Of a DNA stretch of 50,596 bases, positions 1-50,596 are shown piece by piece. Position 1 is the stretch's first letter; each line of letters starts with the position of its first letter. The position numbers and the translations under genes were made by a program. The stretch spans positions 27,816-78,411 of the forward strand of contig JAPYTO010000004.1 of NCBI GenBank assembly GCA_029941865.1. The letters run 5' to 3'. The notes beneath the pieces were generated by a model. The model made no database searches. It was not told where the DNA came from and was given only the letters and a program-made list of their open reading frames with translations. The stretch is from Fuerstiella sp. (GTDB lineage: Bacteria; Planctomycetota; Planctomycetia; Planctomycetales; Planctomycetaceae).

Positions 1-118
1 GCTTCGCAGCTGCGGTTTTCTTTGTGGCCGCCGGCTTCTTTGTGGCCGGTTTGGCTGCCTTTTGCTTCGCAGCTGCGGTTTTCTTTGTGGCCGCCGGCTT
101 CTTTGTGGCCGGTTTGGC
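1..118. repeat. 63-bp tandem repeat encoding the Lys/Ala-rich tail
   Basis: Bases 1-55 are identical to bases 64-118, giving a 63-bp (21-codon) period. The unit encodes the KPATKKPAATKK-type tail of the HhH-GPD protein. The array is cut by the window edge, so copy number is unknown; being in frame, changes in copy number would alter tail length without breaking the protein. Confidence 0.9.
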
Positions 119-874
119 AGTCTTTTGTGCCTTGACTGGTGCTTTCCTGACGACCTTCTTTCTTTTTCGCGGCGCCTTAAGGGTCGCCAATCGTTCGGCC
201 ACCTTCAGTACGTCAAATTCTTCTTCGTCAAACGTATCCGTGATTCGATCTTCGAACTTCGGATCCGTGGCGAAGCATCGAAGCAGATGAGTGAAAGCAG
301 ATGTGTCCGCTTTCTTAACGCCTGCTTTCAAGAACTCAGAGGCGGCTTCAATGGAACTGTCAGGCGGTACGATGCCCAGATGGATCGCTGCCCGGTGCGT
401 GCATTCGTCGAGGCAGACGACATGGCTGCCGAGAACCTGGTGCAGCGTAAAACCGGCAATAAACGGAGAGATGTAGTCAATCTTCTTCAGCCGTTTCTGC
501 GCTGATTCCAGCGTGAGTTTTGCCAGCTTCTCGAAGTCATAGGTGTACGTACTCTCGAACACGAACCGCAAAATGGACTTAATCCGCAATCCTTTCCACG
601 CCGCTGCCTTCAGGCTGCCGAGAGTGCGTTCCAGTTCCGGAACCGAACTGACGCGGATTTCGTTCAGGTCGAAATACGACTTCAGCAGCTTTTCGTAACC
701 AGCCTCCGCGTTCTCCCAGGAATTATCTTCCAGACAAACGGCGAACAACATCGTTTCCAGGACCGGCAGTTTGATTTTGGGGACTGAGCGTCCGTAGTCT
801 TTCTGAAGCAGCGACGAAAGCTTCCTACAGGCCTGCTGTTTATCGCTTGCTCGTGTGGCTGGCGCCGATGGCAT
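1..874 (-). CDS. Endonuclease III-like HhH-GPD protein with lysine-rich tail (partial, 3' end outside window)
   Basis: About 291 codons are visible; the C-terminus lies beyond the left edge. The first ATG (872-874) is preceded in frame by TAG, so it is the longest possible start. Roughly residues 25-200 resemble the helical HhH-GPD fold of endonuclease III: the stretch around YISPFIAGFTLHQVLG followed by VVCLDECTHR aligns with the Nth hairpin and the VDTHV strand, keeping the catalytic-type Asp. The Nth-type lysine of GVGRKTA is not seen, so lyase activity is doubtful. From about residue 222 the protein becomes a low-complexity Lys/Ala/Pro/Thr tail (units such as KPATKKPAAT) like histone H1 or bacterial HU tails, probably binding DNA non-specifically. 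It is last in the nusA-infB-rbfA run, 34 nt after rbfA. The HhH-GPD call comes from motif reading; DNA repair is inferred. Confidence 0.72.
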   Translation of the reverse strand, partial: MPSAPATRASDKQQACRKLSSLLQKDYGRSVPKIKLPVLETMLFAVCLEDNSWENAEAGYEKLLKSYFDLNEIRVSSVPELERTLGSLKAAAWKGLRIKSILRFVFESTYTYDFEKLAKLTLESAQKRLKKIDYISPFIAGFTLHQVLGSHVVCLDECTHRAAIHLGIVPPDSSIEAASEFLKAGVKKADTSAFTHLLRCFATDPKFEDRITDTFDEEEFDVLKVAERLATLKAPRKRKKVVRKAPVKAQKTAKPATKKPAATKKTAAAKQKAAKPATKKPAATKKTAAAK

Positions 875-908
875 TTTCTATTCCTGTGACGAACGGTAAC
901 TTGATTGA

Positions 909-1340
909 TCAGATGCCGGACGATGGCGTCTGTTCCGGCGATTCAACGTCACCATTGTCTTCTGTGACGTTCTCTGCGGAAGACTTCAACTTTTCATCCT
1001 CGGCGAGGACGTCGCGGAGAATGCGAGCTGTCTCGATTGATTTGTGAACACCCTGATCGATCTCGAAACGCAGTTCCGGAGTGTATCGGGTTTTGACGCG
1101 ATCTGCGACTTTCGACTGCAGGAATCCTCGGGCCGAATTCAAACCGTGCAACGTCAGCGCCTCTTCCTTTTCTGTTCCCCTCACGGAGATGCGAACGGTG
1201 GCGTATCGCAGATCCGGACTCACCTGAGCTCCCAGCACCGTCACGTTGCCAATTCTGGGGTCGCGAAGTTCCTGCAGGATGGCGGTACTGACGACTTCAC
1301 GGATAACGGAAGCCACGCGGTCTGTTCTGCGTGATGACAT
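909..1340 (-). CDS. rbfA: Ribosome-binding factor A
   Basis: RbfA is a single KH-type domain protein that binds the 30S subunit near helix 1 of 16S rRNA and helps its late maturation, especially in the cold. The N-terminus (SRRTDRVASVIREVVS), ELRDPRIGNVTVLGAQVSPDLR and the segment RYTPELRFEID are classic RbfA signatures. The chosen ATG at 1340 has AGAGGA about 8 nt upstream and yields 143 residues; an ATG at 1364 and a further extension to 1424 are open but lack a ribosome-binding site. The last roughly 25 residues are acidic and extend past the family core. It lies 119 nt downstream of infB, the usual nusA-infB-rbfA order. Confidence 0.93.
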   Translation of the reverse strand: MSSRRTDRVASVIREVVSTAILQELRDPRIGNVTVLGAQVSPDLRYATVRISVRGTEKEEALTLHGLNSARGFLQSKVADRVKTRYTPELRFEIDQGVHKSIETARILRDVLAEDEKLKSSAENVTEDNGDVESPEQTPSSGI

Positions 1341-1459
1341 TGAAGATCCTCTGTTCGCCATGACTGCTGCGAAGCATATACCCCACGAAACGAGAAACAC
1401 ACGGCAACGATACGATAGTCTCAAAGCGGTCGTTCGAACCTGATCGCAGCACGGCTGCG

Positions 1460-4261
1460 TCAGGAAAGAGTCCGCTGAATTTCGTCGATGCGGAACGCCT
1501 CAAGCAGGTCACCGTCCTTAACGTCGTTGAATCCGTCCAGTCGAATACCGCACTCCATACCTTCGCGTACTTCTTTGGCGTCATCCTTCTCCCGCTTTAG
1601 TGATCCAATACGGTAGTCATTCAGAACCGTGTTGTCTCGAATCACGTGGACGCGGTTGTCCCGAGCAATGGTACCGTTAATGACCCGACAACCAGCGATC
1701 GTGCCGAACCGGCTGATGCTGAACGTCCGCAGTACGATCGCTCGACCGGTCGCAACTTCGACCTTTTCCGGACGCAGCATGCCTTCCAGTGACTGGCGGA
1801 TCTGTTCGGTGACCTCGTAGATAATATTGTATCGACGAATCTCCACGTTCTCTTTTTCCGCCAGCTTCTCGGCTCGGTCTTCTGCGATCACGTGAAACGC
1901 CACAATGATGGCTTCTGCAGCACTTGCCAGATATACGTCGCTTTCGTTGACGCCACCGACACCTTCGTGAATGATCAACACCTTGACTTCCGGGTGTTCA
2001 AACTTGCCCAACTCACCACGAATCGCTTCCAGCGAACCTGGCGTGTCGGCTTTGACAATCAGTGGCAGTTCCTGAACGCCTTCTCCTTCACGGGCAGAGT
2101 TCAGAATATCTTCCAACGTTCTTGGCTGACCGCGACGAGAGAGCACTTCCTCGCGCCCTTCGTGTTGTCTGGTTTCGGCAACCTGTCGAGCCTCTTCAAT
2201 GTCCTTCATCACAAAGAAGTGAACACCGGCTGTCGGCACTTCGTTAAGTCCGGCAACCTTGACTGGTGTCGACGGAGGGGCTTCCTTAACCTCATTGCCT
2301 TTGTCGTCATACATGGCGCGAATACGGCCATAGCTGGTGCCACAAAGGACATCGTCGCCCACCTTCAACGTGCCTTTTTGTACAATCATCCAGGCGATCA
2401 CACCACGACCCTCGTCGCGAAATGATTCCAGGCACACACCAACAGCTTCGCGATCCGGATTGGCCTTGAATTCCAGCAGTTCGGCGGTCAACTGCAGCGT
2501 CTCGACAAGATTATCCAGACCCAGACCGGTTTCACCCGAGGTCCGGATCACTTCGTATTCTCCACCCCACTCAGACGGCAGCAACTCGTGCTGAGCAAGC
2601 TGCTGCAGCACCTTCTGGTCGTCCACGTCCGGCAGATCCATCTTGTTCAGAGCAATGACGATCGGTACGCCCGCATTCTTTGCATGACTGATGCATTCTT
2701 CCGTTTGCGGCATCACACCGTCGTCGGCAGCAATGACCAGAACAATGATATCGGTGACGTTGGCACCGCGAGCTCTCATTCCACCAAAAGCAGCGTGCCC
2801 CGGCGTGTCGACAAACGTAAGATGCTGTCCTTCGTTTTCGATCTGATAGGCGGCAATATGCTGTGTAATGCCCCCCGCTTCGCCAGCTGCCACGCTGGCG
2901 TTTCTTAGATTGTCGACCAGTGTTGTCTTGCCGTGGTCAACATGACCAAGGACCGTGATGATCGGTGGACGCCACTCCAGAGTGTCTTTGTCATCATCGT
3001 GATCGAGAGATGCCAGCAGTTCTGCTTCGATATCGCGGCCACGTTTGATTTCCAGATCGACGCCAAGCTCCATGGCGACTTCCAACGCGTCTTCTTCGTT
3101 CAGTTCATCATTGATGGTCACCATGCGACCATCCTGAAAGAAGTAGCTCATGATCGACTTGGCAGGACGACCGATCGCTTCCGAAAGATTTCTCACCGTA
3201 ATCGGAAACTCGATCTGAGCAGACGTCTTGAGGTCGATCGTCGACGACCGCTTCTTCCGCCGCATTTTCTTGGCCTGCCGAGCCTCGTCCCGCGACCTCT
3301 GAAAGTCCTTCAGCAGTGACCCACGTCTGGCGCCGCCGGGCCTCCTCTTCGTTCCCTGAAGATTTTCGTCGTGATCAGCCTTTGCCTCCTTCAACTGTTG
3401 CAGTTGGACGGCCAGTGGGCTTGCACGGTCAACAATGTCGGACAGGGCGACATCGGGCTTCATCGCCTTTTCGGCAGTCTTCTTTGGCTTCGCCTTGATG
3501 GCCGGCGGCTGATAGACAGGTGGTGCGGCAACAAGCGGTCTTCCCAAAGGCTTGTCGCGTTCCTTTTCCTTCGTCCGTTCCGGCTGCAGCTCGCGGTCCT
3601 TGATGGAGCCAATCGGCTTCATCTCCCGCTGAGACGGTCGACTCATTCGCTGAATTGGCGAAGCCTGCTTCTGAGGCGTAACCGCTTCGGCAACCTCCGG
3701 AGTCGGCGTGTCCGCTTTGCTCGTCGTCACTGCCGCGGGGGCCACGGGCGCCTCCTCGACCGCTTCGGCCGGTGACTCTGATGATTCTTCGACAGCCGCA
3801 TCGGTCTCGGCTACCGTCGCTGCTGCTTCCTCAGTCGTCTCAACATCTGAATCCGTTTCTGATGCTTCAACCGCGGCCTCATTCTCCACCACCTCGAGGA
3901 CCTGCTCAGCTTCGAGGACCTGCTCAGCTTCGACGACCTCCTCAGCCTCGACAGCCTGCTCAGCTTCGAGGACCTCCTCAGCTTCGGTAGCCTGCTTTTG
4001 CATAGCCGGCATGACCCGTATGTCGCGGACCTTACCTGCATTTGAATCCCGACTGGGAGCCAGGGCTTCGGGCTGCGCGGCCTCAGGCTCGGCGTCTTTC
4101 TGGTCACGATTCTTTACGTACGCAACGACTTGATCACGTTCCTCCGGTGTCAGAGTCGCGAGCGCATTACGAAGCTGAATCCCGGCCTCATCGCAGAGAC
4201 CGATCAAAACCTTGCTGTCGAGGCCAAGTTCCCTGGCCAGAGCAAAGATACGAATCTTCAA
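1460..4261 (-). CDS. infB: Translation initiation factor IF-2
   Basis: IF-2 is the GTPase that brings fMet-tRNA to the 30S subunit and promotes 50S joining. The 933-residue protein begins with an IF2_N motif ([20 protein letters not shown]), then a long disordered acidic and Pro/Ala-rich stretch (about 55-330), a second IF2_N-like domain (about 345-405), and the G domain with GHVDHGKTT near residue 438, GGITQHI, DTPGH and NKMD. Domains II to IV follow, with the C-terminal fMet-tRNA-binding barrel ending near the stop. It is longer than E. coli IF-2 (890) because of the N-terminal expansion, which includes an 18-bp repeat. It lies in the nusA-infB-rbfA unit but 364 nt after nusA. Confidence 0.97.
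3896..3985. repeat. Five-copy 18-bp repeat inside infB
   Basis: Residues 93-122 of IF-2 are five tandem hexapeptides of the form EAE(E/Q)xV/L, encoded by an 18-bp unit with few substitutions; a sixth degenerate unit follows. The repeat lies in the non-conserved linker, so it is probably a tolerated minisatellite rather than a functional motif. Confidence 0.85.
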
Positions 4262-4625
4262 GACAACTACCCCTTCGACGCGTCGCCAGATCCTTCGGAT
4301 GAAGAGCCTCGCGGTCGATCAGGACCGGTCGTGTCTGATTGACACCCCGGTACATTTCAACGTGCTTCGCAGTAAACAGAAATGAACAGAATATTTGGCT
4401 TCATGGTACGTCTCACTCAATGATTTCCCGTGAACCACCACGTGCAGCCTGGAGACGACCACTTTGCCGGGGATGAAAACACCGTCCTGTGCGTCGTTTC
4501 CGGCGCACCTGAAACAGGTTTCCTGGGAGCTTCATGGATTCTTAGTAAATGAAAGCAATCTCCATCGCGTTTGTTTCTTAAAATCAGTGCTCTGCAGAAC
4601 CATCCGGTAGTCCCGCAGAAGGGTG
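4262..4625. other. 364-nt gap between nusA and infB without a recognisable gene
   Basis: In many bacteria a YlxR (DUF448) and/or an L7Ae-type gene lies here. Neither strand shows an open frame with those motifs, and no terminator-like hairpin with a T-run was found. The spacer may hold an infB promoter or an infB leader; its sequence does not decide this. Confidence 0.5.
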
Positions 4626-6209
4626 TTATTCACTTACCGAAGTTGTTGGTTTGTCGTCAGCATTGCCGGTGTCACTCGACTCCACAGCCGCCGCTTCGTC
4701 GTCCACAGGTTCACTGTCCGCGGCAGGTTCACTGTCCCCGGTAGACACCTCTTCGACAACATCGGCGTTTTCAACTTCTGCGGTGACGACAGAATCGCCG
4801 GCATCATTCGCCTTGGCATTCGCATCAGCAACAACTTCCTCCTTGCCCACCTCAGGTTCAGCCCCGGACGACTCGGCCTCACCTTCTCCGGCTTCGGTTT
4901 TTTCACTGCCCTCGGCAGGTGCTGAGGACTCTGCGTTTGCTTCAGCGCCTTCAGTTGTTGCGGTGTCTGACGATGTTTTCGGTGGGCTTGCTGGTGGGTT
5001 TGCTGGTGGCGGGTTCAGTTTTCTGGCGATCGCAGCTTCGCGTTCTTCCTGTTCGATTCGCAGACTTTCGACGTCTGCAAACTCAATAATTGTATCGATA
5101 TCTTCCTGCGTCAGCCCGCTCATTTCCAACAGCTCATCAGGCTCAATCACAGACAGATCGTCGAAGGTGAAAAAACCCTGTGAAACAAGGTTTTCGACAA
5201 GCTCCGACGGCATTTTGGGCACAACGCTGAATGCTTCGATTGAAATATCCAGCTGTTCGTCCAACGACTCCTGCGTCATGACGTTGATGTCCCAGCCACA
5301 CAACTTTGACGCCAGCCGCACATTCTGTCCGCGTCGCCCAATCGCCAGCGAAAGCTGGTCTTCGCGAACTAAAATAATAACCTTGCCCAGCATCGGGCAT
5401 AAGATCACGTCTTCAACTTCTGCCGGTTGCAGGGCGTTGGGAACCAGCAACTGCAGACTGTCGTTCCAGCGTACAATATCAATTCGTTCACCGTTGAGTT
5501 CCTCAACAATGCCGCGAATCCTTGCGCCTCGAACACCAACACATGCCCCCACACAATCGATCGTGGTGTCGTACGAAGACACCGCCACCTTGGATCGGTG
5601 CCCGGCTTCACGAGCGATAGACCGGGTCTCAATCACCCGATCGTTAACTTCGGGAATTTCAACTTCGAACAACCGTCGCACAAAGTCGGCATGCGTTCGG
5701 GAAAGGATCACGCGGACCCGTGACCCGGCCTTCTTCACGTCCAGGACGATTGCACGTACTCGATCCCCTACGCGATAGCTTTCTTTGTTGATCTGTTCAC
5801 TGCGAGGCAGAATGGCTTCCACCTTGCCAAGATTGACGATGACCGTGCCACGATCAACGCGGGTGACAGACCCGGTGACCAACTGGCTCTTTAAGTCAAG
5901 ATACTGGTCGTAATGGGCGTCACGCTCCGCTTCGCGGATTCGCTGAATCATCACCTGCTTGGCGGTCTGGGCTGAAATTCGCCCCAACAGATCGCCAATC
6001 AGATCCGGTTCCAGCAGCGCACCGTCGCAGGTAAGCGAAGGTTCTCCTGTGTCACGATCAATCCGAACATCAAGCACTTCTTCTTCGGAAAAATGTTTGC
6101 GGGCCGCCGAAAGGATGGCCTGCTCAATTCCCTCGAAGACGATTTCCTTGTCGATCGATTTATCACGGTGGATTGCATCAACAATCCGTTTGATTTCGTC
6201 ACCGTTCAT
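4626..6209 (-). CDS. nusA: Transcription termination/antitermination factor NusA
   Basis: NusA binds RNA polymerase and nascent RNA, modulating pausing, intrinsic termination and antitermination. The 527-residue protein has the N-terminal polymerase-binding domain (about 1-110), an S1 domain (starting near [20 protein letters not shown]), and KH1/KH2 domains with [15 protein letters not shown] and [14 protein letters not shown] helix-hairpin-like segment ([20 protein letters not shown]) follows, then a roughly 130-residue acidic Ala/Glu/Ser tail that is not part of the core family. No rimP gene precedes it, unlike the common rimP-nusA-infB order. The start ATG at 6209 lies 32 nt after a strong hairpin/T-run, so expression may be controlled by attenuation. 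Confidence 0.97.
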
Positions 6210-6241
6210 AACCCGGAACCGTTAAGTCTTTACGTTATAAC

Positions 6242-6269
6242 AAAAAAAGTGGGATAGGATCCCACTTTT
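6242..6269 (-). terminator. Intrinsic terminator in the nusA leader
   Basis: On the minus strand an 11-bp perfect stem (AAAAGTGGGAT / ATCCCACTTTT) with a 3-nt loop is followed by more T residues (seven in all). It ends about 32 nt before the nusA start codon, leaving almost no room for a separate promoter. It is therefore either the terminator of the upstream FHA/small-protein unit or an attenuator within the nusA leader. Confidence 0.85.
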
Positions 6270-6575
6270 CAGTACCAGCTCTCATGAGAACTGGCAGGCA
6301 GACCTGTCTCTCGAACGCGTGCCCCGAAAGGGGCAATACCGCGACAGAAAGAGGAATGGGGTGTCTCACATACTGTGCATTATCTCTTCCTCGGTGCCAA
6401 ACCGCCGGCCAGCAGCAGATGGCGAGTCGGACCAGTGAGTGAACAGCGACTCACAAGAACAGATTCTTGTGACTCACTCTCAATGAAACCGAACGCGGGA
6501 CGATATCGCCGCGACAGCAGACTGTCAAGCACCAAACGCCTTGTCCCGAGAATCAGGAAATTCACAGCCTGGTGC
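6270..6575 (-). promoter_or_regulatory. Structured leader region upstream of nusA
   Basis: This 300-nt stretch has no gene but contains three further hairpins: 6275-6294 (CCAG arms, loop CATG), 6321-6334 (5-bp GCCCC/GGGGC stem, 4-nt loop), and 6448-6475 (12-bp stem with one mismatch). With the terminator at 6242-6269 they would form a leader of a few hundred nucleotides if transcription starts downstream of the 65-residue protein gene. No known riboswitch class was recognised. A regulatory role is inferred from position and structure only. Confidence 0.4.
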
Positions 6576-6773
6576 CTAAGCCTGAATCGACTCCCGGGCA
6601 AGTATCCGGGCGCACTTGTAGGCGTGCTTGACGGTGAAGACGCGGGATTCGATTTGCTCCGCTGTGAAGTACCGCCCGGTGTCACTGGGTGGCAGTCCCG
6701 CCAGCGTGAGGGTCAGAGGCAGCAGGTCAAGAAACTCTTTATAGCGTCTCTGCGAATCAGACGGTTCAGCCAT
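6576..6773 (-). CDS. Conserved small protein of unknown function (65 aa)
   Basis: The start is MAEPSDSQRRYKEFLDLLPL and the protein is basic with a probable helical C-terminal half (FTVKHAYKCARILARE). It has no signal peptide, membrane segment or known domain. I recall near-identical short proteins in other planctomycetes, but this is memory, not a search. It lies 54 nt after the FHA gene on the same strand and about 370 nt before nusA, so it may be co-transcribed with either. Confidence 0.7.
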   Translation of the reverse strand: MAEPSDSQRRYKEFLDLLPLTLTLAGLPPSDTGRYFTAEQIESRVFTVKHAYKCARILARESIQA

Positions 6774-6827
6774 TGGCCGCTTTCTGAAATAGTGCGTTCA
6801 ATCGATTTCATTTGCAACTTCGCTGGC

Positions 6828-7778
6828 CTAACCGCCGGGTCGTCGCTGCATGTATTGCTTGATGATGGCATCAGCACCGCTGTTGGAATCCGCCTCAGCG
6901 GCTTCACCACCCTCTGATTTAGGCTTTGGCGGAGCGTCCTTCGCACCGGTTTCAGACGGATCAGGAAGGGATACGCTGGGCATCGTTGGCACGGCGGATG
7001 CTGTATCATCTGCGGGTGCTTCCAGCTGTTGCGGCATCTGCTCAGGGTACGGATACGGTGCTGGCGGTGCCTGACCGGGAAACCCCTGTGGGTACATCTG
7101 CGGTACTTGACCGGGCACCTGACCGGGCATCGGCTGATACGGATAGTTCCCGTACATCGGATACCCCGCCTGGGGCATTGCAGGATATGGCTGTCCCGGA
7201 ATAAGCGGCGACTGAGACATGACCGTTGTATCGCCTGCGCCAGGACCGGGCATTTGCGGCATCGGCGGTGCAGATGGATCTGCTGCCGCTTGTGCCGCAC
7301 TGTCTGCATTCGGGACTAGCTCTTCGGAACCAGGTTCCGTTGGAATGGCACTCAGCAACGTCGTGTCAGACCCTATCGGCATCGACAGCGGTGTCATTTC
7401 AGTAACCGTTTCTGTACCCGCCGCCACTATAGTGTCCTCGGATTTCGCAGAAATCTCCCCCGTGGTGTCGCCTGCCGCCGCTTCGTTAATCCTGACGGAG
7501 AACTCCAGACTCCCCACGAGGACTCGATCATCCGGTTGCAGAACGACTTCCTTCTTAATCCTCTCGTCGTTCACCAGTGTTCCGTTGGTACTGCCCAGAT
7601 CTCTTACGCGGACGGAGAAGTCATCTACCGTGAACACACAATGATGCCGGCTGACTAACTCGCTGTTGGGACGTAGTTGACAATCCTGCTCCCGCCCAAT
7701 CAGAAACTTCTGGCGGTTGAGCGGGATCACCTGCCCTGCGTGTTTTCCGCCAATTACGTGAAGTTCAGCGTTGATCAT
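6828..7778 (-). CDS. FHA-domain protein with Pro/Gly/Tyr-rich linker
   Basis: An N-terminal FHA domain (about 1-95) binds phosphothreonine peptides; the motifs GREQDCQLR, SRHHC and GSTNGTLVN are intact, including the phosphothreonine-contacting Arg, Ser and Asn. The chosen ATG gives MINAELHVIGG, the usual FHA beginning, with AGGA about 10 nt upstream; a longer frame to 7832 adds an unlikely extension. The middle is Thr/Ala-rich, then a Pro/Gln/Tyr/Gly-rich stretch (such as QPMPGQVPGQVPQMYP), and the protein ends with a short basic helix (IIKQYMQRRPGG). It is probably cytosolic and a reader of Ser/Thr kinase signals; two such kinases are encoded in this window. Partner unknown. Confidence 0.85.
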   Translation of the reverse strand: MINAELHVIGGKHAGQVIPLNRQKFLIGREQDCQLRPNSELVSRHHCVFTVDDFSVRVRDLGSTNGTLVNDERIKKEVVLQPDDRVLVGSLEFSVRINEAAAGDTTGEISAKSEDTIVAAGTETVTEMTPLSMPIGSDTTLLSAIPTEPGSEELVPNADSAAQAAADPSAPPMPQMPGPGAGDTTVMSQSPLIPGQPYPAMPQAGYPMYGNYPYQPMPGQVPGQVPQMYPQGFPGQAPPAPYPYPEQMPQQLEAPADDTASAVPTMPSVSLPDPSETGAKDAPPKPKSEGGEAAEADSNSGADAIIKQYMQRRPGG

Positions 7779-8125
7779 ATTCTTTGTCCTACTCAACGGT
7801 GAAAACCCGTAACTGAGTCGCGAATGCGCCATCGGGATAACTCACCTGTTTCACAAAATGCAGTGAGTGCTGGGATGCACCTCCACTAGAACGGGGGCCT
7901 AATCACAAGCCAGAGAACAGAGAACGTTCGACAGTGGTGTGAAGTGCCCGGAACCGGGAAAGACGAGATATGAGACAATAAAGAGAAAGGTAGCCAGTAT
8001 TTCATCGGAGTGGCAGTCACATGTAAAGACCGTGAATTATCCGTTCTGGGAGATTTTGCATAATTTGTATAATTCAAAGAATCCGCAGAATTCTCATTTG
8101 CACTGAAGTGGGCATGTGTTAACGT
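7779..8125. other. 347-nt intergenic region, AT-rich
   Basis: The interval separates the FHA gene and the lipoate-ligase gene, both on the minus strand. It is richer in A/T than its surroundings, particularly near 8050-8100, which would suit a promoter for the FHA gene, but no convincing -35/-10 pair was found. Open frames here have no recognisable features. Confidence 0.4.
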
Positions 8126-8839
8126 TTAATCCAGTGCAATTTCGGGAACATCCGACATCAAGCGAAAGTCAGCAGCCACTGCCGTTACGAGCGTTTCAGG
8201 CAGGAAACGTTCAAAGTCGTCGATGTTGAAGTTGGCGCTCAAGTCTGCCACACCGGGGATTTCCGGCGTGAGCCCGGACGCTCTCAGAAGCACGCTACCG
8301 TGCTGAAGTATTCTTCCTCTGCGGCGACGTTGAGCACTGCCGATGATCTTATGCTGGGCAAGAACGACGTCTCGCGGGTCTGACCGAAGAAAGCAGAGAA
8401 ACGGATCAGTTCCGGTGCCGGTATCTCTTGGCACCTCTGCAGCTTCCTGCCTCATGCAACATTCAACTCCACAACGAGCCAGCAACACGATGATGGCCCG
8501 GTGAACTGAGGCGTATAGGGATGTTGGCGTGCGGGCGAGTGGGTGTGTTTGTGGGATAACACAGGAGTAGGTGAGCTCATGATCGTGAAGAATTGCCCCG
8601 CCACCGGTCAGTCGTCGGATCCGCGGGCACTTCACCAAACGCGGGTCAAGCTCCTGTGCTCCGTCCTGAAAATAGCCAAGTGTGACCGTCGGCTCGCACC
8701 AGGAATAAACCCTTATAAATGAGCGATCCGGGACATCCGAAACGTGCTGCAGCAGCCATTCATCAATGGCCATATTTTGTTGACCGTTCCGCGGGGCTCG
8801 GTCAATAAGAACGTCACATAAAGGCAGTGCAGAAACCAT
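8126..8839 (-). CDS. Lipoate-protein ligase / octanoyltransferase family protein
   Basis: This 237-residue protein has the LplA/LipB/BirA catalytic fold that attaches lipoate or octanoate to lysines of E2 and GcvH proteins. Visible motifs are RRLTGGGAILHDHELTYS (acyl-binding loop) and KIIGSAQRRRRGRILQHGS, the lysine-containing signature of the LipM/LplA group. A Cys followed by Phe (FLCFLR) upstream of the lysine motif matches the position of the LipM catalytic Cys, favouring octanoyl transfer over ATP-dependent ligation; this is inference. The C-terminal LplA accessory domain is absent, as in LipM. It stands alone, 87 nt downstream of rpiB on the same strand. Confidence 0.82.
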   Translation of the reverse strand: MVSALPLCDVLIDRAPRNGQQNMAIDEWLLQHVSDVPDRSFIRVYSWCEPTVTLGYFQDGAQELDPRLVKCPRIRRLTGGGAILHDHELTYSCVIPQTHPLARTPTSLYASVHRAIIVLLARCGVECCMRQEAAEVPRDTGTGTDPFLCFLRSDPRDVVLAQHKIIGSAQRRRRGRILQHGSVLLRASGLTPEIPGVADLSANFNIDDFERFLPETLVTAVAADFRLMSDVPEIALD

Positions 8840-8926
8840 CGGATGAATTAAGATCTGTTATTCCCGCGAGGCCCGGCGACCGACCGTCAAACTGCTGAAA
8901 CGAATCGGCTCGCGGCCAGGTGGTGC

Positions 8927-9403
8927 TCAGTTTGCGGCTGGCTTGGAAGCCAGCTCCTGGGAATTTACAGATTCGAACGAGGCAATCTTTTCCAGGCGAC
9001 GAACATGACGCCCGGCTTCAAATTCAGTTTTCAGCCAGATCTGTATGACCTGATCGGCCAGTTGATCACTAAGCTGGTCAGCCGAGAGACAAACCACGTT
9101 TGCATCATTGTGCAGACGACTTAGTTCAGCCGTAACACTGTCGTTGCAGTTTGCCGCGCGCACACCAGCAAACTTATTGGCAGCGATGCACATGCCGATG
9201 CCGGTACCGCAAATAAGAATCCCACGGTCGACATCACCGGTGGAAACAGACGTCGCCACACGTGCCGCATAGTCCGGGTAATCGACGCTTTCACCAGAAT
9301 CCGGCCCGAAGTCCTGAACGTCGTGCCCCAGACTATCAATCAACTGAATCAGTCGATTCTTCATCTGAAATCCTCTGTGATCGCTGGCAATTCCTATTCT
9401 CAT
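8927..9403 (-). CDS. rpiB: Ribose-5-phosphate isomerase B
   Basis: RpiB interconverts ribulose 5-phosphate and ribose 5-phosphate in the pentose phosphate pathway. The 158 residues begin MRIGIASDHRGF and contain the catalytic-cysteine loop CGTGIGMCIAANK and HNDANVVCLS, all RpiB hallmarks. The ATG overlaps the stop of the upstream phosphatase gene by 3-4 nt, implying translational coupling. The phosphatase-RpiB order is also seen in Bacillus subtilis (ywlE next to ywlF). The last roughly 15 residues are a low-complexity extension. Confidence 0.95.
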   Translation of the reverse strand: MRIGIASDHRGFQMKNRLIQLIDSLGHDVQDFGPDSGESVDYPDYAARVATSVSTGDVDRGILICGTGIGMCIAANKFAGVRAANCNDSVTAELSRLHNDANVVCLSADQLSDQLADQVIQIWLKTEFEAGRHVRRLEKIASFESVNSQELASKPAAN

Positions 9404-9879
9404 TGTACTTCAGCATCTTTCCGAATTAACTCGTCGAGTATTGATTTCAGACAATCGGAAATCTCACTCGCGCAGTGCTGGTAATCTTCAATTCCTCCGC
9501 CAATCGGATCCGAGATTCCATAGCCTTCTTCACGCAACAGTCTCATGCGCGAGGCCAAGTCTGGCCTCTCATTCTGCAACATCCGCAGGTGTCCTGGCGT
9601 CATCGCCAACACCAAATCCGACATTGCCAGCATTTCTTCTGTGACCTGTCGGCTAAGGTGTTGCGACAGGTCGATTCCTTTTTGTTTCAATACCTGAATC
9701 GCTTCCCGGGAGGCCGGTGCGCTGTCCGCGGCAGCAACGCCGGCCGACAGCACGTCCATGTTGTGTTTGCGCAGCTCGTCTTCTGAACAGCCCCAATACT
9801 GACATGCCAAGTGTCGAAACATCGCTTCCGCCATCGGGCTTCGGCATGTGTTTCCTGTGCACACAAAGAGAATTCGCAA
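9400..9879 (-). CDS. Low-molecular-weight phosphatase, YwlE-like (possible protein-arginine phosphatase)
   Basis: The cysteine phosphatase loop CTGNTCRS lies at residues 6-13 and the general-acid Asp in DPIGGG near residue 130. The loop carries Thr in the position that, in Bacillus YwlE, gives specificity for phosphoarginine; tyrosine phosphatases of the family typically have a larger aliphatic residue there. The TTG at 9879 gives MRILFVCTGN and sits a proper distance from GGGAG; a TTG at 9888 is also open but too close to that site. The gene overlaps rpiB. Family assignment is firm, substrate is inferred; no McsB arginine kinase gene is in the window. Confidence 0.88.
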   Translation of the reverse strand: MRILFVCTGNTCRSPMAEAMFRHLACQYWGCSEDELRKHNMDVLSAGVAAADSAPASREAIQVLKQKGIDLSQHLSRQVTEEMLAMSDLVLAMTPGHLRMLQNERPDLASRMRLLREEGYGISDPIGGGIEDYQHCASEISDCLKSILDELIRKDAEVQ

Positions 9880-9910
9880 GAAAATCAAATCTCCCTAACG
9901 CTGCTGATCG

Positions 9911-10166
9911 TCAGCTTCCTTCTGATGAACTCATCTGCAGACCAGTGTTTTCTGTCACACCGAGCAATGTAAAAAAACTCATTGTGCAGGCCTCACACCA
10001 CTCTTCGCTTTGATGAGGTGAGTGTTGTTCCTGTCGCCGGGCCAAACAGTGGACCAGCCTCAGCAACATCAGTTGCAACTTTTCAACCGGTATGATGGCC
10101 TTACCGGATGAAAATCTCAAGTGGCTGTTGTCCCCCAAACGTGAATTTGTACTGCACTCGTTTCAT
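9911..10166 (-). pseudogene. Possible small frameshifted gene upstream of the phosphatase
   Basis: An ATG at 10166 follows a good Shine-Dalgarno-like AAGGGGTGATA and reads MKRVQYKFTFGGQQPLEIFI before a TAA at 10101. Skipping one base just before that stop opens a frame that continues as GKAIIPVEKLQLMLLRLVHC and on to a TGA at 9911, 22 nt before the phosphatase start. The joined product would be about 85 residues with a CxxC-like WCEACTMSFF segment. Strong start signal plus an orderly second frame suggest a real small gene with a single-base lesion. I recognise no family; this is tentative. Confidence 0.3.
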
Positions 10167-10430
10167 TATCACCCCTTTATATTTCGCCGCATGTAACTTG
10201 AGGCTATAGACTTGTGCCGTATTACATCCGCCGTAGCGAACTTCGACGACCGCTGTGCAAAGTTGTGGCGGTACGTGTCCGACGTGTCGCAAAAACCATC
10301 CATTGGCATCCGGCCCCGGTAAACGAGAGACAACGACGAATCTCCTGTTGCACGGTTGCAAACTTTTTCAAAATCCTCATTCTGACGCACCAAAATTGAA
10401 CCATCCCACAGCCTGAACTGAATCAGCCAC
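10167..10430. other. Intergenic region upstream of the methyltransferase
   Basis: Several overlapping open frames exist on the minus strand but none has a convincing start or family motif. The stretch probably contains divergent promoters for the methyltransferase (plus) and the phosphatase/rpiB unit (minus). Confidence 0.35.
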
Positions 10431-11171
10431 GTGAAAACTACAGTTTCAAAATGGAGACGAGCCGCAAAAAGCCGAGTGCGAACTATCGCCGAATTCGGTG
10501 GCATCCGCCGAAAGCCGCTGAATCAGTATCAGGATGCGGTGAGGCGTTTGTACGATGGTCCTCAGGGCGCCATGCTCCACCTCAGCAGTTTTTTTTCCCT
10601 CCATGAGCCATTGATGGGCCAACTGTTCAAGTCCCGCCGGTTTGACGCATCGCGCTTCGATCGCATCCTGGACGTTGGCTCGGGGGCAGGCCAGATCATT
10701 CGCCATCTTCTTGAAACGGCCCGCCCGGACGCCGAGATCGTTGGGTTTGATTTGTCGTACGAAATGCTCAAACGTGCGCGGGAGCGTCTGAAGTCGGACC
10801 GACCTGCGTTCGTTGCAGCCGACATGCTGGAAATGCCCTTTCGCGACAACACGTTCGACTGCATTACCTGTGGCTATGTTCTGGAACACATTCCGGACCC
10901 GTTTCCGGGTCTGTCGGAGTTTGCCAGAGTCCTGAAGCCTGGTGGCACCGCACTACTGCTGGTCACTGAGAACTCGCTGTCCGGACTGGTCACGAGTCAT
11001 ACGTGGAAGTGTCGCACGTTCTCAAGACACGAGCTTCGCGAAGCCTGTCAAAACGTCGGACTGGAATGGCACCGCGAGTTGTGGTTCACTCGTTTTCACG
11101 AAATGCTGAAGCTGGGAGGCATTCTGGTTGAGGTGGTGAAGCAAGGTCAAATCGACGGTGAGAGCAGCTAA
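10431..11171 (+). CDS. Class I SAM-dependent methyltransferase
   Basis: The 246-residue protein has the Rossmann-type methyltransferase fold: motif I ILDVGSGAGQIIRHLL (about 79-94), the acidic residue of motif II in VGFDLSYEML, motif III AADMLEMPF, and motif IV/V FDCITCGYVLEHIPDP with VLKPGGTALLLV. This is the Methyltransf_11 (UbiE/small-molecule) pattern; the substrate is not visible. The start is GTG at 10431; no clear ribosome-binding site. It is followed by an 11-bp hairpin that may end the transcript. The roughly 50-residue basic N-terminus has no signal peptide, so it should be cytosolic. Confidence 0.85.
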   Translation: MKTTVSKWRRAAKSRVRTIAEFGGIRRKPLNQYQDAVRRLYDGPQGAMLHLSSFFSLHEPLMGQLFKSRRFDASRFDRILDVGSGAGQIIRHLLETARPDAEIVGFDLSYEMLKRARERLKSDRPAFVAADMLEMPFRDNTFDCITCGYVLEHIPDPFPGLSEFARVLKPGGTALLLVTENSLSGLVTSHTWKCRTFSRHELREACQNVGLEWHRELWFTRFHEMLKLGGILVEVVKQGQIDGESS

Positions 11172-11200
11172 GCGTTTAGCTGCAGCGGTTTCTGGCAGCC

Positions 11201-11226
11201 GCCGCTTCGATTCATATCGAAGCGGC
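11201..11226 (+). terminator. Hairpin after the methyltransferase gene
   Basis: A perfect 11-bp stem GCCGCTTCGAT / ATCGAAGCGGC with loop TCAT starts 30 nt after the stop codon. There is no T-run, so it may be a Rho-dependent or 3'-end-stabilising hairpin rather than a classical terminator. Confidence 0.5.
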
Positions 11227-11343
11227 AGTGACGCGCCACGGTTTTAGTTCCATCGATCGACAACTCACAAGCGGCTCTTCCTTGTTCATCGATTGCACGC
11301 GAAGAGTCTTCGTTTCGTGGAGCCTGACTTTTGTCAGCTGTGA

Positions 11344-11399
11344 ATGGGAACACATCACTCGGACGGGCTACGCCAAGACAGTCCGAGTGAAACTCCCAT
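11344..11399. other. Nested inverted repeat in the 552-nt gap before corA
   Basis: An inner 9-bp stem (CACTCGGAC at 11356-11364, GTCCGAGTG at 11381-11389) is enclosed by an outer 6-bp stem (ATGGGA, TCCCAT), with a 16-nt apical loop. It could be an RNA structure or a protein-binding site. The remaining gap (11227-11343, 11400-11723) shows no supported gene. Confidence 0.45.
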
Positions 11400-11723
11400 G
11401 AGTACGACTGTTGTCATGTCCTGCTTCCTTTCGATTCATTCGATTGCGCGTACCGGTGCAGGCACGGAATGATGATGGTGCCACCCCATGCAGAAGACCG
11501 GTGTCGGCAGCGAGGCGTATTCGCATTCTGCCATAGGGTGAACATGATTCCCGGGCATGGGCATGAGATAACAGCTGTTGCTGATGAGGTTTACGGACGG
11601 GCGAGCAAATGGCCGAATTCCCGGCAAAACCGCTGATCCGGGTTCTGATGTCTCTCGTTTCATCGTGACTGAAACAGCGAATGTTAAGAACACATTCTCG
11701 GAAAAACGGTGGAGATCAGAATC

Positions 11724-12466
11724 ATGAAAGTGCCTCCTGGTTGGGATATGCCGCGTGAGATTCGAGCACGACTCGGTGACCGATTCGGTCGTCAACGAGA
11801 AATCGAAGCGGATGGACATCTGTTCCTTGTCCTGCATAAAGTGCCAGCCGCAGGCACCAGCCAGCGTGAAGGTGTGTTCTTCTGGAGAAGTCCCACCGGC
11901 GAATGGCGGTCCACGGATCGCGGTCAGCCTCGACCGGCACTGCAAGAAATCGTCGATGCCTACGAAACCGCAGTCAACCAGCTGAGTGAGAAACATGAAT
12001 TCGCCAATACTGCCGTGGAGAGATTCTCCGTTCTTGAGCGAATCGGTCCCTTAAATCGAGCGTTAAGAAATCTCGCGGATACGTTGCAGAGAGCTCGCGA
12101 CTCGGTTGATGACGTTGCCGCCAAACACGAGATTCAGTTCTATGCCGACCATGCAGGTGATGTCGCACGCACTTGTGAGTTGCTGCAGGCCGACGCGCGC
12201 AACTCACTTGATTTCCACATCGCCAGGCAGGGAGAAATCCAGGCTGCTCATTCGCGTGAAACAGAACGAGCGGGTCATCGGCTGAACGTATGGCGGCGAT
12301 CTTTCTTCCGCTGACCGCCGTTTCCAGCGTGTTTGGCATGAACCTGCACAGCGGACTGGAAAACTCACCTCCGTGGATGTTCTGGTTGATTCTCGCAGGC
12401 AGCTTCGCCGTCGGCTTGATGGTGAGTGAGGTGCTGGTCGCGGTAAAACTCAGGGGACGCAGATAA
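11724..12466 (+). pseudogene. CorA-family metal transporter, disrupted by a frameshift
   Basis: CorA proteins are pentameric Mg2+/Co2+ channels. The ATG at 11724 has GGAG about 10 nt upstream. The frame encodes the cytosolic helical domain (DTLQRARDSVDDVAAKHEIQ) up to RLN at about residue 188, then runs out of frame at 12288 and stops at 12312-12314. Reading from ATG 12290 in the next frame gives MAAIFLPLTAVSSVFGMN (TM1 with the diagnostic GMN filter) and a second TM (PPWMFWLILAGSFAVGLM), ending at TAA 12464. RLNxxAAIFLPLT is the normal CorA junction, so exactly one base appears missing near 12288-12290. The restored protein would be about 248 residues, shorter than E. coli CorA because the N-terminal domain is reduced. 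Sequencing error is the main alternative. Confidence 0.85.
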
Positions 12467-12675
12467 GTGATGACGCACGGTCAACCGGGCACTCGGATTG
12501 CTGCTGACGACTGTGTCGGAAGAAATACGGTACTGAGGCTCAGTGCGTTTGACGTGTCGTCGTTGCAAAACCGGTCAGAAACGGGAATTCGCTTGTGAAA
12601 TCCTGATCAAGAAGGCAATATAAGCGGACCGCGACAGGCAATCACAGGTCGTCGGAGACCGCGCAGGACCGGGAT

Positions 12676-13884
12676 ATGTCATCCGAACAGGTTGTACTGA
12701 AGATTCAGAGTGGACCGCATGCAGGTCGGTCGTTTACGTTCAGTCAGCAGGATTCTCTGCTGCTTGGCCGATCTTCCAAAGCACATCTCCGCATTGACGG
12801 CGATCAGCACATTTCACGGAATCACTGCCTGATCGAAGTGCAACCTCCCAAATGCCACATCGTTGATCTCGATAGCGCGAATGGAACGTACGTCAATGAA
12901 GAACGCGTTACCGACCGTTGGCTGAACGACGGCGATACCATTCGTGGCGGCGAAACGCAAATCGCAGTCCACCTGGGAAACGGCGCTGCCGTGCCACAGC
13001 AGTCGACGCCGGCTGAACTTGGCGCCACCTGTCTGCTGACGGCCGTGTCACAGTCGGAACAGGTTGCGGAGTTCCTGCTGCTTTGCGAAGTCGGTCACGG
13101 GTCGATGGGAGTGGTCTACAAAGCCGAACATGTCGTGACGGGGCAGATCGTGGCATTGAAGCTGCTGTCGTCCGAACTGTGCTTCAACGAAAAAATGATG
13201 CAGGTCTTCGTACGAGAAGCCGAGATCCTGCAGGAACTGTCGCACAGACGCATTATTCGGTGTGTCGAAACCGGAGCCGACGACGGTCGACTGTACATCG
13301 CGATGGAGTTTGTTGATGGGATTGATCTGGACGATGTGCTGAAACCATTGTCGCTGAAAAAGCGAACACATGTTGTGCTTGGACTGATGCGTCAGATTCT
13401 GGATGGGCTGGCCTACGCTCACGGTCGAAACCTGGTACACCGGGACATCAAACCGCGAAACCTTTTGGTCTCGAAGGACAACGGCAGGCTGAATGCAAGA
13501 CTGGCAGATTTTGGGCTGGCGAAAAACTTCGCCGACGCCGGCATGAGTCAGATCAGCAGTGAACACGAAATCAAAGGGACGCTGTCCTACATCGCGCCCG
13601 AACAAATCGTTAACTGCCGCTTTGCAAAACCAACAGCCGACATTTTCTCTGTCGGTGCCACGATGTACAAGCTGATCTCAGGAAAGACGATTTACAATCT
13701 GTCGGACCACGAAACACCGATTGCCACCATTCTGAATGAAGGCCCGGTCCCGCTGCGCGAACGAGCTCCAGATGTGCCGCGTTCTGTCTCGAAGATCGTT
13801 GACAGGGCGCTGGCTGCCGAACCTGGGGACCGCTTTCAGTCGGCCGAACAGATGCGACGTGCGATTGAAAAGCTGCTGAAATAG
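12676..13884 (+). CDS. FHA-domain serine/threonine protein kinase
   Basis: Residues 1-100 form an FHA domain (LLGRSSKAHLRI, SRNHC, LDSANGTYVNEERV), followed from about 140 to 400 by a Hanks-type kinase: Gly-rich loop GHGSMGVVYKA, VAVK-type lysine in IVALKLL, catalytic loop LVHRDIKPRNLL, DFGLAK, and GTLSYIAPEQ. All catalytic residues are present, so the enzyme should be active. There is no transmembrane segment, so it is cytosolic. An N-terminal FHA domain can bind the kinase's own phosphothreonines or a partner; the separate FHA protein at 6.8-7.8 kb is a possible target. The start ATG 12676 is preceded by GGACCGGGAT. It sits 106 nt before the Nramp-like gene. Confidence 0.93.
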   Translation: MSSEQVVLKIQSGPHAGRSFTFSQQDSLLLGRSSKAHLRIDGDQHISRNHCLIEVQPPKCHIVDLDSANGTYVNEERVTDRWLNDGDTIRGGETQIAVHLGNGAAVPQQSTPAELGATCLLTAVSQSEQVAEFLLLCEVGHGSMGVVYKAEHVVTGQIVALKLLSSELCFNEKMMQVFVREAEILQELSHRRIIRCVETGADDGRLYIAMEFVDGIDLDDVLKPLSLKKRTHVVLGLMRQILDGLAYAHGRNLVHRDIKPRNLLVSKDNGRLNARLADFGLAKNFADAGMSQISSEHEIKGTLSYIAPEQIVNCRFAKPTADIFSVGATMYKLISGKTIYNLSDHETPIATILNEGPVPLRERAPDVPRSVSKIVDRALAAEPGDRFQSAEQMRRAIEKLLK

Positions 13885-13990
13885 CTTGCCCATCACGGTA
13901 CAGCAGCCTGCTTCGGTTGAAGGTTGCGGACCGCGGCGTTACACCTCAGGCTTCCGAATTCAATCGTTACGCCGTGGAAAATCTTCGCAC

Positions 13991-15289
13991 ATGTGTCAGT
14001 CAGATCCGGCCACGCCAACCGAGGCCGGCGAGTCAACGATAACGCGGGGTCGCTCATGGCTGGACGCCATCGGCCCGGGGATTCTGGTCGCCGCTACCGG
14101 CGTCGGTGCTGGAGACCTCGCCGGCGGAGCATTAGCCGGGGCACGCCTGAAGCTGACGGTGCTGTGGGTTTGCCTTGTCGGTGCCGCGTTGAAATATGTC
14201 CTGTGCGAAGGGCTGGCTCGGTGGCAGCTGAGTACCGGCACCAGCGTGGCCGACGGAGTTTTCAGAAGTACTCATCCGCTGGTCCGGACCGGTTTTCTGC
14301 TGTATGTGGCGGCATGGTCATTCTGCATTGGCGGAATGCTGATGTCCGCAGGCGGTGAATGTGCCCAGGCGATTCTGCCGATCGGTGACGCATCGTTCGG
14401 ACGCATCGTGCACGGCAGTCTGCAGAGTCTCGTCGCCATTGTTCTGCTACGACTCGGTGGCTTTCGGTTGTTCGAGCGAATGATGGCCGTGTGCATCGGG
14501 GTTATGTTTTTCACCGTTGTTCTTGTGGCAGCGCTGAGCGCTCCTGACTGGGCCGAGGTGATGCGGGGCCTGGTGATTCCTTCGGTGCCGCATGCCGATG
14601 GCAAAGGGGTGGCGTGGACGCTGACATTGATGGCCGGGGTCGGTGGTACCTTGACGATGCTGTGTTATGGCAGTTGGATCCGCGAGAAGGGCAGGGTAGA
14701 CATCAGCGCGATGCGCGCCTGTCGCATCGACCTGGCCGCTGGATATCTGATGACGGCGGCTTTCGGCGTGTGCATGGTGATCCTGGGAAGCCGTCTGCCG
14801 ATCGATCAGGGCTTAAAGGGGGCCAACCTGATCACTCAGCTTTCAATTGACATGCAACAACAACTGGGCGAATTCGGCATGGTGGCCAGTTGGATGTTTC
14901 GCATCGGTGCATGGGGGGCAGTCTTCAGCAGTCTGCTGGGCGTCTGGCAAAGCATTCCGGAGTTGATCTGTGAGATGCTGCCGAAGTCTGAAACTGCGTC
15001 CGCCACCGGAAACAATCAGCTGCCCGATCGTCGTCGTTACAACACCATCCAACTTCTGCTCGGAATCGTACCGGTTTTCCTGCTGCCGTTTTCCCTGGCA
15101 AAAGTGCAGCTGGTTGCCGGAGTGACCGGAGCGATTTTCCTGCCGATGTTTGCGCTCGCACTGTTACTGCTTGGTTACACAGCACTGGGAAAGCAGAACG
15201 GTTTCCGTAACGGCCCGTTCAGCACCGGTGTATTGACAATCAGTCTGCTGCTGTTCGGATTTCTCGCGGCACAACGATTTCTCACATAG
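13991..15289 (+). CDS. Nramp-family transporter lacking the canonical metal-site motifs
   Basis: A 432-residue membrane protein with about 11 predicted helices. The first helix, IGPGILVAATGVGAGDL, matches the Nramp TM1 start but has no DPGN metal motif; where MPHN is expected in TM6 the sequence is TLMAGVGGTLTMLCYGS. Divergent Nramp-related groups with altered binding sites are known (for example NRMT-type Mg2+ carriers), and planctomycetes carry such homologues. The cation is therefore undetermined; Mn2+/Fe2+ should not be assumed. The start ATG at 13991 (MCQSDPATPTEAGES) is chosen because the 35 upstream in-frame residues are unlike the family. The gene follows the FHA-kinase in the same direction and ends 19 nt before a dispersed repeat. 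Confidence 0.82.
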   Translation: MCQSDPATPTEAGESTITRGRSWLDAIGPGILVAATGVGAGDLAGGALAGARLKLTVLWVCLVGAALKYVLCEGLARWQLSTGTSVADGVFRSTHPLVRTGFLLYVAAWSFCIGGMLMSAGGECAQAILPIGDASFGRIVHGSLQSLVAIVLLRLGGFRLFERMMAVCIGVMFFTVVLVAALSAPDWAEVMRGLVIPSVPHADGKGVAWTLTLMAGVGGTLTMLCYGSWIREKGRVDISAMRACRIDLAAGYLMTAAFGVCMVILGSRLPIDQGLKGANLITQLSIDMQQQLGEFGMVASWMFRIGAWGAVFSSLLGVWQSIPELICEMLPKSETASATGNNQLPDRRRYNTIQLLLGIVPVFLLPFSLAKVQLVAGVTGAIFLPMFALALLLLGYTALGKQNGFRNGPFSTGVLTISLLLFGFLAAQRFLT

Positions 15290-15307
15290 AGCTCGCCCCG
15301 GATCCGG

Positions 15308-15391
15308 TGGTATGAGGAAGCCCCCCCGAAAGGGGCCCCATACAAACTATAAGCGCGAGCGACTGGTTCTCGAGCGCTCGTGAAACACACT
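15308..15391 (+). repeat. Dispersed intergenic repeat, copy A
   Basis: The element begins GGTATGAGGAA, contains a G/C-rich hairpin (CCCC-CGAAA-GGGG), then ATACAAACTATAAGCG and ends GTGAAACACACT. It aligns over about 84 nt, at roughly 70% identity by eye, with 36677-36760 in the same orientation relative to the gene upstream. Both begin 19-30 nt after a stop codon. Similar ...AGCG.CAGCGAGTG... strings are common between genes in planctomycetes, from memory. Confidence 0.75.
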
Positions 15392-15643
15392 ATCGATTCC
15401 GGCGTTTCGCGAATTGATCGACTGCGTTAGCTGCCGCGTCAAGCTGGGTTGGCAGCGGTAAATGTGAACCACGCACCCCTCAGCATATTCGCGGCGGGAA
15501 GCTCTTAATCTGAGTCTGCGGCACAAAAAAGTGACAGACGCTGCTGTCGACGGTATCATTGGCACCCTTCCCATGCGGTGTCACCGAAGCCAGATTCGAG
15601 CTTTCGCTCGGAACGATTGGTCCCACCTCCGTTGGTCGCTGCA
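15392..15643. other. Remainder of the intergenic region before the PSCyt gene
   Basis: No gene is supported. The PSCyt reading frame is open upstream to 15578, so its start could lie up to 66 nt earlier. Confidence 0.4.
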
Positions 15644-18130
15644 ATGATACTCCCAAAACGGTTCGTCCGAATGACTTCCGTGGCCCGACACATATTTGTT
15701 TTGTCCCTCGCTCTCGTCCTGGCCACACCCGCACTTCAGGCCGACGAGCCGACACCGGCACAGCTGGAGTTCTTTGAGAAGAAGATCCGTCCGGTGCTGG
15801 TAAAGGAATGTTATTCGTGTCACTCCACTCAGGCGACGTCTGTCAAAGCCGGCCTGTTGCTGGACACGCGTGAGGGTATCCGTCGCGGCGGCGAGAGTGG
15901 TCACGCGGTGGTGCCTGGCAACACGGATGAAAGTCTGCTGCTGGAGGCGGTACGACATGAAGGCCTGGAGATGCCGCCAAAGAAACAGCTGCCGGACGAC
16001 GTTGTGGCAGATCTCGAAAAATGGGTGCGAATGGGAGCTCCGGACCCGCGTGACGGCAAGTCCGCTCCGATTCGGCAGTCGATCAACTTTGAAACGGCGC
16101 GCGACTTCTGGGCGTTCCGGCCGGTCTCGACACCGGTCGTGCCACAGTCCGGAAACAAACGCCGGGCCGCGACCGACATTGATCGATTCGTGCTGGCGAA
16201 GCTGGCAGCAAACGGGCTGGCGCCATCTGCCGACGCCAGACCCGGCACGCTGGTCCGCCGATTATATTTCGATCTGATCGGACTGCCGCCAACGCCGGAA
16301 CAGGTAACAGAATTTGTCAAAGATCCGTCAGACAAAGCGTTTCAACAAATTGTCGATCGACTGCTGGATTCCGACCAATTCGGAGAACGCTGGGGTCGTC
16401 ACTGGCTGGACGTTGTTCGTTATGCGGAATCCACCGGCATGGAGCGCAACTACACGTACCCGGAAGCGTGGCGATATCGGGATTACGTCATCGAAGCCTT
16501 CAATTCAGACAAGCCATTTGACCGGTTCATCGCCGAACAGGTCGCGGGTGACCTGCTGAATGCCAGCGACCAGGACGAACGCAACGTCAATCATGTCGCC
16601 ACTGGATTGCTGGCTCTGGGCCCAAAGTCACTGAACGAACGTGATAAGGAAAAGTTCGCGATGGATATTGTGGACGAACAGATCGATGTCGTGTCCCGCG
16701 CCTTCCTTGGGCTGACGGCCAGTTGTGCTCGCTGCCACGACCACAAGTTCGATCCGATTCCGCAGGCTGAGTACTATCAGCTGGCCGGAATTTTTCGCAG
16801 CACGGACACGTTTTACGGAACGAGCGGAGGCAACGGGAATCGTCAGTCCGGCAGACTTCTCGCGCTGCGTGACAACGAAGTCGTGCCGGTAAACGTCAGC
16901 GGCGGCAACAAAAAACCCAAGAATACGATGAGAAAACTGACCAGTCAGTTGAAGGCTCAGCAGAAAAAACTGGCCCGTGCCGATCAGCAGAAGTCGACCA
17001 AAAAGCAGATCCAACAGACGAAGACCGTGATCGCGCGCATTCAAAAACAATTGAAGGCGGCACGACAGCAGGCAGCCCCGTCGACACGGAATGATGAAAA
17101 CCTTGTCATGGGCGTCCGTGACGGCGCACGTCCTGTGGACACAGAAATTCGTATTCGCGGCGAAGCCAATGAACGAGCGCAGTCCGTGCCGCGCGGGTTT
17201 CTGACGATTGCGACGCTGGCTGATGCTCCGAAAATCGCCGGGGACAGAAGTGGCCGCGAAGAATTGGCCCAGTGGCTCACTCAGCCCGAGAACCCGCTGA
17301 CCGCTCGGGTCGCGGCGAATCGAATCTGGCAACATCTGTTCGGGAACGGGATTGTGCGGACGGTCAACAACTTCGGAGCGAACGGTGACCGCCCATCGCA
17401 CCCGAAGCTGCTTGACTATCTGGCGAACAGACTGACGGCAGACGACTGGTCCGTGAAGTCACTGATCCGACTCGTCGTCACCAGTCGTACTTATCGTCAG
17501 GCAAGTTTTCCCCACGATGTTGCCATGGATGTTGATCCGGAGAATCGCTTGCTGTGGCGTATGAGTCCTCGTCGGCTGGAAGCCGAAGCGCTTCGAGATG
17601 CCGTGCTGGCCGTCAGTGGGACGCTGGACCTGTCACCAGCCGAAAAGTCCGTCGTGAGCAAAGTCGGAAATGGTGACATCGGACGGACTCTGAAGACGGG
17701 ATTGTTTGCCGTCGATCACACCAAACGCAGCGTCTATCTTCCTATCGTCCGGGGTGTCGTGCCTGAAATGCTGCGGATTTTCGACTTCCCTGAACCCAGC
17801 ATTATCGCAGGTTCTCGTGACGTCACGACCATACCGACTCAGGCGCTGTACATGATGAACAGCCCGTTTGTCGTTGAACAATCACGAGAAATGGCAGATC
17901 GATTGCTGACGGAACGCGACGATGATACAGATCGAATCGATCTGGGCTATTGGCTGGCGCTGGGACGTTCGGCGACCAGTCAGGAAATTGCACGCTCACT
18001 GACGTTCATCGATACCACGTGCGAAGCTATCGCCGATGACCAACGGACGCAACAGGACGCAAGACACATGGCGTGGGCCGGATTCTGTCAGGTCATGCTG
18101 GCGTCGGCCGAATTTCGTTATCTGGAATAA
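15644..18130 (+). CDS. Secreted PSCyt1-DUF1549-DUF1553 cytochrome-type protein
   Basis: A planctomycete-specific architecture. A signal peptide (ARHIFVLSLALVLATPALQA) precedes a PSCyt1 c-type cytochrome domain with CYSCH near residue 50 and a downstream Met-rich ligand segment (EGLEMPPKKQL). DUF1549 follows (FGERWGRHWLDVVRYAES; FLGLTASCARCHDHKFDP, a second CxxCH), then a Lys/Gln-rich coiled coil (about 425-480) and DUF1553 (LTARVAANRIWQHLFGNGIV, RRLEAEALRDAVL). The two CxxCH motifs imply covalent haem and an extracytoplasmic location. The function is unknown; it is always found with a DUF1501 gene, which follows here after 51 nt. Start ATG at 15644 or 15671 (MTSVARHIF); the signal peptide fits either. 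Confidence 0.93.
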   Translation: MILPKRFVRMTSVARHIFVLSLALVLATPALQADEPTPAQLEFFEKKIRPVLVKECYSCHSTQATSVKAGLLLDTREGIRRGGESGHAVVPGNTDESLLLEAVRHEGLEMPPKKQLPDDVVADLEKWVRMGAPDPRDGKSAPIRQSINFETARDFWAFRPVSTPVVPQSGNKRRAATDIDRFVLAKLAANGLAPSADARPGTLVRRLYFDLIGLPPTPEQVTEFVKDPSDKAFQQIVDRLLDSDQFGERWGRHWLDVVRYAESTGMERNYTYPEAWRYRDYVIEAFNSDKPFDRFIAEQVAGDLLNASDQDERNVNHVATGLLALGPKSLNERDKEKFAMDIVDEQIDVVSRAFLGLTASCARCHDHKFDPIPQAEYYQLAGIFRSTDTFYGTSGGNGNRQSGRLLALRDNEVVPVNVSGGNKKPKNTMRKLTSQLKAQQKKLARADQQKSTKKQIQQTKTVIARIQKQLKAARQQAAPSTRNDENLVMGVRDGARPVDTEIRIRGEANERAQSVPRGFLTIATLADAPKIAGDRSGREELAQWLTQPENPLTARVAANRIWQHLFGNGIVRTVNNFGANGDRPSHPKLLDYLANRLTADDWSVKSLIRLVVTSRTYRQASFPHDVAMDVDPENRLLWRMSPRRLEAEALRDAVLAVSGTLDLSPAEKSVVSKVGNGDIGRTLKTGLFAVDHTKRSVYLPIVRGVVPEMLRIFDFPEPSIIAGSRDVTTIPTQALYMMNSPFVVEQSREMADRLLTERDDDTDRIDLGYWLALGRSATSQEIARSLTFIDTTCEAIADDQRTQQDARHMAWAGFCQVMLASAEFRYLE

Positions 18131-18181
18131 TGTGAGCGCAGTATCTCCGGAGAGTCAGGTTTTCCACGATCGGGTGACAAT

Positions 18182-19570
18182 ATGATTCCATGTTCCAGAC
18201 GACTGGCACTTCAATCGGCCTCCTGCGGTTTCGGATATCTGGCGTTCGCCGGACTGGCAACCGAAGCGGCGCGTGCGGCCACGGCGGTAGCTCCGCTGGC
18301 GCCGAAGGAAACTCACTTTGCCGCAACTGCAAAGCGAGTCATCTTTCTGTGCATGCGCGGCGGGCCGTCTCATGTTGACACGTTCGATGACAAGCCCGCG
18401 CTGAAAGAGCATGCAGGCGAGGCACCGGGAGACATTGAAGGGGCTGCCAGTCAGAACGGTCGCAAATTGATGCCGTCCCCGTGGAAGTTCCAACAGCATG
18501 GCGAAAGCGGGTTGCCGATTTCCGACCTGTACCCGAACCTGGCAAAACACGCTGACGATCTTTGTCTGATCAACGGAGCTCACACGACGCTGCCTAACCA
18601 TCCACAGGCACTGGTGCAGCTGCATACTGGTCAATTCCAGTTTGTCCGACCGTCTGTCGGTTCATGGGTGTTGTATGGACTGGGAACGGAAAACCAGGAC
18701 CTGCCTGGATTTGTCACTCTCAAACCACCGTCACGACTGGGAGGCGCTCAGAATTACGGTAGCGCGTTTCTGCCAGCCGTCTATCAGGGAACGCCGATGG
18801 GCAGCAGCGGACAGTCAATTCAGGACGCGAAGATCGGCAACATTTCGAATCCTCGCTTTGATGTCGTAACGCAACGAAAGCAGATGGATCTGCTGCAGGA
18901 AGCCAACCGCGATCTGCTGCGGCGGCACGAACCCAACTCACAAATGGAAGGAGTGATCGAATCCTATGAATTGGCGTTCAGAATGCAGGCCGCCGTGCCA
19001 AAGCTAATGGACTTAAGCGACGAAACGCAGCAGACGATGAAGCAGTACGGAATCGGTCAGAAACAGACCGACGACTTTGGCCAGATGTGCCTGATGGCTC
19101 GTCGCTTCGCTGAAGCGGGCGTGCGTTATATTGAACTGACTCATGAAGGCTGGGATCAGCACAAGGGCTTGAAGGCTCGATTGACCAGTAACTGCGGTGC
19201 CACGGACAAACCGATCGCCGGACTGATCGCCGATCTGAAACAGCGAGGTATGCTGAAGGACACGTTGATTATCTGGGGCGGCGAATTCGGTCGTACTCCT
19301 GCGGCAAAAAAAGCTGATGGCCGCGACCATAACTCAACCGGCTTTTCCGTGTGGATGGCGGGCGGCGGCGTGACAGGTGGCATGAGATACGGAGCGACGG
19401 ACGAGTTTGGCATCACGGCCGTGGAAAACAAATTCCACACACACGATCTGCACGCCACAACTCTGCATTTGCTGGGCCTTGATCACACAAAGCTGACTTA
19501 CCGTTACGCCGGACGCGACTTCCGCCTCACCGACGTCCACGGCAACGTCGCTCACGGCATCATCGGTTGA
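18182..19570 (+). CDS. DUF1501 protein, Tat-type signal, partner of the PSCyt protein
   Basis: The 462-residue protein starts with a twin-arginine-like leader (SRRLALQSASCGFGYLAFAG), so it is probably folded before export. It contains DUF1501 hallmarks: IFLCMRGGPSHVDTFDDKP (metal-binding Asp/His region of the alkaline phosphatase superfamily), RYIELTHEGWDQH, and LIIWGGEFGRTPAAKKADGRDHN near the C-terminus. By fold it resembles sulfatases and phosphatases, but no activity is established for the family. It is the second gene of a PSCyt-DUF1501 pair; a complex or shared substrate is inferred from constant co-occurrence in planctomycetes. Confidence 0.93.
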   Translation: MIPCSRRLALQSASCGFGYLAFAGLATEAARAATAVAPLAPKETHFAATAKRVIFLCMRGGPSHVDTFDDKPALKEHAGEAPGDIEGAASQNGRKLMPSPWKFQQHGESGLPISDLYPNLAKHADDLCLINGAHTTLPNHPQALVQLHTGQFQFVRPSVGSWVLYGLGTENQDLPGFVTLKPPSRLGGAQNYGSAFLPAVYQGTPMGSSGQSIQDAKIGNISNPRFDVVTQRKQMDLLQEANRDLLRRHEPNSQMEGVIESYELAFRMQAAVPKLMDLSDETQQTMKQYGIGQKQTDDFGQMCLMARRFAEAGVRYIELTHEGWDQHKGLKARLTSNCGATDKPIAGLIADLKQRGMLKDTLIIWGGEFGRTPAAKKADGRDHNSTGFSVWMAGGGVTGGMRYGATDEFGITAVENKFHTHDLHATTLHLLGLDHTKLTYRYAGRDFRLTDVHGNVAHGIIG

Positions 19571-19632
19571 TGCAGCATGGACGCGTCTGTCGTGTCGCAG
19601 CTCCGGCGAGCAGTTTCGCAGCTGAACGGTGG

Positions 19633-19652
19633 CCGAAGTCGCAGCACTTCGG
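19633..19652. terminator. Hairpin between convergent genes
   Basis: A 7-bp stem CCGAAGT / ACTTCGG with a 6-nt loop sits in the 93-nt gap between the DUF1501 gene and the convergent transglutaminase-like gene. It lacks a T-run on either side; a two-way terminator is plausible from position. Confidence 0.4.
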
Positions 19653-19663
19653 TGAAGCGCGCT

Positions 19664-21283
19664 CTACCGATCAGAAATGACTCTGACCTCGGCGCGGCCG
19701 GCCAGGTCAAGGACGGGCAGAAACAGAACAATGCCGCTGCTCATTTCATCGGGCATTTCTGAATCCGCAAGTTTCAGGTGCGTCACATTCGATTTCACTG
19801 AGCCGATGGTCGAATCGAATGGAATCCATTCACTGCCGATGAGTGCTTCGACCCACGTGTGGCCGGTGAAACCGAGTTGCTGGTTGGTGTGGACCAGTCC
19901 GGACACAATCCTTGACGGGATTCCTTTGATACGCATCAGGGCTGCCAGCAGCACGGCATGTTCCGTACAGTCACCTCGTAATGCACGAGCAACCTCGTCA
20001 GCAGGAATCAGCGAAGTGGAAAACGCAGAATGCTGCATCTTTGAATGCACAAAGGATTCCAGCCGTCGACAGACTTCGCGTGGATCGGTCTGGCCGGCGG
20101 AAGCAATGAGCGCCATTTTCTGCAGCGTTGCATCCTGCAGCGGCATCCAGTGTGTGGCTGATTGTGACGGCAATATTACGTTTGACGTCCGCAGAGTGCG
20201 TTGCCGTTCGACGATTGATGGAAGCAGCGTGATGCGCGCTGTGGAATCGTTCAGGAGTTGAACTTTTTGAAATATCGTCTCCGGAATCTGTGGCAGAAAG
20301 CCACTCACAACACTTAAATCCAGAACCAGTTGAGTACGGTGGTTATTCGAAAACAGACGATTGACCGGGACAAGGCTTCTGACGGTCAGATCCAGTGACT
20401 TCTCAGACGCAGCACTCAGAGCCTCGGACGCCGACGCCGCATCGATGGTCAGCGTTCCTCCAAGAATTGATTTTTCCTGCCGCAGGACGACCGCAAGCGG
20501 TGCGAATGCGGCAGAACGGTCCTGATTCGCCAACGTCGGTCGCCGCGTGCTGGCCGATTCTCCGCGGGGATCACCTGCAACATCTGAAACGTAAAACGTG
20601 GTCGACTTCGTTGGGGCTGAGCGGGGATAAAAACGGATTCTTCGTGTCGGGACGGGGTTGTCGTTACCGATACGAAGGTTTCGCATCTGTCCGTGAGTGG
20701 CAGTGATGTCCGCGACCGACGCTGATTCCGGAAACAACACGGGCACGACGATCCGGTCACGTGAACTCTGCATGACCTCCGGCAACCACTCGCTGAAGAT
20801 CGGTGATCGGACATTGTCCGGTACGCGAAGATCAAACTCCCTCCGTGTGGCGTTGATTTTTTCCTCAATGTGGAAGACGGAACTGTCACGCCTCAGTTCG
20901 CCACTGCGTTCCATACGGGCTCCGGCCCCGTCAACACGCTGCAGATTGAAACTCAGCAAACGTCCATCCGTTGTTTGTCTGGTCTGCAGCGATGCTCGGA
21001 GTGTCAGATTCTGTCCCAATCGTTTGAGATTCAACTGCGTTTTTCGCTGACAGAGTCTTGTCACCTCTCCGGCATGGTTCATTTGACGAGACTGTACGTG
21101 TTCATACCCAACAGGTTTGCCGTCGAACCTGATGATGAACCAATGGTCCAGTGTGTCCACCAGGCCTGTCTCGTTTTCAATGGCCTCAGAATCATTCAGG
21201 CTGACCAGAAGAAACAACACGACGGCCATGATTCGTACGATTGTCACGCAACGCCCGACGTGTTCGTTGGTTTGCCATGTCAT
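19664..21283 (-). CDS. Secreted transglutaminase-like cysteine protease/peptidase fold protein
   Basis: The C-terminal third carries a transglutaminase-like core: Cys in ALRGDCTEHAVLLAALMR, His in GFTGHTWVEA and Asp in WIPFDSTIG, the expected Cys-His-Asp triad in order. The N-terminal part (about 50-350) is beta-rich and unassigned, as in many planctomycete secreted transglutaminase proteins. A hydrophobic N-terminal segment (MAVVLFLLVSLNDSEA) indicates export. The start is uncertain: MTWQ at 21283 is given; a longer frame begins at 21316 and a shorter at 21229. Substrate unknown. It is convergent with the DUF1501 gene and divergent from the next gene. Confidence 0.85.
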   Translation of the reverse strand: MTWQTNEHVGRCVTIVRIMAVVLFLLVSLNDSEAIENETGLVDTLDHWFIIRFDGKPVGYEHVQSRQMNHAGEVTRLCQRKTQLNLKRLGQNLTLRASLQTRQTTDGRLLSFNLQRVDGAGARMERSGELRRDSSVFHIEEKINATRREFDLRVPDNVRSPIFSEWLPEVMQSSRDRIVVPVLFPESASVADITATHGQMRNLRIGNDNPVPTRRIRFYPRSAPTKSTTFYVSDVAGDPRGESASTRRPTLANQDRSAAFAPLAVVLRQEKSILGGTLTIDAASASEALSAASEKSLDLTVRSLVPVNRLFSNNHRTQLVLDLSVVSGFLPQIPETIFQKVQLLNDSTARITLLPSIVERQRTLRTSNVILPSQSATHWMPLQDATLQKMALIASAGQTDPREVCRRLESFVHSKMQHSAFSTSLIPADEVARALRGDCTEHAVLLAALMRIKGIPSRIVSGLVHTNQQLGFTGHTWVEALIGSEWIPFDSTIGSVKSNVTHLKLADSEMPDEMSSGIVLFLPVLDLAGRAEVRVISDR

Positions 21284-21715
21284 GCTGCCGACAGAGGATG
21301 GGAACAGCAGAGGCATGGAAGTACGTTTCCGTTAGCTGGGACAGTTTTCAGGCGATGATTCCGGTGGTCTTTGCCGGATGTACAGATTCCTCGGATTATG
21401 CCGCTGTACCAATGCGCCGGAATAGTTTCGCAGGACCGCACGTTCGTGTCTGCGCTGAACCGGAATGGCAGGATTTCCGGGAACGTTGCAAATGATTCTC
21501 ATCCCGCGCGGATTGGATGCTAGGTTTGCACCGAGCAGCATGTATCCCCACCGGGGACGTGTGCTGGTGTCTGACAATAACGTCAGCCACTGGTATGAGA
21601 ATCTGATGAGGCTGGCCCTCGGACGATGTGAGCGACCGCGTGCAACAGAGAATCTGCTCCCGTTGGTCGCTCAACTTGATTCAACCACAACAAGTTTTCA
21701 TCGAGAAAAAGTCTA
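21284..21715. other. Divergent intergenic region, no gene seen
   Basis: About 430 nt between the transglutaminase-like gene (minus) and the 227-residue protein (plus). A plus frame at 21465 overlaps the following start codon and has no domain features; it was not accepted. Promoters for both genes should lie here. Confidence 0.4.
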
Positions 21716-22399
21716 ATGGGATTCCTGAAGAAGTTCTTGAAAACGAGCTACCGCGACGGCGACACACCGCACGGTGTCAGCAGCTTCCGGAGTCTTTCCG
21801 AAAACCAGCTGGAAGAACATATGAGTGTTGCTCGCTATGGCGAGTTCACGCTGACGGATGCAGTCCGGCCATCGTACAACCTGGAAGTCATTCCGGAAAC
21901 GGGATACCGGCACGAATGGTATGTCGACGCAGAGTCCGGCGCACGTATTCCAGTGCTGATGAGTTCCGTGAGCCGAGAGCGGTTGTTCGACACATTTCTT
22001 TCCCTGTTGGACCCGCTGGGTGAGTCCGTTGACGTCGTTCTGGAAACCAGTCACGACAAAAACAACGGCCAGCACACAGATCTCTACCGTGAACAGATCG
22101 ACCTGCCGGTCCTGCAGAGTATTCTTCTTGACTTTGAAGATCTGCTGCTTGACGACGGATGCTGCGGCATCGCGGTTTTGAATCCGCGCAAGCCAATGGA
22201 AGTCCAGCTCGACGAACATAAATTGCTATTCGTTTACGGCCATGACAATTCGGAGTACGAACTGGCACTGGACGACAATCGGGTTGCGTGTCGCGAAGAA
22301 ATACGATTCATCACTGAAGCCGAGCACGTCCATTCTTCCAGCGATGAGTTTCAGGAACGATTCGAACAGTTGTGCTATCACCTTGGTATTGACGAGTAA
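21716..22399 (+). CDS. Conserved hypothetical acidic protein (227 aa)
   Basis: A soluble, acidic protein with no signal peptide or membrane segment. Noticeable stretches are SYRDGDTPHGVSSFRSLS near the N-terminus and LLDFEDLLLDDGCCGIAVLN near residue 140. I do not recognise a family. The even, folded-looking composition and a clean ATG start suggest a real gene. It precedes the lipoprotein gene at 22539 by 139 nt on the same strand, and co-transcription is possible. Confidence 0.75.
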   Translation: MGFLKKFLKTSYRDGDTPHGVSSFRSLSENQLEEHMSVARYGEFTLTDAVRPSYNLEVIPETGYRHEWYVDAESGARIPVLMSSVSRERLFDTFLSLLDPLGESVDVVLETSHDKNNGQHTDLYREQIDLPVLQSILLDFEDLLLDDGCCGIAVLNPRKPMEVQLDEHKLLFVYGHDNSEYELALDDNRVACREEIRFITEAEHVHSSSDEFQERFEQLCYHLGIDE

Positions 22400-22538
22400 C
22401 ACTTCATTTCGAACGAGATGAAGACAAGAACTGTGGCCACTCATTCCGGGACGGAAGTTCCGTGCAGTGGCGACATCACATAGCTGCTGGTTGCCGACCA
22501 ACATGGATGCAGTCGCAAGCTGGCATTGGAGTTTTGCG

Positions 22539-23555
22539 ATGTGGATTCCCCCTCACATTCGCAGCATTGGTGGTTCGCCTTTACGACTGATTCTCATGGC
22601 ATCAGTCTGCGCCGCCGGAAGCTGTGGTTGTACCAGCATTCCCAGATTTTCGGGTTCCCCGGAGTCGACCGGCGTAACGGCGCTGTCTCCGGGCATGGCT
22701 CCGGCCTTTGATTCCCTCACCAGCTCTGGTGACTCCGATCGGTTACGGCCGATCGTTGAGACGACAGCGTTCCGGTGGGAGCCTCTGGCAACCAGCGCCG
22801 ATGGCCGCGACATCGAAGGGATTACGATCGGTCAAACCGGTTATCGCACACTGGTTCTGGGTAGTCTGGCCGGACACGACCCGGTAGCAATTTCATTGAC
22901 TGAACAGCTGGCGGAATACCTGCACCAGAACAGACTTATCCTCGGTGGAGTGCATTCTCTGGTTGTGAGGAACTCAAATCCGGACGGCATGGCAATGTCG
23001 CGCCGAGAGAACGGCAACGGCGTTTATCTCAATCGTAGATTTCCGACCAGCACGGTTGCAGACAACGAATTTCAGAACACTGAACCGGAAGTCCGTTTCA
23101 TTCTCGCGACCGTGCAGGAGTTTCAACCACAACGTGTGATCCATATTCGATCGTTCAGCGGAGATCGAGGCGTTGTGGCTTCGAGTTCCGGCGCTGCGGA
23201 TGCAGCACGAGATGTTGCGACCTGGCTGGGGTTTGGCTTTGTGGAGCTTCCCGGTGAATCCGCCGACGGTACACTCGAACAGTTTCTGTCGACCTCGAAA
23301 ACCTGCGAAATCGTGACGATCGCGATTCCCGCGTCATCGAAAAAGAATAAAGTTAGAGAAGCATACGGAGACGCGATTCTGAACCTGCTGCTGGCGGATG
23401 ATTACACCACGCGCGAATTGGCCAGGTCAAAATCGAACGGTGCTTCGGCGGATCGACGCGGCCGCAAGACTGACGATTATCATACGCCGAACAGCTTCGG
23501 TGCATCTGAACGCGACTCCGACGCACAGGCGGATAACTTACGGCGACGACCGTAG
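22539..23555 (+). CDS. M14-like (succinylglutamate desuccinylase/carboxypeptidase) lipoprotein with altered zinc ligands
   Basis: GGAG lies 9 nt before the ATG at 22539, so this start is preferred over 22467. A signal segment (LRLILMASVCAAGSCGC) ends in a Cys that could be lipidated. The mature part resembles M14/MpaA peptidases: VVRNSNPDGMAMSRRENGNGVYLNRRFP matches the NPDG...R.N..G.DLNRNFP block. The zinc-binding HxxE near the N-terminus is changed: GGIHGDEP of active enzymes aligns with GSLAGHDP, so the ligand His is shifted and Glu is Asp. Possibly a non-catalytic peptidoglycan-peptide binder. The last roughly 60 residues are charged and disordered. Confidence 0.72.
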   Translation: MWIPPHIRSIGGSPLRLILMASVCAAGSCGCTSIPRFSGSPESTGVTALSPGMAPAFDSLTSSGDSDRLRPIVETTAFRWEPLATSADGRDIEGITIGQTGYRTLVLGSLAGHDPVAISLTEQLAEYLHQNRLILGGVHSLVVRNSNPDGMAMSRRENGNGVYLNRRFPTSTVADNEFQNTEPEVRFILATVQEFQPQRVIHIRSFSGDRGVVASSSGAADAARDVATWLGFGFVELPGESADGTLEQFLSTSKTCEIVTIAIPASSKKNKVREAYGDAILNLLLADDYTTRELARSKSNGASADRRGRKTDDYHTPNSFGASERDSDAQADNLRRRP

Positions 23556-23806
23556 GAAAACACAAAGGGGACGCAGCCAGTAGTGTTCGGCGCTGTGTTT
23601 GTACGATTGCCGAAACACAGACGGAAGATCTTTTGCACCGGGCTGTCCCTGCCTCCTCCCGGTCAACGCAAATATCCCACAAGCCCCATATAAACACCCA
23701 TGCACCAGGATGGGGTGGCTGCGTCGACGCTATCGGTGCTTCGGGTAGGGTTTTACCGGCGCGACTGATGTTGTCGATACAACTGTGTTCCGGTAATTTC
23801 TGCCAC
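23556..23806. other. Intergenic region upstream of the 736-residue membrane protein
   Basis: The reading frame is open to TTG 23633, but the translated sequence is unlike a protein N-terminus. No terminator or repeat was identified with confidence. Confidence 0.35.
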
Positions 23807-26017
23807 ATGGCTGTTGTCCACGAAGTCGGGAGTCAACTTCTGCAGCCGTTGGCCGGGACAATTTCGGTCGCGAGGCCCCTGATGCAGCAATTATCGAGTT
23901 CGGTCGAAGGAACGATTCGGCTCGAAACCAGCCCACCTGAAAACCACCTCGGACTATTGTCCGCGGACGGATCGTGGCGTCCCAAACAGGTTGAATCTGT
24001 TTTGACTCTGGGAAGCGGCCGCGCCGCGCGCGCGGTACTGGTGAAGGCAACCGATTCTGCGGGCGATCATCATCTGTGCGTGGAGAAAATCTTCCGTCCC
24101 GGCTTGCTGACACGATTCATCTATCGCTGCGCGTTTCAGGCTTCGTTTGGGTATCAGGTTTCCGAGGACGCGATCCTTGCGTGCTTTTACCGTCGCCGCG
24201 TCGCCGGCGCTCTGATACAGGTTTTCATGCCGGAGACCCGAGTTGCCCAACCGCTCTACGCTCGTTGGGATGCGGAGTCTTCGGCGTACGCTCTGGGCAG
24301 CGAATTGATTCAGGGGCGTGGCATTCGCCCAGGAGCCGCCAACTTCCGCATGTTGCGAAACCTGCTGCCGTGGACATCGTCAGCGGACCAGAAGCAATCG
24401 GCGGAAGAGATCGACGAACTGCTGGACCTGATGTCACGTCTGGAATCATTGCTGCGTGAGTCCGGATTAGTCGGTTCCGGGTGGCAGGTTAGTAAAGCGG
24501 CCGTGGTTTCGACGGCCAACCTTTTGCGTACTGACGAAGGCTACGTCATCGTTGATCTGGAATCGGGCATTCCCGCGATGTTGGTATCGCACTACGTCGC
24601 CGCCGGACTGCGTTTGAGGTCATTGCCCCTGTTCGACGACCTCGACGCAACGACGCTGCACACCTATCTCGAAACCCATCATGTACGCATCCAGGCAACT
24701 CTGGGTGACGACGGATCCGAGCAATTGGAGTCCGATGTAGAACGGCTCGTACAACACTCAGCCAACTGGAAGCTGGCTGAAATTGCGGTCGCGAGGCAGC
24801 GATTGCCATTTTTCGGTGCGAGCTTTCAAACGATCTACCGCAAGCGATGTCTGGACATCTGGCACAGGAACGAGATCACTGACAACCCGACGAACGAGCG
24901 GTTTCGAAGCAGTTCCCGTCTGTTCACTCGACTAACGTACTGGTGCGGATGCATCCCCGGACCATTGGGGCGATTTACGCAACGGTACAGTGGAAACAAA
25001 ACGTATCGCGGACGCGTCCACAAATTGGTCACGAACGCCAATGTTCGTCGCACAGCTGTAGCAGACTTTTGTGAGCGAAAAACAAAAGAGTTTTCGGCGG
25101 AAGGTCGAATTGCCGACGGGCGTCTCTTTGCCGGGCCGGGTCTGCGTTTTCAAACCAACTGGCTGATGTCAAGAGTATTGCCTGCGGCTGCCCATCGTTG
25201 GTTCTCTGACGCTGCACACCGCCGTCATCAGATGGTGCGACTGTTTCTGCTGATCGTATCCAGTCGATTTCAGCGAGCGTTCGGCCAATTGCAGATTCGT
25301 TCAGCAATTCGGGAATGGGAACAGTCCGGCCGTCTTTTTCCCGAGGAACATGCGGCACTGCTGCAGTCCTGTGAGTCTCAGGAACTGGATGAATATGCTC
25401 GCTGTTTTGGCATGCATCTGAGTATCAAACTTGCAACCCCGGTGTTGATGCCACTGAAGGTTGGAGGATTCGCGGCTTTTGCTGCCACTGGAAGTTTCCT
25501 GTATTTGCTGCCGGTCATTGTGTCGCCGATCCTGCGGACGTTGATCACGTTGATTCGCATGATTGGCAACGTGCGCAAGGGGACGGCGTACGGTGAAGCT
25601 CTGTTAATCGGAACTTTGCCGGTGATCGGGAATCTGGCCTTTCCGATACAGATGTATTCGTCACATCCTCGGCTTTCCACATTCCTGATCCGCGATGCGG
25701 TCGCTCGAATGTCTCGATTTTTTCCCATCTACGGTGGGCGTGATTCGCGACTTGAGATCGCTGCGATCAAAGCAGCCAGTATTCCCCTGGAGTTGCTGGA
25801 TTTTGGAACTGGGGTGACACGGCGAATTCGCAGCTGGTTTTGGAAGAACCGTGACACAGCCGCGACAACGACGATCCGGTTTCCATCGATCTCTCGCTGG
25901 GACAGGATGGCAAACGAGCAGTTGGAACTCATAAAAACGGCAGAGGCAGAAAAACAGTCGATCGCCGAACGTATTGAAAATGCAATGCCACCACGGTTGG
26001 CACGCAGAGCCGCGTGA
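23807..26017 (+). CDS. Large membrane protein with possible kinase-like N-terminal domain
   Basis: About 736 residues from ATG 23807; an ATG at 23768 is also possible. The N-terminal 300 residues suggest a divergent kinase fold: LTLGSGRAARAVLVKA (loop-like), a lysine in LCVEKIF, and the strand GYVIVDLESGIPAML resembling an Mg-binding DxE motif preceded by TANLL. The HxD catalytic Asp is not seen, so it may be a pseudokinase. The C-terminal half is Arg-rich with two or three hydrophobic segments (VLMPLKVGGFAAFAATGSFLYLL, VIVSPILRTLITL, LLIGTLPVIGNLAF), so it is membrane-anchored. No family recognised. It is followed by two more genes on the same strand, ending in a PAP2 phosphatase. Confidence 0.72.
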   Translation: MAVVHEVGSQLLQPLAGTISVARPLMQQLSSSVEGTIRLETSPPENHLGLLSADGSWRPKQVESVLTLGSGRAARAVLVKATDSAGDHHLCVEKIFRPGLLTRFIYRCAFQASFGYQVSEDAILACFYRRRVAGALIQVFMPETRVAQPLYARWDAESSAYALGSELIQGRGIRPGAANFRMLRNLLPWTSSADQKQSAEEIDELLDLMSRLESLLRESGLVGSGWQVSKAAVVSTANLLRTDEGYVIVDLESGIPAMLVSHYVAAGLRLRSLPLFDDLDATTLHTYLETHHVRIQATLGDDGSEQLESDVERLVQHSANWKLAEIAVARQRLPFFGASFQTIYRKRCLDIWHRNEITDNPTNERFRSSSRLFTRLTYWCGCIPGPLGRFTQRYSGNKTYRGRVHKLVTNANVRRTAVADFCERKTKEFSAEGRIADGRLFAGPGLRFQTNWLMSRVLPAAAHRWFSDAAHRRHQMVRLFLLIVSSRFQRAFGQLQIRSAIREWEQSGRLFPEEHAALLQSCESQELDEYARCFGMHLSIKLATPVLMPLKVGGFAAFAATGSFLYLLPVIVSPILRTLITLIRMIGNVRKGTAYGEALLIGTLPVIGNLAFPIQMYSSHPRLSTFLIRDAVARMSRFFPIYGGRDSRLEIAAIKAASIPLELLDFGTGVTRRIRSWFWKNRDTAATTTIRFPSISRWDRMANEQLELIKTAEAEKQSIAERIENAMPPRLARRAA

Positions 26018-26193
26018 AGGGTTCCACAGGGACAGTCTTCGGTTAGCGCAGGGTGCATTTGCTGTTATCGTTAGCACACGTGACAGACTCTAAGTGTCCC
26101 CATCAACGCAAACAGACTCAAACCATTCGTGCGGTGCCACGAGACCGACTTTGCAGGTCGGCCGCTGACCGCTTCCAGGATCAAGCAATCGAC

Positions 26194-26505
26194 ATGTCAA
26201 ATCGAAATTATTCGCCGCACCAACAGAAGGTCATTAAGCGGTACTACGACAACCGCGACGCCATCGACGATCAGCGTCTAAGTGAACTGGTGACAAATCT
26301 GTATCTGGCCACGGGCAAAAAACAGGAAAAGATGTGGGATACCGCAGAACAGATCATGAATCGTATGGGGCTGCCGGAATCCCGTATTCAACACGTCATG
26401 GACGTACGTGACCCGGCCGTTCTGGCGAAAATTGTCGAGGAGCTGCTTAGCGGGAAGCTGCAGAAAAAGAAAAAACCAAAATCGGCTGAGAAGAACGCCG
26501 GTTGA
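26194..26505 (+). CDS. Small conserved helical protein (103 aa) with Lys-rich tail
   Basis: MSNRNYSPHQQKVIKRYYDN begins a basic, predicted helical protein with an acidic middle and a tail of LQKKKKPKSAEKN. No signal peptide or membrane segment. I recall close relatives in other planctomycetes but no function. It ends 7 nt before the PAP2 gene, so the two are likely translated from one transcript. The longer frame from 26053 is rejected because the family-like start is MSNRNY. Confidence 0.75.
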   Translation: MSNRNYSPHQQKVIKRYYDNRDAIDDQRLSELVTNLYLATGKKQEKMWDTAEQIMNRMGLPESRIQHVMDVRDPAVLAKIVEELLSGKLQKKKKPKSAEKNAG

Positions 26506-26512
26506 TGCCATC

Positions 26513-27361
26513 ATGAAAAAGGAGGACGCACAATTGTTTCGACCACGGATGGTTCTTTCCCTTTCCCTACTGGCGACAGCCTTGCTTGGCAGTTGGCTGT
26601 ATCCGGCGAGTCGGACCGTGTGGAACGAATTGGATGAAGCAACATTTCGATTGTTGAACGGTTCGCTGAATTCGCTGCAGGACGTGCCCGGCTGGACGGC
26701 CATGTGGGCGTATATGAACATTCGTTTCTTCGACGTCGTGGTCCTGATTCTCATGACGTCATTCCTGTGGACGCCAGGCGTCACGTTTCCGAAAGCCGAA
26801 ATCCCGGCGGGCACTGTCAGGTTTGCCGTGCTGCTGCTCTGTCTGCTGGCGGTCCGCGGGGGGTTTCACGGAGTTGTGCTTTTCTTTGACTGGAGCCGTC
26901 CAGGTCCATCGCTGGTTTACGAACCATGCGTGCGATTGAGTGAACTCTACCCACACCTGCAGACGAAGGACTGCTCACCCAAAAGTTTTCCGGGCGACCA
27001 TGCGGCCGTGACAATGCTGTGGGCCGGATTCACGTTGATATCGACACGCAACCGCTGGACTCCGCTGGTCCTTCTGCTCACTGTCTTCTTGATGCTGCCA
27101 CGACTGGTCGGTGGAGCTCATGCGCTAAGCGACGATCTTGTGGGCGGAGCGTTTGTGACTCTGATTACACTTGCCTTTGCGGCAGGAACACCTTTGCTAA
27201 GCATGGTCTCCGATCGTGTGTCTGCCCTGGTCGACCCGCTGATCGATTGGGTGGTGCGCATGTTGCCGTTTCGCGGTCAGAACATTGCTGACTGCACCTC
27301 AGTGGAACCGTCCCAACACCAACGTCCTGCAACAGAGGACGACCAGCGACCAGCTGCCTAA
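26513..27361 (+). CDS. PAP2-family membrane phosphatase
   Basis: An integral membrane phosphatase of the type-2 phosphatidic acid phosphatase superfamily, acting on lipid phosphates or undecaprenyl pyrophosphate. The start MKKEDAQLFR is followed by about six TM segments. Motif 2 appears as SFPGDHAAV and motif 3 as RLVGGAHALSDDLVGG (R...H...D), both with catalytic His residues; motif 1 is less clear, near RPGPSLVYEPC. The pattern recalls LpxE/LpxT-type enzymes, but the exact substrate is open. The C-terminal 30 residues are a hydrophilic tail. It lies 7 nt after the small helical protein. Confidence 0.85.
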   Translation: MKKEDAQLFRPRMVLSLSLLATALLGSWLYPASRTVWNELDEATFRLLNGSLNSLQDVPGWTAMWAYMNIRFFDVVVLILMTSFLWTPGVTFPKAEIPAGTVRFAVLLLCLLAVRGGFHGVVLFFDWSRPGPSLVYEPCVRLSELYPHLQTKDCSPKSFPGDHAAVTMLWAGFTLISTRNRWTPLVLLLTVFLMLPRLVGGAHALSDDLVGGAFVTLITLAFAAGTPLLSMVSDRVSALVDPLIDWVVRMLPFRGQNIADCTSVEPSQHQRPATEDDQRPAA

Positions 27362-27385
27362 GTTAGAAAGCACTGCGGCCAGCCG

Positions 27386-28149
27386 TCAGTCGCGACCGCA
27401 CAACGATGCTCGCAGGTATTCCCGATTCAGTCGAGCGATGTTGCTCACAGAGATCTCGGCGGGACAGGCGGCTTCGCATTCTGAGGTATTGGTACAGGAA
27501 CCGAAACCCTCGTCATCCATCTGTGTGACCATGCTGACCACTCGTTCCGAGCGTTCCAGCTGCCCCTGTGGCAGAATGGCCAACTGCGAGACCTTGGCCG
27601 CCACGAACAGCATGGCCGACGCATTTTTGCACGCAGCAACACAGGCACCACAACCGATGCAGGCCGCGGCGTCCATCGCCACTTCCTGTTGACTTCCGGC
27701 GATCGGAATGGCGTTACCGTCAGGTGCGTTTCCGGTGTTGACAGACACGTAGCCGCCAACGGAAATGATTCGGTCGAACGCCGAACGATCCACAACAAGG
27801 TCTCGCACAACGGGGAACGCAGTGGCTCGCCATGGTTCAATCGTGACGGTGTCGCCATCATTGAAGCGACGCATATGCAACTGACAAGTCGTTGTTGCTT
27901 TGTCCGGCCCGTGCGCCTTGCCATTGATCATCAGGCTGCAGGTTCCGCAGATTCCTTCCCGACAGTCGTGATCGAAGGCAACGGGTTCCTCACCGGATTC
28001 GATCAACTGCTCGTTGAGAACGTCCAGCATTTCGAGGAACGACATATGTGTGCTGACGCCGTTCAGCTGATAGTGTTCGAAACGTCCGGGCGTATCCGGA
28101 TCGTTCTGTCGCCACACACGCAGTGTCAGATTGAGTGTTTCACTGCTCA

Positions 28150-28150
<1 letters not shown>
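27386..28150 (-). CDS. sdhB: Succinate dehydrogenase/fumarate reductase iron-sulfur subunit
   Basis: SdhB carries electrons from the flavoprotein to the membrane subunit of complex II. The 2Fe-2S ligands are in [20 protein letters not shown] plus a later Cys, the 4Fe-4S ligands in [11 protein letters not shown] with a distal CP, and the 3Fe-4S ligands in [12 protein letters not shown]. All cluster cysteines are present. The ATG overlaps the sdhA stop (TAATG), so the genes are translationally coupled. It is the last gene of sdhC-sdhA-sdhB; the gene order and single-subunit cytochrome b match Bacteroidetes-type complex II. Confidence 0.97.
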
Positions 28151-30081
<1,931 letters not shown>

Positions 30082-30160
30082 CAGAGAACCTCAGGTGATT
30101 TCTTTTTGTTCCGGATCAGTCTGCCGGATCTGAACGGAGTTACAAAGTGGCTGCAATAAT

Positions 30161-30910
30161 TCAGCCGGTCAAGGCGACCCAACCAAGTACACAAAGGAAT
30201 CCCAGAGCAATTGCCCAGGCAAAGAGCATGCTGCCGATTTCGATCAGTTTGTCCCACCTTGGATGAGATACTCCAAGCGACTGCAACGCACTGCGAATTC
30301 CATGTGAGAGATGGATTCCCAACAGAATCAGGGCGACACCGTATGCCACAAAGCTGACAGGGCTGGACAGCACCAGATGAACCGTCGCATATGCTTTGTC
30401 CGTGCCATCCTGAGTTGCCGACGAATAATCCAAATCAGGTCGCAGCTCGAACCGCAAGTCCACAAGATGCAGCAGCACAAAAGCTCCGATGCCCAATCCC
30501 GTCAGCAGCATCCAACTGGAAGCTCCGCCGTTTGGAATTGCAAAGGCCTCCTGTTTGGACTCTTTCTCAGCGTACTGCTTGAGTCTGGCTCGGCGACTCA
30601 TGGCTGTCGTTGAAATGGCAAGCCCCAGGTGAGCGAGGAATATGGTCAGCAGGCCGACTTCTGCCATCTTAAGCAGTGGCCCCATGCTGTGCAGTTTTTC
30701 TGCGTACGCGTTAAACTGTTCTTCGCCTGCGAACAACAGCAAATTTCCGCTGAGATGCGTGACCAGAAACCCGCAGAGGGCCAGACCGGTCAATGCCATC
30801 AGGACTTTCTGGCCGACGGAGGTGCAGCACATCCGGATGATCGGACCCAGTCCGGGAACCTTCGCGAGGAGCTCAGCGGGAATACAACAAATTCGGCAAA
30901 GTGCGTCCAA
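30161..30910 (-). CDS. sdhC: Succinate dehydrogenase cytochrome b subunit (single-subunit anchor)
   Basis: A 249-residue, five-helix membrane anchor that carries haem b and the quinone site of complex II; it replaces the separate SdhC and SdhD of E. coli. His residues in VTHLSGNLLLF, LAHLGLAI, VLLHLVDLRF and GIHLSHGIRS are candidate haem ligands. The TTG start at 30910 is supported by AAGGAG seven nt upstream; an internal ATG at 30832 is less likely. First gene of the sdhCAB operon, with the promoter expected in 30911-31045. Confidence 0.92.
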   Translation of the reverse strand: MDALCRICCIPAELLAKVPGLGPIIRMCCTSVGQKVLMALTGLALCGFLVTHLSGNLLLFAGEEQFNAYAEKLHSMGPLLKMAEVGLLTIFLAHLGLAISTTAMSRRARLKQYAEKESKQEAFAIPNGGASSWMLLTGLGIGAFVLLHLVDLRFELRPDLDYSSATQDGTDKAYATVHLVLSSPVSFVAYGVALILLGIHLSHGIRSALQSLGVSHPRWDKLIEIGSMLFAWAIALGFLCVLGWVALTG

Positions 30911-31045
30911 AGCCCCGCTCCTTCAAGCGTGGGATCAACAAACCGGCAGATCGAACGAGGCGTGATTATAGGGCGCGTCCGTGGAACTTCAACGAACCGC
31001 GTGTCATGTCCGGATTGAAAAAAACCGGCAGCATCAAGGCACGCG

Positions 31046-32428
31046 TTAAACGGCAACCTCGGTGGTTTGAGGAACCTGCGTCTCGCTGTCGACCTGGTGG
31101 CGTTTCACCAGAAACCAAATCGTGGCCACGATCAGCGGCATGCATCCTGCAACGAAAAACATCTGACGAAATCCGACTCCGTCAAATGTCGGCAGGTCGA
31201 TGATCTTACCGAGTAACGGTGCAGAGAGTCCGACACCCAGATCCAGACAGCCCAATGTCAGGTTGGTGCCGCTGCCTCGATAACGAGCAGGAAAGGTGCC
31301 GGACCCCAGCGAGACGATGGACGGAAACAACAAGGCGTGGCCAAAGCCGCACAAGGATGCAGAAAACAACAGGTGCCACGATTCTGACACAGGAATCAGG
31401 GCCCACAGGCCGAGTCCCTGGAATACCAGACCGCAGAAAATAAGCCGATATCGGCCGACTCGCTGACTGAGCGCTGCTGTGCGAAGACGGAATGCGAATG
31501 CCATGATCGCGTATGTCGTCCAGTACGTCGCGATCCCGCCAAAGTGTTCGTGTTTTGTGAAACGTACCAGGTACAGTGACGGGACGGTGAACACGATGCC
31601 CATCGCAACCGCCACAAGCACGACCAATCCTGGCCAGTAATCACGCGTCAGCCGGATCAGCGACGGCCGGGCCGGATGTTTTTCGGGGCGGGGCAGGCCG
31701 CGCGTCGCCATGATCAGAAAAACAATATAAGCAGCAATCAGCACGACAGTCGCCTGAAATACCTGGGGGAAAAAAACGTCCGGGTTGTCGCCGCACAGTG
31801 ACCGCAGATATTCCGAAAGCTGTGGTCCCAGAATCATTCCGATAAAACCGCTGCTGCCGAATAGCGCAATAAATTCTGTGCGGCGACGTTCGGTGACGCA
31901 GGATTGAATGTGGAACGTTCCACACGTGAACATGCCTGCCAGCCCGACGGCAAACAGAATTCGTCCGGCATACACCATTGGTGAAAGCTGCGTCAACGAT
32001 GCAAAAATAAACAGTCCGCAGAAGTTCAGAGCACTCATGAACAGCCAGACTCTTCGCACGCCGAATCGGTCAATCGACTGGCCCAGAAAGATTCGCACGC
32101 AAATCGCCGCAATGATGCCATACTGAATGATTCGCCCGGGCAATTCCTCGTGGTATTGAGTCGCTCCGGATCCGTTAGCCGCCAGCCACGCGACCCAATC
32201 GGCAAAGACAAACGTCGCTGCGTTCGCCGTCACGACCGTCAGGTTGGCCAGATACGAGAAGATGAAGACCGGGTCCGTGGTTCGTTCCAGCGTGCCAGCG
32301 TTCAAGTGGGTTGTGGCCGGCGCCTTCGTTGGAGCAGCCACGGCAACAGTAATGTTGCCTGGCGGATCGCGAAACGGGGCAGTGGAGTTATCCACCTGTG
32401 GCGTATTTTCTGTTTGTGAGTCAGCCAC
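31046..32428 (-). CDS. Major facilitator superfamily transporter
   Basis: A 12-TM MFS carrier: [13 protein letters not shown] is the loop 2-3 motif, and the C-terminal half contains a second six-helix set (for example [20 protein letters not shown]). The start is GTG at 32428, overlapping the ABC permease stop by 8 nt and with GGAG 6 nt upstream; the open frame up to 32479 is within the previous gene. An N-terminal 45-residue hydrophilic extension precedes TM1. Substrate is unknown. Overlap with the ABC genes implies co-expression. Confidence 0.9.
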
Positions 32429-33269
32429 CAAACGCTCCGTACCTGCGGACGCCGTAATGGAACGCCACCCGGTTGGCAACCAGCAGAATCACGATCCAGC
32501 CGGCCTGAATCGTCAATTCGATGACCAGCGTGTCGGGTGGAATTCGGCCCAGCAGAATCGCCGCAGGAAAGTAGGCGAGGTATTTGAACGGAAGATAGTT
32601 GACCCACGGGATCCATTCAGAAATCCATTCCAGCGGGATCATGTGGCCGGAAAGAAAGTAGTTCATCATCATGTAAATGAAGATCAGCGAACTGACTTCC
32701 AGGAACCAGAACGATATGAGGCCAATCAGAGATTCGATCAGAAACCCGGCCAGAAATGCCATCAGCAGCGAACAGATCCAGGCGACGGTCACCTTTGGTT
32801 CCGGCCAGTCGGGCAGGTAGTCTCGACACAGCCAGAACACAAGCAAGAACGGGCCGATCGCCACGGCGTAATACACAAGTTTGTGGGCGATACGGTGCCA
32901 GAACAGATAGTCAAGCATGTCCACCGGCTGGATCAGATATTTGCGTACAGATCCATCCCGCACGGACAGAGCAATCCCGTTGGCCAGACCGGGCATGCTG
33001 GAAAACGCTCGGGCGACCATCACCAACAAATAGTACGCCACCATATTGGCGTACGTGTAACCGTTCAGCTCGCCATCGTTGTGGCCGGCGAAGATGGCAT
33101 TCCACAGAAATATCTGAGTGATGATCGGCAGAAAACGGACCAGAGTGGCAAATGCGAAATCGCCTCGATAAACCAGCCGCTCCTCCATCGCCGTCTTCAG
33201 AATCAGCCACTTGACGCGCACGGTGGCGATGGCGTTTTCTTTGAAGGTATAAGAGGTGGAGGCTGTCAT
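32421..33269 (-). CDS. ABC-2 type permease (ABC2_membrane_6 / DUF990-like)
   Basis: A 282-residue protein with six TM segments; [23 protein letters not shown] matches the amphipathic motif of the DUF990 exporter permeases. Together with the preceding ATPase it forms an ABC exporter. The typical operon of this type encodes two permeases, but here only one is present, and an MFS gene takes the second position, so the permease may work as a homodimer. The ATPase stop is 7 nt upstream. Confidence 0.9.
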
Positions 33270-33276
33270 CGAAAAA

Positions 33277-34257
33277 CTAATATTCCTCAGCCGTAAACAA
33301 TTCGGCGATCACGTCTTCCAGCGGTCGCTCAGAGACGCTGACGTCTTCGATGCTGTACTCCGCCAAAACCTGTGACAACACGGCTGACACCTTCTGCTTT
33401 TCCACCTGGAGCCGCAGCATCGGAGGCCGATCTTCCAATACGACACCGTAGCGGTCGATACCGTTCGGTGTGCTGTCGCTGGCAAAATGAAGTTCGATGA
33501 TTTTATGCTGACTGAAACGATCAACGATTTCCGCGAGTGCCCCGTCGTGGATCACGGCCCCCTTGTTGATCACAATCGCTCGATCGCATAACGCTTCCAC
33601 GTCTTTCATGTAATGGCTGGTCAGGATCACCGTAATTCCCTGATCCTTCTGGTACTTCAGCAGGAATTGTTGAACTTTTCTTTGACTGATGACGTCCAGT
33701 CCGATGGTCGGTTCGTCCAGAAACAATACGTCCGGTCGGTGCAGCAGGGCAGCGATCAGCTCCATTCGCATGCGTTCGCCCAGCGACAGTTCGCGCACCG
33801 GCTGGCTCATCAATTCCGTGACGCCCAGCAGTTCAGTCAGCTCAGTGAGACGTGAATTGTAGTCTTCCGTACTGATACGGTAGATTTCTTTGTGCAGTCG
33901 GAATGATTCCTGAGCCGGCAGATCCCACCACAGTTGTTCCTTATGCCCGGTGACCAGCGAAAACCGGCGACGGTACGCGTTTTCTCGTTTCCACGGCACA
34001 TGACCCAGGACCGTCGCGGTACCCGATGTCGGCACGATCAGTCCGGACAGCAGCTTTAGCGTGGTCGTCTTGCCGGCACCATTCGGGCCGAGAAACGCCA
34101 GCATTTCGCCTTCTTCAATGGTGAAGCTGACGTTTTTCACGGCTTGGACTTCACGATACTCACGGTGAAACAGACCGCGCAGGGAAGCCAGCAGTCCTTC
34201 GCGTTTGCGGTACACTTGGTAGGTACGACCCAGATTCTCAACAACAATGGCTGGCAT
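33277..34257 (-). CDS. ABC exporter ATP-binding protein
   Basis: ATPase of a type ABC-2 exporter: Walker [13 protein letters not shown], signature [11 protein letters not shown], Walker [13 protein letters not shown] and the H-loop [12 protein letters not shown] are all intact. A C-terminal extension of about 90 residues is typical of the DUF990-partner ATPases. ATG 34257 gives [20 protein letters not shown]; the frame extends to 34338 without family similarity. First gene of the ABC-permease-MFS unit. Confidence 0.95.
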
Positions 34258-34364
34258 TGCAGTGATCGTACTGGAGTCCGCAGTGATCACCAATTGGCAG
34301 GGTGAAAAGAAGACGGCCTTTTCTTGAAAAGCGAGCATCCGGCACGGCCAGTGGTCTGCCCATG

Positions 34365-34465
34365 TTGAGTTTACTAGTAGCGGAACTCGCCAGGAGTTTC
34401 GGCAAACGAGGGGAAACGCTGAAAGTCCTGGCGACTTCCGCTACCGTCAGCGTTAGTAAACTTAA
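34365..34465. repeat. MITE-like long inverted repeat
   Basis: The left arm reads TTGAGTTTACTA then GTAGCGGAACTCGCCAGGA; the reverse complement of the right arm reads TTAAGTTTACTA, an extra 8-nt piece, then GTAGCGGAAGTCGCCAGGA. About 31 positions per arm can pair with few mismatches, around a loop of roughly 40 nt. I recall closely similar GCGGAACTCGCCAGGAGTTTCGG strings as intergenic repeats in planctomycetes. It lies between two minus-strand genes. Confidence 0.7.
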
Positions 34466-34519
34466 TGTGGATGCAGCACCAGGCTCACATGGTGTCACCT
34501 CCTGGAACAGAACGAGCGA

Positions 34520-34546
34520 GGAAAAGGGGGTCAGCCCCCCCTTTCC
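34520..34546 (-). terminator. G/C-rich hairpin after the 432-residue secreted protein
   Basis: GGAAA-A-GGGGG pairs with CCCCC-C-TTTCC around a TCAGC loop, one mismatch inside. On the minus strand it lies about 40 nt after the stop of the gene ending at 34588 and is followed by TTTTCC, so it may end that transcript. Confidence 0.5.
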
Positions 34547-34587
34547 AGCGAATGATTCAACCCTGTTTTTTGGCTTTAACAAAGCCC

Positions 34588-35883
34588 CTACGGCAGTTCT
34601 GTCAAGGTGCCTCGCTGCACGGAAAGCCGATTGGCCGAAGCAACCCCCGCCAACCCACCAAACGCCTGCAGACTCTCTTTGGCCCTCTTCTGAGCAACTT
34701 CAACCGCAGCGCCGACCGATATCGCCTTCGTCAGATCGTTCGCCCCGGCACCCAGACTGCCAAACAGCTGAGTAATCTGTTTGACTCGAGGATCGTTGGC
34801 TATGTTTTGCTGCTGGTCAGCAGAAATATCCTGAGGCGTCGCTGCGCCCGTCACGCGACCGACGAATCTCCAGCCCACTTCGCCTGGGTTCTTGTAATAC
34901 AGGTCGATCGTTACGCTGGCACTGCCGGATGCCGCATGCAGTTTCATTTCGCTGACTTCCACCACGTCGGCCTGCTGAGCTGCGGCGATGATGGCAGCCT
35001 GCGGTGGGAGTAATTGCCCGTGAGCCGGCGCATTCTGCCCTGGCTTCAATTTGCCAGCTGATGCTGTGACGTCCCCATTCAAAAGCGCGCTGAGTTGTGA
35101 CTGTACCTGCCCGGCCAGCAATTCCAGCGCCAACGTTTCCGGGTTCGCGTTCGCGTCCTGCTCTGAAATGTAGCGATTCGCGTGAAGAATCAGCCGACAC
35201 GTCGTGCCGAAGATGCGGTCTGTCTGCAGCAGTATTCGACCGAATCTGTTCTCGGCATCCTCAGTGTGTTCAGTCGGCAGTGATCGGATCAATTCCGTCG
35301 CGGGAATGTCCTGCAAGGCGGCCTGCACGTCGGCTTGACTCGACGTTTCCACATCAGCTAACGCATTCAGAATTCCGAGTCCTGCGAGTTCACGGATCCT
35401 TGGCTTTTGCAGCAGTTTCCGGCGCACCAGTTTGTCCGATATTTCGACGATGATGACGTCGGGCGTCACGTCGCCGACCGCGCTGTGTTTCAGATTCTGC
35501 AGTCGCTCCCTCAGAAATCCGACGCGTTCAATGTCTCGAACGCCAGCCGCCTCCAGCGATTCAATATGAGCCGTCAGCAGCGGAATGACGGGGTTCAGCG
35601 CGATGCTGGCCTTCTTCGCAGTAATCAGCCGAACATAGAGTTCCGGAACATTTTGCTGCAGCCACTTGCCCCTCACCAGAATTGAAACCGTCCGGTCGTC
35701 TTCTGACGGCAGCGACGCGCCCAGAAGACGAGTCCCATTCTGCAGAATCAGCACATCCACCGCACGCTGACGAATCGGCACTTCGGCAGCCGTCGCCGGG
35801 CTGCCCACGCCGCAAATGACCAGTGCAATCGCAACCAGGCGATACAGCGCAGGATTCTGTTGAGGGCAGAGTGTGTGAGTCAT
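34588..35883 (-). CDS. Secreted hypothetical protein (431 aa)
   Basis: MTHTLCPQQNPALYRLVAIALVICGVGSPATAAE is a signal peptide with an AxA-type cleavage site. The mature part begins VLILQNGTRLLGASL, a pattern seen in planctomycete secreted proteins, and includes a beta-rich segment SASVTIDLYYKNPGEVGWRFVG in the C-terminal third; the end is Ala/Gly-rich. No known domain was recognised. Two minus-strand genes downstream are the ABC genes, but a repeat and hairpin separate them, so it is probably a single-gene transcript. Confidence 0.72.
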   Translation of the reverse strand: MTHTLCPQQNPALYRLVAIALVICGVGSPATAAEVPIRQRAVDVLILQNGTRLLGASLPSEDDRTVSILVRGKWLQQNVPELYVRLITAKKASIALNPVIPLLTAHIESLEAAGVRDIERVGFLRERLQNLKHSAVGDVTPDVIIVEISDKLVRRKLLQKPRIRELAGLGILNALADVETSSQADVQAALQDIPATELIRSLPTEHTEDAENRFGRILLQTDRIFGTTCRLILHANRYISEQDANANPETLALELLAGQVQSQLSALLNGDVTASAGKLKPGQNAPAHGQLLPPQAAIIAAAQQADVVEVSEMKLHAASGSASVTIDLYYKNPGEVGWRFVGRVTGAATPQDISADQQQNIANDPRVKQITQLFGSLGAGANDLTKAISVGAAVEVAQKRAKESLQAFGGLAGVASANRLSVQRGTLTELP

Positions 35884-36203
35884 GTAACGTGGACGATCAC
35901 TACGAAATTGAAGAAAAGACGGGTACAGCGGCATTAGGTCGCTCCTGGCCAGCCGCCGCAGTCAAGTGTCAGCAGGATTGAACAATTTGTAACGTTGCGG
36001 ATTAACAACATAAACGTCTCCTTTATGCAACGCTCCGTCATAATCCGAATTCGATTCCAGGAATGCTGGGTTTATCCATCCGGCGCGACAATTGCTTGGT
36101 ACCTGTCGGGGAAGCAGGCTCTCGCTGCGAAATCGGCGTCACGAACGATTGAAGTCCGAGCCTCTCCGATTTCTTTGAGTGATTTGTATTCAGGAACCCG
36201 CTC
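35884..36203. other. Divergent intergenic region, no gene accepted
   Basis: A 70-codon plus-strand frame at 35995 has no family features. The region should hold promoters for the secreted protein (minus) and the 147-residue protein (plus). Confidence 0.4.
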
Positions 36204-36647
36204 ATGAGACCGCAGATGGGGCCACAAGACCATCCGCCAGAATGGCTTCAGCAACTGATTGACGACGTCACGTGTGCCGTTGTTGATTACGACTGCCATG
36301 CACCCATTGGCTGTCACTTCTACCGGAATCCGGCGACCGCAGAATGGGAAATCTCCGCATTTGTCTCGTCGACGGAAGTGGTCGGAGGGCCGATGGACGG
36401 CACGGAAGTGAACCCGCCCGTGCAATTCAACATCAGTTCCGTGATGGATCTGTTTGATGACAAGCCGACGGTGCACTGGCAGTCCGATTCTGTTGCCGAC
36501 GACGACGAACTGGCCCAGCACATCTCGTTTCAGGGTTCGATCAACGGGCATCGCGTGTGGCTGCGAATGTTACGAGGCGGGCCGGACGGTACAGGCCCGG
36601 GACGTCTGGTACACGCGGGCAGTGGTGAAATTGAAAATCTCTGGTAG
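36204..36647 (+). CDS. Hypothetical protein (147 aa)
   Basis: Starts MRPQMGPQDHPPEWLQQLID after AGGAACCC. Soluble, no signal peptide; a strand-rich middle (EWEISAFVSSTEVVGGP, VQFNISSVMDL) and a C-terminal WLRMLRGGPDGTGPG. No family recognised. The frame is clean, has a ribosome-binding site and is followed 30 nt later by a dispersed repeat. Confidence 0.72.
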   Translation: MRPQMGPQDHPPEWLQQLIDDVTCAVVDYDCHAPIGCHFYRNPATAEWEISAFVSSTEVVGGPMDGTEVNPPVQFNISSVMDLFDDKPTVHWQSDSVADDDELAQHISFQGSINGHRVWLRMLRGGPDGTGPGRLVHAGSGEIENLW

Positions 36648-36676
36648 CGAAGTTCACGGAGGACCAACCAGACAGA

Positions 36677-36760
36677 GGTATGAGGAACGCCTCTAAAGGT
36701 GGCCGCAATACAAGCTCGAATCGCCAGCGAGTGGGTCTGGTTTGCTAGTGAAATACACTT
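36677..36760 (+). repeat. Dispersed intergenic repeat, copy B
   Basis: Begins AGGTATGAGGAACGCC, then AATACAAGCTCGAATCGCC, AGCGAGTGGGTCTGG and ends GTGAAATACACTT. It is the homologue of copy A at 15308-15391 with scattered differences and a weaker central hairpin. Like copy A it lies just after a plus-strand gene. Confidence 0.75.
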
Positions 36761-36809
36761 GTGTGCCTGCATCAGAAAGAGCCCGGCAACGTGTGGCCGC
36801 ACGGCATGC

Positions 36810-37646
36810 TCAACGCTGGCATTTTGAACAGTAGAACGTCGATCGCTGAGCCTGAACGATTCTCCTGATGACTCCAACACGGCATTTTCGACACGGTTCG
36901 CCTTCCTTCTGATAGACTTGGTGCTTGTTCTGATAGCCACCGTCTTTGTTCAGTGCGTTTCGATAGGTGCCGTCGCCCAGTGTTGAGCCTTCATACTGAA
37001 TGGCTTCCTGCAGGATTCGTTTCGTGGCGGCCTGAATTGCCGACAGTTGTTTCTTCGTCAGACGCTGAGAAGATCGCTTTGGTGAAACGCTCGCTTCGTG
37101 CAGAATTTCGCTGGCATACAGATTGCCGATTCCCGCGATCAGCTTCTGCTCCAGCATCGCGACTTTGATGGGCCGACTGGTCCGACTAAGTTGCTGCTTC
37201 CAGTCATCGGTCGACATGCTCAGTGCGTCGGGCCCCAGCGTTTCCTGTAGTTCTGCCATCTGGTCACTGTCCAGCAGCCGCACCGTGCCCAGACCGCGAC
37301 GGTCCCAGAATTCGAACGAGCTGCATTTTCTCCGCTTCGGGGCCATGTGCCAGCACAGCCGTCGATGTTCGGTCGTCGGAGGCTGGGACACCAGCATCAA
37401 ACCGGTCATGCGCGGTTCGATAACGATAAACCGGGCGTCTGCTAATTCAACGACGACACGTTTTGCCAGCCGCCACACGCTCCGGATCTTCTGACCGGCA
37501 ACCTGTTTACGAAACCTGCCCGGCGAAGGCGACACCTGGACCGGACGGCGTGTACACGCACAGAACTCAAGGTCAAGAATAGTCCGCCCTTCGATTTCGG
37601 GCCTCAGACCTCGAACCATGGTCTCTACTTCGGGAAGTTCAGGCAT
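36810..37646 (-). CDS. mutM: Formamidopyrimidine-DNA glycosylase
   Basis: MutM/Fpg removes 8-oxoguanine and FapyG and cuts the abasic site. The N-terminus MPELPEVETMVRGLRPEI gives the catalytic Pro-2 and Glu-3 after Met removal. GIGNLYASEILHEASVSP is the H2TH signature, and the C-terminal zinc finger CRKCRVG...CSKCQR has all four Cys. Conserved lysine and arginine in the usual positions indicate an active enzyme. 278 residues, normal size. Runs convergently with the 147-residue gene. Confidence 0.96.
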   Translation of the reverse strand: MPELPEVETMVRGLRPEIEGRTILDLEFCACTRRPVQVSPSPGRFRKQVAGQKIRSVWRLAKRVVVELADARFIVIEPRMTGLMLVSQPPTTEHRRLCWHMAPKRRKCSSFEFWDRRGLGTVRLLDSDQMAELQETLGPDALSMSTDDWKQQLSRTSRPIKVAMLEQKLIAGIGNLYASEILHEASVSPKRSSQRLTKKQLSAIQAATKRILQEAIQYEGSTLGDGTYRNALNKDGGYQNKHQVYQKEGEPCRKCRVGVIRRIVQAQRSTFYCSKCQR

Positions 37647-38303
37647 TCGTGAGTCTCACCTGGTTCAGATCAGGCACCGGTACAGTTGGTCACCGGCGCA
37701 GGAAAAACGACATCTAACGCCGTGCGGCTCTCACGCCTCCCCGGGACAGGGCATCTACACATCTTTACCCTCCCGCTGGGAGGGTCGCGAGGAACGAGCG
37801 GGGAGGGCGGTTGCTGCAATCGCGCGACAACAAGTAGGCGAAAATGCCCGGTAATCCCTCCCCTCGCTTAGGCTCGACCCTCCCGGAAGGAGGGTAAAAT
37901 CCGTTTTCGTATTTGTGTAGAGACCAATGCCCCGAGACAGGGTATACAGCGGCGCGACATTTTTCACGGCAGGCAGCAAAAACATTCGTCCGCGATCACT
38001 TGTACCGTAGGGTCGCCTGGGAGTCGTCATTCCGCCGACACGGGGGGCTGCGGAGACCATGCGATAATTCGCAATAGCCTAACCGGAATCACCCGGGTGA
38101 CCAGCAGGGCCGAAAGATTCACAGCATTCCAAACGACTTGTATGTCAGGGAATTGCCGGAATATTCTTGACGCCATCCGCCGGCACGACGATGCTAGACA
38201 ACAGGTCGGTCTCTCGCGCCGTTCAGGATTTTGTACGCGCTGATCCGTTCTCCACCCATCTTGTGGTCAAACATTGGTTTCTCATCCAGCAAAGGCGTCT
38301 CCC
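37647..38303. other. 657-nt intergenic region with an inverted repeat pair
   Basis: No gene is supported. The central part (37750-37925) holds the REPIN-like element described separately; the rest shows no terminator or RNA gene. Confidence 0.5.
37750..37925. repeat. REPIN-like inverted repeat pair
   Basis: Two units of about 60 nt lie in opposite orientation. Read outward to inward, the left has TCTACACA, TTTACCCTCC, GGGAGGGTCG and GCGGGGAGGG; the right, as reverse complement, has TCTACACA, TTTTACCCTCC, GGGAGGGTCG and GCGAGGGGAGGG. Each contains its own ACCCTCC..GGGAGGGT hairpin and about 45 nt separate them. This is the architecture of REP doublets (REPINs). Similar strings are common in planctomycete intergenic DNA, from memory. 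Confidence 0.72.
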
Positions 38304-39971
38304 ATGCTGCGAAAGTCTGTTCAGCTGTTTACGGCAGTGACTTGTTTGTGTTTTGCAGCCGCTTCCGCTTCGGACAAATCGGCAGATCCCGGAATTCATC
38401 AAAAAGCGGCGCAGCTGAAGATGGAAGCGCGAATTGCGGCGGAAAGAGGTGACTTTGATGTTGCTGTCAGCAACATCATGGAAGCGTCGGAGCTGACGGG
38501 AGACCGTCAGACGGCAGCACGCGCCCGCAAACTCGCTAAGTCTGCAGCAGCGAACGCCGCCGGGGGCAGCCCGTTCGCCAACTTCCAGGAAACCATGACG
38601 CTTATTATGGAACAAACCTCTCCTCCGGCACGGTGGATGACCGTGGACGGCGAAGGTGGTGCCATGTCCATTTCTCAGCAGGGTGTGTTTGTTGGCGGGC
38701 CAGCATTCGCAGCCCTCAGGACTTTGATGTCGAATGACTCGCGGTTGTTGCAGGCGGCCGAATTCGCAAGGAATGCCAACCGAAACAAGGACATTCGTAA
38801 GGCTGCGAAACTTCGCATGGTTTCGATTCCGCGATTGGAACGACATGTTCAGAAACTGGAAGAACAGGGACTGCCTGTTACGAGTGAATTTCGCAACCTG
38901 GCGGGCATCAGCCGTATTGACTACCTGTTCGTTTTTCCGGAAACCGGAGACGTGGTCATCGCTGGTCCGGCGGGAGACTGGACGGTTGACGCCGACGGAC
39001 GAGCCATCAGCTCCACCACCCAACGTCCAACATTGAACCTGGACGACCTTGTCACTTTGACTCGCACGTTCGGCCAGGCGGGACCGGGCTACTTCCTGTG
39101 TACGATCGATCCGAAAAAAGGCCAGGTCGGTGCGGTTCAGGACTTCGTAAAGAAAAATCAGCGAAAACTAAACGCACAGACGGCTGCAGCATTTACACAG
39201 CAGGTTGAACAGACGCTGGGCCTGCAAAACGTGTTCGTTCGCGGCGTTCCACAGAATTCACGTGTGGCGTCCGTAATCGTCGAAGCCGACTATCGCATGA
39301 AGGAGATTGGGATTGGAAAACGCCAGGGGCCGCAGGGAATGAAAAGCTACTTCGATCTGCTGACTCGTTCCGAACGACGCGGATCGTCGTCCATGGATGC
39401 CCTGCGGTGGTGGATGGCTGTGGGCTACGATGCCATCAGCATGTCGCCCGACGGCAAGTCTTTCGAATTCGCCGGAAATTCTGTTCAGTGCTTGTCTGAG
39501 AATCAGATGGTCGCTGAGAACGGCGACCGCACAGGCACCGGCAAGGCCAGCCGTGCGAACACAAAATTCGCGGATCTGTTTACGAAACATTTGCCGGAAC
39601 TGGCGGCTCAGGATCCCGTGTTCGCAGATCTCGAAAACATATTTGACCTGGCCATGGTGTCAGCTCTGATTCATTCGCGGGGACTCGGACTGCGAGCCGG
39701 CTGGATTCCGGAATCATTTGCCGCCAATGGCAACTATCGAACTCAGACCGTCGAAGTGCCTCAGGAGTTGATGACAGCTGCGGAGTTTCGAGTCTTTGAT
39801 GGTCGCAGCGTTGTGGTGCAGGTAGCTGGAGGCGTGCGAGTGGACCTTGCAGATCTGATCAGCGACAAGGATCGCCTGCAGTCTGTTGAGGAACTTGCCA
39901 CTCGTTCTGACACAGCGACACCAATCGGCCAGCAACGAGACAGTTGGTGGTGGGACGCTGCTGAAAAGTAA
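38304..39971 (+). CDS. DUF1598-type secreted protein
   Basis: A 555-residue planctomycete protein with signal peptide MLRKSVQLFTAVTCLCFAAASA. It has a helical segment with alternating Ala/Lys/Arg (about 22-80), then the DUF1598 region: IDYLFVFPETGDVVIAGPAGDW, GPGYFLCTIDPKKGQ and DALRWWMAVGYDAISMSPDG. Function unknown; assigned from memory of that family's features. A strong bidirectional terminator starts 24 nt after the stop. Confidence 0.78.
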   Translation: MLRKSVQLFTAVTCLCFAAASASDKSADPGIHQKAAQLKMEARIAAERGDFDVAVSNIMEASELTGDRQTAARARKLAKSAAANAAGGSPFANFQETMTLIMEQTSPPARWMTVDGEGGAMSISQQGVFVGGPAFAALRTLMSNDSRLLQAAEFARNANRNKDIRKAAKLRMVSIPRLERHVQKLEEQGLPVTSEFRNLAGISRIDYLFVFPETGDVVIAGPAGDWTVDADGRAISSTTQRPTLNLDDLVTLTRTFGQAGPGYFLCTIDPKKGQVGAVQDFVKKNQRKLNAQTAAAFTQQVEQTLGLQNVFVRGVPQNSRVASVIVEADYRMKEIGIGKRQGPQGMKSYFDLLTRSERRGSSSMDALRWWMAVGYDAISMSPDGKSFEFAGNSVQCLSENQMVAENGDRTGTGKASRANTKFADLFTKHLPELAAQDPVFADLENIFDLAMVSALIHSRGLGLRAGWIPESFAANGNYRTQTVEVPQELMTAAEFRVFDGRSVVVQVAGGVRVDLADLISDKDRLQSVEELATRSDTATPIGQQRDSWWWDAAEK

Positions 39972-39994
39972 CACGCACGTTCAAATCAAAACAC

Positions 39995-40027
39995 AAAGCC
40001 CGGCATTTACAAATGCCGGGCTTTTTT
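39995..40027 (+). terminator. Strong intrinsic terminator after the DUF1598 gene
   Basis: AAAGCCCGGCATT / AATGCCGGGCTTT pairs over 13 bp around a TACA loop and is followed by six T residues. It is also A-flanked, so it could work on the other strand. Confidence 0.9.
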
Positions 40028-40222
40028 CGTTGGCGGGCACAACAGAAACGCGGTGACGGCACGACACGCCTGGCCACGCACCCAATCGGGTTGCTCCGGT
40101 CCTGCCGAAACTAACGGATTTAGCGAGTGAATGACGCGTGCCACTGCCCGTCCTGCAGCCTCGCTGTTTGCCAGACCAGCGAGCGTAAGCTAGGTTGCAA
40201 ATGCGACGTTGAGTCCGCTGTG

Positions 40223-40720
40223 ATGACGCCCACGCTTAGCTGGGCATCGCCTAAGGCGTACCGGACCACAGTGATTCGTGACTGCGGACCGTTTCGTTCC
40301 AGCCACTTCAATATCACACTGGAACTTTCATTGAGTGCACTGATCCGCAATTACAACATTGCCCAGATTCCGATCAGCTGGTACGGCCGAACCTGGGGAG
40401 CGTCCAACCTCCGCATCGGAGAAATGGGACGACGTTACCTGTGCACCGTATTGATGTTCTACTTCCAGCGAATGCTGATTCGCGACGACGTGGTCGCGGA
40501 GCAGCTGGCAAATCAGTACCACTGGAGAGACCACCACAACGACATTGAGGACCGTCTGAGCCATCTGGAGTCAGTGCTGGCTGCAGTCCACGAAGAATTC
40601 GCGGTACCGATCAACACGCCCCCGCAGACGCCGGTCGCCTCGCGATTGCCAGCAGGCGAAGATTCGCAGGAAGTCGAGGCAGTCGCCTCTTCGCTCGGAC
40701 AGCCGTCGCCGGCCGTTTGA
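40223..40720 (+). pseudogene. C-terminal remnant of a GT2 polyprenyl-phosphate sugar transferase
   Basis: The frame reads ASPKAYRTTVIRDCGPF then SSHFNITLELSLSALIRNYN, IAQIPISWYGRTWGASNLRI and EMGRRYLCTVLMFYFQRMLI, the C-terminal half of DPM1/GT2 dolichol-phosphate mannosyltransferase-type enzymes. The N-terminal half with the DxD nucleotide-sugar site is missing: upstream DNA is out of that family and a terminator stands at 39995. So it is a truncated gene, though it still has an open frame (ATG 40223 or an upstream start at 40127). The 40-residue Pro/Glu-rich tail is non-conserved. Confidence 0.75.
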
Positions 40721-40736
40721 CGATGTCTCCGGACCA

Positions 40737-41486
40737 CTACCGAAGTGCAGCTCGCGGCAATGCAATCGTAGTGCTGTCAATCGTTGGTACTTCGTATTCC
40801 AGGTCGGCGACAGAGTTCCGGCGGGCGCATTTGCGATCGCGGTCGCTCGAACGTGCCGCCGAGTCACTCAGGATGTTTCGGCGGAGTGCAGACAGAGGTC
40901 GATTGGATGTTTTTGCGGTCAATGTGACTTCGGTGTATGGCGACGACATCACGCGTCCATCCGGCGAAGTGTACTCAACCCGCAGGGCACAGGTCGCATG
41001 TCCGTTGTTCTTCACAACGTATGGCAGGAAGACGTTGTATGATTCGCCAAGAGTACTTTCTGTCCGGTGAGCATTCCAACCCCCATCGTCAAACGTGAAC
41101 TTGTGAATGGGTTGAGGGTCTACATCTTCGGGATCAAAGTTCACGTACTCGTAAATACTAACGGTTCCATGCACCGGAATTGGCGACGGGCTTCCGTGTC
41201 CAAACATCAGAATCTGGCCAGCGAAACCACGGCTTGGCCTGCCGTCCAGTCCCTGGCCCTCAGCGGGTTCCCACAGACACAAAATCTTTACGACTCGTTT
41301 TTCCGCTCTGATGGCACTGACGAACGACACGGGTGACTTGATGATCGCCGCCGAAGTATGCAGAAACGATGAACACCCGGTCGCCGAGGCGGTGATTGCG
41401 GCAGCAATGGTCAGCATTGCCATCGTGTTGCGGCGGACCATGGCGGGCGAAACTATCGGTGATCCGGTAGAGCGTGATTTGATCAT
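40737..41486 (-). CDS. Lipoprotein of unknown function (249 aa)
   Basis: ATG 41486 begins a leader ending TIAAAITASATGCSSFL, where ATGC is a plausible lipobox. The mature part includes HGTVSIYEYVNFDPEDVDPQ and a YTSPDGRVMSSPYTEVTLTA strand pattern, suggesting a beta-sandwich. The C-terminal 40 residues are Arg-rich. No family identified, though similar leader plus VYEYV arrangement occurs in planctomycete secreted proteins. The longer frame to 41642 would overlap the promoter region of this gene and lacks a signal peptide. Confidence 0.72.
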   Translation of the reverse strand: MIKSRSTGSPIVSPAMVRRNTMAMLTIAAAITASATGCSSFLHTSAAIIKSPVSFVSAIRAEKRVVKILCLWEPAEGQGLDGRPSRGFAGQILMFGHGSPSPIPVHGTVSIYEYVNFDPEDVDPQPIHKFTFDDGGWNAHRTESTLGESYNVFLPYVVKNNGHATCALRVEYTSPDGRVMSSPYTEVTLTAKTSNRPLSALRRNILSDSAARSSDRDRKCARRNSVADLEYEVPTIDSTTIALPRAALR

Positions 41487-41683
41487 GGCCGTATCCCTGT
41501 TTCCTCGATCCCGTAAGTTGACATGTCGGGTGCAGTCGTGCACGGTTATGAGTTTTGAGAAGGGGACCGGTGTGCGAACGAGTGACGAGAAAATCCCCGG
41601 GGCTTCCTTCGCAAGCTCAGTCCAGCCCTGGCCACCCGACACGCTGAAAACGTAATCCGTGAGTGCCTCCGGCCGGGCTGGTC

Positions 41684-44600
41684 CTACTTTTCTCCACCCC
41701 TGCCAATGAGTCGCTTGAACAAGGCCGTCGCGGCATTGTCAGTTTTCTTACCGTCCGCTTCAGATTCTTCATCAGCGGTCTTCTCTGAAGATACCGTTTC
41801 CTGTTTTTCACGGCTGAGTTGCTCGCCGCTTGTTGGAATGATCGTACGACTTCTCTTGTCGCCATCGAACTCCATCGACGAAAACCTGCTCCGCGAAACG
41901 GTCGATGTTGGCTTGATCGATGGCGTCCTCGTCTGAGGAGGGATCACAGGTTCGTCAGCGGCTGGCAAAATCGGTTCGATGATTGGAACAGCGTCACCAG
42001 GGTTGTCGTTCTGCTGTGCACCATTGAACTCATCAATGGGCGGCAGCATATACGGATCCATGTCAGATGGTGGGACACTGTACAGCGGTCCGTGAATCTC
42101 TTCCGCTTCGGATTCGATGAAGTGAATTCGTTCGGCTTCCACCTGCTTGATCAATTCTGAGTCGATATCATTGTAGATGATCCGTGGCGTCAGGAAGATC
42201 AGCAGTTCCGTACGAACCGTATTCGTCCCGTCATAGCGAAACAGCGAGCCAAGGAGGGGAATATCACCCAACCACGGGACCTTGCGTTCCAGTGTCTCGT
42301 CAGTTTTCGTAATCATTCCGCCAATCACGATGGTCTGTCCGTTGGGTACGGCCACAACGGTGTCAGCAATCGCCGTGTCAATAATGACCGATTCGATCAC
42401 GTTGCCGCTGGTCACGTCTGTGAAGACCGGCACGCCACCGCCAGAGAGCTTACTTTTTTCGGCATAGACTTCCATGTTGATGATGCCGCCCGGAGTCACC
42501 CGAGGTGTAACTTCCAGAATAATGCCCACGTCCTGCTGTGTGATAATCGGTGAAACAATGTTTAGGTTTACGTCCACGCCGTCGACGACAGGCACTTGCT
42601 GACCAACCTGAATGCTGGCCAGATTATTGTCCGTCGTGCGAATCTGAGGACGACTGAGGACGTGAACCGTTCGCCTGGCGGCGAGGGCTCGGACAAGAAC
42701 GTTGACCGCGTCCGATTGGGCGGCGAAGACGAATCCACCAAATCCAAGGTCGCCATTTTCACGTCCCAGCGAGAAATTGCTAAGGCTCTGTGCACCCACA
42801 ATACCCGGATTGACTCCAGGAGCCCCCGTATTGTTGCCGAGCGCGTTGTCCGTATTATTGAAGCTGAATCCGGGTGTCGGATTAATGGACTGTATGACCG
42901 TTTCCTGGAGCTGCTGCCCAGTCGCGTTCTGGCTGATATTGGTGATTGAGACTATATCCTCAGCGGTCTGAAGAATACTTCTCGTAAACAGCTGCGGATC
43001 CTGAAAGCCCAGTTCAATCCCGAATTCATCGGTATTGTCCAGAGCCACCTCAACAATCAGTGCCTGAATGATCACCTGCGGCGGCCTTGCATCCAGCTCA
43101 TTTACGATTCTTACGATCTGGCTGTAGTATTCCGGTGACGCACTGACGATCAGCGAGTTGCTGTTGTCGTCCGGCGCAACGATCACTTCCTGACGAATGC
43201 GTTCGATGTTGCTGATCAGATCCTCCGAACCGTCCTGAAGACTTTGCTGCTGTTGCAGAAAGTCGTTCAGGGCCACAGCAACAATGCTGGCCGGAGCATT
43301 CTCCAGTTTGATCACTTCCGTGGTTCGCTGTCGTGAGTCCGTCGTGTCCAGACGCAGTAGAATGGCTTCCACAACGGACAGGGCTTCCGCTCCGCCCACG
43401 GCCAGAAGTGTGTTTGTCCGCACGTCAGCCGAGAATGTCAGAGGGATCAGACTGCTGGTCGCATCTTCTGCTCCGGAAATCTGAATTCCCAGCTGGTCTT
43501 CCTGGTTCTGGTTCTCGAACATCGAGGTCAGCAATTCCACCGACTGCGACGCATCCGCATTCTTCAGTGCAAAGACCTTGATCTCAGCGATGGCAGACGG
43601 TGGTCGGTCAAGATTTTCGATCAACGCTCTCAGCAGCGGCATGCTGGCTTCGGGAGCCGACACGATCAAGCTGTTCGATCGCGGGTCCGGGTTGATTCGA
43701 ACATCAACAAGAATTCCCGATCGCAGCAGCTCACGGCCAGCTCCATTGCTCGACAGGAATTCCAAGGCAACAGACTTGCCGTCGCGAAGCTCCTGTGCTC
43801 CCTGATTGCCGGCACCAAACCCACCACCAGCCGTTGTTGTCTGCTGCGGCGGACTGCTGACGCTCTGGATCGCCGTGTTGATCAAATCGGCGAGTTCTTC
43901 TGCTGTCGCGTGCTGCAATTCCACAACGACCACGCGATGTACGGCGCCCGGCTTGTCCTGGTCAAAACGTTCCACCAGCTTTGCGACCTCTTCCAGGTCG
44001 TTGGGTTGTCCCTGAACGATCACGGCATTGGTTCGTATGTCAGCCACAATCCTGACTCGTGTGCCCAATCCGTCTCGCTCGTCATAGAACGTTTCCAGCG
44101 CCTCCGCGACCTGTGACGCAATCGCGTATCGCAGACTGAAGACCTTGAATTGTGAATTCGGATCCAGCTGACGATCCAGCTTCTCCGCCAGTTCAAGAAT
44201 GGAATCCAACTCGATTTGCGGCGTGACGATCAAAATTGCGTTCGGCTGCACCACAGGAAAGAAAGCCGCAATGTCCCGCGAACCGTTGTCGCGTTGCCGC
44301 TGTGCGGCCAATTGTTCATAGACCGATGATAGCAGTTCGGCCAGTGCTTCTGAGTTGATGTGCTGCAAGGGCTGAAGATGCACGTCCGGCAGCGAACCAA
44401 CACTCAGCTCTTCGAGCTGCTTGATAATGGCTTCGACTTTCCGGACGTCTGCTTCGTTACCTTTGATGATCAGGATGCCCAGATCCTGCATCGCCTGTAC
44501 ATTGACTTCACCGCGCAGATTCAACGACCCTTCATCGCCTTGCTCTTCAGCTCCGGGACCGGAGTCGTAGGCCTGTGGGTTTGTCTGTGCTGCCTGAACC

Positions 44601-45664
44601 CGCATTGCCACCATGCGGTGAATCTGCTCGTTCAAATCTTTGGCGGTGGCGTCAGTCACCCCCTTATTCGGCAGTATCTTGACCGTTTCAGAATCATCTT
44701 CCCGGGGCTTATCCAGCTCAGCGACAAGACGGACAATGTGTTTGACTCGCGTTTTGGACGCTTCAATCAGCAGCTCATTATTTTTCTGATCGATTGCGAT
44801 CTGAAAAAGTGTTGTGGCGTTGGGGTCAGCGGGTCCAGCCGATTTGACCACAAACGTGGGCAGCCCTTCGAGTCCGTTTCTGATCAACTCGGCACGTGTT
44901 TCAAACACCAGATACACAGAGCGAGCCACGTCGGCGGCCTTGGCATTGTGAATCACTACCCGACTGGATGTCAGTGGTCCTTCGTCGACCTGCGGAGTTT
45001 TTGCCGCGACCTCCGGCTGTGGTTTCTGAGGCGAAATACTGTCGGCGAATGGTTTCGCCGCCGGTTGTTCAGATTCCTGCTGTGCTGCCGGCCGTGACTG
45101 AGAGGCCCATGCAATCGGCGGTGACGCGTTGTTGTTTCGAGCACTGGCCGCGGACAACGGAGATTTCTGCCGCGGCCCGACATCCGGCGTCTGCGACGCA
45201 CGGGGTGTCTGAATTCCTGGTTCGGCCGGTTGAACGGATGGTCGGGAGTAACGTGTTCGGGCCTGATCCAGTTTCAGCACGATCAAGTAGTCGCCCTGCG
45301 TGATCAGTCGAAACCCCTGACTCTCCAGTTCCGCGTTCAGAATGCGAACAACGGATTCCGGTTTATAGCGTGCACGGTCTCGCCGCGCAAAGCTCCCATG
45401 AGGAATCTTGTCCATGACCAGAATGAACTTGCCCTGTTCGGCAACATTCTGCAGCACGCGATCCCACGAAGCTTCGAAGAAATTGAGCCGAATCCCGTTT
45501 TCGTCCTCCACCGGAGCGTCTGATGCAGACTGTCCCTGAAGGGCTTCACGAAATGACCGCGCTGGTTCTTCAGAAGCGTCGAGTCGGTAATTTTGATTAA
45601 GTAACCATGTTCCGCCGGCGGCAACGCCAGCCAACATGATCGCCAGAATACCATGACGTCTCAC
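41684..45664 (-). CDS. Giant secretin-domain protein (GspD-like)
   Basis: A 1326-residue outer-membrane secretin, about twice normal GspD length (about 650-750). A signal/anchor (ILAIMLAGVAAGGTWLL) precedes an N0/STN-like domain (about 55-130), a Pro/Gln-rich linker, and several N1/KH-like repeats (for example around VTDATAKDLNEQIHRMV, FKVFSLRYAIASQVAEAL and VHRVVVVELQHATAEELADL). The secretin core is at about 930-1180: VLSRPQIRTTDNNLASIQVGQQVPVV, and VPWLGDIPLLGSLFR with RTELLIFLTPRII. An acidic/Pro-rich tail of about 150 residues follows. The start is GTG at 45664. It stands alone: no GspE, F, G or other T2SS genes are nearby. Confidence 0.93.
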   Translation of the reverse strand: MRRHGILAIMLAGVAAGGTWLLNQNYRLDASEEPARSFREALQGQSASDAPVEDENGIRLNFFEASWDRVLQNVAEQGKFILVMDKIPHGSFARRDRARYKPESVVRILNAELESQGFRLITQGDYLIVLKLDQARTRYSRPSVQPAEPGIQTPRASQTPDVGPRQKSPLSAASARNNNASPPIAWASQSRPAAQQESEQPAAKPFADSISPQKPQPEVAAKTPQVDEGPLTSSRVVIHNAKAADVARSVYLVFETRAELIRNGLEGLPTFVVKSAGPADPNATTLFQIAIDQKNNELLIEASKTRVKHIVRLVAELDKPREDDSETVKILPNKGVTDATAKDLNEQIHRMVAMRVQAAQTNPQAYDSGPGAEEQGDEGSLNLRGEVNVQAMQDLGILIIKGNEADVRKVEAIIKQLEELSVGSLPDVHLQPLQHINSEALAELLSSVYEQLAAQRQRDNGSRDIAAFFPVVQPNAILIVTPQIELDSILELAEKLDRQLDPNSQFKVFSLRYAIASQVAEALETFYDERDGLGTRVRIVADIRTNAVIVQGQPNDLEEVAKLVERFDQDKPGAVHRVVVVELQHATAEELADLINTAIQSVSSPPQQTTTAGGGFGAGNQGAQELRDGKSVALEFLSSNGAGRELLRSGILVDVRINPDPRSNSLIVSAPEASMPLLRALIENLDRPPSAIAEIKVFALKNADASQSVELLTSMFENQNQEDQLGIQISGAEDATSSLIPLTFSADVRTNTLLAVGGAEALSVVEAILLRLDTTDSRQRTTEVIKLENAPASIVAVALNDFLQQQQSLQDGSEDLISNIERIRQEVIVAPDDNSNSLIVSASPEYYSQIVRIVNELDARPPQVIIQALIVEVALDNTDEFGIELGFQDPQLFTRSILQTAEDIVSITNISQNATGQQLQETVIQSINPTPGFSFNNTDNALGNNTGAPGVNPGIVGAQSLSNFSLGRENGDLGFGGFVFAAQSDAVNVLVRALAARRTVHVLSRPQIRTTDNNLASIQVGQQVPVVDGVDVNLNIVSPIITQQDVGIILEVTPRVTPGGIINMEVYAEKSKLSGGGVPVFTDVTSGNVIESVIIDTAIADTVVAVPNGQTIVIGGMITKTDETLERKVPWLGDIPLLGSLFRYDGTNTVRTELLIFLTPRIIYNDIDSELIKQVEAERIHFIESEAEEIHGPLYSVPPSDMDPYMLPPIDEFNGAQQNDNPGDAVPIIEPILPAADEPVIPPQTRTPSIKPTSTVSRSRFSSMEFDGDKRSRTIIPTSGEQLSREKQETVSSEKTADEESEADGKKTDNAATALFKRLIGRGGEK

Positions 45665-46074
45665 CGTGGTGATCCTTCACGAAAAGCAGGCTTCTGCTTT
45701 GCCTCCCCCTGTCACCGACAACTATTGTTTGATCGCAGAGATCTCTCAGCCGATTTCCAATCGCTGGCTGAAAGAGTGGTCCTCCTGAGGCAAGGAGTAC
45801 CGTGGCGCGCGCCTGTCTCTGTGTTCAAGTATGCCGGTTACTCCGGTTTATCGGCTCTTAAGGGTCGTAAGGATCAATCTGGTTTCAACAGTTTTGCGGA
45901 CTTGCCAGGTGATTCGCCAAACGGACGTCCGCAGGGTGTTCAGGAAACGAAGAAACGGACATGCCATTAGCGGCATGTCCGTTCAATACGTCTTTGAATT
46001 CAAGTCCTGCATGACAGGCCAGACGGCTGTCCGGACGAAGTTCCGTCGCTGAAACTCCCCGATTACCAACGAAA
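45665..46074. other. Intergenic region with two strong hairpins
   Basis: No gene. The secretin promoter should lie near 45665-45950. The stretch 45983-46074 between the two hairpins is unassigned. Confidence 0.4.
45955..45982 (-). terminator. Hairpin/terminator upstream of the secretin gene
   Basis: ACGGACATGCC pairs with GGCATGTCCGT (11 bp) around an ATTAGC loop; on the minus strand it is followed by TTTCTTCG. It may stop transcription coming from the gene at 46179 before it reaches the secretin gene. Confidence 0.65.
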
Positions 46075-46107
46075 AGAGACCCGGTCTTTTTGAAAGACCG
46101 GGTCTCT
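46075..46107 (-). terminator. Strong intrinsic terminator after the small secreted protein
   Basis: AGAGACCCGGTCTTT / AAAGACCGGGTCTCT (15 bp perfect) with loop TTG; minus-strand 3' side continues TTTTC, plus-strand side GTCTGTTTTTC, so it can terminate both ways. It lies 72 nt after the stop of the gene at 46179. Confidence 0.85.
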
Positions 46108-46178
46108 GTCTGTTTTTCGCTCTGTCAAAAACGTTCTGCTGCAAGGCAGGCAATGGTTTTTGAAGCGTGCTACACGCA

Positions 46179-46712
46179 CTAGGGACTGGCTGGTGGTGGT
46201 GTACCGGGATCCAGGTTATAGGTCTTCTGGCCAACTGTGGTAAATGTGGTACCTGCGATCGCTCCGGCCATCGTTCCCGCACCCATCGCTGCTCCAAATC
46301 CAGAGGCCCCAAATTGCCCACGGACCACCTGAGAGTCGACCGACATGACAAGGCTCTTCTTTGCTGCCGCTGGAGCCGTTTGCCCCGTCCAGAATCGGCA
46401 CACGTGCTGCCCCTGTGAGGTTTTGACCACATGCAGGCCACTTCGTAGCCCTTTCACGGCATAACGTCCTTTGACGTCCGTTTTAACTTCTGCAATGACG
46501 GTGCCCCTGTGTGAGACCTGAACGGCAGCATTACTCACGGGACGTCCCGAAGACTGAACGACCTGGCCGTGCAGTTCTCCTGTCGCAGAGAGGGCGACGT
46601 CCGTCACGCTGGGGGCGGTTTTGGTAGTTTCCGTGTCAGCGAAAGCCTGGACGGGAAGCGACATGGCCAGAACGGAAAGAGCGGCCAGCGAGTTTGCAGC
46701 AAATGTTTTCAT
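46179..46712 (-). CDS. Small secreted carboxypeptidase-regulatory-like protein
   Basis: ATG 46712 is preceded by GGAG and gives a signal peptide (MKTFAANSLAALSVLAMSLPVQAFA). The mature 150 residues contain a CarboxypepD_reg-like fold: ELHGQVVQSSGRPVSNAAVQVSHRG, then GRYAVKGLRSGLHVVKTSQG. The C-terminal 60 residues are Gly/Ala-rich (GASGFGAAMGAGTMAGAIAG) then PPPASP. Probably a small envelope or surface beta-sandwich protein. Divergent from the gene at 47084 and flanked by two hairpins downstream. Confidence 0.75.
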   Translation of the reverse strand: MKTFAANSLAALSVLAMSLPVQAFADTETTKTAPSVTDVALSATGELHGQVVQSSGRPVSNAAVQVSHRGTVIAEVKTDVKGRYAVKGLRSGLHVVKTSQGQHVCRFWTGQTAPAAAKKSLVMSVDSQVVRGQFGASGFGAAMGAGTMAGAIAGTTFTTVGQKTYNLDPGTPPPASP

Positions 46713-47083
46713 TTCGGTCTCCAGTGACGGGGCCACCCGCGTGGGTCTGTCCCGCTGCGTATTGTGCAGAATTACTTCGCACTGCGGATTCTGTGCAATG
46801 TCTCTGTCCTACAACTTCGGCAGGTCGTATGTGTGAGTCTTAGAAAAAAGGTTCCAGCAATTACTCTGATTCGTGGAAACTATCGGATCGAATCATCTGC
46901 GTACTTTGGTAAAACCAGATGAACTTTGCCGATTACAGCGTTTCACGCTGACTTGTGGCCGCGAAGAACGCTATTCGCTAGCGGTTTCGTTACTGCCACG
47001 AGCCGGTAACGTCTACGACAATAAATAAACTGCCCAGGAGAGGCGTGCGTAATCTCTGCCGCCCGTGAATCGAGGAAGAAACT
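46713..47083. other. Divergent intergenic region, no gene seen
   Basis: About 370 nt upstream of two divergent genes. No gene or clear promoter pair identified; a TTGCAC-18 nt-TAATTC pair on the minus strand is a weak candidate. Confidence 0.35.
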
Positions 47084-47515
47084 GTGTTTGGAATCATCAG
47101 AAGGCTGCTGTCCTGGGGATCTTCAGGGCACAGCAGCCAGCAGGTTTTGCGGAGTTTTCAGCGCCAACAGCAGGAATTGCAGAAGCAGTTTTTTGCTCAG
47201 GCTGCGGCGACAGGAAAGCCGCGCGGATTGCGTTGGAAGAGCTGCGAGTGGTTGACAACCTTCGCGCTGGTGGAAGACACCACGCAGAATCTGTTCACGA
47301 TGTTCTGCGGCGTCAACGTCTCTTTTGAAGCGATTGAAGGTGGCGACATGGAAGACGTGGAAGCGGTCTCTATGATTCGCGATGGCAGCGCCATGTTTCA
47401 CCTGCGGAACGGTCGTTGGGGCAGCGGGGGACGCATTCTGTTCAACATGAATCCGTCGACAGCGGCGCAGACGGCTGCCGCCGATCAGGAGCTGCGGGCA
47501 GTGTCCAACGCATGA
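47084..47515 (+). CDS. Hypothetical protein (143 aa)
   Basis: The start is GTG at 47084 after GAGGAAGAAACT, a good ribosome-binding site. The first 60 residues are Gln/Ala-rich with a hydrophobic start (MFGIIRRLLSWG) and likely helical; the middle has LVEDTTQNLFTMFCGVNVSFEAI, the end is Ala-rich. No known family. Confidence 0.72.
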   Translation: MFGIIRRLLSWGSSGHSSQQVLRSFQRQQQELQKQFFAQAAATGKPRGLRWKSCEWLTTFALVEDTTQNLFTMFCGVNVSFEAIEGGDMEDVEAVSMIRDGSAMFHLRNGRWGSGGRILFNMNPSTAAQTAAADQELRAVSNA

Positions 47516-47576
47516 CGATCGGGGGTCATTGATGGTTTCCAGGCAGTCAGTTGCATGCAGCTGAGTGTCGACAGTG

Positions 47577-49992
47577 TCATTCGGCGAATGTCAGGACAAG
47601 ACCGATAACCGTTGATGAGCGGCGTGATTCCAGCCGGACCTTAACGGCATGAAAGTGAACATCGTCCGTCATCGTGTCGGAGATCTGGTCCGCGACAAAG
47701 AAGTGACTCAGGGCGGGAATCAGCGAACTGATGGATCGGCCGGCCAACGCCGTTTGCAGGCCGCGATCGTGTGAATGATGCATCAGAACCGTTCCGCTGC
47801 CGTCGGTCACATAGACGTTCGAGGCTGCATTGGCCGTGGATTCGAGCAGGTATTCGAGGATCTGTTCCATGTTTGATTCGATGGAGACGACTCCAAATAC
47901 CTGGCCTGACGTTTCATCGTAAATCGGCGTGGCTGCCAGCAGAGTGAATTCGGCAACTTCGCTGGTGACGCCCTCCTGTTCCACCGAACTGCTGTCAACC
48001 ATGTAGACGTCGCCCGGTTTCAGACTGAGAACCGCTTCAAGATTGCTGCGTTTCTCGTATTCACCCAAACGCGTTTCCGGCACCACGCGCACAAAGCTGC
48101 CTTCCGCACTATGTCGTTCGACGCGCACGATCTCCTGTGCTGCATCGGTGACCGACGCGAACGAAATGGACAGATAATCCGGGTGCGCGATCAGCAGGCC
48201 CCGGAAGATTGTTGACAACCGTTCGCGCCAGACACTTTCTTCATCCGTCGTCTGTTCTTCACTGCGGGCGTCAATGATTCCCTGGACCGGAGGCAGAGTC
48301 GCCATGAAACGGACGTTCTTGTTTAGTGTCAGCGAACGGGACTTCAGGCGAATTTCCAGTTCGCGGCCCTCGGCTCGAATCGCGTCAAAACGCGCGTCCT
48401 GTTCGGCCAGACGATTCTGGTGCATCACCAGTCCCACCGTCACGGACGCAACCAGCAGCACCGTCGTCAGCGCGGCGACAGCCTGAGAAAGGAGGCGGTG
48501 CTGCTTAACCCACCGCTGCATGCGCTTGCTCCAGGGTTCCTGCCATGCCGAAACCGATTCGCCGACCGTCCAGCGTTGTACGTCTTCAGCGTTGTACGTC
48601 TTCAGCGAGGTCAGATGCTGATGAGTAACGAGCAAACCGCTTTCGCGCGAGAGCTTTCGCGCAAACAGCACTCAGTTCCGGAGCAACATCCGGATTCACT
48701 TCCCTGGCGGATGGAGTCGGGTCGTTCATGATGGCTGTCAGCAGTTCTGCGACTCTGCTGCGAGAACTAATCGATCGGTGACTGCGTGCGTGAGGCGGGT
48801 CGCCGGTCAGAATTTCGAACAGTATGGCCCCTAATCCATACACGTCCGTGCGTTCGTCGATTTCATCCACACGCCCGGCAGCCTGCTCAGGGGCCATGTA
48901 CATCGGTGTCCCCATGACCTGCCCGGCCACTGTTTTGTGTGCCTGACTCTCGTCAACCGACATGTCCCCAATGATTTCACTCTGCAGATCCGACTCACCA
49001 ATTGTTTTTGCAAGGCCTCAGTCCAGCACGATCACCTGGCCGTAGCCGTCCAGAGCTACGTTTTCCGGTTTCAGATCGCGGTGCACGACGTTCCTTGAGT
49101 GCGCGTAGGCAATGGCCTGACATACGCTGACAAACGCCGTCAGCAAATGGTGCAGCAACATGGGATCGTGATCGCCGGCCTCACGCCGTTCGTGATACTC
49201 GGCAATCGCATCCTGCATTGTCTGTTTGCCCAGAAACCGCATTGTGTAAAATGTCTGGCCGGTTTCGGTGTCTTTGGCAAACTGATGGATCGGCACAATG
49301 GACGGATGTTCCAGCCGCCCCGTCACGATTGCCTCGTGACTGAAGCGACTGACCGTGGCTGAATTTCCCTGCATCGCTTCGTTGACCTCCTTGAGCGCCA
49401 CGAATCGTTTCAGACTGTTGTCGCGCGCGAGCCACACGGTGCCGAGTCCCCCCTGACCCAGCTTTCTGATCAGCGTATAATCTTCACTGAACCGACGCGT
49501 CTGAGGCTCTCCGGTCGCAGCCGGGTTGGAACTCATGCCCAGCAACGTTGCGACTCGGCCACTGGAATCGATTTGTTCCAGCGAAAGGAAAGTCTGGTCA
49601 CTGACGTTCGAGTCTGCCACCACGGTTGCATCAAGACCGGTCGTAATTCGATTCAGTTGCCCCTCAGTTTTCTTCTCCAATCGCTCGCATTCGGCCTCAG
49701 AGATCAATTCGGCACACACCAGGTGCTCGCCCAGCGACTCGGTGCCGTGAATCGTCCAGTCCGCGAGCGCCTGCGCAAGTTGCTGCTCGTTCAGGATCTC
49801 CTCGTTCAGCAGCAAAGCCGCGAGGGCAACATCCTGTTCCTGCCGGGCAGCAAGAGCATTCGGAAACAGTTGCGTGGCATCGAGACCGGCATCAGTAGAC
49901 TCCGTGTCAGCGTGCAATTCCGGTCCCTCCATACGTTCCCGTTCGGCAAACAGTTTTACAAACTCATCGTCGCCGGATTTCGGATCGTCCAT
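47577..49992 (-). pseudogene. Receptor-type Ser/Thr kinase, disrupted by a nonsense codon and a 16-bp duplication
   Basis: The gene would read from ATG 49992 (MDDPKSGDDEFV) through a Hanks kinase domain: KLGQGGLGTVWLARD, FVALKEV, NVVHRDLKPENVALDGYGQV, then VLD, where TGA at 49018-49020 replaces the expected TGG of the DWGLAK motif. Downstream in the same frame GLAKTIGES and [20 protein letters not shown] continue to DLAEDVQR, where a tandem 16-bp copy (48572-48603) shifts the frame. The other frame continues RWTVGESVSAWQEPW, a TM segment (AALTTVLLVASVTVGLVM) and a Cache-like sensor domain to 47577. Removing the duplicate and changing TGA to TGG restores one frame of about 800 codons. Such kinases sense the periplasm with the C-terminal domain. 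Confidence 0.88.
48572..48603. repeat. 16-bp tandem duplication within the kinase pseudogene
   Basis: Two perfect copies of AGCGTTGTACGTCTTC (plus strand) lie side by side; one copy would give the consensus [14 protein letters not shown]. Sixteen is not a multiple of three, so the second copy shifts the frame. Slippage back to one copy would remove this lesion. Confidence 0.9.
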
Positions 49993-50100
49993 AACTGGCT
50001 CACTGCAATGATTCAGGACCTGCGCCGCATCACACTTCAAAAAACGATAACCGAACCGCAACTCCCAGCCTGCAGCTCGCCGTAGAGTCGTCGCCTCCAA

Positions 50101-50596
50101 TCTCGGTGTTGTCCCATGATGACTGTGGACGGGGCAACGATCAAGACGTCACCAGCGCATTCGGACCACGTGAACGAATATGGTGACAGCGCAAGCAACG
50201 AGAATGACGGTGGCGCAGGATCGCTTAAGTGCGTCATCCGTCCGGAGCCTTTTTCCCCTTGAAATTGCCAGGAGGAATTTGACCATCGTAAAGATTTCCT
50301 TCGCACAGGAAAGCGCTGACGCGAACAAACGATGGAGGACAACAGACTTGAATCGGGTAATAATCGAGCAACGGAAACACTGAACAAGCGCGCTGCAGAG
50401 GCGCCGCATTCTCTTGAATTCGTGAGAGATTGGAATCACATCCTCGATGTTGACTTCCGACTGTTCCGACCTGCCCGAAGCTGCACGCCAAAGGCTGATT
50501 GCTGATCGCTGAAGGCGATGTGGTCGTCCAATCAACCAGCACGCCGCAGTAAGCGTCAGAGCTAACCATACTTGTCGGGGTGCTTACCTTGGAGAT
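50101..50596. other. Right-edge region, no supported gene
   Basis: A minus-strand frame of 128 codons (50149-50535) has a short hydrophobic segment but no start signal or family match. Nothing else was recognised in the last 500 nt. Confidence 0.35.

Follow-up and report, generated by a model that had tools for sequence, protein, structure and literature searches.

The genes nusA, infB and rbfA lie, as judged by domain matches, on the minus strand of the window, by which is meant the whole 50.6-kb stretch of DNA from Fuerstiella sp. that was analysed. The features of the operon, of the leader that precedes it and of the genes beyond are as follows.

909–1424, minus strand: rbfA (RBFA domain; start codon uncertain)
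1460–4261, minus strand: infB, encoding IF2, the next gene after nusA (IF-2, IF2_N and GTP_EFTU domains; start codon uncertain)
4626–6209, minus strand: nusA (NusA_N, S1 and KH_5 domains; the A of its ATG is position 6209)
6242–6234, minus strand: possible weak extended −10, TGTTATAAC, overlapping the T-run of the terminator
6242–6270, minus strand: intrinsic terminator of the rimP-leader type (scan, folds, conservation and covariation alignment)
6274–6295, minus strand: pre-terminator hairpin (compensatory changes)
6321–6334, minus strand: hairpin GCCCC-UUUC-GGGGC (RNA folds)
6380–6366, minus strand: minimal upstream open reading frame (uORF), AUG CAC AGU AUG UGA, reading MHSM and stop (translation; position, stop-codon and held-out tests)
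6387–6392, minus strand: Shine-Dalgarno sequence GAGGAA of the uORF, with 7 nt between AGGA and AUG
6400–6492, minus strand: structured 5' part of the leader (RNA folds; a long hairpin at about 6480–6434)
6528–6500, minus strand: sigma70-like promoter, TTGACA-17-TATCGT (pattern scan; transcription start inferred near 6493)
6576–6773, upstream of the leader: conserved gene of 65 amino acids without a Pfam match
6828–7832, upstream of the leader: FHA-domain gene

The operon begins with nusA, rimP being absent directly before it, and a search with RimP_N gave no match in the window's own genome (90.5% complete), compared with matches in 10 of 14 control genomes; to go by these searches, RimP may be missing in the window's lineage. 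A tRNA gene in the leader can be set aside, as the sole ARAGORN call, a 99-nt tRNA-Thr at 5513–5611, lies inside nusA and is probably spurious. Known RNA families gave no match at gathering score over the window and five matches in the leader region, all far below gathering scores, and in the leaders of eight relatives there was no match at E values up to 1. The leader itself has a single match in its own genome. Of 80 loci, 18 have a relative of the 65-amino-acid gene no more than 2500 nt upstream of nusA; in one of them (L046) the relative is partial and lies 2360 nt from nusA.

Comparison was made across 97 distinct leaders of Planctomycetaceae including that of the window, drawn from 80 nusA loci, further relatives and added stretches. 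Fourteen loci were judged to be repeats of records already in the set and were excluded on that ground, as were the duplicates L016 and L026. In the loci of other families of the class, compared further below, the nusA start codon was set by rule, none being found for L128. Two of the records (L041 and L045) are titled Candidatus Kuenenia stuttgartiensis; their nusA groups with Planctomycetaceae, and the titles may be wrong.

The preliminary description of this DNA had pointed to an 11-bp perfect stem with a T-run about 32 nt before nusA, and this is indeed what is found: the stem AAAAGTGGGAT/ATCCCACTTTT with a CCT loop occupies 6269–6245 of the minus strand, is lengthened by the scan to 12 pairs (6270–6244), and is followed by a T-run ending at 6242, which leaves 32 nt to the nusA ATG. 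Within the window the terminator pattern is at chance level, with one found against 1.7 and 0.6 expected in two scans, and a pattern match alone is insufficient; the terminator is taken to be real because it is conserved in relatives. Such conservation, on which the earlier reading had been made to depend, was checked, and the terminator is kept in 96 of the 97 leaders by the loose pattern together with eight loci whose terminator ends were set by hand. Over the last 700 nt the strict pattern alone matches 81 of 97 (mean of 0.1 in 20 shuffles) and the loose pattern 91 of 97 (mean of 0.8 in 20 shuffles); the reverse strand is unsuitable as a control here, because a stem flanked by A- and T-runs looks the same from either strand. 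The stem motif is GGGAT..ATCCC in the window and GGGAC..GCCC, GGGAC..TCCC, GGGCA..CCC and others in relatives, and the 5' arm, AAAAGTGGGA, is invariant in 20 aligned sequences of the window's wider clade. A search of the 8.0-Mb genome (90.5% complete) for the exact hairpin pattern AAGTGGGA-N2..9-TCCCACTTTT gives a single hit. The distance from terminator to nusA, 32 nt in the window, runs from 20 to 403 nt in the family, with a median of 72. By eye, nusA lacks a clear Shine-Dalgarno sequence in those leaders whose terminator stops about 30 nt short of it (6210–6235 in the window, and relatives L040–L056), and the uORF has one.

More hairpins had also been described upstream of the terminator, and folds place them at about 6295–6274, 6334–6321 and 6480–6434. 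The one next to the terminator shows two-sided compensatory changes at 7 of 7 consensus pairs in the 20 sequences of the wider clade, each pair being broken or gapped in 1–6 of the 20. These sequences are those kept out of 27 in the clade, with L005, L041, L043 and L056 omitted for long loops, L047 and L053 as near-copies and L037 for no good reason. As a whole the leaders are more structured than their shuffles (mean z −2.99 over 94 leaders), as is the 5' part (mean z −1.78 over 93 leaders, and −2.96 in the window), and the 367-nt stretch before the window's nusA folds at z −4.3 against 100 shuffles.

The stretch upstream of the terminator had been called non-coding, a label that can no longer be kept, as it holds the promoter-like site at 6528–6500 and the conserved short ORF at 6380–6366. 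Of the 97 leaders, 94 have a TTGAC..TANNNT match 180–620 nt ahead of the terminator end (20 shuffles: mean 1.4, maximum 6), and from the inferred start to the terminator the window's leader measures about 250 nt. Since this conserved promoter-like site lies upstream of a conserved terminator, read-through would be required to reach nusA, just as was first supposed. The companion claim, that there is no promoter after the terminator, is borne out for the family at large, where a sigma70-like match follows the terminator in only 3 of 97 leaders (L070, L074 and L086), and has to be qualified for the window, L032 and L033, which have in common the extended −10 TGTTATAAC. One such sequence occurs in the 50.6-kb window against 0.2 expected, and it decays in the other aligned relatives; it may mark a lineage-specific start after the terminator.

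Between the promoter and the terminator, the alignment of leaders reveals a conserved block in which a Shine-Dalgarno-like motif is followed by an AUG and then, at once or after a few codons, by a stop. The preliminary description had passed over this element. The window's uORF has AUG-UGA (6371–6366) as its last sense codon and stop, and in other genera the ORF is reduced to a bare AUG-UAG, AUG-UGA or AUG-UAA. Pure start-stops make up 52 of the 96 leaders in which a uORF length was assigned; seven uORFs have two codons, seven have three, 29 have four and one has five, the multi-codon ones having been entered by hand and the others taken from a window of 105–235 nt. In 68 of 96 leaders an ATG-stop lies 105–175 nt ahead of the terminator end, a count that includes four-codon ORFs ending in AUG-stop, as compared to 3.2 ± 1.9 (maximum 9) in 200 dinucleotide shuffles; seven other 70-nt bins hold one in 1–4 of 94–96 leaders, and the reverse complement in 2 of 96. 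When the ORF is allowed up to five codons and is required to have a Shine-Dalgarno sequence, 80 of 96 leaders qualify, with 5.0 ± 2.2 (maximum 11) among shuffles. Of 94 leaders, 93 have a Shine-Dalgarno-like motif of at least four bases ahead of the uORF, a count without a control of its own (the joint test of ORF and Shine-Dalgarno has one), and the gap is 6–9 nt in 90 of the 93.

Within the 70-nt bin, ATG-TRR is completed as TAG 34 times, TGA 27 times, TAA 10 times and TGG once, the pattern to be expected from a stop signal and not from a mere T-purine-purine motif. Parsimony on a nusA protein tree of 94 (L112–L114 omitted, and without a shuffled-label control) counts 22 changes of stop type and 12 of codon number, and after thinning to nusA identity below 80% an ATG-stop is still present in 19 of 31 representatives. 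The distance from AUG to terminator arm has a median of 113 nt (interquartile range 106–124, range 88–197, n = 92), and that from promoter to AUG varies more (median 117, interquartile range 102–164, range 53–349, n = 92); L071 and L095, which have no recognised arm, are absent from the Shine-Dalgarno and distance counts as well as from the ribosome-blocked folds discussed below.

A held-out sample was drawn from 120 family genomes, which yielded 60 upstream stretches, 31 already in the first sample and 29 new; with the duplicate L220 removed and L139 added, 29 held-out leaders were examined using the patterns and windows of the first sample unchanged. Among the 24 with a recognised terminator, an ATG-stop falls in the same bin in 21 (0.8 expected), a uORF with a Shine-Dalgarno score of at least 4 is present in 19, and one or the other in 23. 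As these genomes come from the same family, the check tests the rule and not independent origin. Of the five leaders without a recognised terminator, two (L198 and L214) have an ATG-TAG, and the other three (L210, L219 and L223) have, by eye, a nine-codon ORF behind GGAGG. Altogether, 124 of 126 family leaders could be given a uORF of between one and nine codons, under rules looser than those of the statistical tests. The two leaders without one, L112 and L213, belong to a single genus (g27); L112 has no recognised promoter or terminator, and L213 keeps the terminator. Together with relatives outside the family whose terminators also stand without a uORF, L213 implies that the terminator can work alone. 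The inner codons of the uORF vary and its length runs from one to nine codons, so that it has neither regulatory codons nor a conserved arrest peptide. On the strength of its position, stop codons and ribosome-binding motif, the uORF is in all likelihood translated.

The region around the uORF was searched for a structure that might link it to the terminator. In the window's wider clade, a stretch resembling CCAUUUC or CCCAUU that follows the uORF had by eye seemed a partner of the terminator arm; it was rejected, its complementarity being at chance against shuffles. Pairing of the terminator's 5' arm with the stretch after the uORF gave mean z values of +0.50, −0.06 and +0.21 in groups of 9, 19 and 66, and because complementarity is no better than chance in the three groups, no antiterminator pairing is claimed. 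Of 28 leaders from the wider clade, 15 fold with such a partner at +17 to +26 once a ribosome is blocked in, and 3 do so when unblocked; over 94 leaders the blocked folds have no partner in common. No covarying structure came out around the start-stop when one clade of 15 sequences was folded with RNAalifold, the flank from AUG+6 to +60 is no more structured than shuffles (mean z −0.20), and the Shine-Dalgarno–AUG region is generally no more open than with shuffled flanks and is less open in one clade.

The interpretation towards which these observations lean, by a modest degree, is that the nusA-infB leader would be a transcription attenuator that combines a NusA-type terminator with a uORF reporting on translation initiation. 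RNA polymerase would start at the promoter-like site at 6528–6500 and read through the terminator at 6270–6242 to reach nusA, and NusA, the first product of the operon, probably acts on this leader terminator, where it would favour termination. On its way the polymerase would transcribe a ribosome-binding site and, behind it, the short ORF, which has between one and nine codons and is most commonly a bare start-stop; a ribosome initiating there would terminate at once or nearly so. With termination so close at hand, the uORF would report initiation (the 30S subunit, IF2 and initiator tRNA), termination and recycling, and hardly elongation or amino-acid supply. Occupancy of the uORF, some 113 nt before the terminator arm, would then set read-through and link NusA and IF2 output to the current state of initiation; as the operon encodes IF2, feedback through initiation would be the most natural reading. 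An effect of the uORF on read-through is considered slightly better than evenly balanced, and we infer both the quantity sensed and the role of NusA.

A rather unlikely account, which nonetheless deserves consideration, is that terminator and uORF are independent of one another, NusA alone setting termination while the uORF's ribosome does no more than protect the leader RNA or keep Rho away from it. It fits with the failure of the searches above to find an antiterminator and with the presence of such terminators without a uORF in one genus (L213) and outside the family. It sits poorly with the rather fixed distance between AUG and terminator arm (interquartile range 106–124) and with retention of the uORF in 124 of 126 family leaders, and simple protection leaves its minimal length unexplained. 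Were the AUG-stop instead a motif that is recognised as RNA and never translated, its likeness to an ORF being fortuitous, the conservation of its flanks within clades would be accounted for, and a single clade with one type of stop would be uninformative on this point. Across clades, however, TAG, TGA and TAA interchange and TGG turns up once, and other clades have 2–5 or 9 in-frame codons behind a Shine-Dalgarno-like motif at the usual spacing, which makes a recognition motif highly improbable.

The discrete unit from promoter to terminator could also be viewed as a small-RNA gene that happens to stand before nusA, with the promoter of nusA after the terminator, and the variable distance from terminator to nusA (20 to 403 nt) and the extended −10 TGTTATAAC in the window would agree with such an arrangement. 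This is quite improbable, as at least 94 of the 97 leaders have the promoter-like site and the terminator upstream of nusA and in its orientation (nusA-upstream regions being those examined), the window's leader has but one match in its own genome, the terminator is of a type already familiar from rimP-nusA-infB leaders (PMC2965389), the −10 is not conserved, and a sigma70-like match follows the terminator in 3 of 97. The slightest credence is given to control of nusA translation by re-initiation after the uORF in place of control over transcriptional read-through. Short uORFs can act in this manner elsewhere (PMC5972666); in the window, however, the uORF stop is separated from nusA by 156 nt, in which two or more hairpins stand besides the terminator, and across the family the 20–403 nt between terminator and nusA are not kept constant.

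With the attenuator reading preferred, a further step would be to regard the Planctomycetaceae leader as a dedicated gauge of initiation that feeds back, through a NusA-responsive terminator, on the operon for NusA and IF2; this is put forward tentatively, as somewhat less than an even prospect. If true, the gauge would isolate initiation, termination and recycling from elongation, a conserved bacterial attenuator would have a one-codon ORF as its sensor in most lineages, and a signal would be supplied for the rimP-leader class of terminators. The proposed matching of NusA and IF2 to the demand for initiation is testable by two point changes, one in the start codon and one in the stop codon. 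The conservation of the uORF suggests that the shortest possible ORF can be under selective retention in a bacterial leader.

Attenuation in which a ribosome acts as the sensor has long been familiar from the trp and his leader peptides, where a uORF stands before a terminator or switch. The same arrangement, with the uORF upstream of the switch and the ribosome as the sensor, is reported for an antibiotic-sensing uORF (PMC12121999). The planctomycete leader resembles these systems in having, upstream of a terminator, a uORF that by its sequence signature is probably translated, and differs in that the ORF is most often a single codon, the peptide is not conserved and no antiterminator was found.

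The terminator, for its part, belongs to a class that is already described. Terminators before rimP-nusA-infB were reported by Naville and Gautheret in 2010 as the rimP-leader, which its describers regarded as the most ubiquitous transcription attenuator, and in their account the general form showed no antiterminator or larger conserved element, with NusA proposed as the agent (PMC2965389). Both in that account and here, a G-rich 5' arm, a C-rich 3' arm and a U-run lie just before nusA-infB, the stem sequence is conserved, the motif is not found elsewhere in the genome, no antiterminator was found and NusA is the proposed agent. Further marks of the class are a GGGc(...)gCCC stem, a terminator 4–130 nt before the first gene, and rimP as that gene. 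In contrast, there is no rimP before nusA in the window, and the planctomycete leader has the minimal uORF and, in the window's wider clade, the covarying pre-terminator hairpin. The Rfam model for rimP (RF01770) gave no match at E values up to 10 in the window's own genome; it rises above its cut-off in only 1 of 14 control genomes, from which the model appears to be narrow.

In E. coli, NusA was reported to repress the metY-nusA-infB operon (Plumbridge, Nakamura and colleagues, 1985), and the two systems share the same genes and have terminators upstream of the operon. They differ in what stands at that place, which is an initiator-tRNA gene and rimP in E. coli and, in the planctomycetes, a start-stop ORF with rimP absent from the site. 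A eukaryotic start-stop uORF is that of Arabidopsis NIP5;1, which is reported to act by stalling, re-initiation and mRNA decay (PMC5972666), and which is alike in placing an AUG directly or almost directly before a stop in a regulatory leader. Start-stop sites have also been seen by ribosome profiling in C. jejuni and, by way of a citation there, in E. coli (PMC11955535); those of C. jejuni, apparently translated, are internal and out of frame, and do not make up a family-wide attenuator leader. Among the titles and abstract openings found by searching the open literature, none describes a start-stop uORF for planctomycetes or for the leader of either nusA or rimP.

Beyond the family, 49 loci were compared (22 from the class and 27 from the phylum), of which 14 have a terminator recognised by the pattern. 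An ATG-stop falls in the same distance bin in two of those 14 (L124 and L163), both with a Shine-Dalgarno score of 3, and these are too few to be called either background or homology; L129, from the same family as L124, is without one. In seven of the eight phylum loci with both promoter and terminator matches, the two starts lie within about 165 nt of each other, which makes for a much shorter leader, and L136 has a three-codon ORF 66 nt before its terminator. From these counts, in a thin sample, the start-stop leader looks like a feature of Planctomycetaceae.

Several of the outside loci have arrangements of their own. In two members of one genus (L152 and L155), GGAAGGGTTGCTGCCGATGATGTGAGG, a Shine-Dalgarno-like motif followed by ATG-ATG-TGA, stands upstream of nusA inside a possible small hairpin, with no recognised terminator. 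The distant L147 has a four-codon ORF, ATG CGT TAT CCT TAA, upstream of nusA between a promoter-like site and a GTGGGG..CCCCAC terminator. These three loci may, from the look of their sequences, hold something similar to the start-stop leader. Finally, the nusA leaders of L130, L132, L133 and L135, all of one family (f3), share the element AACGATGC(A/T)CCGGC.. soon after a promoter-like stretch. The start of this element can pair, by eye, with a stretch about 100 nt later, and the element also opens the frame ATG CAC CGG or ATG CTC CGG; it is possibly another nusA leader RNA.
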